In this document: positions 1-64,000 of the stretch, in pieces
Layout: every line of letters starts with the position of its first letter
Numbering within the stretch: the first letter of the stretch is position 1
From: Caulobacteraceae bacterium
GTDB lineage: Bacteria > Pseudomonadota > Alphaproteobacteria > Caulobacterales > Caulobacteraceae
Assembly: GCA_027487945.1 (NCBI GenBank)
Contig: JAIYCQ010000002.1
Span: 62,001 to 126,000, forward strand
Length of the DNA stretch: 64,000 nt
Direction of reading: 5' to 3'
Notes under the pieces: model-generated
Told to the model about the DNA's origin: nothing
Databases searched by the model: none
What the model saw: only the letters and a program-made list of their open reading frames with translations
Position numbers and translations under genes: made by a program

Positions 1-1
1 G

Positions 2-1060
2 CCTGTTCCGAACGCGCGCCCGCTGTCGAAGACCAGCATCGAGGCCATGGGGCCGACCCGCCTCAGCGTCACCGGCAGCGAGACCGGCGTCTCCAAGGCC
101 TGGTTCTACACCCAGGTGAACGGCGGCGGCGCGGGCATGATCGGGGTGATCGCCGGGGCCATCGCCGCTGCGATCATCAACGCGGCGCCCGCCGCCCGCG
201 CTCAGAAGCAGGCCAACGAGGTCGCCGACGTCCAGACGGTCCAGGCGCTCAACGACTCGCTGGTAGCCCGCATGAAGGACGAGGCCGCCAAGGCTCCGGC
301 GACCTCCGGCGTGACCTTCTCCGAGGTGGTGCTGACCTACAAGTCGGTGACGCCGGGCGTGCTCGACGACGCCGTGGAGGTCGTGTCGACCTACACCCTG
401 TCCGAGGACTCCAGCGTCCTGAAGATCGTCGCGGTGGCGACCTACCAGAACGCCGCGATCCCGTACAAGACGCCCTATACCTTCACCAAGTCGGTCCCCA
501 AGAGCGAGACCAAGGGGCCGCTGTACCGCAACACCTTCACCTACTATTCGACGCCGCTGCCCGTTCCGACGCTGACGCCGGAACTGCGGGAGCGACTGAT
601 CGCCAATATCCGGGAGAGCGCCCGTGACGCGGCCGGCGCGCCGCCCGTCGAAGGCTCTACCGAGTACCGGGCCATGCAGCGCGAACTCGAGCTGGCCAAC
701 GACGACAAGCTGACGCCGAACGAGATTTCGCTGTTCCTGACCCGCGAATGGCTTCGCGACAACGGCGCCATGATCAAGGCCGAGGTCGAGCGGGCCCAGG
801 CGTTCGTCGCCCGCTACGTCATCCTCGACATCAACCGGACCGCCATTCCCTCGGTCAACGGCGAGGATGAACTGCTCGAAACCTCCGCGGATCAAAGGAC
901 CGTGCGCCGCATCGGCAAGGGCGTCGAAGCGGGTTCCTATGTCTGCTCGGCCGCCAACGTCACCAACTTCGCGACCTACGGCAACACCATCGCCGTGGCC
1001 AAGAGCACGGTCGCCTACATCAAGGATCTGAAGGCGGCGGCGCCGAAGGCCGCCAAATGA
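2..1060 (+). CDS. Hypothetical protein, probably truncated at the left window edge
   Basis: Frame stays open upstream of the listed ATG (47) to the window edge (...PVPNARPLSKTSIEAMGPTRLS...); stop at 1060. Confidence 0.6.
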   Translation, partial: PVPNARPLSKTSIEAMGPTRLSVTGSETGVSKAWFYTQVNGGGAGMIGVIAGAIAAAIINAAPAARAQKQANEVADVQTVQALNDSLVARMKDEAAKAPATSGVTFSEVVLTYKSVTPGVLDDAVEVVSTYTLSEDSSVLKIVAVATYQNAAIPYKTPYTFTKSVPKSETKGPLYRNTFTYYSTPLPVPTLTPELRERLIANIRESARDAAGAPPVEGSTEYRAMQRELELANDDKLTPNEISLFLTREWLRDNGAMIKAEVERAQAFVARYVILDINRTAIPSVNGEDELLETSADQRTVRRIGKGVEAGSYVCSAANVTNFATYGNTIAVAKSTVAYIKDLKAAAPKAAK

Positions 1061-1479
1061 TCCCGGGGCGTCCGCGCACGGTCGCCGCCGCCGGCCTGGC
1101 CGCGGCGGCCCTGCTCCTGCAGGGCTGCGCCACCGCCACGCCGGCGGTCTACGGGCCGATCGGTCCGGAGGTCCCCTACGGCTACAAGGATCGTCCGAAC
1201 ACGGATGGCGGTCACACCGTTCTGGTGGTGATGGCCGGGCATGCGACGGCCGCCGAGCTGCGCGTCTTCTTCGAGCGCCGGGCGGCGGAACTCTGTCCCG
1301 CTGGCATCGACAGGACCAACGTCTTCCGGGTCCAGGCCAATGAGTACTATGCCGACGCTCCCTATGTTCAGGGCAGCGCGGGCGTCGGGTCGCGGTCGCG
1401 AGTGGGCGTCGAGCTTGAAGGCTACGTCTACTGCAAGCCCGTCCCGGAGGGCCCGCCGCCTCCGGCCGCCGCCGGCTGA
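1057..1479 (+). CDS. Putative lipoprotein, hypothetical
   Basis: ATGA overlap with the upstream ORF; hydrophobic N-terminus with lipobox-like LLLQGC. Confidence 0.6.
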   Translation: MIPGRPRTVAAAGLAAAALLLQGCATATPAVYGPIGPEVPYGYKDRPNTDGGHTVLVVMAGHATAAELRVFFERRAAELCPAGIDRTNVFRVQANEYYADAPYVQGSAGVGSRSRVGVELEGYVYCKPVPEGPPPPAAAG

Positions 1480-1538
1480 GCGTGACAGGCGGGCGGGAGG
1501 CTATCCCGCCCGGTCCGTCGTCGGGCTATCATGGCCTC

Positions 1539-1958
1539 ATGACGCTCCAGATCATCCGGCTGACGGCGGCCGACGCAGACCTCATGACCAACGTCGCCGA
1601 GGACGTTTTCGATACGGAGGTCGTGCCGTCCCGGCTGCGCGCCTACCTGGCCGAGCCGGTCAACCTGATGATCATCGCCATGGATGGCGACCTGGTGGTC
1701 GGGCAGGCGGCTGCGGTGATCCACAAACACCCCGACAAGCCGGACGAGCTCTATATCGATGAGGTCGGGGTCTCGCCCGACTGGCGTCGTCAGGGCATCG
1801 CCCGGCGCATGATGCAGGCGCTGTTCGCGCTGGGCGCCGAGCGGGGATGTCAGGCCTGCTGGCTGGCGACCGAGGTCGCCAACCGGCCGGCGCGCCGGCT
1901 GTACCAGTCGTTCGGTCAGGCCGGGGTCAAGATCGTGATGTTCGACTTCGACCTCTAG
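1539..1958 (+). CDS. GNAT family N-acetyltransferase (AAC(3)-I-like layout)
   Basis: MTLQIIRLTAADADL...; GNAT core VGQAAAVIHKHP...LYIDEVGVSPDWRRQGIARRMM. Internal ATG at 1539 preferred over 1482. Confidence 0.75.
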   Translation: MTLQIIRLTAADADLMTNVAEDVFDTEVVPSRLRAYLAEPVNLMIIAMDGDLVVGQAAAVIHKHPDKPDELYIDEVGVSPDWRRQGIARRMMQALFALGAERGCQACWLATEVANRPARRLYQSFGQAGVKIVMFDFDL

Positions 1959-1967
1959 GCGAGGGGT

Positions 1968-2885
1968 CTAGGCTTCCTCGGTCTCGGCCGGGGCGCCTTC
2001 GCCGCCTTCGAAGCTGCGCGGGGCGCGGCGACGGCGGGGCTTCTTGGCTTCGGCGGCCGGGGCCTCCTCGCGGGGGTCAGCCTGGGCCGGGCGGCCGAGG
2101 AAGGCGGGCAGCTCGCTGACCGCGCCGTCCTGGCCGCGCAGGCGCGGCGAGTCCTCGGACGGAGCCTCGGCGACCAGGGGGGCGGCCTGCGGTTCGATCA
2201 CGGCCATCGGGTCGCGCGGCGCCTCGGCGGCGGCGCGCTCCTGGCGTTCGCGGCGCTCGTCGCGCTCACGCCAGCGGTCGCGGCGACCGCCTTCGGGACG
2301 CTCCTCGCGCGGACGGTCGTCCCGGGGGCGGTCGTCGCGGGGGCGATCATCACGCGGAGCGCGGTCTTCACGCGGGCGCTCGTCGCGAGGACGGTCATCG
2401 CGCGGGCGATCATCACGGTCGCGACGGTTCTCGAAGCGGTCGCGGCGGCCCTCCTGGCGCTGGCCGTCGCGATTGTCGCGCTGGCCGTCGTTGGTCTCGC
2501 CGGTCTCGGTCGCTTCCGGCGCCTCGGGCTGCTCGGGAGCGTCCTCGGGCTCGGCCTCGAAGTCGATATCGAACCCGGAGGCGAACTGCTCGCGCCCGAC
2601 GATGTCGGACACCGGACGGTGCGGCTGCATGGCCCGCAGGGTGCGGAAGTAGTGTTCGGCGTGTTGCAGGTAGTTTTCGGCCAGAACGCGGTCGCCGGCG
2701 GACGAGGCGTCACGGGCCAGCTGCTGGTACTTCTCGAAGACGCTCTGGGCCGCGCCGCGAACCTTGACGCCCTCCGGACCGTTGGAGTCGAACGCCCGGT
2801 TGGCGTTCTGCTGTTGGGGCTTGTTGCCGCCGCCGCCGCCGCGATTGCGGCCGCGCTGACGCTTCATACCCTTGAAATCTCTCAT
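1968..2885 (-). CDS. DUF4167 domain-containing protein
   Basis: N-terminus MRDFKGMKRQRGRNRGGGGG...FDSNGPEGVKVRGAAQSVFEKYQQLARDASSAGDRVLAENYLQHAEHYFR, followed by an RDDRPRDD-type low-complexity region. Confidence 0.8.
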   Translation of the reverse strand: MRDFKGMKRQRGRNRGGGGGNKPQQQNANRAFDSNGPEGVKVRGAAQSVFEKYQQLARDASSAGDRVLAENYLQHAEHYFRTLRAMQPHRPVSDIVGREQFASGFDIDFEAEPEDAPEQPEAPEATETGETNDGQRDNRDGQRQEGRRDRFENRRDRDDRPRDDRPRDERPREDRAPRDDRPRDDRPRDDRPREERPEGGRRDRWRERDERRERQERAAAEAPRDPMAVIEPQAAPLVAEAPSEDSPRLRGQDGAVSELPAFLGRPAQADPREEAPAAEAKKPRRRRAPRSFEGGEGAPAETEEA

Positions 2886-3119
2886 GTTTACCTTTGACCT
2901 GCACTGCGACAGTCCCTGTTGCGGGTCTTGCCGGCTGGTTCTGGAGACCTGTTCGGGCGCATGGGCCCGGTTTGTTGTTCTAGAAAGACGCTGTTTCCTA
3001 AGGTTCCCGCCCGGCTCTCCAGCGCTGCGATCTGGCCAAAAGGCCCCGCGCGTCCGTCGTCGAGACTTTCGATCTTCGGCGATCTGGGAGGGAACGAGTC
3101 GAGATGTAACCCCTCGGCC

Positions 3120-3980
3120 CTATGTTTCCAAGGGGTTTTTCACGCCGCGGACAACCCGGTCACGCGCGGCGAGGTCCTTGATCGTCCGCACCTGGGCGGC
3201 CCCCGCCTGACGGAACAGCGCCTCGACGGCCGCTGCCTGGGTGTGACCGATCTCCACGGCGAACAGCCCGCCGGGCTTGAGCACACGCAGGATCTCGGGG
3301 GCCAGCAGGCGGTAGGGATCCAGGCCGTCGGGCCCGCCGTCGAGGGCGACGCGGGGCTCGTGATCCTTGACCTCCGGATCGAGGGTCTCGATCTCGTCGG
3401 TGGCGATGTAGGGCGGGTTGGAGACCACCAGATCAAAGCCGGCGTCGCCGAGGCCGGCTGTCCAGTCGCCGCGGAGCAGCGCAACGCGATTGTTGAGATC
3501 CAGGTTGGCCGCATTCTCGCGCGCCACCGCCAGCGCCTCCTCGGAGATGTCGATCCCCAGGCCCTTCGCGGCCGGACGCTCCGCCAGAATGGCCAGCAGG
3601 ATGGCGCCGGAGCCGACGCCGAGGTCCAGCATGTTGAAGCCCATCGCCTCCGGGAAGGCCTTCAGCGCCTCGTCGACTATGACCTCGGTGTCCGGGCGCG
3701 GCGTCAGTACCTGCGGCGTGACGCTGAGCATGATCTTCCAGAAGCCCTTGCGCCCCAGGATGTGACTGACCGGCTCGCGCCGCAGCCGCCGCGCGATGTA
3801 TTCGTCGAAGGCGGAGGTCTGGGCGTCGGTCAGCAGGCGGTGCGGGTCGGTGATGATCTCCACCCGGCTCACCTCCGCGGCCGCTTCCAGCATCAGGCGG
3901 GCGTCGATCGCGGGCTGGTCGATGCCGCCGGCCTCGAGCCGCTCGCGCCCGGCCTTCCAGGTCTTCACCAGCGTGGTCAT
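3120..3980 (-). CDS. prmC: Peptide chain release factor N5-glutamine methyltransferase
   Basis: VVSNPPYI motif, LDLGVGSGAILLAIL SAM-binding motif; ATGA overlap with the upstream MOSC ORF gives start at 3980. Confidence 0.9.
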   Translation of the reverse strand: MTTLVKTWKAGRERLEAGGIDQPAIDARLMLEAAAEVSRVEIITDPHRLLTDAQTSAFDEYIARRLRREPVSHILGRKGFWKIMLSVTPQVLTPRPDTEVIVDEALKAFPEAMGFNMLDLGVGSGAILLAILAERPAAKGLGIDISEEALAVARENAANLDLNNRVALLRGDWTAGLGDAGFDLVVSNPPYIATDEIETLDPEVKDHEPRVALDGGPDGLDPYRLLAPEILRVLKPGGLFAVEIGHTQAAAVEALFRQAGAAQVRTIKDLAARDRVVRGVKNPLET

Positions 3981-4741
3981 GCGACAAGCTCCAGCGTATC
4001 GCCCTCGGCCACGCGGCCGGCGGCGGTGGTCTGCACATAAAGGCCGCACAGAGCGTGGCCATAGGCGTCGAACAGCGCCTTCACCACATCGATGTCGCGC
4101 TCGGCCGAGACGGGGTCGACGTGGGTGGCCGCGCAGCGGACGATCGGCTTGAAGCCCGTGGTCATCGCGCCGCCGATCTTCAGCCTGCGGCCGGCCCAGG
4201 CGTTCTCGACCCAGGGCTCCCAGCCTTCGACATAGAGGTTGCCGCGGAAGCGCAGCGGGTCCAGCGGTCGGCCGATCCGCTGTTCCAGATCCCGCACGCT
4301 GGCCAGGTTGATGATTGAGACGTGACCCTGCGGATGGTCCATGAACCGCCAGGACCCGGGGGCGGTGATCACCTGCAGGGGGGCCTCGGCCTCGTCTCCG
4401 AGCAGGGTCGTCAGCCAGCCGGCGAAGGCCTCGCGGCCCGGCCCGGTGGTCAGATTCGCGGCGATGTCGGCCAGGCCGTCGGCGCGGGCGGTGAGCACGC
4501 CGGTCGCCGCGTCATAGGCCGTGCGGGCCCGGGCCACCCGCGCGATCCGCGCCAGAACGGCGAACTTCATCTTCGAGACGAAGGCCGGGTTGGCCGGGTC
4601 AAAGCCGCTGGGGCCGACCTCGACGGCATAGAGCCGGTCGCACGGAAATCCCTCGCCCACGGCCAGATCGGCGGCGGCGAGCCGCTCGGGCGTGAAGCCT
4701 TTCACGGGGTGGCGATAGAGGGCGGAGACGGTGGCGGTCAT
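3977..4741 (-). CDS. MOSC domain-containing protein
   Basis: MTATVSALYRHPVKGFTPERL N-terminal beta-barrel signature; RFRGNLYVEGWEPWVENAW and PIVRCAATHVDP MOSC motifs. Confidence 0.85.
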   Translation of the reverse strand: MTATVSALYRHPVKGFTPERLAAADLAVGEGFPCDRLYAVEVGPSGFDPANPAFVSKMKFAVLARIARVARARTAYDAATGVLTARADGLADIAANLTTGPGREAFAGWLTTLLGDEAEAPLQVITAPGSWRFMDHPQGHVSIINLASVRDLEQRIGRPLDPLRFRGNLYVEGWEPWVENAWAGRRLKIGGAMTTGFKPIVRCAATHVDPVSAERDIDVVKALFDAYGHALCGLYVQTTAAGRVAEGDTLELVA

Positions 4742-4792
4742 GGGCCTTCACTGCATCAGGGACGCCCTCCGGGCAAGCCGGGGCGATCCGGG

Positions 4793-6007
4793 TCAGACCG
4801 TCTCGCAAGCCAGGGCGTGGAAAGCCGTGATGGCGCCGTAGACGCCCAGGCCGACGCCCATGGCCGCCTTGTCGAAGTCGAGCGCGTTCTGGGCCAGGAA
4901 GATCATGACCGAGCCGTCTGTCGGATCGGCCTGCCACCATCCCCCATAGGCGCCGGGCCAGGCGACCGTCCCGGCCCCGCCCTTGCCCCGCTGCACGTCC
5001 GCCCGCGCCGGGTCGGTCACGACCGCGACGCCGAGCCCGAAGCCCTGGCCCGAAAACACCGGCAGCCCCATCATTTCGGCCGCCTCGACCTGCTCGGGCG
5101 TCAGATGGTTGGTCGTCATCCGGCGGACGGTCTCCACCTTCAGCAGGCGCACGCCGTCGACCGCGCCGTCCCCGACGAAGAGCCGCGCGAATTTCAGGTA
5201 GTCGTTGATCGTCGACCACAGGCCCGCGCCGCCGGACTCGAAGGTCAGCGAGGCCGGGCGTTCGGCGAGGAAGGCGGGGCCTTCGGGCGGATGGACGGGG
5301 CGGTGCTCAAGCCGGCCGGCGTCATCAAATCCGTACATCCTCGCCCGGCGGCCGTGCTTCTCCGGCGGCACGATGAAACCTGTGTCCGTCATGCCCAGCG
5401 GGCGGAAGATGCGCTCGGCCAGCAGCTCGCCAAGGCTCTGCCCGGCGATGCGCCCGATCAGCAGGCCGAGCAGCTCGCTGGAGGCCCCGTAGTGGAAGCC
5501 CGCGCCGGGCTGGTCGATGAGGGGCAGGCCCGCAAGCGCCGCGATCCAGGCGTTCGGCGACCGGGGACTGTCGATGTCCATGCCCAGCGCCTCGGCATAG
5601 GCGGCGGCGATGGGCCCGGCGTGGAAGCCGCCATAGGTGAACCCGGCCCGGTGGGTCAGCAGGTCGAGCATGGTGATCGGGCGCTCCGCCGGAACGGTGT
5701 CGTCGAGCGCCCCGTCCGGCGAGCGCAGCACGCGCATCTCCGCGAACTCAGGCGCCCAGCGGGTGATCGGGTCCTCCAGCGCGAACAGCCCCTCGTCGTA
5801 GAGCATCAGCGCCGCCGTCGCGGTGACCGGCTTGGTCATGGAGGCGATGCGGAAGATCGTGTCGCGTTCTACCGGCAGTCCGGCCTCGATGTCGCGCAGG
5901 CCGACGCCGGCCGCATGGACGACGCGGTCGCGCCAGACCAGCGTGGCGGCGCCGGCGATCAGGCCCTGCCGGACAAACGAGTCTGTGGCTTCGGTGATCG
6001 CGTCCAT
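4793..6007 (-). CDS. Serine hydrolase (beta-lactamase / class C esterase-like)
   Basis: FRIASMTKPVTATAALML (SxxK), FHYGASSELLGLLI (YxA/S region), C-terminal GAGTVAWPGAYGGWWQADP. Confidence 0.85.
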   Translation of the reverse strand: MDAITEATDSFVRQGLIAGAATLVWRDRVVHAAGVGLRDIEAGLPVERDTIFRIASMTKPVTATAALMLYDEGLFALEDPITRWAPEFAEMRVLRSPDGALDDTVPAERPITMLDLLTHRAGFTYGGFHAGPIAAAYAEALGMDIDSPRSPNAWIAALAGLPLIDQPGAGFHYGASSELLGLLIGRIAGQSLGELLAERIFRPLGMTDTGFIVPPEKHGRRARMYGFDDAGRLEHRPVHPPEGPAFLAERPASLTFESGGAGLWSTINDYLKFARLFVGDGAVDGVRLLKVETVRRMTTNHLTPEQVEAAEMMGLPVFSGQGFGLGVAVVTDPARADVQRGKGGAGTVAWPGAYGGWWQADPTDGSVMIFLAQNALDFDKAAMGVGLGVYGAITAFHALACETV

Positions 6008-6076
6008 GTCTCGCCCCTGTTGCGCGGGGAATATAAAATAATCTTCCTATAAAATGAAAGCGCCTTAAGGTCGGGC

Positions 6077-6691
6077 ATGGCCGGCGACAAGACAGCGGAC
6101 TCGCCGCGGCGACGTCCCAAGGGCGACAAGCGCCTGCGCACACGCGCGCGCCTGCTCGACGCCGCCCTGGAGCTGACCCGCCGCGACGGCTTTGAGCGCA
6201 CGACGCTGCAGGCCATCGCCGAGCGTGCGGGCATGACGACCGGCGCCATCTATGGAAACTTCCGCAATCGCGACGAGCTGTTCATGGCCCTGGCCGAGCG
6301 CCAGTGGGCCCAGATCCGGCCCGTGTACCGGCCCGGCTGCAGCTTCGCCGAAATGATGCAGTCGGTCGCCGAGGCGGTGATCGCCGCCGCGCCGGAGCGC
6401 CGGGCCTCCGCCGTCGGCGCGCTGACCTTCCGCGCCTACGCCCTGACCCATGAGGAGGTCCGCGAACGGTTCCGCGACGCCATGGTCCCCGGCTATGACG
6501 CCGGCGCCGCCTGGTTCCGCGCCACCTGGTCAGACGACGAGCTGCCAATGCCGGCCGAGATTCTGGTGCGGGTCATCAACAGCCTGATCGAGGGCCTGCT
6601 GTTCCAGCGCTTTCTGACCCCCGAGCTGACGCCCGACGAGGTCATCCGCGCCGCCTTCGCCGCGCTGGCGGGGCGAAAGGTCCCTAGCTGA
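6077..6691 (+). CDS. TetR/AcrR family transcriptional regulator
   Basis: N-terminal [48 protein letters not shown]. Confidence 0.9.
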
Positions 6692-7760
6692 ACTCGTCTT
6701 CCAGCGCCGCCAGGCGCGCGGCCTGGTCTTCGGCGATCAGCGGCTTGATCACGTCGTCCAGCGCCTCGCCCTCCATGACCTTGGCCAGGTTGTAGAGGGT
6801 CAGGTTGATGCGGTGGTCGGTGACCCGGCCCTGCGGGAAGTTGTAGGTGCGGATGCGCTCGGAGCGGTCGCCGCTGCCGACCTGGCTCTTGCGGGCGTCG
6901 GAACGGGCGTCGTCCAGGGCCTGACGCTGCATGTCGTAGAGGCGGGCCTTGAGGTTCGCCATCGCCTTGCGGCGGTTCTCGTGCTGGCTCTTCTCCGAGC
7001 TGGTCACCACCACGCCGGTGGGCAGGTGGGTGATGCGCACGGCGGAGTCGGTCTTGTTGACGTGCTGGCCGCCGGCGCCGCTGGAGCGGTAGGTGTCGAT
7101 ACGCAGGTCGGCGTCGTTGATGACGATGTCGACGTCCTCGGCCTCCGGCAGTACGGCGACCGTGGCGGCGGAGGTGTGGATGCGGCCCTGGGCCTCGGTC
7201 TCCGGCACCCGCTGCACCCTGTGCACGCCGCTCTCGAACTTCAGCCGGCCAAACACGCCGTCGCCGGTGATCGAGGCGATGATTTCCTTGTAGCCGCCCA
7301 TCTCGCCCTCGGAGACGCTGTCGACCTCGACCCTCCAGCCCTGGCTGGCGGCGTAGCGCTGGTACATGCGGAACAGGTCGCCGGCGAACAGCGCCGCCTC
7401 GTCGCCGCCGGTGCCGGCGCGTACTTCCAGGATGGCGGAGGCGTTTTCATCCTTGTCGCGCGGGGCCAGCAGCAGGGCGACAGCGCGCTCCATCTCCGGC
7501 AGGCTGTCTTCCAGACGCTCGAGCTCGTCGCGGGCCAGCTCGGAGATATCCGGGTCCGGGTCGGCGGCCATGGCCTCCAGCTCCGGCTTCTCGGCCAGCA
7601 CCTTCTGGATCGCCTGCACCGCCTCGGCGACCGGCTTCAGCTCGGCGTGCTCCTTGGACAGCCGCACGATCTCGGTCCCGTCCGTGGCCGCGCCCATGCG
7701 CGCCTCGATCTCGCGGAAGCGGTCGAGCACCTGGTCGAGACGGGCCTGGGGAAGTCGCAA
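6684..7760 (-). CDS. prfA: Peptide chain release factor 1
   Basis: GGQ motif ([29 protein letters not shown]) and RF1 N-terminal coiled domain. Confidence 0.95.
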
Positions 7761-7840
7761 GGGGAGGGTCCGGAAGCTGTGGCGGGCGGGCGGTCTCTCT
7801 AGCGCCCCGTGGGCCGCGCGTCACCCCATGGCTGGGGTGG

Positions 7841-7952
7841 ACGCCGTGCGTACTTCGACACGCCGCTTCGCGGCTGCTCAGGATGACTGAGTCAGAAGGC
7901 TATCCAAACAGGTCATGCTGAGCAGCGCCGACAGGCGCGTGTCGAAGCACGC
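7841..7952. repeat. Bipartite REP-like inverted repeat, copy 1
   Basis: Two facing half-units: reverse complement of 7853..7887 is GTCATCCTGAGCAGCCGCGAAGCGGCGTGTCGAAG; the other half is GTCATGCTGAGCAGCGCCGACAGGCGCGTGTCGAAG at about 7912..7947. Confidence 0.85.
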
Positions 7953-7970
7953 AACGCGTCAGACCAGGAC

Positions 7971-9377
7971 CTACCCCGCCCGCGGACGCAGCGCCGGGGC
8001 GTCGCCCTTGAAGTCAGCCTTGGCCAGTTTCTTGCCGGCTTCAGGCTTGGCGACCTCGGCCGGGACGGCCGGGGCGCCGACGGCGGCGCGACGCGGGGCC
8101 AGCAGGGTGTCGAGCCGCGCCTTGGACGCCTTGAAGGCCGCCACGTCGCGCGGATCCTGCGACACGCCGACGGCGATCTTGGCGCCGATCGGGTTCACCC
8201 GGACGCCGCGGCGCCAGATTTCATAGTGCAGGTGCGGGCCTGTCGAGGCGCCCGTCGAGCCCACGTAGCCGATGACCTGGCCCTGGCTGACCCGCTGGCC
8301 GGGCTTGAGGCCCTTGGCGTAGCGCGACAGGTGGGCGTAGCCGGTTTCCCAGCCGTCGGCGTGACGGATGCGGATCCAGTTGCCATAGCCGCCCCAACGG
8401 CGGGCCTCGACCACGACGCCGTCGCCGGCGGCCAGGACGGGCGTGCCCGTGCCGGCGCCGAAGTCGATGCCCTGGTGCATCTTGGTGTAGCCCAGGATTG
8501 GGTGGCGGCGGATGCCGAAGCGCGAGGTGATGCGGGCGCCGTCGACCGGCGTGCGCAGCAGCATGCTCTTGATGGTCTTGCCGACGCTGTCGAGGAAGGT
8601 CTTCTTCCCCTGGGTGTTGGTGAAGCCGTAGAAGCGCTGACCCTTGATCTCGGCATATTGCAGGCCGCTGGCCTCGACCGTGCGGCCGCTCTCGCTGATC
8701 TTGCGGTCGAACACCAGGCAGAACGGATCGCCGGCCTTGATGTCGCGCGAGAAGTCGATCTTGTGGGCGAACAGCTTGGACGCCTCGGCGACGATGGCCG
8801 AGTTGGCGCCGATGGCCGCCGCGCTTTCGTGGAACGAGCCGTCCATCTTGCCGCAGGCCACGGTGGTCTCGGCGCGGACCTTCTCTTCCAGCTCGCGCAG
8901 ACGCATGGCGCCGTCGAAGCTGCGGGAGACGGTGATGGTTTTGACGGCGTCGGTGCGCAGGGACAGGCCGATCAGGCGGGCCGGCCCGCGACGGTCCAGC
9001 GGACGGGCGACCGAGGCCACGAAGTCCATGCCGGCCTTGATGTTGACGGTGTCCATCGCCTGGCTCAGCACGCCGACCACATGGCGGGCTTCCGCATCGC
9101 CCACGCCGCTGCGGGCGACGGCGGCGGTCAGGGTTTCCCCGGGAAGGACCTCGACTTCGACATTGTGGCCGCGACCGAACCCGGGCTGGGCCTCGGCTTC
9201 GGCGAACGCGGCATGCTGCAGGGCGACCATGGCGGCGGGATCCAGCGTCTGGCTGGCCGCGACCTCGGGCCCTGCCGTCAGCTTCCAGCCCAGACCGAGC
9301 GCGGCGAAACCAGCGACCGCCACGAGGATCTTCGGTGCGAAGCGGGCCGTCGGGCGCCTTGGATCAAACTCCTGCAT
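7971..9377 (-). CDS. M23 family metallopeptidase, membrane-anchored
   Basis: HQGIDFGAGTGTPVLAAGDGVV and GPHLHYEIWRRGVRVNP motifs; N-terminal TM segment. Confidence 0.9.
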   Translation of the reverse strand: MQEFDPRRPTARFAPKILVAVAGFAALGLGWKLTAGPEVAASQTLDPAAMVALQHAAFAEAEAQPGFGRGHNVEVEVLPGETLTAAVARSGVGDAEARHVVGVLSQAMDTVNIKAGMDFVASVARPLDRRGPARLIGLSLRTDAVKTITVSRSFDGAMRLRELEEKVRAETTVACGKMDGSFHESAAAIGANSAIVAEASKLFAHKIDFSRDIKAGDPFCLVFDRKISESGRTVEASGLQYAEIKGQRFYGFTNTQGKKTFLDSVGKTIKSMLLRTPVDGARITSRFGIRRHPILGYTKMHQGIDFGAGTGTPVLAAGDGVVVEARRWGGYGNWIRIRHADGWETGYAHLSRYAKGLKPGQRVSQGQVIGYVGSTGASTGPHLHYEIWRRGVRVNPIGAKIAVGVSQDPRDVAAFKASKARLDTLLAPRRAAVGAPAVPAEVAKPEAGKKLAKADFKGDAPALRPRAG

Positions 9378-9521
9378 CGGTCCCCCTTGGTTGACGATGC
9401 CGCAAAGCGTCAGAATGACACGGCCGGGTAGCCCCCCAGCAACTGTCAGGCCGGTTCATGCCGGAACCGTCACATCAGGCGCAAGCAATATTCGGCGGTT
9501 CGGCCTATTTGTCACGCCGGC

Positions 9522-9938
9522 TCACCGGATTGGGGTTTTTCCGGGCACGACCTGTTCGCCGTCTTCTTTCACAAACGTCGCCGGGACATTGTCGAGGATC
9601 CCGAATACCCGTTCGGACGGTCGCGCCAGTACTGCCCCGCGCGCGCTGACAACAATGGGACGCTCGACCAGGACCGGGTGGGCCACCATGGCGTCCAGGA
9701 TGGCGTCATCTTCGGCGCCCGGATCGGTCAGACCCAGCTCGGCGGCGAGCGAGCCTTTTGTCCGCAGGATGTCGCGCGGCCCGAGGCCCAGCTTGCCCAG
9801 CAGCGCCTGGAGCTGCGGCTTCGTCCAGCCGGCCTTCAGGTACTCGACCACGACAGGCTCGATGCCGCTTTCGCGGATGGCCGCCAGGGTGTTGCGCGAG
9901 GTGCCGCAGGCTGGATTGTGGAAGATGGTCACGGTCAC
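9522..9938 (-). CDS. arsC: Arsenate reductase (ArsC family)
   Basis: MTVTIFHNPACGTSRNTLAAIR...; DDAILDAMVAHPVLVERPIVV. Confidence 0.85.
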   Translation of the reverse strand: MTVTIFHNPACGTSRNTLAAIRESGIEPVVVEYLKAGWTKPQLQALLGKLGLGPRDILRTKGSLAAELGLTDPGAEDDAILDAMVAHPVLVERPIVVSARGAVLARPSERVFGILDNVPATFVKEDGEQVVPGKTPIR

Positions 9939-10014
9939 GGGATCAGGCCTCGTTGCGGGGAGCGAGGCGGCGTTCGTACCAGCCCTTCGAGCGATTCACG
10001 ACCTTCGCCCGCGA

Positions 10015-12411
10015 TCAGGGCAGGCTCGCCGCGCCAGTCACCACCGCCGAGTCGGACAGGTCGAACGGCATGACCGTCCCGGGCCGGGGCGGTAGCGGCG
10101 GGGTTCCGGCCGGCCAGCCCTCGGACACCACGGCGTAGCGGACCTCGACAGGGCCGGACGCCGGAAGCACGACCCGGATCGGCCCCGGGTCGCCCTGCCA
10201 GCGCAGGCGGGTCCAGACCTTGCCCGGCGGCGTGGCCTTGGCGGTGCTCGCCCGGGGCTGCAGTTTCACCGCCTTGCCGTTCACGATGACGGACGCCAAC
10301 GCTCCGCTCTGGACATCGATCATCACCAGCCGCCCGCGCGCATCGCCTTCGACAATCACGGACCCGTCCGGCGCCCGTGAGGCGGTCAGCGGCGGCGTCT
10401 GGGCCGCGCCCTTTGCCGGCGCGGCCCAGACCTCGCGGCGCTGTATGGGGCGGAAATCCCGCCGGACGACAGATCCGCCCTCGGCCGTCAGGACCCCGCG
10501 CGACCAGGGGTCCAGCTCGGGCGTCGTCGCGATGCGCCAGGCCTTGCCGGTGGCGGTGTCACTCACGTGGAGCACGCTGGTGACCATCGGATGGCGCTCC
10601 GTCCAGGGCTCGCGATAGCGGACCGCGCCCACCAGGACGATGCCGATCGCCAGAACCCCCAACGCCGGCCAAAGCGCGCGACGACCGTCCCGCGCCGCCA
10701 GCGGCCAGGCGACCAGGGCGCCCAGCAGCCCGAACAGGCCCAGGATCGCCGGCAGGTCCAGGCCCTGGGCCACGCCGTGGAAATAGACGGCCAGCCAGCC
10801 GCCGCTCACGCCTGCCAGCAGAGTCAGCAGGATGACCCGCCCCACCCGCGTCTCCCGGCCCATGTCCGTCGCCAGCGCCGCCAGGGCCGCCATCGCCAGC
10901 GGCCAGGCGACGAGGACCGCCACGCCCGGCTGCAGGGCCTGCAGCGCCAGGGCAAGGATCAACCCCACGCCCAGGACGCCGCCCCAAGCCTGCTCGATCC
11001 TCACCGGCTTGCCCAGCACGGCGCCCGCCAGCGCCGCCGTGGCGATGGCCAGACCGCCGCCGACCAGGTCCCATCCGCCGAACAGCTGGCACAGCAGCCC
11101 GCCGATCAGGGCGCTGAGCACCGGCGGCCAGCGCCGCTCGCCGCGGCCGAGCATCGCCGGGACCAGCAGGAGCATGCCGACGGCGATCACCGCCAGCGTC
11201 GTCTCCCAAAGCGCCCACTGGGCCAGAAGCGGACGCTGTTCGAGGAAGCCGAACCCGACGCCGGTGACCCGCCGCGCCGTATGCAGCGCCAGCGCCGCGC
11301 CGGTCAGCAGCAGGAGAGCGGCCCCGGCCCCCCGCGCCAGTCCGGCCCGCGGCCAGGGCTCTCCCGGTCCGCGCAGACGACGGACCGCGACGCCGATCAC
11401 GCCGGCGGTGGCCAGCCAGAGCAGCCAGCCGCCCCAGGCCGGATAGGCCAGGATATGGTCGCCGAAGGTCTGGCTGTAGACCGCGTCCGGCGCCTTTCCG
11501 GGCAGGTCCGACCCTGCGAACCGGCGCGTCGCCGCCAGCGTCTGGTCGCCGATGTGCTGCACGGAGCCCTGATCGAGATTGGCCAGGGTCGCGGTCGGGG
11601 AGTGGTAGTCGAACTGACGGCCGATGAAGGCGAAGTTCAGGCCGGAAACGCCCGCGTCCCGGGACACCGAGAAGTCGGTGTCGTTGGGCATGGTCTCGTA
11701 CAGAAACACGGCCAGCGAGTTGCTGATCGGGGCGCTGGCGGTGCGGGCGAAGCCGGCGACGATCTCGCCGTTCTGAGGGCCGGTCTGGAACATGTTGGCC
11801 CGACCGCCGTTGCCACGGGCTTCGAGGTTGATCAGCAGGCCGATCCGCTTGCGCAGCGGATGCTCGGCGAAGAAGGCCCGGGCGCCGAGAAGTCCGGCTT
11901 CCTCGCTGTCGGTGATCAGGACGATGATGTCCCGCTCCGGCGGCGCGCCCGCCTTGATCGCCCGGATGGTCTCCAGAATCGCCGCCACCCCGGTGGCGTC
12001 GTCCGCCGCGCCGGGGGAGCCGGGCACGCTGTCGTAGTGCGCCATCAGCGCCAGGGCGGGGAGGGCGCGGTCGCGCCCGGGCAGGATGCCGACCAGGTTC
12101 TCGACCTGCCCGCCGATGACATAGGCGTCGCCGCCGAAGCTGCGGGTCTCCACCGCCTGGCTCGCCTGCACTGTCGGCGACAGGCCCAGCGCGGCCATGC
12201 GGCCCAGCACATAGTCTCGCACCCCGGCGTGGTCGACCGAGCCGACCGGATGCGGGGCCTGCGAAATCCGGGCGATGTCCACGACCGCGCGGGCCGTGGA
12301 GAAGGCTGTGGCGGGCGCGTCGGCCCCGGCCGGCGCCGGCGTCCGGGTTCCCAGCCACCCGAGGAACAGTGCGCCGGCCAGCGCCGCGCCGAGCCCGATC
12401 TGCCGTATCAT
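10015..12411 (-). CDS. M28 family peptidase with multi-TM C-terminal region
   Basis: ALMAHYDSVPGSPGAADDATGVAAILE and ITDSEEAGLLGARAF zinc-aminopeptidase motifs; internal ATG at 12411 (MIRQIGLGAALAGALFLGWL) preferred. Confidence 0.85.
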   Translation of the reverse strand: MIRQIGLGAALAGALFLGWLGTRTPAPAGADAPATAFSTARAVVDIARISQAPHPVGSVDHAGVRDYVLGRMAALGLSPTVQASQAVETRSFGGDAYVIGGQVENLVGILPGRDRALPALALMAHYDSVPGSPGAADDATGVAAILETIRAIKAGAPPERDIIVLITDSEEAGLLGARAFFAEHPLRKRIGLLINLEARGNGGRANMFQTGPQNGEIVAGFARTASAPISNSLAVFLYETMPNDTDFSVSRDAGVSGLNFAFIGRQFDYHSPTATLANLDQGSVQHIGDQTLAATRRFAGSDLPGKAPDAVYSQTFGDHILAYPAWGGWLLWLATAGVIGVAVRRLRGPGEPWPRAGLARGAGAALLLLTGAALALHTARRVTGVGFGFLEQRPLLAQWALWETTLAVIAVGMLLLVPAMLGRGERRWPPVLSALIGGLLCQLFGGWDLVGGGLAIATAALAGAVLGKPVRIEQAWGGVLGVGLILALALQALQPGVAVLVAWPLAMAALAALATDMGRETRVGRVILLTLLAGVSGGWLAVYFHGVAQGLDLPAILGLFGLLGALVAWPLAARDGRRALWPALGVLAIGIVLVGAVRYREPWTERHPMVTSVLHVSDTATGKAWRIATTPELDPWSRGVLTAEGGSVVRRDFRPIQRREVWAAPAKGAAQTPPLTASRAPDGSVIVEGDARGRLVMIDVQSGALASVIVNGKAVKLQPRASTAKATPPGKVWTRLRWQGDPGPIRVVLPASGPVEVRYAVVSEGWPAGTPPLPPRPGTVMPFDLSDSAVVTGAASLP

Positions 12412-12512
12412 GTCCGCAATCCCCCCCGTGTTTCGGCGAGGATGCATGTCGCCGCGCCGGGAGCAACGACCGTCGCGAAGCCTGACTATCGTTCCTGTGG
12501 CCCGGCCCAACG

Positions 12513-12545
12513 AAAAACCCCCGCCGGCGGGACCGGCGGGGGCTT
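12513..12545 (-). terminator. Rho-independent terminator downstream of ctrA
   Basis: On the minus strand: GCCCCCGCCGG TCCCG CCGGCGGGGG TTTTT; perfect 10-bp arms and T tract. Confidence 0.85.
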
Positions 12546-12582
12546 TGTCGTCATCGTCCGGAGGAGGGCTCCGGCGCCGGCG

Positions 12583-13278
<696 letters not shown>

Positions 13279-13325
13279 CGATCCCCTCCCCGCGGCCCTC
13301 CCGCGGTAACATTTCAGGCAAGGCG

Positions 13326-13518
13326 GAATCCGCCTCCGGAGCTCAATCCCGACATTGGAATTAAGCTGCTTTAAGACTGGTTAATGGTGAACCGCCCGTT
13401 GGAAAGAATCGTTAAGCCGATTTGCGAATCGGCGGCAACCCGCGATGTCGCGGCGTCGAGTCGCGGTAGGGATGACTCTTTCGTGATCGCTGAATCCCCA
13501 GTGAATCCCGTGGGATTC
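13326..13518. promoter_or_regulatory. Cluster of GANTC (CcrM-type) sites upstream of ctrA
   Basis: GANTC at 13326, 13406, 13426, 13458, 13474, 13492, 13503, 13514. Confidence 0.75.
13361..13415. promoter_or_regulatory. Phased TTAA half-sites upstream of ctrA (candidate CtrA autoregulation)
   Basis: TTAA at 13361, 13371, 13381 (10-bp period) and 13412. Confidence 0.45.
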
Positions 13519-13661
13519 CCAAGGCCTTTGAACCATTGGGGAACCTCGATCCAGCGGGGCGGCCGCGACTGATCCCTTCGGGGCGCAAATAGCCGCGCCC
13601 CGGCGAAAACTCTTTGCGATCGGGAAAGGAACGGCCGCCGCCGGCGCGCCCTGACGGGCGT

Positions 13662-14837
13662 TCAGACCGCCCGGATGGCCCGCTCGATGAAGCCGCCGCC
13701 GAGCACGCGGCTCGGCGCCTCCGGGGCGTAGAGCACGCAGGCCTGGCCGGGCGCGACCCCTTCCTCCAGGGTATCCAGCGCCACGCCGACGGCGCCGTCG
13801 ACCAGGGTCAGCCGGCCGGCGACCGGCTCGCGGGTCGAGCGAACGCGCGCCAGCACCGCGCGGCCCGCCCGGGCGGCGTCGGCGATGGTGGCTTCGTCGC
13901 CCAGCCAGTTGTCTTCCTTCAGCGTCAGGGCGCGGGTCAGCAGCGCCTCGCGCGGGCCGACGATCACCTGACGCCGGTCGGCGTCGATGCGGGTCACGAA
14001 CAGCGGCTCGCCGGTGCCGCCGCCGACGTTGAGACCCTTGCGCTGGCCGATCGTATAGCGGGTAACGCCCTCGTGGCGGCCCAGGGTGCGCCCGTCCATG
14101 TGCACGATGTCGCCCGGCTCCGCGCCATGGGGGCGCAGCCGGTCGATGACCGTGTGGTACTTGCCCTCGGGCACGAAACAGATGTCCTGGCTGTCGGGCT
14201 TGGCGGCCACCGACAGGCCGATGTCCGACGCCACGCCCCGCACCGCCGGCTTGGGCAGGCCGCCCAGCGGAAAGCGCAGGTAGTCGAGCTGCTCGCGCGT
14301 GGTGGCGAACAGGAAGTAGCTCTGGTCCCGGTTGGCGTCGGCGGCCCGGTGCAGCTGCGGGCCCATGGGCGTGTCTTCCCGCCGCACGTAGTGGCCGGTG
14401 GCCATGGCCACGGCGCCCAGGTCGCGGGCCACGTCCAGCAGGTCGCGGAACTTGACCGTCTGGTTGCAGCGCACGCAGGGGATGGGCGTCTCGCCACGCA
14501 GATAGGCGTCGGCGAACTCCTCGATGACCTGTTCCCTGAACCGGCTTTCGTAGTCGAGGACATAGTGGGGGATGCCGATGGCCTCTGCTGCCTGGCGGGC
14601 GTCGAGGATGTCCTGGCCCGCGCAGCAGGCGCCCTTCTTCTGGATCGCCGCGCCGTGGTCATAGAGCTGCAGCGTCACGCCCACCACGTCATAGCCGGCC
14701 TTGGCCAACAGCGCCGCGGTGACCGTCGAGTCGACGCCGCCGGACATGGCGGCCACGACGCGCGAGCCGGTCGGCAGGCCGACGGCTTGGCGCACGACGT
14801 CGTCGGCGATGTCCAGAGTGGAAGGCAGGGCGCTCAT
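13662..14837 (-). CDS. mnmA: tRNA-specific 2-thiouridylase
   Basis: [36 protein letters not shown]-loop; [11 protein letters not shown]; start ATG at 14837 chosen. Confidence 0.95.
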
Positions 14838-14989
14838 CGGGCCGCATATAGAGGCTGAAGGCGGAAATTGCGACCATCGAGGGCCTGCCGCCTGCGTCAG
14901 GCGTCCTTGCCGGAGGCGATCGCGCGAACCAGCGGGACGGTGAGCGCGCCGTCCACCGTCGGAACCGCGGGGGGCAGGACGGGGTCGCT

Positions 14990-15802
14990 TCAGTCCGCGG
15001 TGGCGACCGCCCGCCGCCCCCGGCGCCAGTCGTCGAAGCGAACCTTGCCGAGCCAGAACAGCATTATGGGCAGCGGCGACAGGGCGACGGCGTAGAGCAG
15101 CGCCGAGTCCCGCAGCGCCTCCGGAAAGACCTGCTGCTGTCCGAGGAAGAACGACCCCGAGGCGATGAACAGCGAAAAGCACATCCGCCACAGGTGCCGG
15201 GCGATCCGCGAGGTGTTGGGCAGCGTCTTGCGCAGGAGCACATGCAGCTCACCCGCGGCGGCAAAGGCGCCGGCGATCGTGAAGAGGAAGAAGGCCTGGG
15301 GCGGCGAGCCGTCCACGGTGCCGCTGGGGCTGGCCGCGCCCAGCCGCATGAAGGTCACACCGGCCGCGGTGATGGAAAGGGCGATGATGAGGCCGATCAC
15401 CTCGGGCGCCCCGGCCTTCACGTCCCGTCGTCGCGCCGCCATGGCGCCGCTGACCAGCAGGTACAGCGCCATCACGCCGGCGACGACGTTGGGCCGCTGG
15501 CCGGTATCGAGGAAGGGCGCCACGCCCGCGCCGATGGCGTAGGCGACGAACATGGCGAGAAAGAACACCGAGCCTGCCGCCCGGTGGACCCTCTGGCCCT
15601 TGCGTGAGGCCAGGGCCACCACGCCGGTGACCATCCCGATCGCGCCCCCGCCGATATGCGCCCACAGGAGCGCGTTCGCGCCCAGATGCATCCACGCCGG
15701 GTCGCCGGGCGCGGCCTCGAGGTTGTCGGCCAGCGCCACCTCGGGCAGCAAAAGGGCGGCAAGCGCGAACAGGACGGGCAGGCGGTGAATCCGGGGTGTC
15801 AT
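14990..15802 (-). CDS. Multi-TM membrane protein (DUF2306-like)
   Basis: Signal-like N-terminus [25 protein letters not shown] and several hydrophobic helices, [29 protein letters not shown]. Confidence 0.55.
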
Positions 15803-15888
15803 GGACCCCTTCTTGTCGATATGCGGGGCGGGAGCCATGACCGTGCGTACCGCGCGCATGATCGTTCGTAACATCCGGAGGCGCGCCG

Positions 15889-16911
15889 ATGTCGAACCTG
15901 ACCACCTCGGCCGGCGTCGCCTCGGGCCTGATCACATTCGCCGTCCAGCGGGGCGCCGATCGCGCGTTGCTGATGGCCCGGGCCGGCCTTCGCGCGACCG
16001 ACCTCGACGATCCCGACGGCCGCCTTCCCTTCGAGACCTATGTGGCGCTGATGCGGGCGGCCCAAGACGTCTGCGGCGACCCCGCGCTGGCGCTGCACTT
16101 CGGCGAGGCCGTCGACCTGTCGGAGATGTCGATCGTGGGGCTGATCATGAACGCCTCGGCGACCATGGGCGACGCCTTCGCCCAGATGCAGCGCTTCGGA
16201 CGGCTGACGCTGGAGACCGAAGGGTTCAGCGACGGGCCGCGGTTCGAGCTGACGGTGCGCGACGGTCAGCTCTGGATGGTCGACACCCGCGCCGACCCCG
16301 ACGCCTTTCCTGAGCTGACCGAGGGGGCGTTCGCCCGGCTGGTCTGCGGCCCGCGTCGCTTCTTGCCCGAACCCCATGTGCTGGAGGTGCAGGTCACCCA
16401 CCCGGCGCCGGCCTGGCGGGCGGAGTACGACCGTGTCTTCCAGTGCCCGGTGACCTTCTCCAGCGGCTGGAACGCCCTGCGGCTCGACCCGCGCATCGCC
16501 ACCTGGCCGGTGGCGCTTCAGCCGCGCTACGTGTTCGGCGTCCTCACCCGGCGGGCCGATGACCTGCTGCAGGACCTCGAGGATCAGAAGACCGTCCGCG
16601 GGCGGGTCGAGGCGGTCCTTCTGCCGCTGCTGCACACCGGGGAGGTCGGGGCCGACGCGGTTGCCCGCGCCATGGGGTTCAGCCGCCAGACCCTGTTCCG
16701 CAGGCTGAAGGCCGAGGGCGCCACCTATGAACAGGTGCTCGACGCCCTGCGCCACCGCATGGCGCTGCGCTATCTCACCGGCGCCCGGGTCACGGTCAAC
16801 GAGACCGCCTACCTCGTCGGCTTCTCCGAGCCGGCGGCCTTCTCGCGCGCCTTCAAGCGCTGGACAGGCAGAAGCCCGCGCGAGGTCCAGGCGGCGAGGC
16901 CAGCGGACTGA
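15889..16911 (+). CDS. AraC family transcriptional regulator
   Basis: C-terminal HTH: RMALRYLTGARVTVNETAYLVGFSEPAAFSRAFKRWTGRSPREV; N-terminal arabinose-binding-like domain. Confidence 0.9.
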   Translation: MSNLTTSAGVASGLITFAVQRGADRALLMARAGLRATDLDDPDGRLPFETYVALMRAAQDVCGDPALALHFGEAVDLSEMSIVGLIMNASATMGDAFAQMQRFGRLTLETEGFSDGPRFELTVRDGQLWMVDTRADPDAFPELTEGAFARLVCGPRRFLPEPHVLEVQVTHPAPAWRAEYDRVFQCPVTFSSGWNALRLDPRIATWPVALQPRYVFGVLTRRADDLLQDLEDQKTVRGRVEAVLLPLLHTGEVGADAVARAMGFSRQTLFRRLKAEGATYEQVLDALRHRMALRYLTGARVTVNETAYLVGFSEPAAFSRAFKRWTGRSPREVQAARPAD

Positions 16912-16956
16912 TCCGTGGCGGCGCAGGGCTCACGGCGCGCGCCGGACCAAAGCCGC

Positions 16957-17880
16957 CTAGCGCAGGATGTCGAGCAGCGAGCTCTGCTTGAGCATGTTGA
17001 ACACCTGGGCGCTGGCCTGGACCGCCACCTGGGCCTGTTCGAGACGGGTGATCGCGGCCGGCATGTCTGCGTCGGTGATCGCGCCGACCATGCCCTCCAG
17101 CATGGCCTTGCGATCCTCCTGGGCGGCCAGGGTCTTGTCGACCCGGTTCTGGATCAGGCCGTTGCGGGCGGCGTAGTCGGTGACCGAGGCGCGGGCCGTG
17201 TCGAAGTCGTCGAGCATCCCCTGCAGGAAGGTCTCCTGCGCTGCGGTGAGCTGGCCGGTGAAGTCGCCGTTCGCCTCAACATAGGCCTGCATCTGGCGGA
17301 AGACGTCGAAGGTGCTGGTGGCGACGTCGGAAGCCAGGAAGCCGGTCTCGATGGTCGTCGACTCGTCCAGCTGGCTGACCGGCGTCAGACCGTCGTTGTT
17401 GAACAGGTCGGCGATGGCCGGGGCAGCGGTCAGGTCGGTGATCTGGCTGGCGCCGGTGGCCGGGGTGTCGACCTGGCCGCCGGAGAACAGGTAGCGACCG
17501 CCGAACCGGGCGTTGAGCGAATCCGTCGCCGAGGAAAACCAGGCCGAGACTTCGCCCATCAGGGCCTCGCCCCGCCCGGTGGCGATAGCCTCGGCGATGG
17601 CCTGGCGGGCGCTCTGGACCGAGTCGGCGACCTGGGTCAGGGCCTGGTCCTGGGCCTCCAGCTTCGAGGTCAGCACGTCGCCCTGGGCCAGGTAGCCCTC
17701 CACCTTGGTCTGTATCGAGCGGGTGGCCAGCAGGGTTTCGGCCTGGCGGGCGTAGCCCTTGAGGTCGGAGGCGTTCTTCTGGCTCGAGACCTGGGTGTTG
17801 GCCTCGTGCTGCTGGACCTGCGCCTGCATCAGGTGGCTCAGCACGGTGCTGTAGCTGTTGGCGGTGGCGATGCGGTTCAT
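16957..17880 (-). CDS. flgL: Flagellar hook-associated protein FlgL
   Basis: Flagellin-like N- and C-termini; position directly downstream of flgK. Confidence 0.85.
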   Translation of the reverse strand: MNRIATANSYSTVLSHLMQAQVQQHEANTQVSSQKNASDLKGYARQAETLLATRSIQTKVEGYLAQGDVLTSKLEAQDQALTQVADSVQSARQAIAEAIATGRGEALMGEVSAWFSSATDSLNARFGGRYLFSGGQVDTPATGASQITDLTAAPAIADLFNNDGLTPVSQLDESTTIETGFLASDVATSTFDVFRQMQAYVEANGDFTGQLTAAQETFLQGMLDDFDTARASVTDYAARNGLIQNRVDKTLAAQEDRKAMLEGMVGAITDADMPAAITRLEQAQVAVQASAQVFNMLKQSSLLDILR

Positions 17881-17884
17881 GGTT

Positions 17885-20008
17885 CTAGCCCACCATCTGG
17901 AGGAGGACGTCGTAGAGGTCCTTGCCGGCCTGGACGAGTCGGGCGGAGGCGCTGAACGCCTGCTGGTAGGTCGTCATGCTGATCAGTTCCTGGTCGAGAT
18001 TGACCCCCTCGGCGGAGCTGCGGCGGGTGTCGGCCTCGGCGGCGACGGCCTGGGCGATCTCCTGGCGCGAAACCGCGTTCTCGGCCTTGCGACCGATCGA
18101 GCCGGCGAACTCGGCGGCGTAGCGCGACACGCTCATGGATCCGGCCGATGACCCGCCGACCGCGTCGAAGCGGGTGATCGCTTCCCCGGCCGCCGCCAGC
18201 CTCTGGGCCCCGCGCCCGTCGCCGATCGCCAGGGCCGGCCGGCCGAGCGCAGCCTGGGCGGGATCGAAGGTCGCCAGCGCCAGGCGGCCGGGCGCGCTCG
18301 CGATGTCCGCTCGAACGGCGAAGCTGGTGACGCGCGACGCCCGCTCGGCCTTTCCGATGCCGAACAGCTCAGAGACCGACGGTCCCCCAGACCCGCGCGA
18401 GGTCTGGTCGTTGACCACCGACACCGTCTGCCCGGTGACGCCGCCGAAGCTCAGGGCGCCGTCCGCGTCGAGCGAGAACTGCCCGTAGAGGCCGACGCCG
18501 CCGCCGGTCGCATTCAGGGCGTTGAGCAGGTCCTGCATCGTGCCGCCGGCCGGGACGGCCACCGTGATGTCGCGGATGCGGGCCCCGTCCGCGCCGGCGA
18601 CGCGCAGGGTCAGGCTGTCGCCGGCGGTGAAGCCGTGCGGATCGGCCGTCGTCAGGCCGGTCTCGTAGTAGGGATAGCCGCTGGAGGCGACGAGGTCGTT
18701 CAGGCCGAAGAAGTGCGAGAAGCCCTTGCCGGCCCGGTCTGACGGGGTGGCGGCCGGATCGACGATGGCCACGCCGTTGGAGCCGGTCGCCGACAGGGTC
18801 AGGGCCCCGTTCGCGAAGCTGGCGGAGCCCAGTCCGCCCAGCTGGCCGTTGAGGGTGGCCATGAAGCTCGCGGGGGTGAAGGCGGTCGTGGTGGCGCCGC
18901 CGTCGATGCTCATCGAGCCGGCGTCGAAGTCGATGTCGACCTGCCGGGCCGCGACGCCGGCGGCGTCGACGATGACCACGCTGGTGCGGCCGCTGAAGCC
19001 GCCGATCGCGGTGGCCAGCTCCATGCCGGTGTCCCGGCCGGTCAGGCTCGTCGGCGCGGGAACCGCCGAGGCCGCGTTGTGGGCCCGGTTCAGCTCATCC
19101 ACGGAGCGGGTGACGAACTCCGACAGCTGGTCGCCCAGCGCGGGCAGCTCCCGGTCGCGGAGATCTAGCAGGCCCCGAATCTCGCCGCCGGTGATCCTGG
19201 CGTTCAGGAAGGGCTCGCCGCTGCCGCCGGTCAGCGAGACGGTGATCTCGCCGGACGCCCCTTCGGTGCGGACATACTTCAGCACCGCCGCGCCGCCGAT
19301 GCCGGCGCCGGCCAGTGCGTTGCCATCTGAGGCCCGGATGATGACGCCGCCGTTGGCGCGGGCCGCGACACTGACGTCCATCAGGGTCGACAGCTCATTG
19401 ATCAGCTGGCTCTGGATGTTCTCCGGGCCGGTGGTGTCTCCGCCCTGCACCCGGCCGCGGCTGATTTCGCCGTTCAGGTCGTCGATCTGCTTGAGCAGCT
19501 GGTTGGTGCGCTCGACGGCCGCGGCGATCTGGGTGTCGGCCTCGACGCTCATCGACTGCAGCGTCGTCGAGATCCGCGAGGCCTCGCTCAGGAAGTCGGT
19601 GACCCGGTCGATCGCCTGATCGCGCCGGATGGACGAGGCGGAGTCGGTCGAGGCGGCGGTGAAGGCGGCGTAGACATCGTCCAGGCGCGCGAAGAACGAG
19701 CTGCTGTCGCCCGGATTGCCGAACAGCGCCTGGGCCCTGTCCATGGCCGTGGCGATCACGCCGGCTTCCGCCGCCGAGGCCGTGGCGGTCAGCGAGGCGC
19801 GCTGCAGGAACTGATCCGTCGCCCGCCGGATCTGGGTGACGTTGACCCCCGCGCCCATCCCGCCGGACACCAGCGGGGCCTGGTCGATGACCTTGCGGAC
19901 GTAGCCCGGGGTATTGATGTTGGCGATGTTGTCCGAGACCGTCCGCAGGCCGGTCTGGGCGGCCATCAGGCCGGAGTTGGCGGACGACAGGATCGAGGTG
20001 AGGCTCAT
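17885..20008 (-). CDS. flgK: Flagellar hook-associated protein FlgK
   Basis: MSLTSILSSANSGLMAAQTGLRTVSDNIANINTPGYVRKVIDQ...; C-terminal NLDQELISMTTYQQAFSASARLVQAGKDLYDVLLQMVG. Confidence 0.95.
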   Translation of the reverse strand: MSLTSILSSANSGLMAAQTGLRTVSDNIANINTPGYVRKVIDQAPLVSGGMGAGVNVTQIRRATDQFLQRASLTATASAAEAGVIATAMDRAQALFGNPGDSSSFFARLDDVYAAFTAASTDSASSIRRDQAIDRVTDFLSEASRISTTLQSMSVEADTQIAAAVERTNQLLKQIDDLNGEISRGRVQGGDTTGPENIQSQLINELSTLMDVSVAARANGGVIIRASDGNALAGAGIGGAAVLKYVRTEGASGEITVSLTGGSGEPFLNARITGGEIRGLLDLRDRELPALGDQLSEFVTRSVDELNRAHNAASAVPAPTSLTGRDTGMELATAIGGFSGRTSVVIVDAAGVAARQVDIDFDAGSMSIDGGATTTAFTPASFMATLNGQLGGLGSASFANGALTLSATGSNGVAIVDPAATPSDRAGKGFSHFFGLNDLVASSGYPYYETGLTTADPHGFTAGDSLTLRVAGADGARIRDITVAVPAGGTMQDLLNALNATGGGVGLYGQFSLDADGALSFGGVTGQTVSVVNDQTSRGSGGPSVSELFGIGKAERASRVTSFAVRADIASAPGRLALATFDPAQAALGRPALAIGDGRGAQRLAAAGEAITRFDAVGGSSAGSMSVSRYAAEFAGSIGRKAENAVSRQEIAQAVAAEADTRRSSAEGVNLDQELISMTTYQQAFSASARLVQAGKDLYDVLLQMVG

Positions 20009-20309
20009 GACGCGGTCGCCTCCAGCCCGGCAAAGCCTGACGCGCGAACCGGCGCATTTTGCCGGGCCGATTCAGGGGCAAGCCTGCCCTTCGATGCTAA
20101 GCTATTGATAACCATAAACTTCGATTCCGCGGGCCGGATGACCCGAACGTCCTCAGCGCAAGGACGGCGCCAGACGGCGCGGGGCGGCACTTCGCGCCAC
20201 ATCGACCGGCTTGGGCCCGGCAAAAAGCGCACCGAGTGGGCGGGGGCAGGGCAGGGGTCCGCGTCCATCAAGCCCATAAAAAACAAGGACTTGAGGATGT
20301 TTCCGAGAC

Positions 20310-20326
20310 TTGGCCCGGGCGTTGCT
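20310..20326 (+). promoter_or_regulatory. Candidate sigma-54 promoter for fliK-flgD-flgE
   Basis: TTGGCCCGGGCGTTGCT: TGGC-C at -24 and TTGC at -12 with canonical spacing, about 75 bp upstream of the fliK ATG. Confidence 0.75.
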
Positions 20327-20400
20327 ACCTGACTGTCGAATAGTCCGGGCGCAGCAGGCGCCGACCGTACAGTCACCGCCCAGGGGCGTCCAAGCCTGCC

Positions 20401-21996
20401 ATGACCGCGTTCGCGTCCATCGTTCTCGCCGCCCTGCCGGGCGTCGGCGCCAAGTCCGGCGCTGACGGCCTCGCCATGGCCGACGCGAAGGGCACCGCCG
20501 GGCAGGGTCCCGCCGGGGCGTTCGAGGCGCTGATGGCCTCGCTGATCGACGGTGCGGCGGCTCCCGCGGACGCTCCGGTCGCATCGGCCGTTCCGCTGCC
20601 GCTGGCCAACGCGACCCTGCCGGCCGCCTCTGTCCCAGGTCTTGCCGACGGAGCTCTGGAGCCGGCTCCGGTCGAGCTGGACGTCGCCCTTCTGAACGAC
20701 GCGAGCGCGGCTGAGGCGCTCGCCGCCGCCGGTGTGGTGTCGCTCGCGCCCCTCCCGCAGCCGGCTCAGGCGACGACAGATGTCGAGCCCGCGACCCCTG
20801 CCGCGCCGGCTTCGACCGCGCCGGGCCTCGCCGGTCCCCGCGCTCCGGACCTGGCCACAGAGACCGCTTCGGCCCCTGCCGAGCGCGCCGTTTCGACACC
20901 GGTCAGCCCGCAGGCCGTGGACGCCGCCTCAAGCGACGTCTTCGCCATGCTCGCCGCCGGGACCGACAGCCCGCCGCAGCCGCCACTGCCCGCCCGGCCC
21001 GTAGCCGGCGCGTTGGCCGCGTCCCAGCCTTCCGCCGGTCTCGGAGCGCCGGCGGCTGATGTCCTGGCCAGCCTCACCGGTCGGGTCATCGACCGCGCCC
21101 GGACCCCGGAGACGACCCTCGCCGAGCCGGCGGCGTCCGACGCCGCGTCCGCCCGCGAGTCCTCCGTCGAGGGCCTGGTCGATTCGCCGGTCGAGCTGGC
21201 GCTCGAGACCGCCCTTTCGCCCGAGGCGCCGGTTCCGGTCGAGGCCGCCGTCGTTGAGACGCCGACAGTTCCTGCGCCCGCGTCCGGTCGCCGCCCGGCC
21301 CGAGCGGAGTCGGTCCGGGTCGAGGCGCTCGCCGCCTCCCTGGAGACCGACGGGCCCGACCTGACCGCGGCGCCCCGCGTCGAAGCCCGCCCGGCCGCGG
21401 ACGCCGCCCCGGCCCCGGTGGCCCGGCCCGAAGCCGCTGCGGCGCCCGCCCTGACCGCCGATCTGGGCGACGAGGCTGCGCCGGCGACGCTGGACACCGC
21501 GCCCGCCGCCGCGACGCCGCAGGCGACAGCCGAGCTTCCTGTCGAGGCGACGCCGACCCGCGGCTCGCCCGAAACCGTGGCCCGCCTCGCCGCCGACATC
21601 GCCCAGAAGCTGGAAGGAAAGACCACCCGCTTCGATGTCCAGCTTGATCCGCTGGGCCTGGGCAAGGTCGATGTCAGCATCGAGATCAACGCCGACGGTC
21701 GTCTGAGCGCGTCCCTGTCCTTCGACTCCGCCCAGACGGCCGCCGACCTGCGCGGCCGGGCCGGTGAACTGCGCCAGGCGCTGGAGAAGGCCGGGTTCGA
21801 CCTGGCTGACGGCGGCCTGACCTTCGACATGAACAACCCGGGCGGCTCGGGCGGTCGGGAGGCGCGTGAGACGCTCGCCGCCTGGTCCAGCCGCGCCTTC
21901 GACACCGCCCGGACAGGCCTTGAACAGGCCGAGGCCCTTGCCGTCCGTTCCCCCTGGTCCCGCGCGCCGTCCCGCGGCGTCGACATCCGTATCTGA
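20401..21996 (+). CDS. fliK: Flagellar hook-length control protein FliK
   Basis: Long Ala/Pro-rich N-terminus; C-terminal TTRFDVQLDPLGLGKVDVSIEINADGRLSASLSFDSAQTAADLRGRAGELRQALEKAGF. Confidence 0.9.
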   Translation: MTAFASIVLAALPGVGAKSGADGLAMADAKGTAGQGPAGAFEALMASLIDGAAAPADAPVASAVPLPLANATLPAASVPGLADGALEPAPVELDVALLNDASAAEALAAAGVVSLAPLPQPAQATTDVEPATPAAPASTAPGLAGPRAPDLATETASAPAERAVSTPVSPQAVDAASSDVFAMLAAGTDSPPQPPLPARPVAGALAASQPSAGLGAPAADVLASLTGRVIDRARTPETTLAEPAASDAASARESSVEGLVDSPVELALETALSPEAPVPVEAAVVETPTVPAPASGRRPARAESVRVEALAASLETDGPDLTAAPRVEARPAADAAPAPVARPEAAAAPALTADLGDEAAPATLDTAPAAATPQATAELPVEATPTRGSPETVARLAADIAQKLEGKTTRFDVQLDPLGLGKVDVSIEINADGRLSASLSFDSAQTAADLRGRAGELRQALEKAGFDLADGGLTFDMNNPGGSGGREARETLAAWSSRAFDTARTGLEQAEALAVRSPWSRAPSRGVDIRI

Positions 21997-22003
21997 GGCC
22001 CCC

Positions 22004-22666
22004 ATGGTCGACGCTGTCAGCACCGGCAATTCCGTTCTCGACAAGATCAACAACTCCCGCAACAGCCTGGCGAGCAGCGAGGAAACCTTCCTGGCGCTGC
22101 TGACCACGCAGCTGAAGAACCAGGATCCGCTGTCGCCGCTGGATTCGAACGAGTTCACCGCCCAGATCGTGCAGATGACGGGGGTCGAGCAGCAGCTGCT
22201 GACCAACGACCTGCTGGCGATGCTGGTCGGCATGAACGACGGCGGCCTGGCCGGTTCGGTCAACCTGATCGGCAAGACCGTGACCGCCGCCACCCCTGAC
22301 GCCACCCTGCAGGGTGGCCAGTCGACCTGGACCTACGACCTCGATCGCAAGGCCACGAGCGTGAAGTACGAGGTGGTGAATTCCGCCGGCCAGACCGTGT
22401 TCTCGCGCACCGACAGCGGCGTCGCCGCCGGCGAGGGTGACTTCAAGTGGGACGGCAAGACCACCCAGGGCACCCAGCTCCCCGACGGCGGGACCTACAG
22501 CCTGAAGATCACCGCCACCGGCTCCGGCGGCGAGACCATCAAATCCAGCATCTACACCACCGGCGTCGCGTCGGCGGTGGAAACCGTCAACGGCCAGACG
22601 GTGGTCAGCATCGGCAAGCTCAAGATCCCGCTCAGCGCGATCTCGAGCGTGCAGCAGACCGTCTAG
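22004..22666 (+). CDS. flgD: Flagellar hook capping protein FlgD
   Basis: SEETFLALLTTQLKNQDPLSPLDSNEFTAQIVQMTGVEQQL; ATG at 22004 chosen. Confidence 0.92.
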   Translation: MVDAVSTGNSVLDKINNSRNSLASSEETFLALLTTQLKNQDPLSPLDSNEFTAQIVQMTGVEQQLLTNDLLAMLVGMNDGGLAGSVNLIGKTVTAATPDATLQGGQSTWTYDLDRKATSVKYEVVNSAGQTVFSRTDSGVAAGEGDFKWDGKTTQGTQLPDGGTYSLKITATGSGGETIKSSIYTTGVASAVETVNGQTVVSIGKLKIPLSAISSVQQTV

Positions 22667-22702
22667 GCCCCCCGAACCCCAGTGCAGGAAGGATAACCCT
22701 CC

Positions 22703-24133
22703 ATGAGCATCAACAGCGCCATGCTGGCCGGCGTCACCGGCCTGATCTCGAACTCGCAGTCGCTGGCCGCGATTTCGGACAACATCGCCAACGTGAACAC
22801 CGTTGGCTACAAGCGCTCGCAGGCCAACTTCCAGACCCTGGTCAGCGGTCGGAACAGCGGCTCGTCGTATGCAGCGGGCGGCGTTACCGCCACGACCCGC
22901 CGGTTCATCACCACCCAGGGTCTGCCGACCCAGTCCAGCCGCAACACCGATCTGTCCATCTCCGGCAACGGCTTCTTCGTCGTCACCGAGAAGTCTGAAG
23001 ACCTCACTGCCGCCGACGCCCGCTCCTTCACCCGCGCCGGCTCGTTCCAGCTCGATAGCCAGGGCTACCTGCGCAACGACGCCGGCCTGTACCTGCAGGG
23101 CTGGCTGACCGACGCCGATGGCGTGATCGCGACCGATCCGTCCGACATCACCCGGCTGCAATCGATCAACGTCTCGGCGGTCGGCGGCGCCGCCGAGCAG
23201 ACCACCCGCGTCACGGTCAACGCCAACCTCGACGCCAGCCAGCCGCTGTCGGCCGAGGTGACCGGCGCCACCTACAACCCGGCCACCAACTCGATGGCCA
23301 TGTACGATCCGGACGCCGGCACGGGCGTGAAGCCGGACTTCTGGATCCAGGTGCCGGTCTCCGACTCCAAGGGCGGCAAGCGCACGGTCCAGATCGATTT
23401 CCTGCGCAGCGCCACGCCCAACCAGTGGTACGCCGAAGTCCGCGCCGTCCCGGCGAGCGACATCGAATCCGGCACGGGTCTCAGCAACGGTCAGCTGGCT
23501 GTCGGCATGGTGGCCTTCACCGAGGACGGCCGCCTCGACACCGGCGCCACCTTCGCCGCGCCGCTGTCGCCGCTGTTCGCCGACTGGAATGAGCCGGTGA
23601 TCAGCTTCGGCGCCTCGTCCGACGCCGCCCCCGGCGCCGGCGCGGTCAAGTGGGCGACCGGCCTCGGCATCGGCGACCAGGACATCCGCCTGGAGCTGAG
23701 CGGCGCGGCCGGCGGCATCACCAGCTTCGACAGCGAAAGCATCCTGCAGTCGGTCAACACCAACGGCACGGCCTTCGGCAACCTGACCGACATCGAGATC
23801 GACGACCAGGGCTTCGTGACGGCGATCTTCGACAACGGCATCTCGCGCCAGATCGCCCAGGTGGCCATCGCCACCTTCCCCAACGCCGACGGCCTGATCC
23901 CGACGAACGGAAACGCCTATCGGGTCAGCAAGGACAGCGGGACCTACAACTTCAAGACCGCGGGCAGCGGCGGGGCCGGCTACATCGCGCCGTCTACGCT
24001 GGAATCTTCGACCGTGGACCTGTCCAGCGAGTTTACCGGCCTCATCACCACGCAACGGGCCTACTCAGCGTCCTCAAAGATCATCACCACCGCAGATCAG
24101 ATGCTGGAGGAGCTTCTGAATATCAAGCGCTAG
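22703..24133 (+). CDS. flgE: Flagellar hook protein FlgE
   Basis: LAAISDNIANVNTVGYKRSQANFQTLV, SISGNGFFVV, C-terminal LSSEFTGLITTQRAYSASSKIITTADQMLEELLNIKR. Confidence 0.93.
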   Translation: MSINSAMLAGVTGLISNSQSLAAISDNIANVNTVGYKRSQANFQTLVSGRNSGSSYAAGGVTATTRRFITTQGLPTQSSRNTDLSISGNGFFVVTEKSEDLTAADARSFTRAGSFQLDSQGYLRNDAGLYLQGWLTDADGVIATDPSDITRLQSINVSAVGGAAEQTTRVTVNANLDASQPLSAEVTGATYNPATNSMAMYDPDAGTGVKPDFWIQVPVSDSKGGKRTVQIDFLRSATPNQWYAEVRAVPASDIESGTGLSNGQLAVGMVAFTEDGRLDTGATFAAPLSPLFADWNEPVISFGASSDAAPGAGAVKWATGLGIGDQDIRLELSGAAGGITSFDSESILQSVNTNGTAFGNLTDIEIDDQGFVTAIFDNGISRQIAQVAIATFPNADGLIPTNGNAYRVSKDSGTYNFKTAGSGGAGYIAPSTLESSTVDLSSEFTGLITTQRAYSASSKIITTADQMLEELLNIKR

Positions 24134-24297
24134 TCTTGATATTTAGGGAGCTTTAATTCAGATGTATCACAATGAAACACTGACATTAACTTGCGGTCGA
24201 CGGTGGTTAAGCTACTTAAACCATCGCGCTTTACCGCATGTTATTTCAGGTGGTGCATCTTCCTCCCGAACAGTCTTGGTGAGAGAGGCGTAGAAGG

Positions 24298-24579
24298 ATG
24301 CTTCAACAGCAGCGCGTGAACAGCAGAGGCGAGAAGTACGTGATCGGTCCGACCGGCGCGCCGCTGACGCTGGGCGACCTGCCGCCGGCCAATACCGAGC
24401 GTTGGGTGATCCGGCGCAAGGCAGAGGTGGTGGCGGCCGTGCGGGGAGGACTCCTCACTCTGGACGAGGCCTGCGATCGCTATCGCCTCACCAACGAAGA
24501 GTTTCTGACCTGGCAGAAATCAATCGACCGTCACGGCCTCGCCGGCCTGCGGACGACGAGACTGCAACAATATCGCTGA
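24298..24579 (+). CDS. sciP: CtrA inhibitor SciP (DUF1153)
   Basis: YVIGPTGAPLTLGDLPPANTERWVIRRKAEVVAAVRGGLLTLDEACDRYRLTNEEFLTWQKSIDRHGLAGLRTTRLQQYR, matching the SciP/DUF1153 family; position next to flgE. Confidence 0.92.
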   Translation: MLQQQRVNSRGEKYVIGPTGAPLTLGDLPPANTERWVIRRKAEVVAAVRGGLLTLDEACDRYRLTNEEFLTWQKSIDRHGLAGLRTTRLQQYR

Positions 24580-24613
24580 GCCGATTGCCCCCCAACGGGC
24601 TCAGCGTACTGCG

Positions 24614-24643
24614 CGGCCGCGTTCCGGAGACGGGGCGCGGCCG
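24614..24643 (+). terminator. Possible hairpin downstream of sciP
   Basis: CGGCCGCG (24614) pairs with CGCGGCCG (24636); weak T tract. Confidence 0.35.
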
Positions 24644-24675
24644 TTGCTTTCCCGGCCGGGGCGCGAGGAGCGGCC

Positions 24676-24691
24676 TTAACAGGGCGTTTAC
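24676..24691 (+). promoter_or_regulatory. Candidate CtrA box upstream of fliF
   Basis: TTAA-CAGGGCG-TTTAC: N7 spacing close to the TTAA-N7-TTAAC consensus. Confidence 0.6.
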
Positions 24692-24782
24692 CCTGCACCC
24701 GGTAATTCCTGCCTAGCGGCGCGGGTCACGTTGGCCCGACGCGCCTTTTGTTGGGTAGGGGCTGTCCAGCGTGGAAGGGTTC

Positions 24783-26438
24783 ATGAACGGCGTTCGCGCC
24801 TTCGGGGTTGCCCGGCTCGCCGCCATGCTCGGCATCGGGGCGGCGTTGATCGCCGGCCTGATCTGGCTGGGCGCGACGCTTGGCGCGCAGCCCAAGGCGC
24901 TGCTCTATTCGAACCTCGACATGAAGGAAGCCTCCACCGTCGTCCAGGCGCTGGACCAGGCGGGCATCGCCTATGAGCTGAAGGGCGACGGCACCACGAT
25001 CATGGTGCCGCGCGACCAGGTCGCCTCGACACGCCTGATGATCTCCGGCAAGGGCCTGGTGACGTCCGGGTCCGTCGGCTATGAAATCTTCGACCAGGGC
25101 GCCACGCTCGGCCAGACCGACTTCGTCCAGCAGCTGAACCGTCAGCGCGCGCTGGAGGGTGAACTGGCCCGGACGATCCGGTCGCTCGACGGCGTCACTT
25201 TCGCCCGCGTCCACCTCAACCTGCCCCGTCGTCAGCTGTTCGAGGAAGAGGCCGAGGCCCCCTCCGGCTCGGTGACCATTGGCATCGGCGGTCGCAAGCC
25301 GACCGAAGACCAGGTCCAGGCGGTGCAGAACCTCGTCGCCGGCGCGGTGCCGGGGCTGAAGGCCGAACAGGTCTCCATCATCGACCAGCACGGCAAGACC
25401 CTGTCGGTCGGCGGCTCGTCCATGGCCAGCAAGCTGGCCGATGATCGCAAGACCGAGGTCGAGCGCAAGATGGCCGCCCGGATCAAGGAGCTGGTCGAGG
25501 GCGTGGTCGGCGCCGGCCGGTCGCGCGTCGAGGTCAGCGCCGACATCGACATGGCCCGGGTGACCGAGCAGGAAACCACCTACGATCCCGACGGTCAGGT
25601 CATCCGCTCCGAACAGACGGGCGAGGAGAGCGCCCAGGAGTCGGAAGCCAACGGCGCCAACGCGGTGACGGCCGGCGGCAACATCCCCGGCGGGGCAGCC
25701 CCGGCTGCGGGCGGCGCCGCCGGTTCGACCAGCGGCCGCAACGAGTCGACGACCAACTACGAGATCAGCAACAAGACCCGCACCGAGGTGCGTGAGCCCG
25801 GGGCCATCAAGAAGATTTCCGTCGCGGTCGCCGTCGACGGCGTCACCGCCCCCGGCGCCGACGGCAAGCCCGGCGCCTATACGCCCCGGTCGGCCGAAGA
25901 GCTGGCGCGCCTCGATGAACTGGTGAAGGCCGCCGTCGGCTTCGACACCACCCGGGGCGACACGGTGAAGGTCACCAATGTCCGCTTCGCCCGGGAAGCG
26001 GTCGACACCACGGGCGGCGAGGCCGGCCTGCTGTCGAGCTTCGACAAGAACGACATCATGCGCGCCGTTGAGCTGGCGGTGCTGGGCATCGTTGCGGTCC
26101 TGATCATGATCTTCGGCGTCCGGCCGCTGCTCAAGAGCCTGGTGGCCGGCGGCGGCGCGGGCGGTGCGGGTCTGCCCGCCCTGGCCGGCGCCGCCGGCGG
26201 CGGCCAGGCCACCCGCCTCGTGACCACGCCCGAGGGCGCCCAGTACCAGGTCCAGGTCGACCCCAGTACGGGCGAGGCCCTGGCGCTCCCGGGCCCCGAT
26301 CTCGACCAGCGCATCGACATCGCCCGCATCGAGGGCCAGGTCCGCGCCTCCTCGGTCAAGCGCGTCGCCGACTTCGTCGACAAACACCCTGACGAGTCCG
26401 TCTCGATCCTCCGCACCTGGCTGCACGAAACGACATGA
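24783..26438 (+). CDS. fliF: Flagellar MS-ring protein FliF
   Basis: [41 protein letters not shown]...; ATG at 24783 preceded by GGAAGGG RBS preferred to GTG at 24771. Confidence 0.93.
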
Positions 26439-27460
26439 GCCGGAAGAACAAAGCCATTGTTGATCCCACCAAGCTGAGCGGCCCCGAGAAGGCCGCGGTG
26501 GTCCTGCTGGCGCTCGGCGAGGATCACACCGCCATCTGGGAAGCCCTCGACGAGGAGGAGATCAAGGAGGTCTCCCAGGCCATGGCCTCGCTGGGCACGG
26601 TCGCCTCCACGGCGGTGGAGGAGCTGCTGGTCGAGTTCGTGTCCGGCATGTCGGCCAGCGGCGCGATCATGGGCAGCTTCGAACAGACCCAGCGGCTGCT
26701 GCACAGCTTCCTGCCGCCCGAGAAGGTCGACGCCCTCATGGAGGAGATCCGCGGTCCGGCGGGTCGCACCATGTGGGACAAGCTGGGCAACGTGAACGAG
26801 GCGGTGCTCGCCAACTATCTGAAGAACGAATACCCGCAGACCGTCGCGGTGGTGCTCAGCAAGATCAAGGGCGACCACGCCTCCCGCGTCCTGGCCGCGC
26901 TGCCCGAGGATTTCGCGCTCGAGTGCGTCCAGCGGATGCTGCGCATGGAGCCGGTCCAGCGCGAGATCCTCGACAAGATCGAACAGACGCTGCGGACCGA
27001 GTTCATGTCGAACCTGGCGCGCACCTCCAAGCGCGACAGCCACGAGATGATGGCGGAGATCTTCAACAACTTCGACCGTCAGACCGAGGCGCGCTTCATC
27101 GCCGCCCTGGAAGAGCGCAACCGTGAAAGCGCCGAGCGCATCCGGGCGCTGATGTTCGTGTTCGAGGATCTGGGCAAGCTCGACCCGGGTGGCGTCCAGA
27201 CGCTGCTGCGCGCGGTCGAGAAAGACCAGCTGGCCCTGGCGCTCAAGGGCTCATCCGACGCCCTGCGCGAGATGTTCTTCTCCAACATGTCCGAACGCGC
27301 CAGCAAGATCATGCGCGAGGACATGGAGGGCATGGGCCCGGTGCGCCTGCGCGACGTCGACCAGGCGCAGATGTCGATGGTCCAGGCCGCCAAGGATCTG
27401 GCCGCCAAGGGCGAGATCATGCTGGCCGGGTCCGGCGGCGACGATGAGTTGATCTACTGA
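26435..27460 (+). CDS. fliG: Flagellar motor switch protein FliG
   Basis: [42 protein letters not shown]-terminal [20 protein letters not shown]. Confidence 0.95.
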
Positions 27461-28119
27461 TGAGCGCCTCCGTCCCCCGCCCCTTTGCGTTCGACACCGT
27501 CTTTGATGACGCCGGATCGATCGCCTACCAGCCGCCGGTCCGCCGGAAACACTACAGCGCCGAGGAAGTCGAGGCCGCGCGGGTCGCCGGCTTCGCCGAG
27601 GGCGAGCGGTCGGCCGTGGCCGAGGCCGAGGGGCGGGCCGCCGACGCCCTGGCCGACATCGCCCGCGCCACCCGATCGGCGCTGGGCGCGCTGCAGGGCG
27701 TCGCCCATGGCCACCGCGTCGACGCCGCCAACCTGGCTCTGGCCGCCGCCCGCCGCATCGCCGATGCCGCGCTCGACCAGTTCCCTGAAGCGCCGCTGGT
27801 GGCCGCGCTGGAGGCTCTGGCCCGTGAGCTCCAGGCCGAGCCCCGCCTGATTGTCCGCGTCGCCCCCGATCTTCGCGAACGGCTGCAGGGCGTCCTCGAT
27901 CACACCGCCCAGAGCGTCGGCTTCGAGGGCCAGATCCTTGCCCGCGCCGAGCCGGGCATGGCGCCGGCTGCCTTCGTCCTCGACTGGGGGGACGGCAAGG
28001 CCGCCTTCGACCCGCAGGACGCCGCCGCCCGTGTCGCCGCCGCCCTCGACGCGGCCCTGGCCGCAGAGGGCCTCCACGCCGAACCCCTCCTTTCCGCCAG
28101 CGAGATCGCCGATGTCTGA
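27460..28119 (+). CDS. flbE: FliH/FlbE-like flagellar assembly protein
   Basis: Position between fliG and fliN; FliH-like C-terminus [56 protein letters not shown]. Confidence 0.85.
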
Positions 28120-28453
28120 CGAGACCAATCTCACACTCGACGAGTTCGCCCCGGACGAGGGCCTTGCGACCGAATTGATGGTCGGCGCGGGCGACAAGAC
28201 CGCCGCCGACCTGGCGCCGGTGTTTGATGTGCCGGTCCACATCTCCGCGGTGCTCGGCCGGGCCAGCCTGTCGGTGGCGCAGCTGCTGCACCTGGGTCAG
28301 GGCAGCGTCCTCGAGCTCGACCGCAAGGTCGGCGAGGCCATCGACATCTATGTGAACAACCGCCTGGTCGCCCGGGGCGAGGTCGTCGTCGTCGATGACC
28401 GCCTGGGCGTGACCATGACTGAAATCATCAAGGACGGCGACACGAACGCCTGA
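28112..28453 (+). CDS. fliN: Flagellar motor switch protein FliN
   Basis: [69 protein letters not shown]. Confidence 0.93.
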
Positions 28454-28482
28454 TCGGCGGTTGTGTAGCAGGGAGAATACCG

Positions 28483-29850
28483 ATGCGGCTTCTGGTCGTC
28501 GGACGTTTGAACGGACAGCTGTCCCTCGCCGTGAAGATGGCGATGCAGGCCGGCGCCAAGGTGTCGCATGTGGAGACGGTCGAGGCGGCGACCCAGGCGC
28601 TGCGCGCCGGGCAGGGCGCCGACCTCCTGATGGTCGACTATGACCTCGACATCGCCGGGCTGATCGCCACCAACGAGGCCGAGCGCATCCGCGTGCCGGT
28701 GGTGGCCTGCGGCGTCGCCGCCGACCCCAAGCGGGCCGGGGACGCCATCCGCGCCGGGGCCAAGGAGTTCATCCCCCTGCCGCCGGAAGCGGACCTGATC
28801 GCGGCGGTGCTGGCGGCGATCGGCGATGACAACCGGCCGATGATCGCCCGCGATCCGATCATGGAGGTGGTCATCAAGCTGGCCGACCAGATCGCGCCGT
28901 CCGACGCCTCGATCCTGATCACCGGCGAAAGCGGCGTCGGCAAGGAGGTGATGGCCCGGTACGTCCACACCAAGTCGCGGCGCGCCAACAAGCCCTTCAT
29001 CAGCGTCAACTGCGCCGCCATCCCGGAAAACCTGCTCGAAAGCGAACTGTTCGGGCACGAGAAGGGCGCCTTTACCGGCGCCGTGGCCCGCCGCATCGGC
29101 AAGTTCGAGGAAGCTTCGGGCGGCACCCTGCTGCTGGACGAAATCAGCGAAATGGACGCCCGCCTGCAGGCCAAGCTGCTGCGCGCGCTTCAGGAGCGCG
29201 AGATCGACCGCGTCGGCGGCGGCAAGCCTGTGAAGGTCGACATCCGCGTCATCGCCACCTCGAACCGCGACCTGGCCCAGGCCGTGAAGGACGGTGTGTT
29301 CCGCGAGGACCTGCTCTACCGCCTGAACGTCGTGAACCTGCGGCTGCCCTCCCTGCGGGAGCGGCCGGGCGACATCATCGCCCTGTCGGAGCACTTCGTG
29401 AAGAAGTACGCCGCCGCCAACGGCATGCCCGACCGTCCGCTGTCGGGCGAGGCGCGTCGCCGGCTCGTCGCCCACCGCTGGCCGGGCAATGTCCGCGAAC
29501 TCGAGAACGCCATGCACCGCGCGGTGCTGCTGTCCTCGGGGGCGGAGATCGAGGAATTCGCCATCCGCCTGCCGGACGGCGCGCCGATGTCGCCGGCGCC
29601 CGACGCGGCCGTGGCGCGCAGCGCCTCGATGGCCGCCGAGGCCGCCAGCCGGTCCTTCGTCGGTCAGACGGTGGCCCAGGTCGAACAGCAGCTGATCCTC
29701 GACACCCTGAGCCACTGCACAGGCAACCGGACCCATGCCGCCACCATCCTGGGCATCTCCATCCGCACCCTGCGCAACAAGCTGAAGGAATACGCCGAGG
29801 CCGGCGTCGCCGTGCCGGCCCCGCAGGCCGGAATCGGCAACGCCGCCTGA
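28483..29850 (+). CDS. flbD: Sigma-54-dependent flagellar regulator FlbD
   Basis: AAA+ ITGESGVGKEVMARYVH and ELFGHEKGAFTGA; Fis-type HTH THAATILGISIRTLRNKLKEY; flagellar context. Confidence 0.93.
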   Translation: MRLLVVGRLNGQLSLAVKMAMQAGAKVSHVETVEAATQALRAGQGADLLMVDYDLDIAGLIATNEAERIRVPVVACGVAADPKRAGDAIRAGAKEFIPLPPEADLIAAVLAAIGDDNRPMIARDPIMEVVIKLADQIAPSDASILITGESGVGKEVMARYVHTKSRRANKPFISVNCAAIPENLLESELFGHEKGAFTGAVARRIGKFEEASGGTLLLDEISEMDARLQAKLLRALQEREIDRVGGGKPVKVDIRVIATSNRDLAQAVKDGVFREDLLYRLNVVNLRLPSLRERPGDIIALSEHFVKKYAAANGMPDRPLSGEARRRLVAHRWPGNVRELENAMHRAVLLSSGAEIEEFAIRLPDGAPMSPAPDAAVARSASMAAEAASRSFVGQTVAQVEQQLILDTLSHCTGNRTHAATILGISIRTLRNKLKEYAEAGVAVPAPQAGIGNAA

Positions 29851-29876
29851 TCCCGCATCCCGGCAACGAGTAACCC

Positions 29877-31970
29877 ATGGTCGACACCAGCCTGACCGGC
29901 GCCTCCAACCGCCCTGGCCCCCGCGAGGTCTGGGGCTGGCTGGCGCGTGGCGAGGTCGGGCTGGCGATCGGCATCGTCGGCATCATCGTCCTGCTGATCC
30001 TGCCGATCCCGCCGTTCATGCTGGATCTGCTGCTGACGATCTCGATCGGCAGCTCGATCCTGATCCTGATGACGGCGCTGCTGATCAAGAAGCCGCTGGA
30101 GTTCACCGCCTTCCCGACGGTGCTTCTGGTCACCACCCTGTACCGGCTGGGCCTGAACCTCGCCTCGACCCGCCTGATCCTCAGCCACGGTCACGAGGGC
30201 GCCCACGGGGCCGGCGACGTCATCAAGGCGTTCGGCGATCTGATGATGGGCGGCAGCTTCATCATCGGCCTCATCGTCTTCGCGATCCTGGTGCTGGTGA
30301 ACTTCGTCGTCGTCACCAAGGGTTCGGGCCGGATCGCCGAAGTCGCCGCCCGCTTCAGCCTCGACGCCATGCCCGGTAAGCAGATGGCGATCGACTCCGA
30401 CCTCTCTTCGGGCCTGATCGACCAGGATCAGGCCAAGCTCCGCCGCAAGGAGCTGGAGCAGGAGTCGACCTTCTTCGGCGCCATGGACGGCGCCAGCAAG
30501 TTCGTGAAGGGCGACGCCATCGCCGGTCTGGTGATCGTCGGCATCAACATCATCGGCGGCATGCTGATCGGCATCCTGCAGCACGGCATGGAGGCCGGCG
30601 CGGCAGCCGAGACCTACACCCTGATGACCGTCGGCGACGGCCTGGTCAGCCAGATCCCGGCCCTGATCATCTCCATCGCCGCCGGCCTGCTGGTCTCCAA
30701 GGCCGGCGTCGAGGGCGCCGCCGACAAGGCCCTGGTCACCCAGCTGGCGATGAACCCGCTGAGCCTGGGCATGGTCTCGGCCACGTCCGGCGTGCTGGCC
30801 TTCATCCCGGGCATGCCGGTCATCCCGTTCCTGGCCGTGGCGTTGGGCGCCGGCGCACTGGCCTGGCATCGCTCCCATCCGGTCCCCGAGGTCGCGCCCG
30901 CCATCGACCTCTCCGCCGCGCCGGTCGAGCAGGAAGAGGAACCGATCAGCGCCTCCCTGGCCATCGACGACATCAAGATCGAGCTGGGCTACGGCCTGCT
31001 GGCCCTGATCAACGACCTCGATGGCCGCAAGCTGACCGACCAGATCCGCGCCCTGCGCAAGACCCTGGCGGCCGACTACGGCTTCGTCATGCCGCCGGTC
31101 CGCATCCTCGACAACATGCGCCTGGCCACCCAGGGCTACGCGATCCGCATCAAGGAGATGGAGTGCGGCGCCGGCGAGGTCCGCATCGGCAGCCTGATGG
31201 CCATGGACCCGCGCGGCGGCCAGGTCGAACTGCCCGGCGACCACGTCCGCGAGCCCGCCTTCGGCCTGCCCGCCACCTGGATCGACGACGGGCTGAAGGA
31301 GGAGGCGACCTTCCGCGGCTACACCATCGTCGATCCTGCGACGGTGCTGACCACGCACCTGACCGAGATCCTCAAGGACAACATGGCCGACCTGCTGTCC
31401 TTCGCCGAGGTTCAGAAGCTGATCAAGGATCTGGCGGTCGACCAGAAGAAGCTGGCCGACGACGTCATCCCCGCCATCGTCACCGGCACCACCTTCCAGC
31501 GCGTGCTGCAGGCCCTGCTGCGCGAGCGCGTCTCGATCCGCGACCTGCAGGCGATCCTCGAGGGCGTCGCCGAGGCCGCGCCGCACACCACCTCCATCAC
31601 CTCACTGGTCGAGTCCGTCCGCGCCAAGCTGGGCCGCCAGCTCTGCTGGGCCAACCGCGGGGACGACGGCGCCCTGCCCATCGTCACCCTGTCGCCCGAC
31701 TGGGAGATCGCCTTCTCCGAGTCGCTGGTCGGCAACGGCGAGGAAAAGCAGCTCGCCATGGCGCCCAGCAAGCTGCAGGAGTTCATCCGCGGCGTCCGTG
31801 AAGCCTTCGAACGCGCCGCCCTGGCCGGCGACAGCCCGGTGCTGCTGACCAGCCCGCTGGCCCGGCCCTATGTCCGTCAGATCATCGAGCGCTTCCGTGG
31901 CCAGACCGTGGTCATGAGCCAGAACGAGGTCCACCCCAGGGCGCGTCTGCGGACGGTCGGGCAGGTCTAG
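29877..31970 (+). CDS. flhA: Flagellar export protein FlhA
   Basis: KKPLEFTAFPTVLLVTTLYRLGLNLASTRLIL; RFSLDAMPGKQMAIDSDLSSGLID; C-terminal cytoplasmic domain. Confidence 0.95.
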   Translation: MVDTSLTGASNRPGPREVWGWLARGEVGLAIGIVGIIVLLILPIPPFMLDLLLTISIGSSILILMTALLIKKPLEFTAFPTVLLVTTLYRLGLNLASTRLILSHGHEGAHGAGDVIKAFGDLMMGGSFIIGLIVFAILVLVNFVVVTKGSGRIAEVAARFSLDAMPGKQMAIDSDLSSGLIDQDQAKLRRKELEQESTFFGAMDGASKFVKGDAIAGLVIVGINIIGGMLIGILQHGMEAGAAAETYTLMTVGDGLVSQIPALIISIAAGLLVSKAGVEGAADKALVTQLAMNPLSLGMVSATSGVLAFIPGMPVIPFLAVALGAGALAWHRSHPVPEVAPAIDLSAAPVEQEEEPISASLAIDDIKIELGYGLLALINDLDGRKLTDQIRALRKTLAADYGFVMPPVRILDNMRLATQGYAIRIKEMECGAGEVRIGSLMAMDPRGGQVELPGDHVREPAFGLPATWIDDGLKEEATFRGYTIVDPATVLTTHLTEILKDNMADLLSFAEVQKLIKDLAVDQKKLADDVIPAIVTGTTFQRVLQALLRERVSIRDLQAILEGVAEAAPHTTSITSLVESVRAKLGRQLCWANRGDDGALPIVTLSPDWEIAFSESLVGNGEEKQLAMAPSKLQEFIRGVREAFERAALAGDSPVLLTSPLARPYVRQIIERFRGQTVVMSQNEVHPRARLRTVGQV

Positions 31971-32090
31971 GAGCCTGGTCCCGCCGACGCCGCAGGTTCG
32001 GCGGGTGTCCCGCACCCGGTTTCGGGCTAGCCTGCGCTACGGAAAGGCCGCGGCCGCCAAGGCCACGGTCGCAGGGGAGGGGAAGACCCA

Positions 32091-32432
32091 ATGAACAGGA
32101 CCGCTCTGATCGTCGCCACCGTCGCCGGCACGGCGCTGCAGATCTCCATGGTGCTGGCCGGACATTTCATCCCGGCGGTGGCGAGCCGGTTCGACGTCAT
32201 CGGCATGCTCATCTCGCTGGTCGCCGGCCTGCTTTATGTCCGGGGCGCAAAGGGGCGCTGGAGCGACAGCCTGGTCGGCGGCCTCATCGCCGGCGCGCTC
32301 TGCGCGCTGATCGGCATCGCCATGTCCTGGGCCCTCGGCGACGTCGAGGCGATCATCCTGGTCATCGGCACGCTCGGCTCGGCGGTCGCGGGCCTGATCG
32401 GCGGGGCGATCGGCAAGGTGGTCGTCAGGTAG
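32091..32432 (+). CDS. Small multi-TM membrane protein, hypothetical
   Basis: RBS-like GGGGAGGGGAAG upstream; four hydrophobic segments. Confidence 0.65.
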   Translation: MNRTALIVATVAGTALQISMVLAGHFIPAVASRFDVIGMLISLVAGLLYVRGAKGRWSDSLVGGLIAGALCALIGIAMSWALGDVEAIILVIGTLGSAVAGLIGGAIGKVVVR

Positions 32433-32447
32433 CCGCCTTGCTTGCTG

Positions 32448-32540
32448 CGACGCGCGCTCTTCGAGCGCCGCTCAGCATGACGTGGAAGGATAGCCTCCAA
32501 ACGACGTCATCCTGAGCAGCCGCGAAGCGGCGTGTCGAAG
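32448..32540. repeat. Bipartite REP-like inverted repeat, copy 2
   Basis: 32506..32540 is identical over 35 nt to the reverse complement of 7853..7887; the left half carries GCGCTC-GAA-GAGCGC. Confidence 0.85.
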
Positions 32541-32553
32541 GGCCCGGTGAGGC

Positions 32554-33366
32554 TCAGTCCGCGTAGACCGCGGCGCGCTTCTGCATGTTCGACATGACGG
32601 CCTCGATCTGGTTGGGCGTGCCGATCAGGGCGGTCTGCTCGACGGACTCGGCCTTCAGGATTTCGTGCTGTCCGGCGCCGGACGCCGCCAGGTCGAAGAG
32701 GCGTTTGTCCGCGCGGATGGCGTGCGGGTTGCGACCGGCGATATCGGCGGCCAGGGCCAGGGCGTCGGCGCGCGGGTCAGCGCAGACCCGGGTCGCGAAG
32801 CCGTATTGCACCGCTTCCTCGCCCGAGAACTGGCGTCCGCTGTAGGTCAGCTCCCGCACCACGTCGTCGCGGGCCAGCAGGCGCATCAGCACCAGGCCCG
32901 CCATGTCGGGCACCAGGCCCCACTTGATCTCCATGATCGACATGCGGGTGTCGGCGGTCACGTAGCGGATATCGGCGCCCAGGCAGAGCTGGAAGCCGCC
33001 GCCAAAGGCGACGCCGTGAACCGCGGCGATGACCGGGACCGGAATCTCGCGCCAGACCATGACCGCGTGCTGGGCGCGGTTGCTGCCGCCGGCCGTCCGC
33101 TCGGCGGTGACCAGGCCGTCGCCGCCCTTGCGCTCGCCCGAGGCCATCTTGCCGAAGTTGCCCATGTCCAGCCCGGCGCAGAAGGCGCGACCTTCGCCAG
33201 ACAGCACCACGGCGCGGACGCCCGGCTCGGTCTTGAGGCGCTCGCCGGTCTCGATCAGCGCCGAGAACATGGCGTCGTCGAGGGCGTTCATCTTGTCGGT
33301 GCGGATCATCCGGACGTCGGCGACGCCGTTCTCGACGGTTACGGAGATGCGGTCTTCGGCGCTCAT
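32554..33366 (-). CDS. Crotonase / enoyl-CoA hydratase family protein
   Basis: GRAFCAGLDMGNFG, AVHGVAFGGGFQLCLGADIRYVTADTRMSIMEIKWGLVPDM; ATG at 33366 chosen. Confidence 0.88.
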   Translation of the reverse strand: MSAEDRISVTVENGVADVRMIRTDKMNALDDAMFSALIETGERLKTEPGVRAVVLSGEGRAFCAGLDMGNFGKMASGERKGGDGLVTAERTAGGSNRAQHAVMVWREIPVPVIAAVHGVAFGGGFQLCLGADIRYVTADTRMSIMEIKWGLVPDMAGLVLMRLLARDDVVRELTYSGRQFSGEEAVQYGFATRVCADPRADALALAADIAGRNPHAIRADKRLFDLAASGAGQHEILKAESVEQTALIGTPNQIEAVMSNMQKRAAVYAD

Positions 33367-33543
33367 GGCGTTCGTTTCCCTGTCGTGTTTGCGACAGCTA
33401 ACGGCCCGCGTGGGGGCTTCGCAAGCCTGTCGCCGGGGAACCCGCGACCCTTTGGCCGCTTGTCGTTGTTGCCCGCGCCACTTCGCGCCGATAGACATGC
33501 GACGAATGAGACGGCGTTCGCACCGTCCGGGGAAAGAGTAGCG

Positions 33544-33924
33544 ATGGCGCCCAGATCCAGGACGAAAAAGGCGGCCGGCGGCATCCTCTGGGATCTGCTG
33601 ACCTTCGACCGGCTGATGACCGGCCCGGTGGTGCATCTGATCTACTGGGCCGGCCTGGGCGTGATCCTGCTCGGCGCATTCGGGGCCATCGGCGCCGCCG
33701 TGGGCGTGGCGCTCAACGACGACAACCTGATCGGCAAGCTCCTGGCCCTGCCGGTGACGGTGGCCGGCCTGCTGGTATGTGTCGCGCTGGCGCTGCTGTG
33801 GCGGTCGTTCTGCGAGCTCTACGTGGCCGTGTTCCGCATCGCCGATGACCTGCGCGCCCTGCGCCAGGCCAGCGACGCCGACCATGTCCTGAAGCGGCCC
33901 GGTCCGCCGCAGGACGGCCTATAG
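33544..33924 (+). CDS. Small membrane protein, hypothetical
   Basis: MAPRSRTKKAAGGILWDLLTFDRLMTGPVVHLIYWAGLGVILLGAFGAIG...; two TM segments; ATG at 33544. Confidence 0.6.
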   Translation: MAPRSRTKKAAGGILWDLLTFDRLMTGPVVHLIYWAGLGVILLGAFGAIGAAVGVALNDDNLIGKLLALPVTVAGLLVCVALALLWRSFCELYVAVFRIADDLRALRQASDADHVLKRPGPPQDGL

Positions 33925-33932
33925 GCCATTCC

Positions 33933-35942
33933 TCAGGCGGCGCGCCGTCCGCCCGCCTTGGCGATCAGAGCCTCAAGCGCGTCCGCGTCGACGGCCGCGG
34001 TCAGGAACTCAACGTGGGTGATCCCGTCGTTGGAGCGCAGGGTCCTGCCGATCAGGGGCTCGTTCAGCCCGGAAATGCTGATCTGGACCTCGCCCTCGAT
34101 CGGCCGCTCTCCCGCCAGCACCGCCGCGCCGCCGAGTGAAATGTCGCGCAGGACTGCCCGGATCTCTGACCGGCCGTCCCAGACCCGCACCGGCATCTCC
34201 AACTCGAAGCGGGGATGCTTGCGGCGCTCCACCTCGTCGGTCGAGGTTCGCACGACCCGGACGAGGGTCTCGCTGAGCGAGGCCACCGACTCGCCCACCT
34301 CGACCGACAGGCGGTCGACGGACGTGGCGATCTCGCCGGCCCGGCGGGCTTCATTGGTCACGGCGGCGATGTCGGACGCCATCTGCTCCGCCGTCTGACT
34401 GGTCTGCGCCATGCTGGAAGCGATGGCGTCGGTCGCTTGCGCCTGCTGCTCGACGGCGGCGGCGATCGCCGCGCTGGCGCGTTCCATGGCGCTGATTCTG
34501 CGGGTGATGCCCCCGACGGCGCCGGCGGTCTCCAGCGCGGACTCGTCGACGCCGTTGATGAGGCCGCGGATGTGGGCTGTCGCATCGGCGGTCTGTTGGG
34601 CGAGGGCCCGGACCTCCTGAGCGACGACGGCGAAACCCTTTCCGGTGTCGCCGGCCCGGGCCGCCTCGACCCCGGCATTGAGCGCCAGAAGGTTGGTCTG
34701 CCGGGCGATGTCATCGATGACGCTGGTGACGTGCGAGATCTGGGCCACGGCGGCGTTGAGCTTGCCGATCGCGATGTCGGCTTCCGCGGCCGCGGACGCG
34801 ACGGCGTCCGATGTGGTCCGGGCCGCCTCGACCTCCTGACGGATGTTCAGGATGGCGGCGTCCAGACTGTCGGCGAGGGCGACGGTAGAGCGGGTCCGCG
34901 CCAGGGTCACCGTGGCGGCCTCCGAAAGGACGCCGCTCCGACGATCCACATCGTTGGCAAGGCGGGCCATGGCGCCGGCCTGGCTGGTCATGACGCGGGA
35001 GCTCTCGGCCACGGTGCTCACGGCGCTGCGCGTCTCCTCCTCCACGCGCTGGGCCATGTCCATGAGCGCGAACGCGCGCTTTTGTTCAGCTTCGACCCGG
35101 TCGCGCTGGACTCTTTCGATGGCGGCGATCTGCTGGGCGCGCAAGCGGTCAGTCTCGACCGCCTGGTTCTTGAAGTGTTGCAGGGCCCGGGCCATCTCGC
35201 CAAGCTCGTCGGCCCGCTCGATGTGCTCGATCCGGACCGCGGCGTCACCGCCGGCCAGCCGGCTCATGGTCGACGTCAGGTCGGTAAGCGGCGTTGCGAC
35301 TTCCCGGATGATGCGGCGACCCTGCCGACGGGTGAGGACAACGGCCACGCCGAGAATGCTCAGCAACAGAACCGCGCCGGCGGCGGTGCCCCAGCGGGCC
35401 AGCCCCTCGGCGCCTGCATTGGCCTCGTTGGTGACGGTGACCAGCGCGTCCACAGCGCTCCGGTGCTCGGCATAGACCGCCGACACGGCCCTGAAGGCTT
35501 CCTCGGTCACCTCGGCGTTCCCGCTTTCGACCGCCGGCAGATAGACATCCTCCACTGCCGTCCAGAACCGCTCACCGGTGCCGCCCACGTCCTGCAGGAT
35601 GGCTGTCTTCAGCTGCGCCTTCAGTGCGGACTCCGACCAGTAGGTCTGGCGCTCGCGAAACTGGTCCCGCAGCTCCGCCAAGCGGGCGATCCGCGCCGGT
35701 ATCTCTTCCTTCGCCGCCGTGCGCAGCAGGCTGGCCTCGAGGTAGGCTTCGATGACGTAGGCGGGCGGAGGCAGGATGTCGGCGATCAGGTCCTTGCCAC
35801 GGACGACCTCGCCATAGACCGGTCCGTTGACCCTCAGGGTCTGCAGTGTGACGAAGCTGACGGCTGCAGTGACCAGCATCAGGCCGATGGCCAGGGCCTG
35901 GAAGCCCGCTACCGACTGCTGAAAGCCCTTTGAATCGCTCAT
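33933..35942 (-). CDS. Methyl-accepting chemotaxis protein with C-terminal PilZ domain
   Basis: HAMP + MCP signalling hairpin (INGVD...; [40 protein letters not shown]) followed by PilZ-type [19 protein letters not shown]...[11 protein letters not shown]. Confidence 0.9.
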
Positions 35943-36104
35943 AAGGCCCCTCGTTCCCGTGATTCGGCCAAGCTTGTATGGCGCCGGGTTAACGGATTCG
36001 AATCCCCCGGAACCTGCACGCGACAGTGCGTCAATCCGCTCCGGTTTGCCGGGTTCCTGTGCAGTCTGGGGCGGCCTTTGGCGCCGCTCGCATGGCGCGC
36101 GGGG

Positions 36105-37238
36105 TCAGCCCCCGCCCCGCAACGCCTTCACCACCGCGCCGTAGGTCGACTTCGGTCGCCCTGTGCTGTCGAACATCAGCGGGGCGTCGCGGGCGTTCTC
36201 GCGGGTGAGCCAGCTGTCGCCGTCGCGCAGACCCCAGACGGTGAAGGCGAACTGCTGGCGCTGGGGCAGGGCGGCGAAGGCGGTCATCGCCTCGCCGTAC
36301 AACGCCTCCTGCCGCCGCTCGGCGCCGGCCCGGTCGGCCAGCAACCCGCCGCCGACGACCGAGACGTCCAGCTCCGACAGATGGATCGGCAGGCCAAAGC
36401 CGGCCAGGGCCTTCAGCGTCCGGGTGATCGCTCCGGAGGGCAGGTCGGCGTCCAGATGCGTCTGGCAGCCGATGCCGCCCAGAGGCACGCCCGCGTCCAG
36501 CAGTTGCTCGATCAGTCGCATGTAGCTGGCCAGCTTCGCCGGCTTGCTCTCGAGGTGGTAGTCGTTGGTGAACAGCACCGCCTGCGGGTCAGCGGCGCGG
36601 GCTGCCTCGAACGCCACCTTGAAGTGGCCGATCTGGCCCAGCTTGCGGCTCCACAGGCTGTCGCGAGGCCCGGAGCCGTCGTCCCTGATCGGCTCGTTGA
36701 CCACGTCCCAGCCCGACGCCAGTCCGCGATAGCGACCGACCATGGCGGTGACGTAGTTGGAGAGCGCCCCGGCGAAGCTCTGGCGGCTCTCGTCCAGCCG
36801 GGCGAAGGCCTCCGGCTCGTTGGCGTACCAGACCAGGGTATGGCCGAAGAGCCGCATGTCCCGCTCGCGGGCGAAGGCGGCGATGGCGTCGGCGCGGTCG
36901 AAGCGGAAGGCCCCGTCGGCCTGGACCACATACTCCATCTTCATCTCCCACTCGGCGGTGAGCTGGGTGAAGTGCGTGGCGGCCAGCGAGGTCCAGGCGG
37001 GGTCGCCCAGCTGCGCGGCCTGGACCGCGACACCGACGGGGAAGGGGGCCAGCGACTTGAGCGGCGGGGCGTCCTGCGGCGTGAACTGAGGCGTGCCGCG
37101 CCAGGCGATGGTCACCTCCTCGCTGCCAGCGTCGCGACTACAGGCCGCGAGAGCGAGGCCAAGCCCTGACGCCAGCGCGGCGCGGCGCGACAGCCTGCCT
37201 TCTCCCCTCGCGGGAGAAGGGGTGCTCCTTGTCTTCAC
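36105..37238 (-). CDS. Endo-1,4-beta-xylanase, GH10 family
   Basis: GHTLVWYANEPEAF, SGWDVVNEPIRDDG (acid/base), PIHLSELDVSV (nucleophile); twin-arginine SRRAALASGLGLALAAC. GTG start overlaps the fliJ stop; start uncertain. Confidence 0.88.
   Translation of the reverse strand: MKTRSTPSPARGEGRLSRRAALASGLGLALAACSRDAGSEEVTIAWRGTPQFTPQDAPPLKSLAPFPVGVAVQAAQLGDPAWTSLAATHFTQLTAEWEMKMEYVVQADGAFRFDRADAIAAFARERDMRLFGHTLVWYANEPEAFARLDESRQSFAGALSNYVTAMVGRYRGLASGWDVVNEPIRDDGSGPRDSLWSRKLGQIGHFKVAFEAARAADPQAVLFTNDYHLESKPAKLASYMRLIEQLLDAGVPLGGIGCQTHLDADLPSGAITRTLKALAGFGLPIHLSELDVSVVGGGLLADRAGAERRQEALYGEAMTAFAALPQRQQFAFTVWGLRDGDSWLTRENARDAPLMFDSTGRPKSTYGAVVKALRGGG
37198..37220. repeat. CCTTCTCCC-CTCGC-GGGAGAAGG palindrome inside the xylanase N-terminus
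   Basis: Perfect 9-bp arms; same unit as at 48765 and 48901. Confidence 0.8.
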
Positions 37239-37645
37239 CGCCCCGACATCCGCCGCAGGCCCAGCTCGTCGAGCGCGGCGGTGTCGCGGCGGTCCTGTTC
37301 CTTGCGGGCGGCGGTGGCATGGGCGTCGTTGACGTGCTCGTATTTCTTCAGCGCCTCGAAGGCTTCGGACAGCGCGTCGCGGGCGCCGGCCTCCTCGCGG
37401 CCTATGGCGTCGATCTCGGCCTGGACGGCGGCCTTGCGTTGCCGGAGACCTTCGCGGAAGCCGACCAGGTACCAGCCCGCCTCGGCGTCATTGCGGGCGC
37501 GCAGCAGCTCCGCCTCGCCCTCGGCCTCCAGCACGACCAGACGCAGCTCGGCGGTGGTCCGGCGGTCGACGATCTCGGCCAGCCGCTTCTGCAGCATCTC
37601 GACCTCGTGGGTCGAGATGCGGATCAGGGACTTCATCGCCTTCAC
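37235..37645 (-). CDS. fliJ: Flagellar export protein FliJ
   Basis: Short coiled-coil protein, coupled to fliI by a 4-nt overlap. Confidence 0.8.
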
Positions 37646-39009
37646 TGAACACTACCCGTGAGAATGCCGTCGAGGCGGTTGAAGCAGTCGTCGAGCGTGG
37701 CGGTCTCGTCCTTGTCCTGGGACAGGAAGCTCTCCAGCGCCGGGTTCAGCTGGATGGCGCGGTCGATCTGCGGGTCCGAGCCGGCGCGATAGGCGCCGAT
37801 GCGGATCAGCTCTTCCATGTTGCTGTAGGCCGACAAGGCCTGCCTTGCGGACTTCACGATCTCGCGCTCATGGGGCAGCTGACAGCCGGGCATGGTGCGA
37901 CTTATGGACTTGAGGACGTTAATGGCCGGGAAGCGTCCGCGCTCGGCGATGCTTCTTTCCATCACGATGTGGCCATCGAGGATGCCGCGCACCGCATCGG
38001 CGATCGGCTCGTTGTGGTCGTCGCCGTCGACCAGCACCGTGAACAGGCCGGTGATCGGGCCCGCCGTGGTGCCGTCGGGCCGCACGGGACCCGGGCCGGC
38101 CCGCTCCAGCAGCTTGGGCAGTTCGGTGAAGACGGTCGGAGTATAGCCCTTGGTGGTCGGCGGCTCGCCCGCGGCGAGGCCGATCTCGCGCTGGGCCATG
38201 GCGAAGCGGGTCACACTGTCCATCAGGCAGAGGACTTCCAGGTCCTGGTCGCGCAGCGCCTCGGCCACGGCCAGGGTCATGTAGGCGGCCTGACGACGTT
38301 TGAGCGCCGGCTCGTCGGAGGTGGCGACGATGACGACGGCGCGTTTGAGGCCCTCCTCGCCGAGGGTCTCCTCGATGAATTCGCGCACCTCGCGGCCGCG
38401 TTCGCCGATCAGGCCGACGACGACGGCGTCACAGTCGGCCTGCCGGGCCAGCATCGACAGCAGCACCGACTTGCCCACCCCCGAGCCGGCGAAGATGCCC
38501 AGCCGCTGGCCGCGGCAGGTGGTGGTGAAGACGTTCATCGACTTGACGCCCAGGTCGAGCCGCGCGCCGACCCGGCCGCGCGCATGGGCCGGCGGCGGCG
38601 CCGCGCGCAGCGGGTAGGCCGCCTGGCCCTGGGGCAGGGGGCCCTTGCCGTCGATGGGCTCGCCGAAGGCATCGACGATGCGGCCGAGCCACGCCCGGGT
38701 CGGGCGAACCAGCCCGCCGTCGGGCTGGATGCGGATCTCGGCCCCGGGCGCGACCCCCTCGACCGGGCCGAAGGGCATCAGCAGGGCGCGGGTCTCGCGG
38801 AAGCCGACCACCTCGGCCGGCAGGGGCGCGGCGCCCCTGCGCTCGATCTCGGCCCGCGCGCCGACCGGCAGGTGCGACAGACCGCCCCGCGCCTCGATCA
38901 GCAGCCCGTTGACGGCCGCCACGCGACCGGAAACGGACAGGGGTTCGATACGCTCGACGGCGGCGATCAGACTGCGCAAAGGAAGGCCCCGGGACACTCG
39001 AAGAGGCAT
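37642..39009 (-). CDS. fliI: Flagellar export ATPase FliI
   Basis: [88 protein letters not shown]. Confidence 0.95.
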
Positions 39010-39024
39010 CTTGGCCGAACGGCA

Positions 39025-39032
39025 TTAACCAT
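39025..39032. promoter_or_regulatory. Candidate CtrA-type site (TTAACCAT) upstream of fliI
   Basis: GGCATTAACCATAACTG, 16 bp upstream of the fliI ATG. Confidence 0.45.
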
Positions 39033-39089
39033 AACTGAAGCGGGACGGGGTGGCGCGAACAAGGGGGACCCGTTCCGCGCTCGACCTCT

Positions 39090-39476
39090 TCAGTGCTGCG
39101 CCAGGCTCAGAACATTGCCGTCCGGGTCGTTGAACCAGGCGACCTTGGCCTTGCCGTCGGGCGAGGTCCAGACGCCGAGGGCGTCCTGCCCGAACCCCTC
39201 ATAGATCGTCATGGACACGCCCTTGGAGACGAGCGTCGCGATCGTCCCGGCGATGTCGGCGACCTCCCAGCCGAGGACAGGGTGGGGGCCCGCCTTGAAG
39301 CCGTCGATCTGGACGATCCGCAGCACGGCCCCGTTCATCGACAGCACGGTGGCGAACGGGTCGTCGGCCACCTGGTCCAGGCCGAGCACATCGGTGTACC
39401 AGGCTTTCGACGCCTCCCGATCCGCGGTCAGGACGAAGGTGACCACACCGGCTGATGACAGACCCTGCATCGGCAT
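39090..39476 (-). CDS. VOC/glyoxalase-like protein
   Basis: TADREASKAWYTDVLGLDQ...; PDGKAKVAWFNDPDGNVLSLAQ. Confidence 0.8.
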   Translation of the reverse strand: MPMQGLSSAGVVTFVLTADREASKAWYTDVLGLDQVADDPFATVLSMNGAVLRIVQIDGFKAGPHPVLGWEVADIAGTIATLVSKGVSMTIYEGFGQDALGVWTSPDGKAKVAWFNDPDGNVLSLAQH

Positions 39477-39492
39477 CCCTCCCCCCGGGCGG

Positions 39493-39984
39493 TCAGTCCC
39501 TGTCGGACGCCGCCAGCGCCTCGCCGACCGTCACCGCGTCGGCATTCGCGGGCCCCTGACGCAGGTCGCCGGGAATCAGGCCCTCGCCGCACGCCTGGCA
39601 GACGATCTTCGGCGTGAACGGCTTGCCGCAGTGGTCGTGAACGAACTGCATCGGCGGCGCGCCGTCATAGACGTGGCGGTTGCCCCAGTCGGCCAGGGTC
39701 AGCAGCACCCCGCGCAGGTCCTGTCCCTTGGCGGTCAGCACATACTCGTTGCGGGGCGGCCGCTCGGAATAGGCGCGGGTCTCCATCACCCCGTGGGCGA
39801 CCAGCGTCTTCAGCCGGGCGGCGAGCACATTGCGCGCGACGCCCAGTCGCTCCTGCCACTGCTCGAAGCGGCGCACGCCAAGGAAGGCGTCCCGCAGGAT
39901 CAGGATCGTCCAGGGATCGCCGACGATCTCCAGCGTCCCGGCGATGCCGCAGGTCTGCCGGGAATAGTTTGCTGTTCTGCCCAT
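39493..39984 (-). CDS. HxlR family transcriptional regulator
   Basis: CGIAGTLEIVGDPWTILILRDAFLGVRRFEQWQERLGVARNVLAARLKTLVAHGVM; ATG at 39984. Confidence 0.88.
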   Translation of the reverse strand: MGRTANYSRQTCGIAGTLEIVGDPWTILILRDAFLGVRRFEQWQERLGVARNVLAARLKTLVAHGVMETRAYSERPPRNEYVLTAKGQDLRGVLLTLADWGNRHVYDGAPPMQFVHDHCGKPFTPKIVCQACGEGLIPGDLRQGPANADAVTVGEALAASDRD

Positions 39985-40150
39985 GGCGGCAGAATGTGGT
40001 TTCCGTTGGGGGAAAGCAACCGGGTTGTTATTCTGGACGTACCCGTCCAGCTTTCCACGGCTGTCAGGTGGTCGACGCTGGCGGATCGCCGGACTTGCCC
40101 GATCAGACCAGACGGCGCACATGACCCCTCGCTGAACAAGGAGCCCCGCC

Positions 40151-41335
40151 ATGTCCCATGATCCTGTCGTGATCGCTTCCTACGCGCGCACCCCGATGGG
40201 GGGGTTCCAGGGCGCGCTTTCCGGTGTGAAGGCCACCGACCTGGGCGCCGCCGCCGTGCGCGCCGCGCTGGAGCGGGCCGGAGTCGCGGGGGACCGGGTC
40301 GAGCAGATCTTCATGGGCTGCGTGCTGCCGGCGGGCCTCGGCCAGGCGCCTGCCCGCCAGGCCGCGCTGGCCGCCGGCCTGCCGCTGTCGGTCGAGGCCA
40401 CAACCGTCAACAAGATGTGCGGCAGCGGCATGCAGGCCGCCATCATGGCCCATGACGCCCTGGCCGCCGGTTCAGCCGACATCATCGTCGCGGGCGGCAT
40501 GGAGAGCATGACGAACGCCCCCTACCTGATGACCAAGCACCGCGGCGGGGCCCGCATCGGCCACGACACCATCAGCGACAGCATGTACCTGGACGGTCTC
40601 GAGGACGCCTATGAGCCCGGCCGTCTGATGGGCTCCTTCGCCGAGGACTCGGCCCGCGCCTACCAGTTCACCCGCGAGGACCAGGACGCCTACGCCATCG
40701 AGAGCCTGAGCCGCGCCCGCGCCGCCATCGACAGCGGCGCCTTCGCCGGCGAGATCACCCCGGTGACGGTCAGGACCCGCAAGGGCGAAGAGACCGTCAG
40801 CGTCGACGAGCAGCCGGGCAAGGCCGATCCGGCGAAGATCCCGACCCTGAAGCCCGCCTTCGCGAAGGACGGGACGATCACGGCCGCCAACGCTTCGTCG
40901 ATCAGCGACGGCGCCGCCGCCCTGGTGATGATGCGCGAATCCGTCGCCCGGGACCTGGGCCTGCCGGTCATCGCCCGCGTCGTCGCCCACGCCGCCCATG
41001 CCCATGAGCCGGGCCTGTTCACCACCGCTCCGGTCCCGGCCATGCAGAAGGCGCTGAGGAAGGCCGGTTGGAGCGTCGAGGACGTCGACCTGTTCGAGGT
41101 CAATGAGGCCTTCGCCGTCGTCGCCATGATCGCCCAGCGCGAACTCGGCATTCCGCGTGAAAAGCTGAACGTCAACGGCGGGGCGACGGCGCTCGGCCAC
41201 CCCATCGGCGCCTCGGGCGCGCGGGTGCTGACCACCCTGCTGGCGGCGCTCAAGGCGCGGGGCGGCACGAAGGGTCTGGCCAGCCTGTGCATCGGCGGCG
41301 GCGAAGCCACCGCCATGGCCGTCGAGCTGGTCTAG
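40151..41335 (+). CDS. Acetyl-CoA C-acyltransferase (thiolase)
   Basis: VNKMCGSGMQAAIMAHDAL; NVNGGATALGHPIGASGARVLTTLL. Confidence 0.93.
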   Translation: MSHDPVVIASYARTPMGGFQGALSGVKATDLGAAAVRAALERAGVAGDRVEQIFMGCVLPAGLGQAPARQAALAAGLPLSVEATTVNKMCGSGMQAAIMAHDALAAGSADIIVAGGMESMTNAPYLMTKHRGGARIGHDTISDSMYLDGLEDAYEPGRLMGSFAEDSARAYQFTREDQDAYAIESLSRARAAIDSGAFAGEITPVTVRTRKGEETVSVDEQPGKADPAKIPTLKPAFAKDGTITAANASSISDGAAALVMMRESVARDLGLPVIARVVAHAAHAHEPGLFTTAPVPAMQKALRKAGWSVEDVDLFEVNEAFAVVAMIAQRELGIPREKLNVNGGATALGHPIGASGARVLTTLLAALKARGGTKGLASLCIGGGEATAMAVELV

Positions 41336-41910
41336 CCGGCGGGGGCCGCCGCGCCCGGCCGCTTCCAGAGCCCGTCGACCAGCATCAGCACCTCGCCGGG
41401 CTTCATCCCGGCGGGGCACTCACCGACATTGCGGGCGGAGACGTCCTGCTTGGCCCCGCGCGTATCGCCGTCGACGCTGATGACCGAGTCCGCCTTCATC
41501 ACATAGGCGGTGGTCAGGTCGCCGGTCAGCGTGCCGGAGCTGACGAACAGCCGCCCGCCGCGCTCGCAGGCGATGTCGAAGGCATGCCCCTCGGCGGTCT
41601 TGCGCCAGTCGCTGCGCGAACAGTTGCGACGGTCCATGCCCTGGGCGACGACGGCGCTCTGGCCCTGGATCTCCGGGTCGAAGCAGGTCCGCACCTTGCC
41701 TTCCATGCCGGGCGTGCGGCTGGTGAGTTCCCACAGGCCGCCGCTGACCTTCGGCGCGGCGTCGATGCCGGGCGGGGCCTCGGCGGGCAGAGCGGCCGGC
41801 GCTTCCGCAGAGGCCGTCGCCTTGTCTGTGGCCGCATCCGGCGCGGCGCCGGTGCGATCGCAGGCGGCGAGGGTGAGCGCGGCAAGGCAGGCGCCGGCGA
41901 GGATGCGCAT
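41332..41910 (-). CDS. DUF3617-like lipoprotein
   Basis: MRILAGACLAALTLAACDRTG lipobox; GGLWELTSRTPGMEGKVRTCFDPEIQ; convergent overlap with thiolase. Confidence 0.65.
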   Translation of the reverse strand: MRILAGACLAALTLAACDRTGAAPDAATDKATASAEAPAALPAEAPPGIDAAPKVSGGLWELTSRTPGMEGKVRTCFDPEIQGQSAVVAQGMDRRNCSRSDWRKTAEGHAFDIACERGGRLFVSSGTLTGDLTTAYVMKADSVISVDGDTRGAKQDVSARNVGECPAGMKPGEVLMLVDGLWKRPGAAAPAG

Positions 41911-41986
41911 GGCTGGGACTCCGAAAACTGACAGCGACCGACGATATCCGGGATCGCGCCACGGCGCGAGACGCCTATAATGAGCC

Positions 41987-42259
41987 ATGGCAAACGTTAC
42001 CGACAACACCGCCGCCGGGCGCTACGAAATGATCGAAGCCGACCAGGTCGCCTACGCGGATTATCGGCTCGAAGGCGGTCGCCTGATCATCGACCATGTC
42101 TTCACGCCGCCGCCTCTGCGCGGCGCCGGAACCGCCGGCAGGCTGATGCAGGGCGTCGCCGCCGACGTCCGCGCCCGGGGCCTGAAGATTACCCCCCTTT
42201 GCGGTTATGCGGCGGCCTGGATCCGGCGCCATCCTGAGACTGTCGACCTTCTGGCCTGA
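41987..42259 (+). CDS. Small GNAT-type N-acetyltransferase (YjdJ-like)
   Basis: LIIDHVFTPPPLRGAGTAGRLMQGVAADVRARGLKITPLCGYAAAWIRRHPE. Confidence 0.85.
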   Translation: MANVTDNTAAGRYEMIEADQVAYADYRLEGGRLIIDHVFTPPPLRGAGTAGRLMQGVAADVRARGLKITPLCGYAAAWIRRHPETVDLLA

Positions 42260-42315
42260 CGACGGGCCTCGTGTAAGCTCGTTCAGGTCGGCGCTGACAC
42301 ACTTGGAGACCTGTC

Positions 42316-42795
42316 ATGATCAAGTCCATGCTGGCCGGCGGCGCGCTCGCGGTCGCCCTGGCCTTCGCCGGCGCCGCCCAGGCGCAATCCTACCTTCCCG
42401 ACTGGGGTATCGCCGACATGCGCCAGGCGGTCATCGCCTCCGGCGCCACGGTGACGCGGGAAGACAACGCCAAGGACCCCTACATCGCCGCCAAGACGGC
42501 GCAGGGGCTGAAGTTCACCATCACCGGTCGCGTCTGCGAGGGGGCGGATGGCTCAAAGCGCTGCAAGGGCGCCCTGCTCCAGGCCAGCTTCACGATGAAT
42601 TCCGAGTCCGAAGTGGCGGCGGCGGTCAAGAAGTGGGAGCCGCAGTACGCCGCGGTGGCCTTCTCCGACGAGGGGTCCAAGTCGATGCTGCTGTCGCGCT
42701 ATCTGATCTTCGATTTCGGCATCCACCGCGACAACCTTCGCCTCAACCTTCAGGTCTTCACCAACATCGCTGAAAAGATCTGGGACGAAATCTAG
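42316..42795 (+). CDS. YbjN-like secreted protein, paralog A
   Basis: Signal peptide ...AGAAQAQS; LPDWGIADMRQAVIASGATVT; RVCEGADGSKRCKGALLQASF. Confidence 0.65.
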   Translation: MIKSMLAGGALAVALAFAGAAQAQSYLPDWGIADMRQAVIASGATVTREDNAKDPYIAAKTAQGLKFTITGRVCEGADGSKRCKGALLQASFTMNSESEVAAAVKKWEPQYAAVAFSDEGSKSMLLSRYLIFDFGIHRDNLRLNLQVFTNIAEKIWDEI

Positions 42796-42801
42796 GAATA
42801 C

Positions 42802-43314
42802 ATGGGGAACATGATGATCAAATCACTCGCCGTCGCCGGCGCGCTGATGATGGCGGCCGCCGCGACGCCGGCCGCCGCGCAGAGCACGCGTCCGGCCGCG
42901 CAGAGCACGCTTCTGAAGGATTGGGCCATCGACGACGTCAAACAGGCGTTCGCCAACATCGGGGTCACGGTCACCGACTCCGGGACCGAGGAGTCCGGCG
43001 CGCTCTATGTCTACGGCAAGTCGGCCGAAGGCATGAAGTTCCTTGCCTACGGCACCGTCTGCGAAGGCACGCCCAAGCGCTGCAAGGGCCTGAACCTCAG
43101 CGCCGGCTTCACCCTCGACAACAACGCCGAGGTTGATCGCCGCGTGAAGGAAATCGACCGCATGGCCGTCAGCGTCCGCAACGCCGGGGACAACTCCCTC
43201 GACGTCAGCCGCTACATCATCTTCGACGACGGCATCACCCGGAAGAACCTCGAGATGAACATCTCGGTGTTCATCGGCATCAGCGAAGACATCTGGAACG
43301 GCGGCGGGACCTGA
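42802..43314 (+). CDS. YbjN-like secreted protein, paralog B
   Basis: Signal peptide; LKDWAIDDVKQAFANIGVTVT; TVCEGTPKRCKGLNLSAGF, paralogous to the preceding ORF. Confidence 0.65.
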   Translation: MGNMMIKSLAVAGALMMAAAATPAAAQSTRPAAQSTLLKDWAIDDVKQAFANIGVTVTDSGTEESGALYVYGKSAEGMKFLAYGTVCEGTPKRCKGLNLSAGFTLDNNAEVDRRVKEIDRMAVSVRNAGDNSLDVSRYIIFDDGITRKNLEMNISVFIGISEDIWNGGGT

Positions 43315-43402
43315 TCCCGACGCCACAGGCGTTGCCCTCCCGCGAGGCGTTGATATCGTCGCTGTCCAAGGCGGCGCTCAACGACCGCGCGGGAGGCTTT
43401 TC

Positions 43403-44674
43403 ATGTCCGGCTCCAACAGCGTTGACCGCGACCTGCGCCGCCGCGCCGAGGCGGTGATCCCCGGCGGGATGTACGGCCACCAGTCGGTCGCCCTGCTGCC
43501 CGACGACTACCCCCAGTTCTTCGCGAGCGGCGAAGGCGCCTGGATCACGGACGTCGACGGTCGTCGCTATCTCGATTTCATGTGCGCCTACGGGCCCAGC
43601 CTCTTCGGCTACGCCCATCCCGGGATCGACGCCGCCTATGCGCGACGTCTCGGCCAGGGCGACGTCCTGACCGGCCCCTCTCCCCTGATGGTCGAACTTG
43701 CCGAGGCCATGGTCGCCATGGTCAGCCACGCCGACTGGGCGATGTTCTGCAAGAACGGCACGGACGCCACGACGATGGCCATGATGGCCGCCCGCGCCCA
43801 GACCGGCCGCAAGACCATTGTCCTGGCCCGGGGCGCCTATCACGGCGCTGCGCCCTGGTGCACGCCGCGCCCCGGCGGCACGACGGCCGAGGACAGGGCC
43901 AACCAGGTCTTCTGCGCCTACAACGACATCGCCAGCCTTGAGGCCGCGGTGGCCAGTGCCGGTGACGACCTGGCCGCCATCTTCGCCGCGCCCTTCCGGC
44001 ATGACGCCTTCGTCGACCAGGCCGCGCCCGACCCGGCCTACGCCCGGCGCGCCCGGGACCTCGCCGACGAGCGGGGGGCCATGCTCGTCGTCGACGACGT
44101 CCGCGCCGGCTTCCGGGTCGTACGCGACTGCAGCTGGGAAGCCATAGGCGTGCGGCCGGACCTGTCGACCTGGGGCAAATGCATCGCCAACGGCCACCCG
44201 ATCTCGGCCCTCCTCGGCAACGACCGGGCCAGGAGCGGCGCGGCCTCGATCTATGTCACCGGCTCCTTCTGGTACGCCGGTGCGGCGATGGCGGCGGGCC
44301 TGGAGACGCTGAAGCTGGTGCGCGAGACCGACTATCTGGAGCGCATCCAGACGCTCGGGGAGCGCCTGCGCGCCGGCCTGGCCGACCGGGCGTCAGCGGC
44401 CGGCTTCGGCTTCCGCCAGACGGGGCCGGCGACCATGCCGCTGTTCCTGTTCGACGACGATCCGGACCTGCGCAAGGGCTTCTGCTGGTCCAGCGCCATG
44501 CTGGCGCACGGCGTCTACGTCCACCCCTGGCACAACATGTTCCTCTGCGCGGCGATGAACGACGCCGATATCGACTTCGCGCTCGACGCGGCCGAACAGT
44601 CGTTTCAAACTCTGAAGATGCAGGCGCACGACCTGCCGCCGGTGGAGAAGCTCGCCTTCCTCGCCGCGCGATAA
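43403..44674 (+). CDS. Class III aminotransferase (glutamate-1-semialdehyde aminomutase-like)
   Basis: RRYLDFMCAYGPSLFGYAHPGI; LVVDDVRAGFRV; TWGKCIANGHPISALLGND. Confidence 0.85.
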   Translation: MSGSNSVDRDLRRRAEAVIPGGMYGHQSVALLPDDYPQFFASGEGAWITDVDGRRYLDFMCAYGPSLFGYAHPGIDAAYARRLGQGDVLTGPSPLMVELAEAMVAMVSHADWAMFCKNGTDATTMAMMAARAQTGRKTIVLARGAYHGAAPWCTPRPGGTTAEDRANQVFCAYNDIASLEAAVASAGDDLAAIFAAPFRHDAFVDQAAPDPAYARRARDLADERGAMLVVDDVRAGFRVVRDCSWEAIGVRPDLSTWGKCIANGHPISALLGNDRARSGAASIYVTGSFWYAGAAMAAGLETLKLVRETDYLERIQTLGERLRAGLADRASAAGFGFRQTGPATMPLFLFDDDPDLRKGFCWSSAMLAHGVYVHPWHNMFLCAAMNDADIDFALDAAEQSFQTLKMQAHDLPPVEKLAFLAAR

Positions 44675-44693
44675 CGATACGGGAGGACGGCGG

Positions 44694-46121
44694 ATGGGCT
44701 TCGCGAACTACGCGGACTACGACGGGTTGGGCCTCGCCGAGCTGGTGGGCAAGGGCGAGGTGACCCCCGCCGAACTGGTCGAGGCGGCCATCGAGCGGAT
44801 CGAGCGCCACAATCCGACGCTCAACGCCGTCGTCCACAAGGCCTATGACGAGGCGCGCAAGACCGCCGCCGGCGACCTGCCCGACGGGCCGTTCAAGGGC
44901 GTGCCCTTCCTGATCAAGGACCTGGGCGCCAAGGTCACCGGCTGGCCGCGCAGCTCCGGTTCAAACTACGCCCAGGTCGCTTCCGACGCCGAGGACAGCG
45001 AACTGGTCCGCCGCTATCGCGCCGCCGGCGTCGTGCTGGTGGGCAAGAGCAACACTCCGGAGTTCGGCATTCCGGGCGTCACCCAGTCCGAGCGGCTGGG
45101 CCCCTGCGGCAATCCCTGGAACCCCGAGCACATCTCCGGCGGCTCCTCCGGCGGCGCGGCCAGCGCCACGGCCTCGGGCATGGTGCCGCTGGCCCATGCG
45201 AGCGACGGCCTGGGCTCCATCCGCATTCCGGCCGCCAACTGCGGCCTGGTCGGAATGAAGGTCACCCGCGACCGCACCCCGATCTGCGAGGTCACCGACG
45301 GGGCCATGGGCTTCTCGGTCCACCATGTGGTCAGCCGCACGGTCCGCGACAGCGCCGCCATGCTCGACGCCACCGACGGCCCGCAGCCCGGCGATCCCTT
45401 CACCCATCCGAAGAAGGACCGGCCCTTCCTCGAGGAGGTCAGCCGCAGTCCGGGCAAGCTGCGCATCGCCTGGTCGGTCGAGACGCCCAGCGGCCGGCCG
45501 ATGAGCGACGAGGTGATCGCCGCCACGCATCGCACGGCCGATACCCTGCGGGCGCTGGGCCACGACGTGTTCGAGATGGGCCTCGGGATCGACTACCGTC
45601 AGCTCTACCGCGCCCAAGGCCTGGTCTCGGCCAGCAACTTCGCCGCCTCGATGATGCGCTGGGTTGCAGAGCTCGGCCGCGAGCCCGAGCCCGGCGAACT
45701 GGGCCCTCTGGCCCAGCGCGGCTACGACGCCGGTCGTCGCGTCACCGGCCAGCAGGCCCTGTGGGGCTGGCAGCAGCTGCGGCTGTTCAACATCCAGATC
45801 CTTGAGCGCTTCCAGCTGTTCGACGTCTTGCTGACCCCGACCATGAGCCGCACCTCGCCGCGTATCGACGAGCTGGACCCGCTGGTCGGCGAGCTGAAGG
45901 ACTTCGACCGCAACCAGGCTTCGACCTACGGCACCACGCCACCGTTCAACTTCACCGGCCAGCCGTCGCTGTCCCTGCCGCTGTGGCAGGGCGAGGGTGA
46001 TCTGCCGATCGGCATGATGTTCACCGGCCAGTTCGGCGACGAGGCGACGCTCTACCGCCTCGCCGGCCAGCTGGAAAAGGAGCTGCCGTGGGCGGGCCGC
46101 AAGCCGCCGGTGTGGGGCTGA
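44694..46121 (+). CDS. Amidase (amidase signature family)
   Basis: GVPFLIKDLGAKVTG; NPWNPEHISGGSSGGAASATASGMVPLAHASDGLGSIRIPAANCGLVGMK. Confidence 0.93.
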   Translation: MGFANYADYDGLGLAELVGKGEVTPAELVEAAIERIERHNPTLNAVVHKAYDEARKTAAGDLPDGPFKGVPFLIKDLGAKVTGWPRSSGSNYAQVASDAEDSELVRRYRAAGVVLVGKSNTPEFGIPGVTQSERLGPCGNPWNPEHISGGSSGGAASATASGMVPLAHASDGLGSIRIPAANCGLVGMKVTRDRTPICEVTDGAMGFSVHHVVSRTVRDSAAMLDATDGPQPGDPFTHPKKDRPFLEEVSRSPGKLRIAWSVETPSGRPMSDEVIAATHRTADTLRALGHDVFEMGLGIDYRQLYRAQGLVSASNFAASMMRWVAELGREPEPGELGPLAQRGYDAGRRVTGQQALWGWQQLRLFNIQILERFQLFDVLLTPTMSRTSPRIDELDPLVGELKDFDRNQASTYGTTPPFNFTGQPSLSLPLWQGEGDLPIGMMFTGQFGDEATLYRLAGQLEKELPWAGRKPPVWG

Positions 46122-46129
46122 CCACGACC

Positions 46130-46157
46130 GGGGACAGGCACTGAAGTGCATGTCCCC
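46130..46157. repeat. GGGGACA...TGTCCCC palindrome, copy 1
   Basis: GGGGACAGGCACTGAAGTGCATGTCCCC. Confidence 0.8.
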
Positions 46158-46171
46158 GCTGTGCGTCCTAT

Positions 46172-47182
46172 ATGACAACCATGACCACGCTTTCCGTTCT
46201 CGACCTCGCCCCTGTCGTCCAGGGCTCCACCGTCAGGCAGGCGCTGCACAACAGCCGCGACCTGGCGCAGCATGCCGAACGCTGGGGCTACAACCGGTTC
46301 TGGCTGGCCGAGCACCACAACATGCGCGGTATCGCCAGCGCCGCGACCAGCGTGGTCATCGCCCATGTGGCGGAGGGCACCTCCACCATCCGGGTCGGGG
46401 CCGGCGGCGTCATGCTGCCCAACCACGCGCCGCTGCAGATCGCCGAGCAGTTCGGCACCCTGGCCGAGCTCTATGGTCCGCGCATCGACCTGGGCCTCGG
46501 CCGCGCGCCGGGGACCGACCAGCTGACCGCCCGCGCCCTGCGCCGGACCATGGTCGGGGACGTCGACCGCTTCCCGCAGGACGTCGTCGAACTGCTGCAT
46601 TTCCTCAAGCCCGCCGCGCCCAACCAGGGCGTGGTCGCCACGCCGGGGGAGGGAACCAACGTCCCGGTCTGGATCCTCGGCTCCAGCCAGTTCGGGGCCC
46701 ATCTGGCCGCCGCCCTGGGCCTGCCCTACGCCTTCGCCTCCCACTTCGCCCCGCAGGAGATGGAGGCCGCCGTCGCCGCCTACAGGGCGAAGTTCGAGCC
46801 GTCGGAATACCTCGACAAGCCCCACGTCATGCTGGGCGTGAACATCATCGCCGCCGACACGGACGAGGAGGCGAAGCTGCTGTTCACCTCGCTGCAGCAG
46901 GCCTTCGTGAACATGGCCATGGGCACGCCCGGCCGCCTGCCGCCGCCGCTGGAGGGATTCGGCGAGCGGCTTGACGGCATGGCCTCGGCCCGGCTGGCCC
47001 AGGCCCTGCGCTGCTCGATCGTCGGCGGGCCGGAGACGGTGCGCAAGGGGCTGGCCGACTTCGTCGCCTGGACGGGCGCGGACGAACTGATGGTCACCGC
47101 CTCGGTCCACGACCACGCCGCGAGGCTGCGCTCGTTCGAGATCACGGCGCAGGCGAACCGGGCGAGGGCGGAGGCGGCTTAG
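46172..47182 (+). CDS. LLM-class flavin-dependent oxidoreductase (luciferase-like)
   Basis: [67 protein letters not shown]. Confidence 0.9.
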
Positions 47183-48744
47183 ACCTTGCGGCCCAGCGCC
47201 ACGTAGGCGTCCCGCAACTCCCGTTTCAGCACCTTGCCGATGTGGCTGCGGGGCAGGACGTCGATCAGGACGACGTCGGCCAGGCGCTGGGTCTTGCCGA
47301 CCTGGCCGTTGGTGAAGGCCTTGAGGTCCTCCGGGGTCGCCGCGGCGCCGTCCTTCAGCGCCACATAGGCGACCGGCGTCTCGCCCCACTGGTCGGACGG
47401 GGCGGCGATGACGGCGGCCTCGGCGACGGCCTCATGCTTCATCAGCACGGCTTCCAGATCGCTGGGATAGACGTTGAAGCCGCCGGTGATGATCATGTCC
47501 TTGCGGCGATCCATCAGGGTCAGGAAGCCGTCCTCGTCCAGCCGGCCGACGTCGCCGGTGCGGATGTAGAGGTCGCCGGTCTTCGGGCAGACCCACTGGG
47601 CCTCCGACGTCTTGCCCGGCTGGTTGTGGTAGCCGCTCATGGTCGCGGGCGAGCGGCCGATGATCTCGCCGACCTCGCCGGGACCGACCTCGGCGCCGTC
47701 CTCGTCGAGCAGCTTGATCACCGCGCCGGGGCTGGGCAGGCCGACGGTGTGCAGCTTGTCGGGGTAGAGGTGGGCCTGCAGCATGAAGCCGCCGCCGCCC
47801 TCGGTCATGCCGTAGTACTCGGTCAGCCCGCCGGGCCAGCGCGTGATCGCCTGGCGCTTCAGTTCGGCGGAGAAGGGCGCGCTGGTCGCGAACTTCATGA
47901 CAAAGCTCGACAGGTCGTAGTTGTCGAAGTCCGGGTGCTCGAGCAGGCGGCGGTACTGGACCGGCACCAGCATGGCGTGGGTGACGCGGTTGTCCTGCGC
48001 GGCCTGCAGCCACTTCAGCACGTCGAACTTGGGCAGCATGACCATGGTGCCGCCGCCGGCCAGGGTCGGGAAGAAGCAGACCAGGGTGGTGTTCGAATAG
48101 AGCGGCGTGGAGATGAACCCGACCGCGTCGGGGCCATAGCCGATGCCGTCGGGACGCGGGGCCAGATGGCGCCAGCGCATGCCGTGGCTCTGGACGATGC
48201 CCTTGGGCGTGCCGGTCGTGCCCGAGCTGTAGATGATGTTGAACGGGTCCTTCGGGCCGATGGTCACCGGCTTCGGCGCGATGCCTTCCGCCGGCAGCCA
48301 CTGCGCGAAGGGCTGGCCGACGTCGGAGCCGTCCAGCGCGATCTGCCGGGTAACAACCTCGCCGAGCTTGTCGCCCATCTCGGCGGCGACGCCCTTGTCG
48401 AGGAAGAACAGGCCCGCGCCGCTGTCGTTGACCATGGCCACGATCTGGTCGGGCGTCGACGACGGTGCGATCGGAGCCACCGCCGCCCCGGCCCGCAGGC
48501 CGCCCAGGAACAGCGCCGCGTATTCGATGGAGGTGGTGGCGCAGACCGACACCGCCTGGCCCTGGGTCAGCCCGTCCCGTTGCAGGCCGGCGGCGATCCG
48601 GTCCATCAGCGCGTCCAGCTCTGCGTAGCTCAGCGACCGGCCGTCCTGGACCAGCGCCGGATGTGTCGGCTTCTGCGCCGCATACAGCCGGATCAGCTCG
48701 GGAACGGTCCCGAAGTCCTCGGCGATCATCTGGTCGAGGGTCAT
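47179..48744 (-). CDS. Acyl-CoA synthetase (AMP-dependent ligase)
   Basis: [70 protein letters not shown]. Confidence 0.92.
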
Positions 48745-48764
48745 GCGCGGTCTTTCACCAGGTT

Positions 48765-48934
48765 CCCTTCTCCCCTTGCGGGAGAAGGTGTCGGCAAAGC
48801 CGACGGATGAGGGGGACCCCGGACCCGTCGGGTTCGCGTGGCGGCCGGGTCGAATGCGGACAGGCTGTGCGCCCCCTCATCCGACCCGCTTCGCGGGCCA
48901 CCTTCTCCCGCGAGGGGAGAAGGGGCGTCTTTGG
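48765..48934. repeat. Large inverted repeat of CCTTCTCCC/CGGATGAGGG type
   Basis: Left CCCTTCTCCCCTTGCGGGAGAAGGTG...GGATGAGGGGG; right CCCCCTCATCCG...CCACCTTCTCCCGCGAGGGGAGAAGGG. Confidence 0.85.
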
Positions 48935-48935
48935 C

Positions 48936-51002
<2,067 letters not shown>

Positions 51003-51098
51003 GGCGCGTCGCCCCTTATGTTCGTTGAAACAGTTGTTTGAGCGCAAACTGCCGAGCCGGGCCGCCAGAGTCCAGCGCGCAGCCATGGGAGAAGCACA

Positions 51099-52298
51099 AT
51101 GGATCTCGATTTTTTGCCCGAGCACGCCGAGTTCCGTAAGGACGTCCGAGGCTGGATCGAGGCCAACTTCCCGGCCGAGAACCGTCGCAAGATGGAGGCC
51201 GGCGAGCATCTGACCAAGGAGGACATCCTCGCCTGGCACCGGATCCTCAACGACAAGGGCTGGCTGACGCCGTCCTGGCCGGTCGAGTACGGCGGCACCG
51301 GCTGGGATTCGGTGCGCAAATACATCTTCTCCGAGGAGCTGGCCCGGGCGCAGACCTCGCAGACCAGCTTCGGCATCGGGATGATCGGGCCGGTGCTCTA
51401 CACTTTCGGCACGCCCGAGCAGAAGGCGAAGTTCCTGCCCGGAACCATGAACGGCGACATCTGGTGGTGCCAGGGCTACAGCGAGCCCGGCGCCGGCTCC
51501 GACCTCGCGGGCCTGACGACCAGGGCCGAGCGGATCACCGAAGACGGCAAGGACTACTATGTCGTCACCGGCCAGAAGACCTGGACGACCCAGGGCCACT
51601 TCGCCGACTGGGGCTTCTTCTTGGTCCGCACGGACGCGACGGCGAAGAAGCAGGAGGGCATCTCCTTCCTGCTCATAGACATGAAGTCGCCCGGCATCAC
51701 CGTCCGCCCGATCATCACGATCGAGGGCGGCCACGAGGTCAACGACGTCTTCCTCGACAACGTGAAGGTCCCGGTCGAGAACCTGATCGGCCAGGAGAAC
51801 AAGGGCTGGACGGTGGCCAAGTACCTCCTCGGCCACGAGCGCACCGGCATCGCCGGCGTCGCCCGCTCCAAGCGCGGCATCGAGAAGCTGCGCGAGCTCG
51901 CCGCGTCCGAGCCCGCCGATGACGCGGCTCCGCTGCTCAGGGACGCCGACTTCCGCCGCAAGATCGCCGAGCTGGAGATCGACCTGGCCGCGCTCGAATA
52001 CACCGAGCTCCGCACCCTCGCCGGTGAAGCCTCCGGCAAGGGCCCCGGCCCGGAAGCCTCGCTGCTGAAGGTCAAGGGCACCGAGGTCGGCCAGCGTCTG
52101 ACCGAGCTGACCCTGGAGGCCGCCGCCCACTACGGCGCGCCGCACGCCAAGGGCCTGACCGGCGACAACAGCCTGTCGATCCCCAGCTGGGCCGCCAAGT
52201 CGGCGCCCACCTACTTCAACATGCGCAAGACCTCGATCTTCGGCGGGTCCAACGAGATCCAGCGGAACATCATGGCCAAGGCCGTCCTGGGGCTTTGA
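51099..52298 (+). CDS. Acyl-CoA dehydrogenase
   Basis: WCQGYSEPGAGSDLAGLTTRAER; KTSIFGGSNEIQRNIMAKAVLGL. Confidence 0.93.
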   Translation: MDLDFLPEHAEFRKDVRGWIEANFPAENRRKMEAGEHLTKEDILAWHRILNDKGWLTPSWPVEYGGTGWDSVRKYIFSEELARAQTSQTSFGIGMIGPVLYTFGTPEQKAKFLPGTMNGDIWWCQGYSEPGAGSDLAGLTTRAERITEDGKDYYVVTGQKTWTTQGHFADWGFFLVRTDATAKKQEGISFLLIDMKSPGITVRPIITIEGGHEVNDVFLDNVKVPVENLIGQENKGWTVAKYLLGHERTGIAGVARSKRGIEKLRELAASEPADDAAPLLRDADFRRKIAELEIDLAALEYTELRTLAGEASGKGPGPEASLLKVKGTEVGQRLTELTLEAAAHYGAPHAKGLTGDNSLSIPSWAAKSAPTYFNMRKTSIFGGSNEIQRNIMAKAVLGL

Positions 52299-52309
52299 CA
52301 GAGACGGTT

Positions 52310-52336
52310 GGGGACATGCCTTCAGTGCTTGTCCCC
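52310..52336. repeat. GGGGACA...TGTCCCC palindrome, copy 2 (inverted relative to copy 1)
   Basis: GGGGACATGCCTTCAGTGCTTGTCCCC. Confidence 0.75.
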
Positions 52337-52349
52337 GCCGCTTTCGCGA

Positions 52350-52452
52350 TCCTTCCACGTCATCCTGAACAGGCCCGAAGGGCCGTGTCGAAGGACGCAG
52401 TGACGCCGTGCGTCCTTCGACGCGCGCCTGCTGGGGTCAGGATGACGTGAAG
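52350..52452. repeat. Bipartite REP-like inverted repeat, copy 3, opposite half-unit order
   Basis: CCTTCCACGTCATCCTGAACAGGCCCGAAGGGCCGTGTCGAAGGACGCA ... TGCGTCCTTCGACGCGCGCCTGCTGGGGTCAGGATGACGTGAAGG. Confidence 0.85.
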
Positions 52453-52468
52453 GGGGGGCGTGCAGACC

Positions 52469-53086
52469 TCAGCCGAACAGACCCGCGAACCAGGAGCCGA
52501 TCGACGCGAAGACGCCGCTCAGCCAGGCCAGCAGTCCGCCGCCCTTCGCCTCGGCTTCCGGGACGAACCAGCTCGGCGCCGCGGGCGGGGCGCAGTTCTT
52601 CTGCATGCCGACGCCCTTCAGATAGGCCCGGCGCAGCTTGCCGGCGGTGATGGCCTCGGCCACCCGCTTGTCGCGTCGCTCCGCCCCGGTCAGTTTCCGC
52701 ACCCAGCCCCGGAAAGGCAGGACGCTTCGGGTCTCGTCCTCGACCGCGCCGACCACCGCGTCCCCCGCCGCCTGTTTCAGCTTCTGGCCCCGGGTTCGGG
52801 TGTCCGGCGGCGGCGGCTCGTCGAGATCCGGCCCCAACGCCGCGTCCAGCCGGCCCACCTCGGCGGCGATCGGCTCGCAGCGCGTCATCCCGTCCACGTC
52901 GTAGGGGCTGGCCACCGCGCGCTTCAGCACGTCGGGAATGTCCACATGCTTGAGGTTCAGGTCGTCGAGCGGGGCGGTGACGGCGTCACGCAGGTTCGGC
53001 CGCGTCTGGGTCGAGCCGCGGTCCTGCGCCAGGGCAGGCCCGGCGGCGAGCAGGATTACAGCGAGGGTCAGGCTCAGGCGGCGCAT
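52469..53086 (-). CDS. Hypothetical secreted protein
   Basis: Signal peptide MRRLSLTLAVILLAAGPALAQ; ATG at 53086. Confidence 0.6.
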   Translation of the reverse strand: MRRLSLTLAVILLAAGPALAQDRGSTQTRPNLRDAVTAPLDDLNLKHVDIPDVLKRAVASPYDVDGMTRCEPIAAEVGRLDAALGPDLDEPPPPDTRTRGQKLKQAAGDAVVGAVEDETRSVLPFRGWVRKLTGAERRDKRVAEAITAGKLRRAYLKGVGMQKNCAPPAAPSWFVPEAEAKGGGLLAWLSGVFASIGSWFAGLFG

Positions 53087-53208
53087 GGGGCTCCATAGTC
53101 GATTCAGCCGCTCGGCGGAATTGTGGCCGGTCGTAGCGCCTTCCCCTCCCGGGCGCGATCCGCCTAAAGTCCCGACCAGACCGGAACCCGCCCGGCCCAG
53201 GAGGAACA

Positions 53209-54234
53209 GTGACCACGACAACCCGCCGCTGGGTGCTTGCGCGCCATGTCGAGGGCGCGCCGTCGCCGGAGGATTTCCGGCTCGAGACGCTGCCGCTGCC
53301 CGCGCTTGAGGACGGCAAGTTCATCGCCCGGGTGATCCTGGGCTCCGTCGATCCCGGCACCCGCTCGCGCCTTTCGGGCGGCGACAGCTACGCCGGGGCG
53401 ATGAAGATCGGCGAGGGCATCGACGGCTTCTGCGTGGCCCAGGTCGTCGAGAGCAAGAACCCCAACTACGCGGCCGGCGACCTGATCGCGGCGGGCGGCG
53501 GCTGGCGCGAGCATTTCGTGTCCGACGGTCGGGGCTTCATCCAGAAGATCACCGACCGCCGCGTGCCGCTGGGCTGCTGGATCGGCATCCTGGGCGTGCC
53601 CGGCCTGACCGCCTGGTTCGGCATGCACCGCGTGGGACAGGCGAAGGAGGGCGAGGTTCTGTTGGTGAGCTCCGCCGCCGGCCCGGTCGGCGCCACCGCC
53701 GGTCAGATCGGCAAGAAGCTGGGCATGACGGTGGTCGGCATCGCCGGCGGGCCGAAGAAGTGCGCCTGGCTGAAGGACGAGGCCGGCTTCGACGCGGTCA
53801 TCGACTACAAGGCCGAGCCCGACCTCACGGCGGCGATCAAGGCGGCCTGCCCGGGCGGCGTCGACGTGCTGTTCGACAACGTCGGCAACGAAATGGTCGA
53901 CCGGGTCCTGCCGCTGATGAAGCTGCGCGGCCGGGTGGTCGTCTCCGGACAGGTGGCCGACTACAATGTGCCGGTCGAGCAACGGTACGGCCTGAAACAC
54001 ACCGACGTCTTCATCACCCACCGCGTCCGCATGGAGGGTCTGGTGGTGTTCGACGACATCCGTCAGTTCGCCGCCGCCCAGAGCCAGATGGCCGACTGGA
54101 TCGCCGACGGCTCCCTGAAGTTCGCTATCGAGGAATTCGACGGCCTCGAGTCCGCCGCCGAGGCCTTCTGCGGCCTGTTCCGGGGCGAGAACTTCGGCCG
54201 CCGTCTCGTCCGCGTCAGCGAGGATCCCGCCTGA
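53209..54234 (+). CDS. NADP-dependent oxidoreductase, MDR family
   Basis: VLLVSSAAGPVGATAGQIGKKLGMTVVGIAGGPKKCAWL; DVLFDNVGNEMVDRVLPLMKLRGRVVVSGQ. Confidence 0.92.
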   Translation: MTTTTRRWVLARHVEGAPSPEDFRLETLPLPALEDGKFIARVILGSVDPGTRSRLSGGDSYAGAMKIGEGIDGFCVAQVVESKNPNYAAGDLIAAGGGWREHFVSDGRGFIQKITDRRVPLGCWIGILGVPGLTAWFGMHRVGQAKEGEVLLVSSAAGPVGATAGQIGKKLGMTVVGIAGGPKKCAWLKDEAGFDAVIDYKAEPDLTAAIKAACPGGVDVLFDNVGNEMVDRVLPLMKLRGRVVVSGQVADYNVPVEQRYGLKHTDVFITHRVRMEGLVVFDDIRQFAAAQSQMADWIADGSLKFAIEEFDGLESAAEAFCGLFRGENFGRRLVRVSEDPA

Positions 54235-55025
54235 TGAAGTTCGAGGACTATCAGCGCTTCACCTTCCGCCGCGACGGCCGGATTCTGGTCTGCAGCTTCA
54301 GCGGCAACGCCGTGAACGCCGTCGACGCGCGGATGCACGACGAGCTGGCCGAGCTGTTTGTCGATCTGCAGCATGATGACGGCAGCGACCTCATCATCCT
54401 GACCGGCGAGAACCGCGCCTTCTGCGCCGGCGGCGACTTCGACTGGTTCGACGAGCAGATCAACGATCCCCGGAAGTTCCGCGCCATCGCCTATGACGCC
54501 AAGCGGATCGTCAGCGGCCTGCTGGACCTGGAAAAGCCGATCATCGCCCGCCTGAACGGCGCCGCCGCGGGCCTGGGCGCCACCCTCGCCCTCCTGTGCG
54601 ACGTCATCGTCGCCGACGAGGCCGCGAAGATCGGCGACCCGCATGTGAAGGTCGGGCTGGTGGCCGGCGACGGCGGGGCGATCATCTGGCCGCAGCTGAT
54701 CGGCTTCGCCCGGGCCAAGGAACTGCTGATGACCGGCGACCTGCTGTCCGCGACCGAGGCGGCGCGCATGGGCCTGATCAACCATGCCGTCCCGACCGAC
54801 CAGCTCGACGCCAAGGTGGCGGAGATCGCCGGCAAGATCCTGGGCAACCCCCGCTGGGCGGTGCGCTGGACCAAGATGACCGCCAACATCACGCTCAAGC
54901 AGATCATGGTCAGCACGTCCGACGCGGCGGTGGCCTATGAGACGCTGAGCAACATGACCGCCGACCGCAAGGAGGCCGTCGCCGCCTTCCGCGAGCGTCG
55001 GCCGATGAATCTGACGGGGGAGTGA
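54234..55025 (+). CDS. Enoyl-CoA hydratase/isomerase
   Basis: ENRAFCAGGDFDWF; ARLNGAAAGLGATLALLCDVIVADEAAKIGDPHVKVGLVAGDGG; ATGA overlap with the upstream CDS. Confidence 0.9.
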   Translation: MKFEDYQRFTFRRDGRILVCSFSGNAVNAVDARMHDELAELFVDLQHDDGSDLIILTGENRAFCAGGDFDWFDEQINDPRKFRAIAYDAKRIVSGLLDLEKPIIARLNGAAAGLGATLALLCDVIVADEAAKIGDPHVKVGLVAGDGGAIIWPQLIGFARAKELLMTGDLLSATEAARMGLINHAVPTDQLDAKVAEIAGKILGNPRWAVRWTKMTANITLKQIMVSTSDAAVAYETLSNMTADRKEAVAAFRERRPMNLTGE

Positions 55026-55045
55026 TGCGGGTCAGCGCCAATGTC

Positions 55046-55090
55046 AGGGACAGGTTAAGATGTCCCTCGGGACACCTTAACCTGTCCCCT
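55046..55090. repeat. GGGACA...TGTCCC long hairpin, copy 3
   Basis: AGGGACAGGTTAAG-A-TGTCCC-TC-GGGACA-C-CTTAACCTGTCCCT: 20 paired bp per arm, one A/C mismatch, 2-nt loop. Confidence 0.85.
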
Positions 55091-55104
55091 CGGAAGGGCC
55101 GCGC

Positions 55105-56268
55105 ATGAGCCTGCCCCCCGAACCCGCCCACGTCACCGAGCTCCGCTCGATCCTGCAACGGTTCATTGCCGAGAAGGCGCCGCGCGAGAAGCGGCGGGAG
55201 TGGGACCGCACCCACACCTTCCCGCGCGACCTGTTCAAGCAGCTGGCCGACCTCGGTCTCTGCGGCCTGACCGTGCCGGAGGAGTACGGCGGCACCGGCC
55301 CGGATATCCTGGGCGCGGTCGCCGCCATCGAGGAGCTCTGCCGGGCCGGCTCCTTCCTCGCTGGCCCCTTCATCCAGTGCGCCTTCTACGGCGGCATGAA
55401 CATCCTCGAGAACGGCTCCCCCGAACAGAAGGCCGACCTGCTGCCGAGGCTGGCGAAGGGCGAGCTGTTCTTCGCCTATGGCCTGTCGGAGCCCGACGTC
55501 GGCGGCGACCTGTCTCAGGTCTCGACCCGCGCCCGGCGAGAGGGCGACGAGATCGTCGTCACCGGCGCCAAGCGCTGGTGCACCGGCGCCGACTTCTCCG
55601 ACTACATCTACTGCCTGGTCCGCTCCGACCCCGACGCCCCGGCGCGGAGCGGCCTGAGCTTCCTGCTCATCCCGACCAATGCCCCGGGGGTGACCATCAC
55701 CCCCATCGAGCATGTGAACCTCCGCTACACCCTGTCGTCCGACGTCCATTTCGACGAGGTCCGCCTGCCGCTGTCGGCCGTCGTCGGCGGGCCGGAGAAG
55801 TGGAACCAGGGCTGGAAGATGCTGGCCGGCCGGGCGCTCGACATCGAGAAGCTGGAGATCAGCGCCTGCGCCTTCGGCATCGCCCAGGCGGCGATGGAGG
55901 AGGCCTGGGCCTACAGCCAGGAGCGGGTCCAGTTCGGCAAGCCCATCGCCGCCCACCAGGCCGTGCGCCATGCGCTGGTCGACGCCCGCACCAAGCTGGA
56001 GGCCTGCCGCCTGATGCTGTGGAACGCCGCGCGTCTGGCCGACGAGGGCCAGCCCTGCGCGGTCGAGACCAGCATGGCCAAGCTGTTCATCGCCGAGGCC
56101 GGGGTCGAGATCGCCCTGACCTGCCAGCGGGTGATGGGCGCTTACGCCATGTCGGCCGACTATGACATCGAGCGTAATGTGCGCGACCTGCTGGGCATGC
56201 CGATCGTCGGCGGCTCCTCGAACATGCAGCGCAACAACCTGGCTGCCCTCTGGAAGCTACCAGCATGA
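55105..56268 (+). CDS. Acyl-CoA dehydrogenase
   Basis: LCGLTVPEEYGGTGPDILGAVAAIEEL; YGLSEPDVGGDLSQVSTRARR; ERNVRDLLGMPIVGGSSNMQRNNLA. Confidence 0.92.
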   Translation: MSLPPEPAHVTELRSILQRFIAEKAPREKRREWDRTHTFPRDLFKQLADLGLCGLTVPEEYGGTGPDILGAVAAIEELCRAGSFLAGPFIQCAFYGGMNILENGSPEQKADLLPRLAKGELFFAYGLSEPDVGGDLSQVSTRARREGDEIVVTGAKRWCTGADFSDYIYCLVRSDPDAPARSGLSFLLIPTNAPGVTITPIEHVNLRYTLSSDVHFDEVRLPLSAVVGGPEKWNQGWKMLAGRALDIEKLEISACAFGIAQAAMEEAWAYSQERVQFGKPIAAHQAVRHALVDARTKLEACRLMLWNAARLADEGQPCAVETSMAKLFIAEAGVEIALTCQRVMGAYAMSADYDIERNVRDLLGMPIVGGSSNMQRNNLAALWKLPA

Positions 56269-57419
56269 CGTTCAACGCCGTCGCCGCCGCCCAGTCCCTG
56301 GCCCTGGAGGTCGCCCGCCGGGCCAACGAGATCGAGGCCGGACGCCGCATGCCGGCTGACCTCGCCCGAAAGTTCGCCGACGCCGGCCTGTTCCGCATGC
56401 TGCTGCCGGCCAGCCTCGACGGCCACGAGACCATCCCGACCGACGTCGCCCAGGCCATCGAGATCATCGCCCAGAACGACGCCTCGGCCGGCTGGTGCCT
56501 GATGATCGGCGCCACCACCGCCTCGATGGCCAACCGCCTGGAGCCGGAGATGGCGCGCGAGGTGTTCGGCGCGCCGGAGACCATCGCCGCCGGGGTCTTC
56601 GCCCCGATGGGCAAGGCGGTCGACGAGGTCGACCACTGGCGCGTCACCGGACGCTGGCAGTGGGGCAGCGGCGCCCAGAACGCCCAGTGGATCGCCGGCG
56701 GCGCCATGATCATGGGTCCGGAAGGCCCGATGCTCGACGCCGAGGGCCAGCCTATCCACCGGATGATGATCTTCCGGGCCGACGAGGTGGAGCTGATCGA
56801 CACCTGGCGCACCTCGGGCCTGTGCGGCACCGGCAGCCTCGACTTCGCGGTCAAGGACGTCCGCGTGCCGAAGGACCGCTCCGTCGCCCTGCACAGCGAC
56901 CGCACCCGGGTCGAGACGCCGCTGGCGAAGTACCCGGTGTTCGGCATGCTGGCGCTGGGCGTGACAGCGGTGGCGCTCGGCAACGCCCGTGGCGCCCTTC
57001 TGACGGCGGGCAATATGGCGCTGCAGAAGAAGCAGCAGGGGTCGCAGCGCACGCTCGCCGAGCGCGGCGTGGCCCAGAACGACTACGCCCGCGCCGTCGC
57101 CGCCCTTTCGGCGGCCCGCGCCCACTACTACGAGTGCATCGCCGTGATCTGGGCGGCGCTGAAGGCCGGGCAGGAGGTCACTCTGGAACAGCGGGCCCGG
57201 CTGCGCCTCGCCTGCGCCCACGCGACCCATGTTTCCGCCGACGTCTGCAAGACCGCCTACGACATGCTCGGCGGCTCGGCGGTCTATCTGGACAATGACC
57301 TGCAGCGCCGCTTCCGCGACGCCAACGTCATCACCCACCACATCATGGTCGCCGCCCCGATCTTTGAACTGGCCGGGCGGGTGCTGCTCGGCCAGCCGAC
57401 TCGCGACTCGCTGATCTGA
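56265..57419 (+). CDS. Acyl-CoA dehydrogenase-fold flavin protein (HsaA/DszC-like)
   Basis: NDASAGWCLMIGATTASMANRLEPEMAREVFG; RVTGRWQWGSGAQNAQWIAGGAMI; SGLCGTGSLDFAVKDVRVP. Confidence 0.85.
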   Translation: MTFNAVAAAQSLALEVARRANEIEAGRRMPADLARKFADAGLFRMLLPASLDGHETIPTDVAQAIEIIAQNDASAGWCLMIGATTASMANRLEPEMAREVFGAPETIAAGVFAPMGKAVDEVDHWRVTGRWQWGSGAQNAQWIAGGAMIMGPEGPMLDAEGQPIHRMMIFRADEVELIDTWRTSGLCGTGSLDFAVKDVRVPKDRSVALHSDRTRVETPLAKYPVFGMLALGVTAVALGNARGALLTAGNMALQKKQQGSQRTLAERGVAQNDYARAVAALSAARAHYYECIAVIWAALKAGQEVTLEQRARLRLACAHATHVSADVCKTAYDMLGGSAVYLDNDLQRRFRDANVITHHIMVAAPIFELAGRVLLGQPTRDSLI

Positions 57420-57424
57420 GCGTT

Positions 57425-57446
57425 GGGGACAGCTTAAGCTGTCCCT
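57425..57446. repeat. GGGACAGCTTAAGCTGTCCC perfect palindrome, copy 4
   Basis: 20-bp perfect palindrome at 57426..57445; contains the TAA stop of the convergent add gene. Confidence 0.85.
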
Positions 57447-58456
57447 GAAGCCGCGTAGGCATCCACCGCCGCGATGTGTTTCGCCTTCTCCGCCTCTGAC
57501 AGGAACGACCCGCTGAAGCTGTTTTTCGCCAGCGTCACCAGCTCGTCCCGCGTCAGGCCCACCGCCTCCGCCGTGCGCAGGTAGTTCTCGGCCAGGTAAC
57601 CGCCGAAATAGGCCGGGTCGTCGCTGTTGCAGGTGGCCTTGAGGCCGAGGTCCAGCATCCGCTTCATCGGATGGTCCTTGAGGTCCTTGACCACGCAAAG
57701 GCTCAGGTTCGACAGTGGGCAGACGGTCAGGGTCATGCCCATGTCGACCAGCCGCTGCGTCAGCGCCGGGTCTTCCAGCGCCCGGTTGCCGTGGTCGATG
57801 CGGTCGACCCCCAGGATGTCGAGCGCCTCGTAGACATACTCCGGCGGCCCCTCCTCGCCGGCGTGGGCGTTGATCAGCAGCCCGCGCTCGCGGCTGGCCT
57901 TCATCACCCGCGCGAACTTCTGCGGCGGATGGCCGACCTCGCCGCTGTCCAGGCCCACTCCGACGAAACGGTCCAGGTAAGGCTCGGCCGATCTGAGGGT
58001 CTCGAACGCAGCCTGCTCGCTGAGGTGGCGCAGGAAACTCATGATCAGCTTGCTGCTGACGCCCAGCTCATCCTGCGCCTGCGCCATCCCGGCCAGGATG
58101 CCGTCGGCCGCGACGCTGAAGGGCAGGCCGCGGTCGGTGTGGGTCTGGGGGTCGTAGAAGATCTCGGCATGCACCCCGCCGTCGGCGTGCAGCCGCCGGA
58201 AGTAGGCCATCGTCAGGTCCTGGAAGTCCTGCTCCGTCTGCAGCACGCCGGCGCCCTGGTAGTAGATGTCCAGGAAGTCCTGCAGGTTGGAGAAGGCGTA
58301 GGCCGCGCGGATCGCCTCGACGCTGTCGAAGGGCAGGGTGATGCGGTTGCGCTGCGCCAGCTCGAACATCAGCTCGGGCTCGAGGCTGCCCTCGATATGC
58401 AGATGCAGTTCGGCCTTGGGCAGGCCGCGGATGAAGGTCGCCAGATCGGTGCTCAT
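57434..58456 (-). CDS. add: Adenosine/adenine deaminase
   Basis: LPKAELHLHIEGSLEPELMFELA; INAHAGEEG; DRIDHGNRALEDP; ATCNSDDPAYFGGYL. Confidence 0.9.
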   Translation of the reverse strand: MSTDLATFIRGLPKAELHLHIEGSLEPELMFELAQRNRITLPFDSVEAIRAAYAFSNLQDFLDIYYQGAGVLQTEQDFQDLTMAYFRRLHADGGVHAEIFYDPQTHTDRGLPFSVAADGILAGMAQAQDELGVSSKLIMSFLRHLSEQAAFETLRSAEPYLDRFVGVGLDSGEVGHPPQKFARVMKASRERGLLINAHAGEEGPPEYVYEALDILGVDRIDHGNRALEDPALTQRLVDMGMTLTVCPLSNLSLCVVKDLKDHPMKRMLDLGLKATCNSDDPAYFGGYLAENYLRTAEAVGLTRDELVTLAKNSFSGSFLSEAEKAKHIAAVDAYAASGTA

Positions 58457-58595
58457 GACCCTATCTCACGGCGGGGAGGGCGGCTGGTCAAGCGCCCGAG
58501 GGGGGCGGCCGGGAGCGCAAGGCGGCCTGACGCCCGGCGCGGATCGCACAGGACGGCGCTTGGAGCGCGGCCCGGGCGGCGCTAGCTTCCGGCCG

Positions 58596-59384
58596 ATGAC
58601 CCATGAAACCCTGCTCACCGCCGCGCCCGCCGAGGGCGTGCTGCTCGTCACCCTCAACCGCCCCGAGGCCGGCAACTCGCTGTCGACACGGATGGCGGAG
58701 GAGTTGCTGGCCCTGTGGACCGGTCTGGCCGCCGATCCCGGCGCCGTCCGGGCCGTGGTCCTGACCGGCGCGGGCGGCAAGATCTTCTGCGCCGGTGCGG
58801 ACCTCAAGGAGCGTGACGGCATGACCGACGCGCAGTGGGTCGCCCAGCACCGCCTGTTCGAGGCCATGCGCGACGCCCTGGTCGCCCTGCCGGTTCCGGT
58901 GATCTGTGCGGTGAACGGCGCGGCCTACGGCGGCGGGGCGGAGATCGCGCTGAACTGCGACTTCATCTACGCCGCCGAGGGCGCCCGGCTGGCGCTGCCG
59001 GAGGTCAAGCTGGGCATCATGCCGGGCCTGGGCGGGGCGCCCAACCTGGTCCGCGCCGCCGGCGAGCGCCGGGCCCGCGAGGTCCTGCTGACCGGCGATC
59101 CCTTCACCGCCGCCGAGGGCCTGGCCTGGGGCGTGGTCAACCGCGTCTGCGCCGCCGACGCGCTGGTCGCCGCCGCCGTCGAGACCGCCGGAAAGATCGC
59201 CGCCAACGCCCCGCTGTCGGTGCGCAACATCCGCCGCGTGGTGCGGGAGACGGCCGTGCTGACCGGAGCGGAGTCCATCGCCGTCGAACTCGCCGCCTAC
59301 GACGAACTCACCCCCACCGACGACCGCCGCGAGGGCGTCGCGGCCTGGGGGGAAAAGCGCAAGGCGGAGTGGAAGGGGCGGTAG
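58596..59384 (+). CDS. Enoyl-CoA hydratase/isomerase
   Basis: GGKIFCAGADLKERDGM; CAVNGAAYGGGAEIALNCDFIYAAEGARLALPEVKLGIMPGLGG; ATG at 58596. Confidence 0.9.
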   Translation: MTHETLLTAAPAEGVLLVTLNRPEAGNSLSTRMAEELLALWTGLAADPGAVRAVVLTGAGGKIFCAGADLKERDGMTDAQWVAQHRLFEAMRDALVALPVPVICAVNGAAYGGGAEIALNCDFIYAAEGARLALPEVKLGIMPGLGGAPNLVRAAGERRAREVLLTGDPFTAAEGLAWGVVNRVCAADALVAAAVETAGKIAANAPLSVRNIRRVVRETAVLTGAESIAVELAAYDELTPTDDRREGVAAWGEKRKAEWKGR

Positions 59385-59549
59385 GGGGCGAGAGGGGCTT
59401 GAGTTCGTTGGTGAGTGCATCATCTACTGAGCCTTGACAGCCGACGCCGGATCGCTTGAAAGTTGTGATGGGCGTTGGCTCTCCGAAACGGTTCAGCGCA
59501 TGGGTGCGACGTGGCGACAAACACTGGAGATGGCAGCAGGAAGGGCGCG

Positions 59550-59696
59550 GTGAAGGCGCGAATTCAGGCTCTCAATCCCGCGACCGGCCGCTACGTGAAG
59601 ATCGATACAGCGACTGGACGCATCATCGATCAGAAGAAGACAACCGGACCCTACAAGGGCGTCCGGGAGGTTAGCCTAACGTCGGGATCCAAGTAG
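59550..59696 (+). CDS. Small basic protein (about 48 aa), hypothetical
   Basis: GTG start with AGGAAGGG RBS: V/MKARIQALNPATGRYVKIDTATGRIIDQKKTTGPYKGVREVSLTSGSK; stop 2 bp before the next GTG. Confidence 0.6.
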   Translation: MKARIQALNPATGRYVKIDTATGRIIDQKKTTGPYKGVREVSLTSGSK

Positions 59697-59698
59697 GA

Positions 59699-60412
59699 GT
59701 GGCGCTAGTCTTCTCGCCGCTATCGGAAGACATCCTAGATTTGGCGCCACGGGCGCTTCACCCAAAGCATGCGTTCGTGATGCGGCAAATCGGCGAGCCG
59801 CCTGAAGTCGATTCCCGGATGGCTGCGTTGGTCATCGAGGCATTCACCCATCGGGGCGTACCCACCAAAGATGCGGATGCGACGACCGGCGGCGGAGATT
59901 TCCTCCAGCGCATTCTGGGCCTCATCAGGGGCACCGGCTTCACCATTGCGATCTTCTCACATGAAACCCGCGCGAACGCGCTGGCCAACATCATGCTCGA
60001 ACTGGGGTTTGCCGCGATGTGCGGCAACCCCTTGATCGTGGTGAAATCCAAGGAAGCGAAAGCTCCATCGGATCTGACCCGCACAGACTGGGTCGCCTAC
60101 GATCCCGATGACGAGGCCGGGTTCGTGCGCAAGCTCAACCAGGCCCTGGACACGATTTCGGCGGTGGGAGAGTACGAAGAGGGGCTCCTCGATATCGCTC
60201 TCGACGCTCACTCGATTGACTACGCCGTCGCCCTCGAGCGCGCGAGCAAGTCGTTCCTGTTGACTGGACGGCCCGCCATTCTCGACAAGGCGGAGCAGGT
60301 TCGAACGCGCCTGAGGACAGCGATGGCCGGAGCGCCTATCGCGGATCTGGAGCGACTGAAGTCGGAGCTGTCGATGTTCATCCGGTTGGGCCGAGCTGCC
60401 GCCGCGGCTTAG
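59699..60412 (+). CDS. TIR-like / nucleoside 2-deoxyribosyltransferase-like protein, unknown function
   Basis: KHAFVMRQIGEPP ... DFLQRILGLIRGTGFTIAIFSHETRANALANIMLELGFAAMCGNPLIVVKSKEAKAPSDLTRTDWVAYD, matching the beta-alpha layout and N...ELG.A motif of TIR/NDT-like folds. Confidence 0.6.
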   Translation: MALVFSPLSEDILDLAPRALHPKHAFVMRQIGEPPEVDSRMAALVIEAFTHRGVPTKDADATTGGGDFLQRILGLIRGTGFTIAIFSHETRANALANIMLELGFAAMCGNPLIVVKSKEAKAPSDLTRTDWVAYDPDDEAGFVRKLNQALDTISAVGEYEEGLLDIALDAHSIDYAVALERASKSFLLTGRPAILDKAEQVRTRLRTAMAGAPIADLERLKSELSMFIRLGRAAAAA

Positions 60413-60455
60413 CTGAAGACGCGCACTCCATCCCCGACTCCCCTATATTCCTCCC

Positions 60456-62324
60456 GTGACCTCGCCCCCCGCCACCGATGCCCCCGCCCTCACCGGCGCC
60501 GCCCTGATCGCCGACCACGCCCGCCGTCTGCCCGACGGCCCGGGCGTGTACCGGATGATCGGCGAGGGCGGGGAGGTGCTCTATGTCGGCAAGGCGCGCT
60601 CGCTGAAGAAGCGGGTGATCCAGTACGCCCAGGGCCGCTTCCACACCAACCGCATCGCCCACATGGTCGACCTGACCCGGGCGATGGAGTTCGTCTCGAC
60701 GCGGACAGAGACTGACGCCCTGCTGCTCGAGATCAACCTGATCAAGCAGATGAAGCCGCGCTTCAACGTGCTGCTGCGCGACGACAAGAGCTTCCCCGAG
60801 ATCGTCATCCGCCGCGAGCATCCGGCCGCCCAGTTGCGCAAGCACCGCGGGGCCCACACGATCAAGGGCGACTATTTCGGGCCGTTCGCCTCGGCCGGGG
60901 CGGTGAACCGCACGCTGAATACGCTGCAGAAGGCCTTCCTGCTGCGGTCCTGTTCCGACAGCGTCTACGAGAGCCGCACCCGGCCCTGCATGCTGCACCA
61001 GATCCGCCGCTGCGCCGCACCCTGCACCGGCCTGATCGCGCTGGACGACTACGCGAAGCTCGTCGAGGAGGCCGAGGCCTTCCTGCGCGGCAAGAGCCGG
61101 GCGGTGATGGCCCGGATGTCGCAGGAGATGCAGGCCGCCAGCGATGAGCTGGAGTTCGAGCGCGCCGCCCGGCTGCGCGACCGCATCCGCGCCCTGTCGG
61201 TCGTTTCGCAGGAGACTCAGGTCAATCCCGAGACCGTCGACGAGGCCGATGTCTTCGCCCTGTTCGCCGAGGGCGGGCAGGCCTGTGTCCAGGTGTTCTT
61301 CTTCCGCGCCGGCCAGAACTGGGGCAACCGCGCCTACTTCCCCCGGGTCGACAAGAGCGACTCCGACGCCGAGGTGATGAGCGCCTTTCTGGGCCAGTTC
61401 TACGACGACCGGCCGCTGCCGCGCTCGATCCTCGTCAATGTCCAGCCGCATGAGCACGAGCTGCTCGGCGAGGCCTTCAGCATGAAGGCGGGCCGCCGGG
61501 TCGAGATCGCCCGACCCCGGCGCGGCGAGAAGAAGGGGCTGGTCGAGCAGGCGACGCTGAACGCCCGCGAGGCGCTGGGCCGGCGCATGGCCGAGGGCTC
61601 GGCCCAGGGCAGGCTGCTGGCCGGCGTGGCCGAGGCCTTCGGGCTGGAGGCGAGCCCGGAGCGGATCGAGGTTTACGACAACAGCCATATCATGGGGACC
61701 AACGCCGTCGGCGGCATGGTGGTGGCCGGACCCGAAGGCTTCCAGAAGAACCAGTACCGCAAGTTCAACATCAAGGGGACCGAGCTCACCCCCGGCGACG
61801 ACTACGGCATGATGAAGGAGGTGCTGCGCCGCCGCTTCGCCCGCCTGGTCAAGGAAGAGGAGGAGGGCGACGACAGCGCCCGCCCCGACCTGGTGCTGAT
61901 CGACGGCGGCAAGGGCCAGCTGGACGCGGTGCTGGAGGTCATGGCCGACCTGGGCGTCGACGATATCGCCGTGGTCGGGGTGGCCAAGGGGCCGGATCGC
62001 GACGCCGGCCTGGAGCGGTTCTTCATACCGGGCAAGACGCCCTTCATGCTCGAGCCCAAATCGCCGGTCCTCTACTATCTGCAGCGGCTGCGCGACGAGG
62101 CCCACCGCTTCGCCATCGGCACCCACCGGGCCAAACGCACCGCCGAGATGAAGCGCAATCCCCTCGACGAGATCGACGGCGTCGGGCCCGGCCGCAAGAA
62201 GGCGCTGCTGCATGCCTTTGGCTCTGCCCGGGAGGTTGGCAAGGCCTCGGTCGACGATCTGATGAAGGTCGATGGCGTCAGCGGACCGCTGGCGCAGCGC
62301 ATCCACGACTTTTTCCGCAAGTGA
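60456..62324 (+). CDS. uvrC: Excinuclease ABC subunit C
   Basis: GIY-YIG region [31 protein letters not shown]-terminal HhH; GTG start. Confidence 0.96.
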
Positions 62325-62349
62325 CGCGTTCAGACGCTATGGTGCGCTC

Positions 62350-62985
62350 ATGAAATCGCTGCCCAACATCCTGACCGGCGCGCGGCTGGTGCTGACGCTC
62401 TTCGTGTTCCTGGCCCTGATCGGGCTGATCCCGGTGTCACCGGTGTATCGCTGGGTGATGGTGTCGGCCCAGGAGCCGGCCGCCGTGCACCAGGGGTTCT
62501 ATTTCTTCGCCTTCTGGGGGTTCCTGGTCGCGGCGGTCACCGACTTCCTTGACGGCTGGCTGGCCCGTCGCTTCGACGCGACCAGCACCCTGGGCTCCAT
62601 CCTCGATCCGATCGCCGACAAGGTGCTGGTGGCCGGGATGGTCGTGGGGGTCGCCGCGCTGGGCAACTGGATCGTCGCCCTGGCGGGCGGCCTGATCCTG
62701 TTCCGGGAGTTTTCGGTCAGCGCCCTGCGCGAGACCTTGGCGCCGAGAGGGCTCAAGCTGCCCGTCACGACCCTGGCCAAGTGGAAGACCACCCTGCAGC
62801 TCGTGGCCCTGGCGGCCGAGCTGTTCGTCTATGGCTGGCGGGCCTGGGGTCTGCCGGAGGAGCCGGTGCTGATCGGCCGGGCCTTCCTCATCGCCCACGG
62901 CGTCCTGGCTCTGGCCACGGTGGTGACCGTCTGGACCGGCGTCGAATACGCCCTCTCGGCCCGCAAGGCGCTGAAGCCCCGATAG
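62350..62985 (+). CDS. pgsA: CDP-diacylglycerol--glycerol-3-phosphate 3-phosphatidyltransferase
   Basis: SLPNILTGARLVLTLFVFLAL; DFLDGWLARRFDATSTLGSILDPIADKVLV (CDP-alcohol phosphatidyltransferase motif). Confidence 0.94.
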   Translation: MKSLPNILTGARLVLTLFVFLALIGLIPVSPVYRWVMVSAQEPAAVHQGFYFFAFWGFLVAAVTDFLDGWLARRFDATSTLGSILDPIADKVLVAGMVVGVAALGNWIVALAGGLILFREFSVSALRETLAPRGLKLPVTTLAKWKTTLQLVALAAELFVYGWRAWGLPEEPVLIGRAFLIAHGVLALATVVTVWTGVEYALSARKALKPR

Positions 62986-63063
62986 GATTCGGCGAACACC
63001 GGTCAGGGTTACGCCCGTGGACTGATCGTGCCATGATCAGCCGTTGAACCTTGGTGACGCCCG

Positions 63064-63540
63064 GTGCTGACTTCCCTCGCCATGACGCTGGCGCTCCTCG
63101 CGCAGGACAGCCCGGCCACGCTGCAGTCCTGCGTGTTCGAGGATACCGGCTGGGTCTGCCGCTACGTCGCGAAGGAAAGCTCAGTCGAGCTGGTCCCGCC
63201 GTCGGTGGCCAGGCGGCTGCCGGACGCCAGGCCCCGGCCCGACCCGGCGCTGACCCGGGAAGAGATGCGGCAGGCGAAGCTGATCCGGCGCTGCGCCGAC
63301 GCCTCCTGGATGTCGCTCTGTACGCCAGGGGACCGCAAGGAAGCCCGGGAATTGAAGGAGGCGGCGGAGGCCCGGGCGACGTTGCGCCTGAAGGTGACCA
63401 CCCTGGTCGCTGACGGGCGATGTCCGGATGCTGTCGGCGCCGCGCTTCAGGGCGGCGACCTTTCGCTGGCCCGCGAGATTCGCGAATTCTGTTCCGTCGA
63501 CAAGGCCGGGTCCGCCGCCGCGTCGCCGGACGGCAAGTAG
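63064..63540 (+). CDS. Hypothetical secreted protein
   Basis: GTG start; short hydrophobic N-terminus MLTSLAMTLALLAQ; Cys-containing mature region. Confidence 0.55.
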   Translation: MLTSLAMTLALLAQDSPATLQSCVFEDTGWVCRYVAKESSVELVPPSVARRLPDARPRPDPALTREEMRQAKLIRRCADASWMSLCTPGDRKEARELKEAAEARATLRLKVTTLVADGRCPDAVGAALQGGDLSLAREIREFCSVDKAGSAAASPDGK

Positions 63541-63590
63541 ACCACTCAGCAGCCGGACGCGCCCGCCCGCCCGGAACCCCGGAAAAGACA

Positions 63591-63621
63591 AGGCCCGCGC
63601 CGGGTGAACCGGCGCGGGCCT
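63591..63621. terminator. Bidirectional-type hairpin between convergent genes
   Basis: AGGCCCGCGCCGG-GTGAA-CCGGCGCGGGCCT: perfect 13-bp arms, followed by TGTTT. Confidence 0.8.
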
Positions 63622-63649
63622 GTTTCGTCTGGGCTTCGACCGCGGTGGC

Positions 63650-64000
63650 CTAGTCAGCCGGTCCGCAGGCCGCGCCATCGGGGCAGCCTTCGAAGTGGAC
63701 CTGCGGCGGCTCGACCGTCACGCGCGAGGGCTTCACGCGAACGTCCGGCGACCGGATGTAGATCTGAACCGGTTCGACGCGGATCGGCGGAGCTTCGACG
63801 TAGATCGGCGGACCCTTGATGTCGATCCGGCCCGACGGGACGGAGACGGGGGGCGAGGTGATGTAGATGCCCGGGCCGCCGGCGGCGCTGACGCTCCAGG
63901 CGGGACCCGGCGTGTAGAACTGGCGGTTCACCCGGCAGGGGCACTCGCCGTGCTCGGGGTGCGGGGCCTCGGTGCAGCCGTGCCACGGCGCGGGCGGTCC
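63650..64000 (-). CDS. Pro/Val-rich repetitive protein, hypothetical, truncated at the right window edge
   Basis: Frame open to the edge (GPPAPWHGCTEAPHPEHGECPCRVNRQFYTPG...); repeated PPI.VE / SPDVRVKP segments. Confidence 0.6.
   Translation of the reverse strand, partial: GPPAPWHGCTEAPHPEHGECPCRVNRQFYTPGPAWSVSAAGGPGIYITSPPVSVPSGRIDIKGPPIYVEAPPIRVEPVQIYIRSPDVRVKPSRVTVEPPQVHFEGCPDGAACGPAD

Follow-up and report, generated by a model that had tools for sequence, protein, structure and literature searches.

A candidate two-gene antiphage module with a predicted TIR/NDT-like protein and a small PDC-S38 partner in a Caulobacteraceae bacterium

Two short genes lie between a gene for an enoyl-CoA hydratase (crotonase) and uvrC in the genome of a Caulobacteraceae bacterium, and the question that they raise is what such a pair does there. 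The stretch of DNA that was analysed, here called the window, comprises 64,000 nucleotides (positions 62,001 to 126,000 of contig JAIYCQ010000002.1, assembly GCA_027487945.1). An earlier note on this DNA, made from the sequence alone, had placed the cassette between ordinary metabolism and uvrC, as is indeed the case, and had taken it for a candidate defence or signalling module. Our reading, held with moderate confidence, is that the pair is a horizontally acquired antiphage module of the abortive-infection type, which joins a glycosidase resembling TIR proteins and nucleoside 2-deoxyribosyltransferases (NDT) to a dedicated small partner. Put forward here as a candidate, it probably represents a new antiviral module of small size.

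The larger gene occupies positions 59699–60412 of the forward strand and encodes 237 amino acids from a GTG start, just as it had been read before; it was characterized by its open reading frame, homologs, an AlphaFold2 (AF2) model, Foldseek and a profile alignment. For the smaller gene, the basic nature of the product and its end 2 nt before the large gene were retained, but the start assigned at 59550, giving 48 amino acids, had to be moved. Relatives of the protein begin with M-A-(K/T)-N-T-G..R.G.V, which is encoded in the window from a GTG at 59511, and the start was therefore placed there. The gene spans 59511–59696 (forward strand, with its stop at 59696) and its product of 61 amino acids, MATNTGDGSRKGAVKARIQALNPATGRYVKIDTATGRIIDQKKTTGPYKGVREVSLTSGSK, has a pI of about 10.5. 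On comparing relatives, the substitutions at the three codon positions were 5/9/32 and 8/6/27 for the small ORF and 44/34/122 for the large one, the comparison with the small ORF of L023 being left out. Third positions take most of the changes in both ORFs and both are therefore under protein-level selection, which confirmed them as real genes rather than products of chance.

The pair was found to sit in a segment that holds little else. Positions 58605–59387 and 60433–60700 of the window align to a congener (L090; UvrC 94% identical), in which the crotonase gene and uvrC are 188 bp apart and the aligned flanks enclose an unrelated 188-bp spacer. In the window, 1045 bp (59388–60432, no strand assigned) stand between the same flanks, with the two genes only inside. 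The cassette had been described as less GC-rich than its neighbours, and the values agree, at 61.1% for the insert against 69.4% for the window, and a GC3 of 0.71–0.76 for the pair against 0.93–0.94 in the crotonase gene upstream and in uvrC. Few genomes carry the large gene: counting the window's own, it was present in 2 of 150 in the family and in 3 of 387 in the class, a patchy distribution. The insert of about 1.05 kb is best read as a recent horizontal acquisition, and the chances of the whole antiphage module reading appear roughly balanced. No sigma-70-like promoter was found and no terminators above expectation, and no tRNA was found in the window. No known defence gene adjoining the pair was identified in the window itself, where the pair lies among housekeeping genes.

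To examine the association of the two genes, 85,462 species, each represented by one genome, were scanned with a profile of four sequences of the large protein. The scan gave 13 loci, 12 of them distinct (the protein of L026 is also that of L034), and the small gene is directly upstream of the large gene in all 13; the scan was keyed on conserved peptides of the large protein, and highly diverged relatives lacking the small gene might escape it. Two loci, L024 and L029, are identical to L002 and L003, which also came from genome searches. The same arrangement is seen in L083 (equal to L004; 43% identical) and in L059 (28% identical, from another class), so that, with the window included, the small gene directly precedes the large one in 15 of 15 distinct loci. 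In relatives the two genes overlap by up to 4 nt or stand up to about 15 nt apart, and in L033 the large gene is split over more than one frame. The hits of a wider profile search were confined to remote NDT-like proteins whose architecture differs. In the uncharacterised proteins of L085, L086, L087 and L088, an NDT-like domain was observed fused to other regions, among them a histidine-specific methyltransferase (L085) and a long extension at the N-terminus (L086).

Type II toxin-antitoxin pairs typically have a small basic gene upstream that overlaps or abuts the gene for the effector, and the short gap in the window conforms to this layout, as does an insert of two genes alone. Here the large protein would be the toxin by itself and the small one a classical antitoxin that binds its own promoter, with stabilisation of mobile DNA as the main effect. 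Coadaptation of the two proteins would suit such a pair, and their distances are correlated (Mantel r 0.71, p 0.0013; r 0.40, p 0.023 without the outlier L059), though shared ancestry by itself can give such values. However, no operator-like motif shared by the regions upstream of the small gene was found; nor was the pair found in the plasmid and phage collections searched, or any relative of the large protein in the phage, plasmid and IMG/VR collections. The distribution of the small protein also bears on this alternative.

By sequence, the small protein is a member of PDC-S38, an unpublished and uncharacterised candidate family of PADLOC, for which no naming paper was found in the literature searched. 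The PADLOC profile PDLC05010 (PDC-S38) matched the 48-aa form with an E-value of 8e-15; by genome search, the match was 6.4e-21 over positions 2–54 of 57, which covers the profile over its length, and phrog_12550 matched at 1.5e-12. The earlier note had not recognised a pairing with so small a protein. The small protein itself belongs to a described candidate family seen beside many unrelated defence genes. PADLOC lists PDC-S38 as a single-gene candidate, whereas here one branch of it has a fixed effector partner. The CapK/CapS pair was considered as a possible identification of the small protein but was set aside, since CapK is described as a kinase and CapS as STAS-like (PMC13373217).

PDC-S38 occurs in about 3% of the genomes sampled (class and phylum) and in 67 plasmid and 15 phage records, and members from different phyla share a conserved core. 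Phages of Staphylococcus, Microcystis and Streptococcus (L006, L007 and L008) carry it as a stand-alone gene, near repressor or antirepressor genes in two of these three phages (L006 and L008), with contexts taken from annotated phage records only. A family that also occurs alone in phages and by many unrelated systems, often at a gap of 50–300 nt, is unusual for a dedicated antitoxin, and we consider a toxin-antitoxin pair unlikely. The branch structure is a point in favour of the antiphage module with a dedicated partner. The 15 enzyme-linked small proteins form one clade (support 0.968) and have K-[ILV]-D and a Tyr, in GPYKG, whereas the other 29 have K-R-[DN] and a Phe, in FKG. Family-model searches that were independent of the large gene found the enzyme at 4/4 loci of the [ILV]D...GPYKG branch vs 0/20 other loci (Fisher 9e-5), the 20 being the 23 fetched loci minus three with the enzyme and the window being the fourth enzyme locus. 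Every locus examined that has the [ILV]D...GPYKG branch also has the TIR/NDT-like enzyme.

The R[DN]...FKGV branch of the family adjoins CBASS, AbiTii, Thoeris/Septu and ubiquitin-like loci. PDC-S38 lies beside a CBASS cyclase and SAVED-PDDEXK (L076), AbiTii (L009), a kinase (L018), and a PD-(D/E)XK protein together with a helicase (L051). On a Phocaeicola vulgatus plasmid (L014, 1–5165) it stands between PtuA-PtuB and a set of Thoeris genes (TIR, ThsA-like SIR2, TIR), and on Novosphingobium pCAR3 (L021, 2501–4600) it precedes multiubiquitin, ThiF/E1-like and DUF6527 genes; these are observed cases without a background rate, and some loci have no defence gene. A gene annotated as retron HNH in L014 matches PtuA and PtuB within one protein. 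Divergent WYL-domain regulators adjoin PDC-S38 on plasmids of Klebsiella, Sinorhizobium and Serratia (L010, L011, L017 and L020), which possibly reflects a shared regulatory arrangement in the four loci. Such varied company, the WYL regulators and a basic protein with so widely conserved a core favour another view, in which the small protein is no partner but a nucleic-acid-binding leader or regulator of general use, placed before many defence operons and controlling their expression, with the large protein acting alone like SpbK or Swarozyc. The pairing with the enzyme is, however, branch-specific and at near-zero spacing, and no DNA-binding fold was recognised in the small protein, the model of which (pLDDT 72) gave no significant Foldseek match. 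A general regulator of this kind therefore seems improbable.

The neighbourhood survey proposed in the earlier note showed complete co-occurrence in the sample and, for several relatives of the pair, a defence or mobile context. Gabija (GajA 5e-303, GajB) lies beside the pair in L059; L033 has a type II restriction enzyme nearby, L030 an AbiJ-like/PDC-S32 protein, L022 an integrase and L028 a PIN-domain protein, the flanking proteins tested having been picked by eye and without a background rate. Some other copies lie among housekeeping genes, as in the window.

Searches of Pfam, NCBIfam and PADLOC with the large protein, the TIR family models included, gave no match at E-values up to 10, and no characterised defence effector was matched at the level of sequence; phrog_3634 matched weakly. 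Sequence searches against the PDB gave nothing meaningful, and a profile search gave weak helical matches only. The AF2 model, computed with 12 relatives, has a pLDDT of 86.8 and a pTM of 0.85; strands and helices alternate to about residue 136, and four helices follow. From the secondary structure of the model and from Foldseek, a TIR/NDT-like domain is predicted for residues about 20–136 (59756–60106, forward strand). The all-helical region after it, residues about 139–236 (60113–60406, forward strand), would be a candidate sensing or oligomerisation domain. The best PDB matches in Foldseek were TIR-STING (1.3e-4), NDT, SARM1 TIR and SpbK (9phb), with a TM of 0.66–0.71 for SARM1 TIR (target) and of 0.54 for SpbK, and the best viral matches include CMP hydrolase and TIR proteins. 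A TIR-like flavodoxin/Rossmann fold is supported by the model, though the predicted fold is one common to TIR and NDT and does not separate the two. The TIR/NDT-like fold and the helical C-terminus suggested from the sequence were thus both recovered by computation. Two outcomes had been set beforehand as counting against the idea, namely a protein with no Rossmann/TIR/NDT fold, and homologs never found with the small ORF and in housekeeping contexts only; neither occurred.

All 14 sequences compared share Asn97, Glu101, Leu102 and Gly103, and the invariant Glu101 (codon 59999–60001, forward strand; N-I-x-L-E-L-G) is the candidate catalytic residue. A profile alignment puts N97-x-x-x-E101-L-G in register with N-V-x-x-E-L-G of NDT-like proteins, so that E101 takes the place of the catalytic Glu in the ELG motif of NDT. 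These intermediates alone reach the PF05014 profile, below Pfam's cut-off, and DNPH1/Rcl weakly; the large protein itself has no direct match to PF05014. In NDT and DNPH1, this Glu is the nucleophile, and TIR NADases have their catalytic Glu at the corresponding place. The fold and the N-x-x-x-E-L-G-x-A...G-K-P pattern, shared with NDT and DNPH1 through the intermediates, would also be expected of an ordinary nucleoside- or nucleotide-processing enzyme, NDT or DNPH1-like and serving salvage or sanitation, that happens to stand beside an unrelated small gene. The large protein differs from the NDT/DNPH1 family, however, in its added C-terminal helical domain and its linked small gene, and the obligatory partner, extreme patchiness, insertion and defence neighbours make an ordinary enzyme very improbable.

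The nearest functional precedent for the pair is DUF4062 Swarozyc, with SpbK as another. Swarozyc is a TIR-like NADase of abortive infection, distant from both TIR and NDT, and activation by the phage portal is described (PMC13174449). The pair resembles Swarozyc in a TIR-like domain remote from TIR and NDT, a conserved Glu, a C-terminal auxiliary region, patchiness and an occurrence in defence islands; it differs in that no DUF4062 match was found in the large protein and a small partner is always present, whereas none is mentioned for Swarozyc in the part of its report consulted. SpbK is a TIR NADase of abortive infection (PMC12847820). It is among the best structural matches listed above, and abortive infection by loss of NAD+ would be the outcome in both cases, but no sequence similarity to the large protein was detected. 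To our knowledge, no small partner of SpbK is known. The two genes of the insert match no model of Thoeris, which has ThsA and a TIR gene, ThsB.

If the pair is an antiphage module, the 237-aa protein would be the effector, a TIR/NDT-like N-glycosidase that, once active, may cleave NAD+ or another nucleotide via Glu101; we infer this activity, its gating and a phage trigger, while the pairing with its linkage and insertion, the fold, the conserved Glu and the defence context of some relatives come from computation. The C-terminal helical domain might hold the inactive form or bind the trigger. The 61-aa basic protein would be made in coupling with the effector, as its dedicated partner, and may either keep the effector off, like an antitoxin, or report a phage-derived signal to it. 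Strict linkage, matching branches, the correlated distances of the two proteins, the fold, Glu101, insertion, patchiness, defence company and the precedents of Swarozyc and SpbK speak for the module reading; on the other side, known effectors are not matched by sequence, TIR and NDT folds are not separated, NDT-fold enzymes also serve ordinary nucleotide salvage, the window shows no known defence gene beside the pair, and what is proposed for the small protein is a guess. Between these points, our confidence stays moderate. More tentatively, and rather doubtfully, PDC-S38 could be a plug-in (a shared sensor, gate or regulator) of many unrelated antiphage systems, with the pair as a branch fixed to a new TIR/NDT-like glycosidase and the stand-alone phage copies as possible decoys or regulators of the phages' own.

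If true, the module reading would add a TIR/NDT-like effector family unseen by Pfam, NCBIfam and PADLOC. Two genes in about 1 kb would also offer a minimal setting in which the role of the widespread, uncharacterised PDC-S38 may be learned. Because PDC-S38 is also seen with CBASS, Abi, Thoeris/Septu and ubiquitin-like loci, the answer would reach further and could explain a control or sensing step common to several systems.
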